Shown here: piece by piece, positions 1-15,919 of the stretch
Layout of the letters: each line of letters opens with the position of its first letter
How positions within the stretch are numbered: position 1 is the stretch's first letter
Source: Deltaproteobacteria bacterium RBG_13_61_14
Lineage (GTDB): Bacteria; RBG-13-61-14
Direction: 5' to 3'
Assembly (NCBI GenBank): GCA_001797815.1
Contig: MGQK01000125.1
Location: 131,600 to 147,518, forward strand
DNA length: 15,919 nucleotides
Notes under the pieces: generated by a model
Told to the model about the DNA's origin: nothing
What the model saw: only the letters and a program-made list of their open reading frames with translations
The model's database searches: none
Position numbers and translations under genes: made by a program

Positions 1-1
1 G

Positions 2-1261
2 AGCCTGTATCCGCCCAACCACCCGGCCATCCAAAAGCCTGTGGCCCAACTGGCCGGCCGCTTTTCCGATCTGCTGCTCCAGCGCGAGCACCTGGCGCTG
101 GGCATTGTGGATGAAGTCCTGGTGTTCGAGGGCACGCCCTTTTACGACACCCAGGCCTCGGTGCGGGAGCTGCTCAAGCGCTTCGAGGAACGCGGCATCA
201 CCGCGCTCGAGTTTCAGGACGGGTTGACCGAGGAGGAACTGGTCCAGTTCTGCGCCCTGCTGGTGGCGGACGCGGCCGAGGTCAAGGCCCAGGGCACCGG
301 CGAGAGCCTGCGCCGGCGGGGGATCGTCCACATCGTGGCCAAGGACGCCCGCGAGGTTTACAATTCCGCGGTGGACGCGGTCTCGGACGTGCTCCAGGAA
401 GCCCGGATGGGGAAGATTCCCCGGGCGCAGAAGGTGAAAGAAGCGGTGGACGACCTCACCCGCCTGATCCTCAAGGACCGGCCGGCCATCCTCGCCCTCA
501 CCCTGATCAAGAACTACGACAACTACCTCTTCAACCACTCGGTCAACGTGAGCGTGCTGGCACTGGCCCTGGCCGAGGCGCTCAAGATCGAGAAAGACGC
601 TCTCGACGATATCGCGTTAGCCGGCCTGCTCCACGACGTGGGCAAGACCCTGACCCCCCGGGAGATCACGCTCAAGCCCGGGGACCTGACCGACGAGGAA
701 TGGGAAGTGATGCGCCAGCACCCGCTGCGCAGCGCCGAGATCGTCGCCAAGATGAGCGGGGTCAGCGAGCTGGCCGTCCGCATCGTGCGCGAGCACCACA
801 TCTCCTTTGACCGCGGCGGCTACCCGGTCCTGGAAGAGGGCGAGAACGTGCATCCCCATTCCAAGATCGTGACCGTGGCCGACTGCTACGACGCCATCAC
901 CACGCTCCGGCCCTACCAGAAGCCCTTCCCCCCCAAGGAGGCCATGGCCATCCTGGAAAAACTTTCCGGCAAAGTGATAGACCCCAAATACTTCCAGGAG
1001 TTCGTCAAGGTCCTGGGCATCTTCCCGGTGGGCACCCTGGTCCGGCTCGACACCAACGAGGTGGGCGTGGTGGTGGAGACCAACCTGGACGCGCCCCTGC
1101 TCCCCCGCCTCCGCGTGGTCTTTAACCCCGAAGGCCAGCGCCTGCCCAAAAGCCTGGAGCTCAACCTCGCCTCGCTCGACGAAGCCATGGGCGAGCACCG
1201 CGCCATCGTCTCCACCGTGGACCCGCTCCTCTATAACGTGGAACCGGAAACCCTCCTTTAG
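2..1261 (+). CDS. HD-GYP domain protein, 5'-truncated by window edge
   Basis: The frame is open from the first bases and ends at TAG 1259-1261. The GTG at 41 is therefore probably internal, because upstream codons read SLYPPNHPAIQKP, a phrase usual before this position in HD-GYP proteins. Numbering from position 2, a helix with H179 (FNHSVNVS) leads into the HD pair at 211-212 (LLHDVGK), then H265-H266 and the GYP-like triplet ending at Y273-P275 (DRGGYP), and the later DCYDAITTLRPY segment. A C-terminal extension from about residue 341 (FPVGTLVRL...GVVVETN) is common in this family. HD-GYP proteins are cyclic-di-GMP phosphodiesterases or signalling relatives. The Glu of the usual HHE is Ile here, so full activity is uncertain. 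The N-terminal part, which would show any sensor domain, is outside the window. Confidence 0.9.
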   Translation, partial: SLYPPNHPAIQKPVAQLAGRFSDLLLQREHLALGIVDEVLVFEGTPFYDTQASVRELLKRFEERGITALEFQDGLTEEELVQFCALLVADAAEVKAQGTGESLRRRGIVHIVAKDAREVYNSAVDAVSDVLQEARMGKIPRAQKVKEAVDDLTRLILKDRPAILALTLIKNYDNYLFNHSVNVSVLALALAEALKIEKDALDDIALAGLLHDVGKTLTPREITLKPGDLTDEEWEVMRQHPLRSAEIVAKMSGVSELAVRIVREHHISFDRGGYPVLEEGENVHPHSKIVTVADCYDAITTLRPYQKPFPPKEAMAILEKLSGKVIDPKYFQEFVKVLGIFPVGTLVRLDTNEVGVVVETNLDAPLLPRLRVVFNPEGQRLPKSLELNLASLDEAMGEHRAIVSTVDPLLYNVEPETLL

Positions 1262-1264
1262 GAA

Positions 1265-1369
1265 GGCTTTAGGCGTTAGACTTTAGGCCTTAGGCTCAAG
1301 AGGAAATCTATTCAATAATGAATAGAATCTTTGCTCCGGCCTCAAGCCCAAAGTCTAAAGCCTAATGCC
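1265..1369. repeat. Long imperfect inverted repeat of TTAGGC-like units
   Basis: This fills most of the gap after the HD-GYP gene. A perfect 8-bp stem (TCTATTCA 1307-1314, TGAATAGA 1319-1326) with loop ATAA sits at the centre. Outer arms 1265-1291 and 1343-1369 are complementary at about 21-22 of 27 positions, and the left side carries about nine unpaired extra bases. Each arm is made of 6-8 base units such as CTTTAGGC, GTTAGAC and CCTAATGC, and more units continue to 1390 (TTAGGCCTTAGG). It could fold as a transcript-end hairpin after the upstream gene, but there is no T-run. A small non-autonomous mobile element or a dispersed repeat fits the form better. I infer this from structure alone. 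Confidence 0.75.
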
Positions 1370-1444
1370 TAACGTCCATTAGGCCTTAGGACCCTGAGTT
1401 TGGCTTCTTGTTAAAAAACCGAAATCGTGATATCAAAACCCATC

Positions 1445-2914
1445 ATGTCCAAAGTCCTTGAGAGATTTCGCCCGCTGTTTCAGCCCGCGAGTATTGCCGT
1501 CCTCGGTGCCTCCAACACCCACGGCAAGTGGGGCTACATCTACACCCGCAACCTCCGCGACTCCGGCTTCCCCGGCGCGCTCTATCCGGTCAACCCCAAA
1601 GAAAACGCGGTGCTGGGCATCAAGGCTTTCTCCCGGGTGGCCGAGATCCCCGGGCCGGTGGACCTGGCCCTGATCCTGCTCCCGCCGCCCCTGGTCGAGG
1701 CCGCGGTCAAGGAATGCCTGCAAAAACCGGTGGGCGCGATCGTGGTGATCACCGCCGGGTTCGGCGAGCTGGGGGAAGAGGGCCGGCGCCTGCAGGAAGC
1801 CTTTGCCGCTCCGGCCCGGGCCGCGGGGGTGCCGGTGATCGGCCCCAACTGCATGGGCCTGGTCAACGTCCTCCATCGGCTCAACGCCCAACTCTTTTAC
1901 CTCAAGCCTTTGCCCGGTAAAATTTCCATCCTCAGCCAGAGTGGCAACCTCGGCGGCAACCTTATCCGCAAGGGCATGGCCGACCAGATCGGATTCGCCA
2001 AGTTCCTCTCCTCCGGCAACGAGGCGGTCACCACCGGCGAAGAGCTGCTGGAATACTTTGCCGAAGACCCGGAGACCGAGGTGCTGCTGGTCTATCTCGA
2101 AGGCGTCAAGGACGGCCGGAGATTCCTGGAAGCGGCGCGCAAGATGACCGCGACCAAACCCATCGTCCTGCTCAAGGGCGGCTACACCGCGGCCGGGGTC
2201 AAGGCCTGCGCCTCTCACACCGGCGCCCTGGCCGGGGAGCGCGAGGTCTTCGAGGCCATGTGCCGACAGGCGGGCGTGCTGCGGGTGGACGACGTGGATG
2301 ATTGGTATTACCTGGGCACGGCGCTGGCCGGCCATCCGCTGCCCCCGGGGGACCGGATGGGCATTGTCACCGAGGGCGGCGGCCTGGGCGTGATCGCGGC
2401 CGATGCCTGCGTGGCCCAGGGGATGCAGGTGCCGGCCCTGCCGGAGGAGATGATCGCGGCGTTTAACGGGTTGATGCCGGACCGCTGGAGCCGAGGGAAC
2501 CCGGTGGACACCGCGGCCGGCGAGGGCAAGATCGAGGCGCTGGAGCAAATGGTCCGCAGCGATTACTTCGACGGGATTATTCAGTTGGGAATTGCAGGGG
2601 CCGGGGCGACGCTGCAGGCGCTCCGGGCCAAACCGGAGGGCGAACTCAGCGAAGCAGAGCGGGCGCGGCTCCGGCGGGTGGAAAAGCGGGTGGCGGAGGA
2701 GTTGGAGGAAGCCAAGCTTTTGGTCCGGCTGAGCCGGGAGACCGGGAAACCCATCCTCTCCGCGGACATGGACACCACGCTCAGCCCGGTGGCCGGCAAC
2801 CCGATCCTCGAATACCTCTCCGCCCAGGGCATCCTGGTCTTCCGCAACTCCTTCCAGGCGGCCAAGATCATGGGCTCCCTTTGCCGTTACGCGGCGGATC
2901 GGCGAAAGGATTGA
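1445..2914 (+). CDS. Acyl-CoA synthetase (ADP-forming), alpha-type subunit
   Basis: The 489-residue product has an N-terminal CoA-binding Rossmann domain (SIAVLGAS, GPNCMGL) and succinyl-CoA-ligase-like domains with ILSQSGNLGG. It also has the phospho-histidine loop ASHTGALAGE with H258. This is the layout of the alpha subunit of NDP-forming acetyl/acyl-CoA synthetases, which turn acyl-CoA, ADP and phosphate into acid, CoA and ATP. The ATP-grasp (beta) domain is absent, and no beta gene lies next to it. An in-frame GTG at 1427 would add six residues. I prefer the ATG because the product then starts like the family, although neither start has a clear Shine-Dalgarno. A lysine/glutamate/arginine-rich helix (about 400-435) sits before the last segment. 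It could alternatively be a protein acetyltransferase-like CoA-binding protein, but no GNAT domain is fused. Confidence 0.85.
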   Translation: MSKVLERFRPLFQPASIAVLGASNTHGKWGYIYTRNLRDSGFPGALYPVNPKENAVLGIKAFSRVAEIPGPVDLALILLPPPLVEAAVKECLQKPVGAIVVITAGFGELGEEGRRLQEAFAAPARAAGVPVIGPNCMGLVNVLHRLNAQLFYLKPLPGKISILSQSGNLGGNLIRKGMADQIGFAKFLSSGNEAVTTGEELLEYFAEDPETEVLLVYLEGVKDGRRFLEAARKMTATKPIVLLKGGYTAAGVKACASHTGALAGEREVFEAMCRQAGVLRVDDVDDWYYLGTALAGHPLPPGDRMGIVTEGGGLGVIAADACVAQGMQVPALPEEMIAAFNGLMPDRWSRGNPVDTAAGEGKIEALEQMVRSDYFDGIIQLGIAGAGATLQALRAKPEGELSEAERARLRRVEKRVAEELEEAKLLVRLSRETGKPILSADMDTTLSPVAGNPILEYLSAQGILVFRNSFQAAKIMGSLCRYAADRRKD

Positions 2915-3011
2915 GCGGGTAATCGCGAAAGAATCCCTTACGGATTACGCAGGAAGGATCCAAGCAACCGCGCCTCCTCTCTCTCTGGGGAGGAGAGAGC
3001 GTTGGTAAGGT

Positions 3012-3123
3012 CTATTTTAATTCTTCTTTGAATAAGCCCATGCGGATGATGTCGTGGTATTGGCCCTCGCGGAAGAACTCCCTGCGGAAGACGCCCGAAA
3101 CGCTTCTCGACCGCCTGGCTCAC
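3012..3123 (-). pseudogene. Decayed C-terminal remnant of a GNAT acetyltransferase
   Basis: On the minus strand, one frame from 3119 down to TAG at 3014-3012 encodes GVFRREFF followed by REGQYHDIIRMGLFKEE, which closely resembles the end of RimJ/RimL-like GNAT N-acetyltransferases. Just upstream, a different frame (3123-3097) encodes SQAVEKRFG, the phrase expected shortly before it in the same family. The two are joined by a frame change and apparently lost codons. No N-terminal acetyl-CoA-binding part exists upstream, where a GTCAG repeat and the end of the next gene begin. It is a broken tail and not a working gene. Confidence 0.65.
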
Positions 3124-3130
3124 TCGCTAT

Positions 3131-3147
3131 AATTGTCAGGGTCTGAC
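3131..3147. repeat. GTCAG hairpin phrase after a stop codon
   Basis: GTCAG GGT CTGAC followed by CT forms a 5-bp stem with a 3-base loop. It begins eight bases beyond the stop of the four-helix membrane protein gene (minus strand) and borders the GNAT remnant. Related phrases occur after two other minus-strand stops, at 3769-3784 and 11932-11948. Such phrases recall REP-like remnants around RAYT transposases in environmental genomes. That link is from memory and not shown here. Confidence 0.4.
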
Positions 3148-3154
3148 CTCGATC

Positions 3155-3691
3155 CTATTCAATTCCGATCGCCGCTCCCCGGGTCAGGGCCTCGTGGTTC
3201 AGCGCCGCCATCCGAAACGTAATCCAGGTCAAAATCCAGGCCAGAATTCCGGCATAAAGCGCTTTGATCGTCAAAATCAAGGAGAGACTGGAAAAGGTGA
3301 CCTCCGAAAAGAAGACTCCCAAGGGCCAGGCCAGCACGGTCAAAGCCGCTCCGGAGACTCCAGCCACGATCAGCCCCACCCGAAATCCCTTGGTCTTCCA
3401 CGCCGCGCCGGTCGCCAGCCGGCTCTCCGGCTGGATGAAAACCTTCCCAGTCGCGAGCATCTTCCGGGCCGCGGCGACCATGATCCAGCTTAGAATCAGG
3501 CCCATTAAAAAGGCGGTGATCCAAAAGTCCCCGAACAGGCTGGGCTGGAGACTCAAACCGGGGATAATGAACGGCGCCGGAGCCGAGAGGCTGACCTGGC
3601 GAAACGAGTAATAAGTCCCCGGTAATCCCAAAACCACATTAATCACCAGATTGAGCACACCCAGACGCCAAAGCATTGGCTTAAGTTCCAT
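3155..3691 (-). CDS. Hypothetical four-helix integral membrane protein
   Basis: I do not recognise the family of this 178-residue product. Four hydrophobic segments are visible at about residues 8-29, 53-75, 103-127 and 133-160. Short basic stretches (RKMLATGK, WKTKGFR) between helices 2 and 3 suggest a cytoplasmic loop. There is no signal peptide, metal motif or catalytic pattern. The ATG at 3691-3689 is preceded by AAGGTGGGAG, a good ribosome-binding site, and a promoter-like pair lies at 3736-3764. It is thus probably transcribed alone, and it ends eight bases before a GTCAG-type repeat and a GNAT remnant. The repeat phrases on both sides make acquisition as a cassette possible, but codon use is not strikingly different. 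Confidence 0.75.
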   Translation of the reverse strand: MELKPMLWRLGVLNLVINVVLGLPGTYYSFRQVSLSAPAPFIIPGLSLQPSLFGDFWITAFLMGLILSWIMVAAARKMLATGKVFIQPESRLATGAAWKTKGFRVGLIVAGVSGAALTVLAWPLGVFFSEVTFSSLSLILTIKALYAGILAWILTWITFRMAALNHEALTRGAAIGIE

Positions 3692-3735
3692 GGCTTGTCT
3701 CCCACCTTTCCTTGATTACATACCAACTCTCTCTT

Positions 3736-3764
3736 TATATACCGGCTCCGCTTGAACTTTGCAA
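3736..3764 (-). promoter_or_regulatory. Sigma-70-like promoter for the four-helix protein gene
   Basis: On the minus strand TTGCAA (3764-3759) and TATATA (3741-3736) are separated by 17 bases, and an overlapping TATAAA gives an alternative -10. The start codon lies 44 bases further on, behind a good ribosome-binding site. The -35 overlaps a 6-bp inverted repeat (CGCTTG 3749-3754, CAAGCG 3762-3767) that could instead be a weak hairpin after the ABC ATPase gene. It has no T-run. Confidence 0.45.
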
Positions 3765-3768
3765 GCGA

Positions 3769-3784
3769 GGGGTCAGGTCTTCAT
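3769..3784. repeat. AGACCTGACCCC phrase directly after the ABC ATPase stop
   Basis: Read on the minus strand, the bases right after the TAA of the ABC ATPase gene are ATGAAGACCTGACCCC. This is similar in kind to the GTCAG phrase at 3131-3147, and the two bracket the four-helix membrane protein gene. It is likely a remnant of a dispersed intergenic repeat. The identification rests on resemblance only. Confidence 0.35.
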
Positions 3785-4438
3785 TTAAAGTTTAAGCCGG
3801 CCGGATTCGAGGCGGATCAGGCGGTCGGCCCGGCCGGCGAGGGCGGGGTTGTGGGTGGCGAGGAGCAGGGTCGCGCCTTGCTGGTGAGCTTCGAGCAAAA
3901 CATTCAGGATGGTTAGTTCGGTTTCCGGGTCCAGGTCGCCGGTCGGCTCGTCGGCCAGGATCAGGCCCGGCCGGTTGACCAGGGCCCGGGCCACGGCCAC
4001 CCGCCGGGACTCGCCGGCGGAAAGCTGGTGCGGAAAAAAGTGAATTCGTTCTCCCAGGCCGACCTGTTCGAGGAGTGCGCCGGGGCGCTCCGGCTCAGGG
4101 CGTTCCGCGAAGCGCAGCGGCAGGCTGGCGTTGGCCAGCACGGTCAGGGTCGGGAGCAGGCTCGGGAACTGGAAGATGAAGCCGATGGTATTGCCGCGGA
4201 GCTTGGCGAGCGCAGTTTCATTGAGCGTGGCCAGGTCTTGGCCGAAAAGCTGGACAGCTCCCTGGCTGGGCCGGGTCAGCCCGGCGAGGAGCGAGAGCAG
4301 GGTGGTCTTGCCCGAGCCGGAGCGGCCGACTACGGCCGCGAATTCGCCCGGCGCCACGCGGAAGCTGACCCGGTCCAGGGCGGCGATGGGGCGCGCGGCC
4401 GTGCCGTAGCGCTTGCTCAGGTCTGTTGCCTGGATCAC
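3785..4438 (-). CDS. ABC transporter ATP-binding protein (LolD/MacB type)
   Basis: The 217-residue product is a complete nucleotide-binding domain. It has Walker A GRSGSGKT (38-45), Q90 in [13 protein letters not shown], the signature LSAGE (139-143), Walker [13 protein letters not shown] with D163 and E164, and switch H196 (ATHN). The Walker B wording and length match the LolD/MacB/FtsE branch, which powers FtsX-type permeases by conformational work and not by ordinary import. The signature is LSAGE where LSGGQ is usual. The start is GTG, with GAGGTG five bases before it. The GTG overlaps the permease stop as GTGA, so the two are almost certainly translationally coupled and form one complex. 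The substrate is unknown. Confidence 0.93.
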
Positions 4439-5655
4439 AATTCACCTCGACGCATGGCCTCGGCCGGCTCGAGCCGGGAGGCGGAGAGGGCGGGGAGTAG
4501 TCCGGCCAGCCCTCCGGCGGAAACCGCGAGTGCCAGTCCCAGGCCCGCGCTCAGCCCCAGTGCCGGAAGATCGGGCCACAGCCAGGGGAATTGCAGCCTC
4601 ACCGCGATTAGGCGGCTGAAGCCGAGGAGGATGCCGCCGGCCAGGGAGAGACCCAGGATGCCGCCGGCGATCGCCAGGGCCAGCACCTCGCAAAAGACCA
4701 GGCGGAAGATGAATTCGCGGCGGCCACCGAGGGCGCGCAGGATTCCGATCTCGCGTTTTTGTTCGTTGACCGCGAGCGCGAAGGTAAGCCCGAGCAAGAG
4801 CACCGCGGCCGGCCAGGCCGAGCCGCCCACGCCGCGGAGCAGGGTGAGCAGGCCGGACAGGTTCTGCCGGGTGCGGGCGATGAGGTCATCGGGCTGGATC
4901 ACGCTGACCTCCGGGATTCGGCTTTCAATCTCGTAAGCCGCTTTCCAGGCCGGCGGACCGCCTTCGGCTTCGGGCTGAAGCCGCACCAGGATGGCAGAGA
5001 CTTCCTCCGGAGAAATCTTGAGTTCAGCCTCCGCTTTCTGCGCGGATTCGCGGGCCATGCGCAGCGCGCCTTCGCGGGGGATGAAAATGGTCAGGTCCAG
5101 GCCCGAGCCGGTGGCCGCCAGTTTGCCGGCCAGGGTGAAAGTGTGGCCGTAGAAGCGGAGGGTGTCGCCCGGCTCCGGGATCATGGCCGCGCCAGCCAAA
5201 ATCTCGTCCGGGCCCAGGGGCCGGTCCGGGTGATCCAGAAGCCAGGGCCGGACCGTGAAATCGGATTCCGGGTCGAATGCGACTAGGAACAGGTTGGAGG
5301 CCGAGCAGCAGGCGGCGTTGGTAAGCGATTTGAGGAAGAGCTGGGTGGCGGTGCGCTCGATGCCGGGGATGCTCTGGACCTTGGCTTCCACGCTCCGGGG
5401 CAGGGTGAAGGTTGCGGGCTGGCCGGTGAGGATGGCCTGCTCGGTCGCCTGGGAAAGGCCGCGTGGCACCACCACCAGGTCCGCGCCCAGCCGGGCCAGG
5501 CTTTGTTCCAGGGCTTTCAATCGTCCTTGCTCCAGCACCCGGCCGGCGAAAACCGCGGCGGCGGCGATGGCCACGGCCAAAAGCAAAATCACTGACTGGA
5601 CCGGCCGGTGGCGGAGATGGGCCGCGATCAGATCAAAGACCGGTGGCGCGGCCAT
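4435..5655 (-). CDS. FtsX/MacB-type ABC transporter permease
   Basis: The 406-residue product has one N-terminal membrane helix (about 20-38), a large extracytoplasmic domain (about 45-270) and three C-terminal helices (about 280-296, 322-348, 366-390). It also has the typical FtsX phrase REIGILRALGGRREFI (301-316) and a MacB-like end (SASRLEPAEAMRRGE). The frame stays open to 5844, but that stretch is low-complexity and covered by the DUF4418 gene in another frame. ATG 5655 gives the natural start and a 23-base overlap with that gene. An adjacent cysteine pair, C116-C117 (NAACCSASN), lies in the extracytoplasmic domain just before a FDPESDFTVRPWL stretch. With the downstream ATPase it should form a MacB-like mechanical transporter, whose cargo is not evident. 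Confidence 0.9.
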   Translation of the reverse strand: MAAPPVFDLIAAHLRHRPVQSVILLLAVAIAAAAVFAGRVLEQGRLKALEQSLARLGADLVVVPRGLSQATEQAILTGQPATFTLPRSVEAKVQSIPGIERTATQLFLKSLTNAACCSASNLFLVAFDPESDFTVRPWLLDHPDRPLGPDEILAGAAMIPEPGDTLRFYGHTFTLAGKLAATGSGLDLTIFIPREGALRMARESAQKAEAELKISPEEVSAILVRLQPEAEGGPPAWKAAYEIESRIPEVSVIQPDDLIARTRQNLSGLLTLLRGVGGSAWPAAVLLLGLTFALAVNEQKREIGILRALGGRREFIFRLVFCEVLALAIAGGILGLSLAGGILLGFSRLIAVRLQFPWLWPDLPALGLSAGLGLALAVSAGGLAGLLPALSASRLEPAEAMRRGEL

Positions 5656-6073
5656 GGCGCTTCCACAGGAGAAGGGTTCCGGCCCCGCCCACGGCCGAGA
5701 GCAGGATGCCGAAGCTGACCAGGGCCGGCAGAGTCCCGAGCCGGCAGGACATGGTGGGCATCTTGCAAACCGGGGCGATGGCGAGGGGGGTGAGGATGAC
5801 CAGGATGCCGAGGCCGGCCGCGGCCAGGGAGCTGATCCAAGCAATAAGAGGGCGTGTCCAAAGCAGAGCGGCCAGGCCCAGGATGAAGGTCAGGCCGGCC
5901 AGCCCCTGGGTGACGCGCAAAGTTTTGGAGCAGGCGTGGCCGGCCAGGAGACCGACTTCCGCGCCGGGCGGGAGCGGAAAGCCGCAGACCGGGAAGAGGC
6001 GGCTAGGGAGGTAATAGAGGATGATGCTCATCGCTAAGATGATGAAGCCGAAGATACGATTACGGGGAAGCAT
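5633..6073 (-). CDS. DUF4418-family membrane protein
   Basis: The 146-residue product has four membrane helices (about 7-24, 55-72, 77-98, 115-136). The phrase VCKMPTMSCRLGTLPAL at about 102-118 matches the hallmark of DUF4418 as I know it. Cysteines at 30, 48, 103 and 110, a His before C48 and the C-x-M-x-x-M-x-C arrangement near the third helix could bind metal or form disulfides, which is inference. The ATG is chosen over an in-frame TTG six bases earlier (6079). No strong ribosome-binding site is seen for either. The gene overlaps the FtsX-type permease by 23 bases and leads the three-gene transporter operon. The family has no established function. Confidence 0.75.
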   Translation of the reverse strand: MLPRNRIFGFIILAMSIILYYLPSRLFPVCGFPLPPGAEVGLLAGHACSKTLRVTQGLAGLTFILGLAALLWTRPLIAWISSLAAAGLGILVILTPLAIAPVCKMPTMSCRLGTLPALVSFGILLSAVGGAGTLLLWKRHGRATGL

Positions 6074-6111
6074 CTTCAATGGGCGGAGCGATGCCGCAAT
6101 TAGGCGGCCGC

Positions 6112-7110
6112 TCAGGTTACCTCAATCTCCCTTAAAAACTTGGCCGCGTCTTCGGGCGTGGTGGGGTTGATGTAGAAGCCCGAGCCCCACTCGAAGCCGG
6201 CCACCCGGACCAGCTTGGGCATGACCTCCAGGTGCCAGTGGTAATGGGGCAGCTCCTGGTGGAAGGGCGCGGTGTGGAGCAGGTAGTTGTAGGGCGGATC
6301 GTTGAGCGCCTTTTCCAGTTTTCTCAGCAGCAGGTGGAGGATCTTGCCGAAGTTTTCCACCTCGTGCTTTTGCAAGTCCTCGAAGCAGGCCAGGTGGTTC
6401 TTGGGGAGGACATACATCTCGAACGGCCCTTTCGGAGCGTAAGGGGAGACCACCACGAAGTCCGAGTTCTCGGCCACCATCCGCCGGCCTTCGCTCAATT
6501 CCTGGCGGATGATGTCGCAGAACACGCACCGCTCCTTGAAGGAGTAATACTCCTTGCTGCCCATGATCTCTTCGGCCACTCGCTTGGGCACAATCGGCAG
6601 GGCGATCAGTTGCGAGTGGGTGTGCTCCAGGCTGGCCCCGGCGTCGGCCCCCTTGTTCTTGAAGATCAGCACGTAGCGCAGGCGCCGGTCCTTTTTCAAG
6701 TCCATCATCCGGTCGCGGTAGGCCCAGATCACGTCTTCCACCGACTTGGAGGAGAGCGGGGTCAAGTTGCGGCAGTGCTCCGGGGTCTCGATCACCACCT
6801 CGTGCGCGCCGACCCCGTTCATCTTGTCAAACATGCCCTCGCCCACCCGGTCAATGTTGCCCTCGATCTGGAGCGCGGGGAACTTGTTGGGCACCACCCG
6901 CAAGGTCCAGCCCGGGGTGTTGGGCACGGTGGCATGACGGTAGGCCAGGATCTCGGGAGGGGTCTGGCCTTCCCGGCCCGCGCAGAACGGGCAGTTCTTG
7001 TTATTGGCCGGCGCCTCATCCTTGATCTCAAAGTCCGTCGGCCGCTTGGACCGTTCGCTGGCGATGATCACCCACCGGCCGATCACAGGGTCTTTACGCA
7101 ACTCCGGCAT
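6112..7110 (-). CDS. galT: Galactose-1-phosphate uridylyltransferase
   Basis: The 332-residue HIT-superfamily protein swaps UMP between UDP-glucose and galactose-1-phosphate in the Leloir pathway, in the cytoplasm. The N-terminal DPVIGRWVIIASER phrase is diagnostic, as are the zinc-type pair C40-P-F-C43, NKFPAL, GAHEVVIETPEH, and the active-site H163-T-H165-S-Q167. H165 would be the uridylylated nucleophile. A second C195-V-F-C198 pair and HYHWHLEV (289-296) complete the fold. It is the shorter thermophile/archaeal-like form with HTHSQ in place of the enterobacterial HPHGQ. The ATG has GGAGGGAG six bases upstream, a strong site that the leader can mask. No galK or galE is adjacent. Related enzymes act on ADP-sugars, so substrate choice is not certain. 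Confidence 0.92.
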   Translation of the reverse strand: MPELRKDPVIGRWVIIASERSKRPTDFEIKDEAPANNKNCPFCAGREGQTPPEILAYRHATVPNTPGWTLRVVPNKFPALQIEGNIDRVGEGMFDKMNGVGAHEVVIETPEHCRNLTPLSSKSVEDVIWAYRDRMMDLKKDRRLRYVLIFKNKGADAGASLEHTHSQLIALPIVPKRVAEEIMGSKEYYSFKERCVFCDIIRQELSEGRRMVAENSDFVVVSPYAPKGPFEMYVLPKNHLACFEDLQKHEVENFGKILHLLLRKLEKALNDPPYNYLLHTAPFHQELPHYHWHLEVMPKLVRVAGFEWGSGFYINPTTPEDAAKFLREIEVT

Positions 7111-7300
7111 TCACAGCTCCCTCCGCTCCCGCTTAATAAATCATCCCCCCGCTTCCCGAAAAAGCAAACTGGATGCTGAAACCCGGGAGCGGATGGGATG
7201 AAGAAAAATCCAGGCTGACCGGCCACCTGCCGCTTCTCATCTTCATTTCCCCAAAAGCGAAAAGCGTCAAGCAGATGACTTCGGTGTCAGCCCGCTACTT
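7111..7300 (-). promoter_or_regulatory. Structured galT leader with two exclusive hairpins
   Basis: The stretch between ackA and galT (7111-7474) holds no gene. The predicted galT transcript has about 190 untranslated bases. Segment A (complement of 7184-7200) can pair with C (7117-7131), which includes the Shine-Dalgarno GGAGGGAG. That gives 14 pairs, ten of them contiguous, and one bulge. A can also pair with B (7142-7158), giving about 16 pairs with two single-base bulges, including a perfect CATCCC/GGGATG. The pairings exclude each other, so an A-B stem frees the ribosome site and an A-C stem hides it. No known riboswitch class was recognised. Between 7337 and 7425 I see nothing convincing. 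Confidence 0.45.
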
Positions 7301-7306
7301 AACTTG

Positions 7307-7336
7307 ATTATAACCCCTTGGCCGCCTTGCGGTCAA
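7307..7336 (-). promoter_or_regulatory. Strong sigma-70-like promoter for galT
   Basis: Minus strand TTGACC (7336-7331) and a perfect TATAAT (7312-7307) are 18 bases apart. Transcription would start near 7300 and reach galT at 7110. This is the best promoter match on the minus strand here and separates galT from the acetate kinase operon. Confidence 0.7.
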
Positions 7337-7425
7337 GCGCTTCCCTTATTCCCGGATAAACGGAACCAAAAGAGCACCTTCCCGAACGGTAGAGTCAAGC
7401 CCTTCACCGTGAAATAAAACTATCT

Positions 7426-7468
7426 ATCGTGCCACGGGTTATCGTGCCACGGGTTTGAAACCCGTGGC
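7426..7468. repeat. 15-bp tandem repeat running into a palindrome
   Basis: ATCGTGCCACGGGTT occurs twice head to tail (7426-7440 and 7441-7455). The second copy runs into a near-perfect palindrome at 7446-7468: GCCACGGGTTT, a single G, then AAACCCGTGGC, which is 11 pairs. It lies six bases beyond the acetate kinase stop, so it may act as a transcript-end hairpin, although no T-run follows on the minus strand. Its core resembles a palindrome inside the TMTC gene at 14384-14404, suggesting a dispersed element. Confidence 0.8.
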
Positions 7469-7474
7469 CGCGAT

Positions 7475-8689
7475 TTATTTTGCGGATGACAAGACCTCCA
7501 GGGTCTGCCGCGCGATTTCCAGCTCCTCGTTGGTGGGAACGACCAGCACCTGGACCCGGCTCTCCGCGCTTTGGATCGCGCGCGCGCCGCTTTCCGCGCC
7601 GCGGTTTTTCGCCGGGTCGAGAATAATCCCCAGGTTGCGCAAGCCGGCACAGGCCTGCTCGCGGACCTCGGCCGCGTTCTCGCCCACCCCGCCGGTGAAC
7701 ACCAGCGCGTCCACCTCCGAAAGCACCGCGGAATAAGCGCCGATATACTTCTTGATCCGGTAAGCGTAAATCTCGATTGCCAGCGCCGCGAGTCGGTCGC
7801 CGGCCGCCCGCCGCTTCAGGATCTCGCGCATGTCGTTCTCCCCGCAGATCCCTTTCAAGCCGCTCTGCTGGTTCAAGAGGTTGTGGATCTCGGCCGCGCT
7901 CATGCGGAAAAATTCCGCCAGGTGAAACAGGATCGAGGGATCGAGGTCGCCGGAGCGCGTGCCCATGAGCAGCCCCTCCAGCGGGGTCATGCCCATCGAG
8001 GTATCCACGCTCCGGCCTTTTTCGATCGCGGTGATGCTGGCGCCGTTGCCCAGGTGGATGGTGATCATATTCAGTTCCGTAAGCGGCCGGGCCAGGAGCC
8101 GCGCCGCCTCCTTGGCCACGTAGAGGTGGGAGGACCCGTGGAAGCCGTAGCGCCGGATGCGGTGGCGCTGGTAAAGCTCGTGGGGCAGGCCGTAGAGGAA
8201 GGCCTTGGCCGGGAGGGTCTGGTGGAAGGCGGTGTCGAAGACGGCGACGTGGGCGGCCTGGGGAAAGAGAGACCGCGCGACTTCGATCCCCACCAGGTTG
8301 GCCGGGTTGTGGAGCGGGGCGAGCGGGACGTTGGCCCGGATGGCCGCGAGCACTTGTTCGTCAATCCCGGCCGGCCGCGAGAAGGCCTCGCCGCCGTGCA
8401 CCACCCGGTGGCCCACGGCCGCGATCTCGGCGGCGTCGCGGACCACGCCTTGCTTGCGGTCGGTGAGGAGCGCCACGATCCGCTCCATCCCGGCGCGATG
8501 GTCCCGGACGGCACCTTCCTCCACCAGCGGCGGCCGCTTGGCTTCCGCCGGCAGAACCTGGTGCGTGAGCTTGCCCGCGACCTCGCCGATCCGCTCGAGC
8601 AGGCCGGAGGCGAGCACGCGGCTGTCCTCCATGTCGAACAACTGATACTTGATCGAGGACGAGCCGGTGTTGATAACTAATATTTTCAT
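7475..8689 (-). CDS. ackA: Acetate kinase
   Basis: The 404-residue product has all hallmarks of the acetate kinase branch of the ASKHA superfamily. These are the start MKILVINTGSSSIKY with N7, R95 (GHRVVHGGE), D152 (FDTAFH), GFHGSSH with H184, HLGNGAS, GTRSGDLDP with R245, TGGVGENA, and the metal-binding NEE (387-389). It interconverts acetyl phosphate plus ADP and acetate plus ATP in the cytoplasm. The frame is open 31 codons further upstream, but that part lies over the MBL gene, and the ATG at 8689 gives the canonical N terminus. It follows the MBL-fold gene with two bases between stop and start, so it is probably translated by coupling. Phosphotransacetylase is not in the window. Propionate kinase activity cannot be excluded. 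Confidence 0.96.
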   Translation of the reverse strand: MKILVINTGSSSIKYQLFDMEDSRVLASGLLERIGEVAGKLTHQVLPAEAKRPPLVEEGAVRDHRAGMERIVALLTDRKQGVVRDAAEIAAVGHRVVHGGEAFSRPAGIDEQVLAAIRANVPLAPLHNPANLVGIEVARSLFPQAAHVAVFDTAFHQTLPAKAFLYGLPHELYQRHRIRRYGFHGSSHLYVAKEAARLLARPLTELNMITIHLGNGASITAIEKGRSVDTSMGMTPLEGLLMGTRSGDLDPSILFHLAEFFRMSAAEIHNLLNQQSGLKGICGENDMREILKRRAAGDRLAALAIEIYAYRIKKYIGAYSAVLSEVDALVFTGGVGENAAEVREQACAGLRNLGIILDPAKNRGAESGARAIQSAESRVQVLVVPTNEELEIARQTLEVLSSAK

Positions 8690-8691
8690 GC

Positions 8692-9585
8692 TTAACCGGA
8701 GACCAGCCGCCACCGGCCGTCTTCTTCCTTGACTTCGCCCCGGCGGATCATGCGCTCCAGGTGCTTGCGCATGGTCGCCCACTCCCCGAAATCGTAAAAG
8801 CTCTTCGGCTCCCGCGGCCGGCCATAGACGATGCGGCTGACGATGATCTCTTCCCGGCTGCGGGGTTCTCCCAGCAATTCCCGCAGCTTCCGATCCCGGT
8901 CCTCCACCACCGCCAGGTAGCGGTCGAAGAGGTCGTCAATCGGCGCCTGGAACAGGCCCTGCTCGTGGCTGGCCACGTAGCGCCGGGCCGGGATCTTCCG
9001 CACCTTTTCCACCGAGGCGATGGTGTCATCCAGGTTTGAATAAACGTCGCCATACCAGGGCCCGAACCGGGAGAGGTCAATATCGGCCAGGAACAGGAGG
9101 CTCTCCTCGGGAAAGAACAGGCAGGAGTGGCCGGGCGTATGGCCGGGGGTGTGCACCACCTCGGCCCGGGTGGTGCCGAAGGAAAAAGTTTCGCCGTCGG
9201 TGTAAGTCCGGTCGGGCCGGCGCGGCCGGTAGCGGAACTGCTGGGCCAGGATCTGGCGCCACTGCTGGGCATGCTCCGGCGCGTCAAACCCGTACCAGCG
9301 GATGAAATTCTCGAGGTCCAGGTAAGGCTCCAGGTCGGCCGCCGGCACCCACAGGCGGGCGCCGGCAAACAGGTCGGTGAACCAGAAATGGTCCTCGTGC
9401 CAATGGCTGTGGATCACCACCGCGATCCTTTTTTCCTCGGCCAGCCGCTTGAGCGCGGCCTCATCCGAGGCCGGGTCCACCACCGCCTGGACCTCGTCGT
9501 CAATGAACAGGGAATGGCAATGCGGATACTTGCCCCGGTTCGGTCCGGGCATAAAGACCACCCGGCCAAAACGCACCGACTCCAT
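8692..9585 (-). CDS. MBL-fold metallo-hydrolase
   Basis: The 297-residue product has the metallo-beta-lactamase fold ligand set: SHWHEDH (H61, H63, D65, H66), H149 in HTPGHTPGHS, D168 in LADIDL and H207 in SHE. This predicts a two-metal hydrolase. The C-terminal part (about 255-297) looks like a small helical or winged segment (FGEWATMRKHLERMIRRGEV), as seen in LACTB2-like or thioester-cleaving relatives. It has no signal peptide and is likely cytoplasmic. ATG 9585 is preferred over GTG 9588 because AAGGA then lies six bases away. It sits ten bases after the spermidine-synthase-like gene and two bases before ackA, so all three look like one operon. The substrate is unknown; an acyl ester or thioester feeding acetate metabolism is only a guess. 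Confidence 0.88.
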   Translation of the reverse strand: MESVRFGRVVFMPGPNRGKYPHCHSLFIDDEVQAVVDPASDEAALKRLAEEKRIAVVIHSHWHEDHFWFTDLFAGARLWVPAADLEPYLDLENFIRWYGFDAPEHAQQWRQILAQQFRYRPRRPDRTYTDGETFSFGTTRAEVVHTPGHTPGHSCLFFPEESLLFLADIDLSRFGPWYGDVYSNLDDTIASVEKVRKIPARRYVASHEQGLFQAPIDDLFDRYLAVVEDRDRKLRELLGEPRSREEIIVSRIVYGRPREPKSFYDFGEWATMRKHLERMIRRGEVKEEDGRWRLVSG

Positions 9586-9595
9586 CACGTTTCCT

Positions 9596-11860
9596 TCACG
9601 CTTCCTTTCTCAGCCTTATCGCCGCGATCCCGGCGACCAGGAGCGCCGCCGCCGGTAAGAGCAAGCACAGCCGGAATGCCTGGGCCAGCCCGAAGACCGG
9701 GATGACCAGGGTGCCGGTCAGAAACGCGCCGGCGGCCGCGCCCAGGTGGTCGGCGCCGTTGACCCAGCCCGCGGCGTAACCCACTTCGCCCCGGCCCTTA
9801 AGGAAGACTTCCGCGGCCGCGGTGAAGAGAGCGCCGCTGATCGCCGCGACCAGGAACAGGGCCAGAGAAAGCCAGAGCGCGGTGGCGGCGCCGGAAGGGG
9901 ACCCGGCGCTCAAGACTTTGATGATAACCCAAACGCCCGGTCCGGCCAAGAGGAGGAGGACAAGCCACCAGAGGAGCCGCTGGGGCGAAGGCGCGGGCTG
10001 ACGGGAGTTTTGCCATTCGCCGGCTCGCGCGCCCGCGGCCAGGCCGACCATAAAGGCGGCCACGATCAACCCCAACAACTGATAGACATAGCCCTGGATG
10101 ACCTGGAACGCCATCATCACCGCCACTTCCGCGGCCATGCCCACAAACCCCAGGACAAGGACCGCGATCACCACCGCGGCGCGGCGGCTGGTGGCCCGGC
10201 GCCAGGCAAGCGGCGCGCCGATCAAGAGGAGCGCGAGCGCCGGCCAGGCCAGGCTGGAGGGAGGAAGGCCCTGGAACTGTTGCAGCAGCCGGCGGCCGCT
10301 GCTTCCGGCTTGCTCGGCCCAGAGCGCCATGCCCAGGAGGTAGCCTCGGGGATAAAGGTCGCGGTTGAGGGGCAGGGAACTGAGACTTTTGATGCGCAGG
10401 TTGACCGAGGCGAGCCGCTCGCGGCTGAGGTTGGTGTCGAGGTAGTAATCGCGCACCCAGCGGGTGGCCACGCCCCGCCGGCGCAAGACCTCCACCATCC
10501 GATCCGGGTTGTCGGTGATCTGTGCGCCGCTTTCTCCCGCGACCAGGTAGAGGGTTTCCAGGGGCAGGATCACGACCTGGGGAAAAACCGCGGCCAGGGT
10601 GTTGCGAATGGTGGCGAGCAGCCCGGCCTGGGCGTCGGTCAGGTAGTTGCCTCCGCCGCCGGCGGAAAGACCGAGCACGCCGTCGGGCTCTAGGTGCGCG
10701 CTCACGCTTTGGTAAAACTCGACGGTGTAGAAGCGGTTGAGCTGGGCCGACTCCGGGGGCGGCAGGTTGAGGATGACCGCGTCCCAGCGCTCTTTCGAGC
10801 GGGCGAGGAACCTGCGCGCGTCTTCATGATGGATGCGGACGCGGGGGTCGGATTCGAGCGCTTCGGCCCGCCGGCTGAACTCTTCTTCCAGAGCCGTGAG
10901 CGCCGGATCAATCTGCACGTAGTCCAGCTCCTGGACCGGATGCTTGAGGATTTCCGCGGCCACGTCGCTTAAGCCCCCGCCGATCAAAAGCACTTTCTTC
11001 GGCGAGGGGCACATGCCGAGGGGCAGGTGGGCCACGTATTCCGAAAGCTCGGGCAGCGGCAAGGTAAAAGCCGGGAACCCGTCCACGTAAAAAGTCCGCT
11101 CGGCTCCCCGCTCGATCACCGCCAGGTTGGCGTAGCGCGAGTCGGTCTCGGCCAGCACCTTCTCCTCCGGCCAGCGCAGATGCCGAAAAACCGCGTCCAG
11201 GGATAACCCGGCCGGCAGGAAAAAGCCGGCGAGCGCGATCGCGGCCGCCAGGGCCGGGAGCGCGGCCCGAAGCGCGGCGCCGCGGAGGACCAGTCCGGCG
11301 CCGAGCACGAGCAGCCCGGAGGTGAGTTGCACCTGGGCAAAGGCGGAAGTCCGGCCGGCCAAGACAAAAGTGAATACTGCGCCGGTGATCCCCGCGCCCA
11401 GGGCCTCCCACAAATAAACCCGTCCCACGGCCAGGCGCTTCTCTTCCACCAGCCGGCAGCAGAGGTTGAAGCCGAAGCCCAGGAGCGCGCAGACCGGGCC
11501 GGTGATCAAGAACGAGGCAAGCATCACCTTCGGCAGGCCCGCGATCTCGCCGGCCTGAAGCCCGAGCCAGGGCTTGATCCGGGCAATGGCCAGGGTGGTG
11601 AGGGGGAGAGCGATGGCGGCGAGGATGAGGACGCCAGCAAGGAGAGGAGCGGGTCTTTGCGTGCGGTCGCTGAGGCGGCCGAGGATCAGGCTCGCCAGCC
11701 CGGTCCAGACCATCCACCCGGAGAGCACCGCGGCCAGGGTCAGCTCGTTGCCGGAAAAGACGGCGAGGAGCTTGCGGAGCAAAATCACCTGGGCGAGCAC
11801 CGCGCTGGCGCCGAGAATCAGGAACACCGCCCGGCCGCGGCTGCTTCCAGTCATGACCAT
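9596..11860 (-). CDS. Spermidine-synthase-like domain fused to membrane helices
   Basis: The 754-residue product has about seven N-terminal helices (10-215) including YLWEALGAGITGAVFTFVL. A Rossmann methyltransferase-like domain follows (about 235-450) with KKVLLIGGGLSDVAAEIL and YVQIDP, and then a second helical block (about 535-750) with the family phrase NGADHLGAAAGAFL. This matches fused spermidine-synthase/transporter-like proteins of environmental bacteria. The usual GGGDGG is GGGLSD, and the aspartates of the catalytic DxxDP loop are replaced by NLPPPESAQLNRFY (365-378). Aminopropyl transfer is therefore doubtful and the true role is unknown. A second ATG at 11854 is possible. A TAAAAT six bases before the ATG with AAGACA 17 bases further up could be a leaderless promoter. 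It heads the MBL-ackA run. Confidence 0.85.
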   Translation of the reverse strand: MVMTGSSRGRAVFLILGASAVLAQVILLRKLLAVFSGNELTLAAVLSGWMVWTGLASLILGRLSDRTQRPAPLLAGVLILAAIALPLTTLAIARIKPWLGLQAGEIAGLPKVMLASFLITGPVCALLGFGFNLCCRLVEEKRLAVGRVYLWEALGAGITGAVFTFVLAGRTSAFAQVQLTSGLLVLGAGLVLRGAALRAALPALAAAIALAGFFLPAGLSLDAVFRHLRWPEEKVLAETDSRYANLAVIERGAERTFYVDGFPAFTLPLPELSEYVAHLPLGMCPSPKKVLLIGGGLSDVAAEILKHPVQELDYVQIDPALTALEEEFSRRAEALESDPRVRIHHEDARRFLARSKERWDAVILNLPPPESAQLNRFYTVEFYQSVSAHLEPDGVLGLSAGGGGNYLTDAQAGLLATIRNTLAAVFPQVVILPLETLYLVAGESGAQITDNPDRMVEVLRRRGVATRWVRDYYLDTNLSRERLASVNLRIKSLSSLPLNRDLYPRGYLLGMALWAEQAGSSGRRLLQQFQGLPPSSLAWPALALLLIGAPLAWRRATSRRAAVVIAVLVLGFVGMAAEVAVMMAFQVIQGYVYQLLGLIVAAFMVGLAAGARAGEWQNSRQPAPSPQRLLWWLVLLLLAGPGVWVIIKVLSAGSPSGAATALWLSLALFLVAAISGALFTAAAEVFLKGRGEVGYAAGWVNGADHLGAAAGAFLTGTLVIPVFGLAQAFRLCLLLPAAALLVAGIAAIRLRKEA

Positions 11861-11866
11861 GATTTC

Positions 11867-11895
11867 ATTTTAGCTTCTTTGCGGCGGGATGTCTT
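11867..11895 (-). promoter_or_regulatory. Possible promoter next to the spermidine-synthase-like start
   Basis: Minus strand AAGACA (11895-11890), a 17-base spacer and TAAAAT (11872-11867) end six bases before the first ATG. If real, the transcript would be leaderless or start inside the first codons, using the second ATG at 11854. No good ribosome-binding site is visible, which is compatible. The -35 matches only four of six positions. Confidence 0.25.
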
Positions 11896-11931
11896 GCGGG
11901 TGGGACCGGCAAAATGAAAAGGGCAACCCCG

Positions 11932-11948
11932 GGGCCTGTCCCTAAAGG
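11932..11948. repeat. GGGACAGGCCCC phrase after the hydrolase stop
   Basis: On the minus strand TTTAGGGACAGGCCCCG follows a few bases after the TAA of the alpha/beta hydrolase gene. It is the third GC-rich GTCAG/GACAG-type phrase placed directly behind a minus-strand stop in this window. A repeat remnant is likely, but the match among the three is loose. Confidence 0.3.
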
Positions 11949-11951
11949 AAA

Positions 11952-12944
11952 TTACTCCAGGAACTCGATCACAGCCCCCGAAATTTTCTTGGGTTGCTCG
12001 ACCAGTCCGAGGTGGCCCATGTTTTCGATTACCACCAGCTTGGAGCCGGGCACCAGGGAGTGGAAGTATTGGGCCACGCTCTTCGGACCGGCGTCGCGGT
12101 CGCCCCAGATCATGAGGGTGGGCGCGCGGATTTGCCTGAGCACGCCGGGGTTGTCGTAGCTGAGGACCTTGCCCAGGAGCGGGATCACGCCGGCGAGGTA
12201 GTTGTCGCGCTGGTCAGAGGTAAAGAGGCGGGCGAAGAAGTCGGCGTATTGCCGGCGGAGCGCCGCCACCAGGTCCGGCTGGAGCGAGGTATCCAGGGAA
12301 AGGATTCCTGTTCCTCCGCCCATGCCTTTGCCGCGCTCGATCATAATTTCCCGGATCTCGTCCTCACTCTTGCCCCGGGTCCACCAGCGCGCCAGCCGCA
12401 TGGCCCAGCGGGTCACCAGCTTGGGATGCTGGACCAGGAACTTCACAGCCCCGCTCTGCTCGGTCTGGCCGGCCCCGCCCGCGCTGTAAAGGATGAGCTT
12501 GTCCACCCGCTCCGGGTGGCGGCCGGCAAAAGTGGCGGCCACGGTCCCGCCCATGGAATGACCCATGATCGAGGCCTGGTCCAGGCCGAGGTGATCGAGC
12601 AGCGCGCCGATCAGGTCGGCGTAGAACTCGAGGCTGAGATCGGTCCTGGTCTTGGCCGAGTTCCCGAAGGGCGGCAGGTCCAGGGCGATCACCCGAAAGC
12701 GCGAGGCGAGCTCGGGCAGGATTGGATCCCAGTTGGAGGTCATGCCCATAAAACCGTGGATCAGGACCAGGGGCCGGCCGGCGCCGGTCTCAATGTAGGC
12801 GATGTCCAGACCCTGGTATTGGAAGTAGTGGGTGGGCTGGGAGTAAACGACGGGCTGGAACGGGCCGCGATGCTCGGCGCAGGCGATCCCGCCGACGAGC
12901 GCAGCCAGAAGCAGGGCGCCCAAACAAAGTCTGCAAGCTTTCAT
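11952..12944 (-). CDS. Exported alpha/beta hydrolase
   Basis: The 330-residue product starts with a signal peptide: basic MKACR, then a hydrophobic core to about residue 21. Cleavage by signal peptidase I after ACA (residue 23) fits. C22 could instead be lipidated, but the preceding GIA is a poor lipobox. The mature part is a classic alpha/beta hydrolase with oxyanion HGFMG (63-67), nucleophile S130 in GHSMGG, acid D282 or D284 in WGDRD, and H311 in NMGHLGLVEQP. A cap of about 70 residues (160-250) lies between strands. It probably cleaves esters or similar bonds in the periplasm; the substrate is unknown. It is transcribed away from the GT2 gene, with 69 bases between start codons, and has no strong ribosome-binding site. 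Confidence 0.9.
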   Translation of the reverse strand: MKACRLCLGALLLAALVGGIACAEHRGPFQPVVYSQPTHYFQYQGLDIAYIETGAGRPLVLIHGFMGMTSNWDPILPELASRFRVIALDLPPFGNSAKTRTDLSLEFYADLIGALLDHLGLDQASIMGHSMGGTVAATFAGRHPERVDKLILYSAGGAGQTEQSGAVKFLVQHPKLVTRWAMRLARWWTRGKSEDEIREIMIERGKGMGGGTGILSLDTSLQPDLVAALRRQYADFFARLFTSDQRDNYLAGVIPLLGKVLSYDNPGVLRQIRAPTLMIWGDRDAGPKSVAQYFHSLVPGSKLVVIENMGHLGLVEQPKKISGAVIEFLE

Positions 12945-12976
12945 AGCTGTTTCACTTTAGTGCAGTTACAAAAAAA

Positions 12977-13006
12977 TTGCCAGCCTGGATGATATCCGCC
13001 TATAAT
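12977..13006 (+). promoter_or_regulatory. Strong promoter abutting the GT2 start codon
   Basis: TTGCCA (12977-12982), an 18-base spacer and a perfect TATAAT (13001-13006) precede the ATG at 13014 by only seven bases. Transcription would begin at or next to the start codon, giving a leaderless mRNA. The seven bases read AGGAGCC, which could otherwise serve as a closely spaced ribosome site for a longer transcript. TATAAT lies within the palindrome CCTAT-A-ATAGG. Confidence 0.6.
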
Positions 13007-13013
13007 AGGAGCC

Positions 13014-13991
13014 ATGAAGCTGGTGGTGATCCTGCCGGCCCTGAACGAGGAGGCCACCGTCGGCCGGGTGATCCAGGCGATCCCCCGCTCCATCCCGGGC
13101 GTGGACCAGATGGAGGCGATCGTGATAGACGACGGCTCCACCGACCGCACCGCGGAGGCGGCCCGGGCCGCGGGCGCAGAGGTGATCTCTTTCGGCCGCA
13201 ATCGGGGCCTGGGCCGGGCCTTTGCCGCGGGGATAGACGCCGCGCTGGCCGCGGGCGCGGACCTGATCGTGAACATGGACGCCGACGGCCAATTTGATCC
13301 GGCGACCATCCCGGAGCTGATCCGGCCGCTGCTTGAGGGCCGGGCCGAGTTCGCCACCTGCACCCGCTTTGCCCGCAAGGACCTGATCCCGAAAATGCCC
13401 GGGGTCAAGCGCTGGGGCAATGTGGCGGTGGCCTGGGGCATCAGCTTTCTCACCAGCCACCAATTCACCGACGTCTCCTGCGGCTTCCGGGCCTACTCCC
13501 GCGAAACCGCGCTCCGGCTCAACCTCTTCGGCGATTTCACTTACACCCAGGAGACCTTCCTCGACCTGGTCCGCAAAAAGATCCCCATGGCTGAAGTTCC
13601 CTTGCCGGTCCGGGGCCAGCGCGAGTTCGGCCAGAGCCGGATCGCGGACTCGGTGCTGCGCTACGGCATCCGCGCCGGCTCGATCATCCTGCTCGCGCTC
13701 CGCGACACCCGGCCGCTTACCTTTTTCGGCTCGATCGGCGCGGGGGTGATCTTGACCGGGCTGATCGCCGGCGGGTTCGTGGCCGGGCACTGGCTGGCCA
13801 CCGGCCGCACCTCGCCCTATCAGTCGCTGCTCACCTTGTCCGCCCTGCTCCTCATCCTGGGGTTCCTCTTGATCGTGCTCGCCCTGGTGGCCGATATGCT
13901 CGGCCGGCTCCGCAAGAACCAGGACGAGATCCTCTACCTGCTCAAGAAAAACAACTTCCGCGGCCCTTCCCCCGGGCAGGGAAGCGGGTGA
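13014..13991 (+). CDS. GT2 polyprenyl-phosphate sugar synthase-like glycosyltransferase
   Basis: The 325-residue product has a GT-A domain of family 2. It has PALNEE (8-13), DDGSTDRT (39-46), the metal-binding MDADGQFDP with D89 and D91, and DVSCGFRAYSRE (153-164), a phrase typical of DPM1/DPMS-like enzymes. These make dolichyl- or undecaprenyl-phosphate mannose or glucose at the cytoplasmic membrane face. Two C-terminal helices (about 235-260, 271-296) anchor it, followed by a charged tail (RLRKNQDEILYLLKK) usual in membrane-anchored members. It is the first gene of a plus-strand pair with the TMTC-like gene, 36 bases apart, and the pair makes sense as donor maker and donor user. The sugar cannot be read from sequence. 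Confidence 0.9.
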   Translation: MKLVVILPALNEEATVGRVIQAIPRSIPGVDQMEAIVIDDGSTDRTAEAARAAGAEVISFGRNRGLGRAFAAGIDAALAAGADLIVNMDADGQFDPATIPELIRPLLEGRAEFATCTRFARKDLIPKMPGVKRWGNVAVAWGISFLTSHQFTDVSCGFRAYSRETALRLNLFGDFTYTQETFLDLVRKKIPMAEVPLPVRGQREFGQSRIADSVLRYGIRAGSIILLALRDTRPLTFFGSIGAGVILTGLIAGGFVAGHWLATGRTSPYQSLLTLSALLLILGFLLIVLALVADMLGRLRKNQDEILYLLKKNNFRGPSPGQGSG

Positions 13992-13995
13992 AGGG

Positions 13996-14017
13996 GAGCG
14001 GGTGACCCCACCCGCTC
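13996..14017 (+). terminator. GC-rich hairpin between GT2 and TMTC genes
   Basis: GAGCGGGTG and CACCCGCTC form a perfect 9-bp stem with loop ACCC, beginning five bases after the GT2 stop. AGCGGGTGA is also repeated directly at 13983-13991 (over the stop codon) and 13997-14005. No T-run follows, so partial attenuation or mRNA-end protection is likelier than full termination. It ends ten bases before the next ATG. Confidence 0.45.
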
Positions 14018-14027
14018 ACCATTAGCA

Positions 14028-15866
14028 ATGGTAAAACCATCGTCCCGCTTTAACCCGATTCTGCTTTGCCTCCTTATCCTCGCCGGTCTTAACGCACTCG
14101 CCTACGCGCCTTCGCTCTACGCGCCCTTTGTCTTTGATGACTTCATCAATATCGTAGAGAACCCCGCCATGCGTGAAGCCGGCTCCGGCCAGGCGTCGCT
14201 CTTGGCCCTGGCCCAACCCCGTCTTTACTCCCGCCGGCCGCTGGCTTACCTGAGTTTCGCCCTTAACCTCCGGCTCTTCGGCCTCGATCCCCTGCCCTTT
14301 CACGCCCTCAACCTGCTTATTCACATTTGCAACAGCTTCCTGGTCTTTGGCCTCCTCTTGGTCGCCCTTAGATCAAGAGAGGGGCGCGGGTTTTCAACCC
14401 GCGCGCCTTGGCTCTGCGTGGTTTCCGGCGCTCTGCTCTGGTCCTTGCACCCGGTCCAGGTCCAGGCCGTGACCTATATCGTGCAGCGGATGACCTCGAT
14501 GGCGACCCTCTTCTATTTGCTGGCCCTCTTCCTGGCGGCGCAAGCGCGAAGGCAATTCCGATCTTCACTTCAAATTACCCTGGGTCTGGGTGCAGCCGTA
14601 ATCACGCTGCTTGGCTTCATGACCAAAGAAATCCTGGTCACGCTGCCGCTGGCCTTGCTCCTGGCCGAGTTCTGCTTGTTCGATGATCCCCGACCCCTGC
14701 GGCAAAGGAAGTCCTGGCTGATCCCGGCCGCGCTTGCCCTCGCTGCCTATGCCGCCCTTCTCGTCCTCTACGGCCCGGAGATCCTGCGAGAGATCGGCAT
14801 CTACTCGAAAAAATTCACCCTGGGCACCGGCGACAGACTCCTCACCCAGGCACGGGTGATCGCCCACTACCTCTCGCTGCTCGCCTGGCCCGATCCGGCC
14901 CGGCTGAACCTTGACCCGCAGTGGACCATGTCCAAGGGCCTTTTCCTGCCCAAGGTCACTTTCCCGGCCCTGGTCTTCATACTCGGGCTCGTGGTCCTGG
15001 GTTTCCGCTGGCTCAAAACCCGACCCCTGGCCGCCCTCGCTCTCCTCTTCTTCTTCCTGGCGCTCCTGCCCGAGGCCGGCTTCTTCCCGCTTGACCCGGG
15101 TTTCGATCACCGCCTCTACCTGCCTTCGGTCGCGATCCTCGCCCTCGCCGGAGCGGCCTGGACCAGGCCCGGTCCTTGGCGCAAAGCCCGGCTCTCGCTC
15201 TTCGCCCTCAGCGTGATCTTTCTCGGAGCGCTCACCTTTTCCCGCAACCTTACCTGGTCCGACGACGTCCGCCTCTGGCAAGACACGGTCAAGAAATCGC
15301 CCGGCTCGGTCCGGGCCTGGACCAACCTGGCCAAGCACTTGACCGACCTGGGCCGCTACCCCGAAGCTATCTTCGCCGGGAGAAAGGCGATCGCGCTCGA
15401 TCCCTGCGCGACCGACGCGCTTTCCAACCTGGGCGGCGCCTGGCTGGGGCTGCGAGAGTTCGCGGCCGCCCGGCAGAGCTTCGGGCAGGCCCTGAAATGT
15501 GACCCCAATTACGAAACCGCCAGGGCCGGTCTCGACCTGGCCGATCAGCTGGAGCAAGACCTCCATTTCCCCTCACCCCTGCCGCCTCCGGCCGAAGCCG
15601 ATGACCCGACCGGCGCGGGCCGGCTCTATCGCCGCGGCTTTTCCCGGATGCGCGACCGCCGCTATGCCGAGGCGGTCCGGAACTTGAAGCGCGCGGCGCG
15701 ACTCCAGCCCGACTTCGGCGAGGCCTATCTTTTTCTGAGCAAGTCCTGCCTGGAGTTGCACCAGCGCCAGGCGGCGCAAGCGGCCTTGCAAAAGGCTCAG
15801 GCGCTTCTGCCCGGCGACCCCCGGGTAATCTACTTGCGGGAAAGGCTCCCAAGCCCGCGCGAATAG
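14028..15866 (+). CDS. TMTC-like membrane glycosyltransferase (GT-C) with TPRs
   Basis: The 612-residue product starts with a GT-C-like polytopic region of about ten helices (8-405). An acidic loop FVFDDFINIVENPAM (D37, D38) follows the first helix, with HALNLLIHICNS (92-103), LHPVQVQAVTYIVQR (140-154) and DHRLYLPS (360-367), all usual in TPR-containing TMTC/O-mannosyltransferase-like bacterial proteins. Four TPR units follow (about 427-460, 461-494, 529-562, 563-596) with a proline-rich break at 514-524. The expected role is transfer of a sugar from polyprenyl phosphate onto protein or another acceptor outside the membrane. A 9-bp palindrome sits in the frame at 14384-14404, encoding an extra loop GRGFSTRA. 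No strong ribosome-binding site precedes the ATG, so coupling to the GT2 gene is possible. Confidence 0.88.
   Translation: MVKPSSRFNPILLCLLILAGLNALAYAPSLYAPFVFDDFINIVENPAMREAGSGQASLLALAQPRLYSRRPLAYLSFALNLRLFGLDPLPFHALNLLIHICNSFLVFGLLLVALRSREGRGFSTRAPWLCVVSGALLWSLHPVQVQAVTYIVQRMTSMATLFYLLALFLAAQARRQFRSSLQITLGLGAAVITLLGFMTKEILVTLPLALLLAEFCLFDDPRPLRQRKSWLIPAALALAAYAALLVLYGPEILREIGIYSKKFTLGTGDRLLTQARVIAHYLSLLAWPDPARLNLDPQWTMSKGLFLPKVTFPALVFILGLVVLGFRWLKTRPLAALALLFFFLALLPEAGFFPLDPGFDHRLYLPSVAILALAGAAWTRPGPWRKARLSLFALSVIFLGALTFSRNLTWSDDVRLWQDTVKKSPGSVRAWTNLAKHLTDLGRYPEAIFAGRKAIALDPCATDALSNLGGAWLGLREFAAARQSFGQALKCDPNYETARAGLDLADQLEQDLHFPSPLPPPAEADDPTGAGRLYRRGFSRMRDRRYAEAVRNLKRAARLQPDFGEAYLFLSKSCLELHQRQAAQAALQKAQALLPGDPRVIYLRERLPSPRE
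14384..14404. repeat. Palindrome inside the TMTC reading frame
   Basis: GCGCGGGTT (14384-14392) and AACCCGCGC (14396-14404) form nine perfect pairs around TTC. The core shared with the palindrome at 7446-7468 is CGGGTT/AACCCG. It keeps the frame open and encodes a basic loop between two membrane helices, as would be expected of a short element inserted where the protein tolerates it. Confidence 0.65.
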
Positions 15867-15919
15867 CCTTTTCGTTCCGGACCAGGTGTGCGACATATTT
15901 GGTGATGCCTTTTTTGGCT

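Follow-up and report, generated by a model that had tools for sequence, protein, structure and literature searches.

The 364-nt gap between a galT-like gene and the upstream ackA gene of Deltaproteobacteria bacterium RBG_13_61_14 raises the question whether the leader transcribed from it sets the translation of the galT-like gene by a choice between two mutually exclusive helices. The locus lies in a stretch of 15,919 nt of contig MGQK01000125.1 (referred to as the window; coordinates without further label are window positions), which is part of a 4.7-Mb assembly of 132 contigs.

Gene, promoter and layout of the leader

The galT-like gene (6112-7110, minus strand) was assigned to the GalT family by Pfam and NCBIfam, its product passes the TIGR00209 cut-off and the protein start MPELRKDP agrees with that of the orthologues. 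The closest characterized relative was not GalT; ADP-glucose phosphorylase was closer. The best solved relative is Arabidopsis At5g18200 (presumably entry 1z84) with 287 bits, versus 108 bits for Escherichia coli GalT, and the active-site motif HTHSQ is closer to HSHSQ of the Arabidopsis enzyme than to HPHGQ of the E. coli enzyme. At5g18200 functions as an ADP-glucose phosphorylase (PMC6329318). The gene product is thus probably ADP-glucose phosphorylase-like, so that a galactose or UDP-sugar signal is unsupported and should not be assumed. The genome contains three galT-like paralogs, at 6112-7110, G000:C70:16291-17286 and G000:C59:2131-3132, which are 100, 52, and 44% identical to the query, respectively. 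The galT-like gene is followed at 3785-6079 by genes encoding a DUF4418 membrane protein, an FtsX/MacB-like permease and an ABC ATPase, which may share its transcript, since they lie on the same strand after a gap of about 32 nt.

A preliminary description of the locus had claimed a strong promoter at 7307-7336 and a leader of about 190 nt, and both were recovered. The sigma-70-type promoter TTGACC-18-TATAAT is located at 7307-7336 on the minus strand and matches the consensus at 11 of 12 positions; from its position, the transcript is predicted to start near 7300. A scan of 674,610 strand-bases from this assembly yielded 20 sites of at least this quality, or about one per 34 kb, and about 0.01 such sites would be expected by chance on the right strand of the ackA-galT gap. 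The promoter at 7336-7307 is presumably used in the cell. From the 5′ end, the leader is composed of a long hairpin (7294-7211) and the three segments A, B, and C, all on the minus strand. The hairpin begins about 6 nt past the predicted transcript start, and almost all of the leader is thereby divided into structured units. It is the only element of the 5′ domain, long, imperfect and without a junction, with a predicted energy of -42.8 kcal/mol and a z-score of -5.2.

Predicted competing helices at the ribosome site

Segment A (TCATCCCATCCGCTCCCG, 7184-7201, minus strand) had been described as complementary to both segment C and its near-copy B, and this complementarity was confirmed. Segment B (CGGGAAGCGGGGGGATGA) is located at 7141-7158 and segment C (CGGGAGCGGAGGGAG), which includes the Shine-Dalgarno sequence GGAGGGAG (7117-7124), at 7117-7131, both on the minus strand. 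Over 15 nt, a single indel and a single substitution distinguish B (CGGGAAGCGGGGGGA) from C (CGGGAGCGGAGGGA). The duplex energies are almost equal with -31.4 kcal/mol for A:B versus -29.9 kcal/mol for A:C, and both pairings were also detected as inverted repeats. Folding of the leader, which had been suggested as a check, predicted the two alternative structures. Folded alone (7204-7139), the A:B hairpin at 7141-7201 has an energy of -34.3 kcal/mol and a z-score of -5.35 and leaves C free. In the fold of 7204-7111 (-41.8 kcal/mol, z -3.2) A:C is formed and B lies in a small inner hairpin. The A:C helix comprises 14 pairs within 7118-7198, and A pairs with 7131-7118, which covers almost all of GGAGGGAG. 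A:B and A:C are hence two mutually exclusive helices, one of them over the Shine-Dalgarno sequence, and according to the folding models both may form in the cell.

For a comparison with chance, a competing-helix score was defined for a segment that can form two duplexes, one with the last 26 nt ahead of the start codon and one elsewhere in the 190-nt leader; the less stable duplex gives the score. For the galT-like leader, this score is -29.9. None of 400 dinucleotide shuffles in which the last 26 nt were kept reached this value (mean -18.9, best -25.6). The genomic background was drawn from 337 kb of this assembly and contained 109 intergenic leaders. The galT-like leader ranks first of the 109 both by raw score and by z-score (z -5.6), with the next raw score at -26.4; these ranks are somewhat flattering, because A, B, and C were spotted first and the tests were picked afterwards. 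Furthermore, C outperformed all of 235 other ribosome-site regions in pairing with A (minimum of the others -26.5, mean -12.7). The overall folding of the leader is less exceptional, with a z-score of about -4 and the 10th place among the 109 intergenic leaders. The competing pairings are non-random and far beyond chance for this genome. In palindrome-rich genomes a strong leader fold is by itself not very informative, and competing pairings at the ribosome site tell more.

Of the translational switch claimed initially, the exclusive and nearly equal pairings beyond chance and the position of A:C over GGAGGGAG stood, whereas neither conservation nor membership in a known RNA family was found. 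Taken together, translational control by the galT-like leader is a moderately likely candidate function.

Conservation and alternative explanations

The phylum comparison covered three genomes including the source. Orthologs of the galT-like gene in the two other genomes share 65-67% identity with it, their upstream sequences differ and a similar leader is absent from both; ackA and the downstream genes were not found in the fetched flanks of these orthologs. The leader was also absent from about 110 homologous galT-like loci, mostly of Acidobacteriota, Nitrospirota, and Deltaproteobacteria, and from the paralogs in the three genomes, among which the best raw competing-helix score was -26.1 at a z-score of -1.5 and the best z-score -3.5. 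Single-sequence structure models retrieved no other copy in the source genome, the phylum or the galT loci, the structure model R2 had no match in 60 genomes, and a plasmid search with the leader yielded only a chance match of 11% to a Deinococcus coding sequence. An absence of conserved pairing in relatives had been named beforehand as evidence against a switch. In form this is what was observed, as the leader is absent from relatives, but a relaxed pairing as such was not seen. With the leader missing altogether from these relatives, the result points to a young or lineage-specific element and not to a relaxed pairing.

This pattern also bears on the strongest alternative, namely that the leader has no regulatory role. 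The hairpins would then be palindromic intergenic remains, the likeness of B and C a short duplication, as the preliminary description had allowed, or a chance resemblance between purine-rich ribosome-site sequences, and any effect on translation incidental. We regard this as a serious possibility, of somewhat lower probability than translational control. Palindromes are common in the intergenic DNA of this genome, and most of its dozen most strongly folded leaders are dispersed palindromic repeats, each present in several places; windows as stable as each of the two hairpins account for about 0.06% of those sampled. The small difference between B and C and the lack of any ortholog that kept the leader point in the same direction. 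Against it, no second copy of the leader exists in the whole genome, where the DNA sequence and two structure models each gave a single match, so that it does not belong to a dispersed repeat in its present form. The pairing of A with C, superior to all 235 other ribosome-site regions, and the failure of all 400 shuffles to produce both helices likewise argue against chance remains. Though single-copy, the leader could be a decayed remnant of a palindromic repeat.

Several dispersed palindromic families of this genome, of the GTAGGGGCGCAATT type and the CACCACGGAGACACAGAG type, are located directly before genes (L127:16906-17168, L133, L126, L128, L134, and others). Within the window, the palindrome CCACGGGTTTCAAACCCGTGG is found at 7425-7471 after ackA, together with a 15-nt tandem copy. 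It has about 16 related sites genome-wide, against none for a control search with the reversed pattern, and is a dispersed palindromic repeat that may have a role as terminator. The leader of a CoA-ligase-like gene (1262-1444) is a large palindrome (TTTAGGCCTTAGGC...) with a fold z-score of -6.1 and is kin to repeats elsewhere on the contig.

A putative upstream ORF of 37 codons (7133-7246, minus strand; 35 codons from a second ATG with a better ribosome site) overlaps segments A and B and opens a further explanation. Ribosomes translating 7246-7133 would open the pairing of A and B and release C, in the manner of the translational attenuators of ermC or mgtQ/mgtB. Translation of the galT-like gene would then require the upstream ORF to be read and might respond to stalling within it. 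Both A and B lie completely inside the ORF, which stops 22 nt before the gene, the ribosome site of its second ATG is moderate (-5.5 kcal/mol), and the same logic was demonstrated experimentally for mgtQ/mgtB (PMC8092293). ATG-started ORFs of comparable length and position are not rare by chance: they occurred in 16% of the shuffles and in 12 of 91 real leaders, and in 5.6% and four of 91, respectively, if a ribosome site was included. In addition, the codon usage of the ORF is not coding-like (log-likelihood -9.4) and its start sits inside the 5′ hairpin. The upstream ORF is therefore a rival reading rather than a finding, and such an attenuator appears unlikely.

A ligand riboswitch or RNA thermometer responding to a sugar, a nucleotide sugar or heat is highly improbable: although a helix masking the ribosome site next to a separate structured 5′ domain, and the arrangement of A, B, and C in general, resemble common expression platforms, the 5′ domain is one hairpin without a junction, the leader is present in no other genome searched, and the Rfam comparison that had been called for gave no family match at curated or relaxed thresholds, the best relaxed hits being chance snoRNA and viral models below their gathering scores. 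A heat switch is not favored either, as the Shine-Dalgarno sequence is predicted to be open at equilibrium to about 1% at 37°C and to 5% at 55°C, which is a small temperature response. Transcription attenuation was likewise not favored. Only a weak U tract, UUUAUUAAG, follows the A:B hairpin, and C, being located downstream of this hairpin, cannot act as an antiterminator.

Proposed order of folding and comparison with known systems

Of the explanations considered, we tentatively prefer translational control of the galT-like gene via helix competition for A, to which we assign a probability somewhat short of even. The leader would be a lineage-specific structured element in which two helices compete for A and thereby set translation. 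In modeled folds of the lengthening transcript, A:B was formed with 3′ ends from 7153 to 7123, and almost every transcript reaching 7117 or beyond gave A:C; the exception was a transcript ending near 7081, which favored A:B. During transcription, A would thus pair first with B (7141-7201), and the ribosome site would emerge unpaired. Unless a ribosome binds soon, A would swap to C and GGAGGGAG would be buried in the 14-pair helix. The outcome would be set by the speed of ribosome loading or by some stabilizer of A:B, and the proposal includes no ligand. At equilibrium, A:C is far more stable in the model than the states with open C, with the usual error of folding predictions of several kcal/mol. 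As A:C is the better final state at nearly all lengths, the site would need to be kept open, for instance by ribosomes, the order of folding or a partner. This order is a prediction of the folding model, and any effect on protein output is an inference.

A stricter version is conceivable, in which timing is set by the order of folding, without ligand or protein: nascent RNA is translatable in the A:B state, RNA that remains unloaded closes itself by A:C, and the device is restricted to this lineage. We consider this version improbable. If it were true, translation of a sugar-nucleotide enzyme would track ribosome loading. More generally, a functional leader would mean that a nucleotide-sugar metabolism gene of a poorly known phylum is controlled at the level of translation, mainly by the order of folding.

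Competition for a ribosome-site-masking segment is known from several systems. In erm-type translational attenuators, the segment masking the ribosome site is contested by pairing partners within the leader. The logic of competition for A is the same, whereas the galT-like locus contains no antibiotic-resistance gene or recognized stalling peptide and the order of the segments differs. Translational riboswitch platforms commonly possess an anti-ribosome-site segment with two alternative partners in an arrangement like that of A, B, and C. Segment A with its two partners corresponds to this segment, but the galT-like leader has no recognizable aptamer or Rfam match. In the mgtQ-mgtB leader of Salmonella, stem-loops 1:2 and 3:4 alternate with stem-loop 2:3 over the mgtB ribosome site, as tested by mutation (PMC8092293). 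There, three stems compete and the ORF-dependent effect is proven, whereas here one segment has two partners and the ORF, predicted from sequence, is not clearly above chance. Common to both leaders are mutually exclusive helices, with the ribosome site concealed in one of them, and a short ORF overlapping the pairing segments. If functional, the galT-like leader would belong to an already known kind of regulation, translational control by alternative pairing of the ribosome site.
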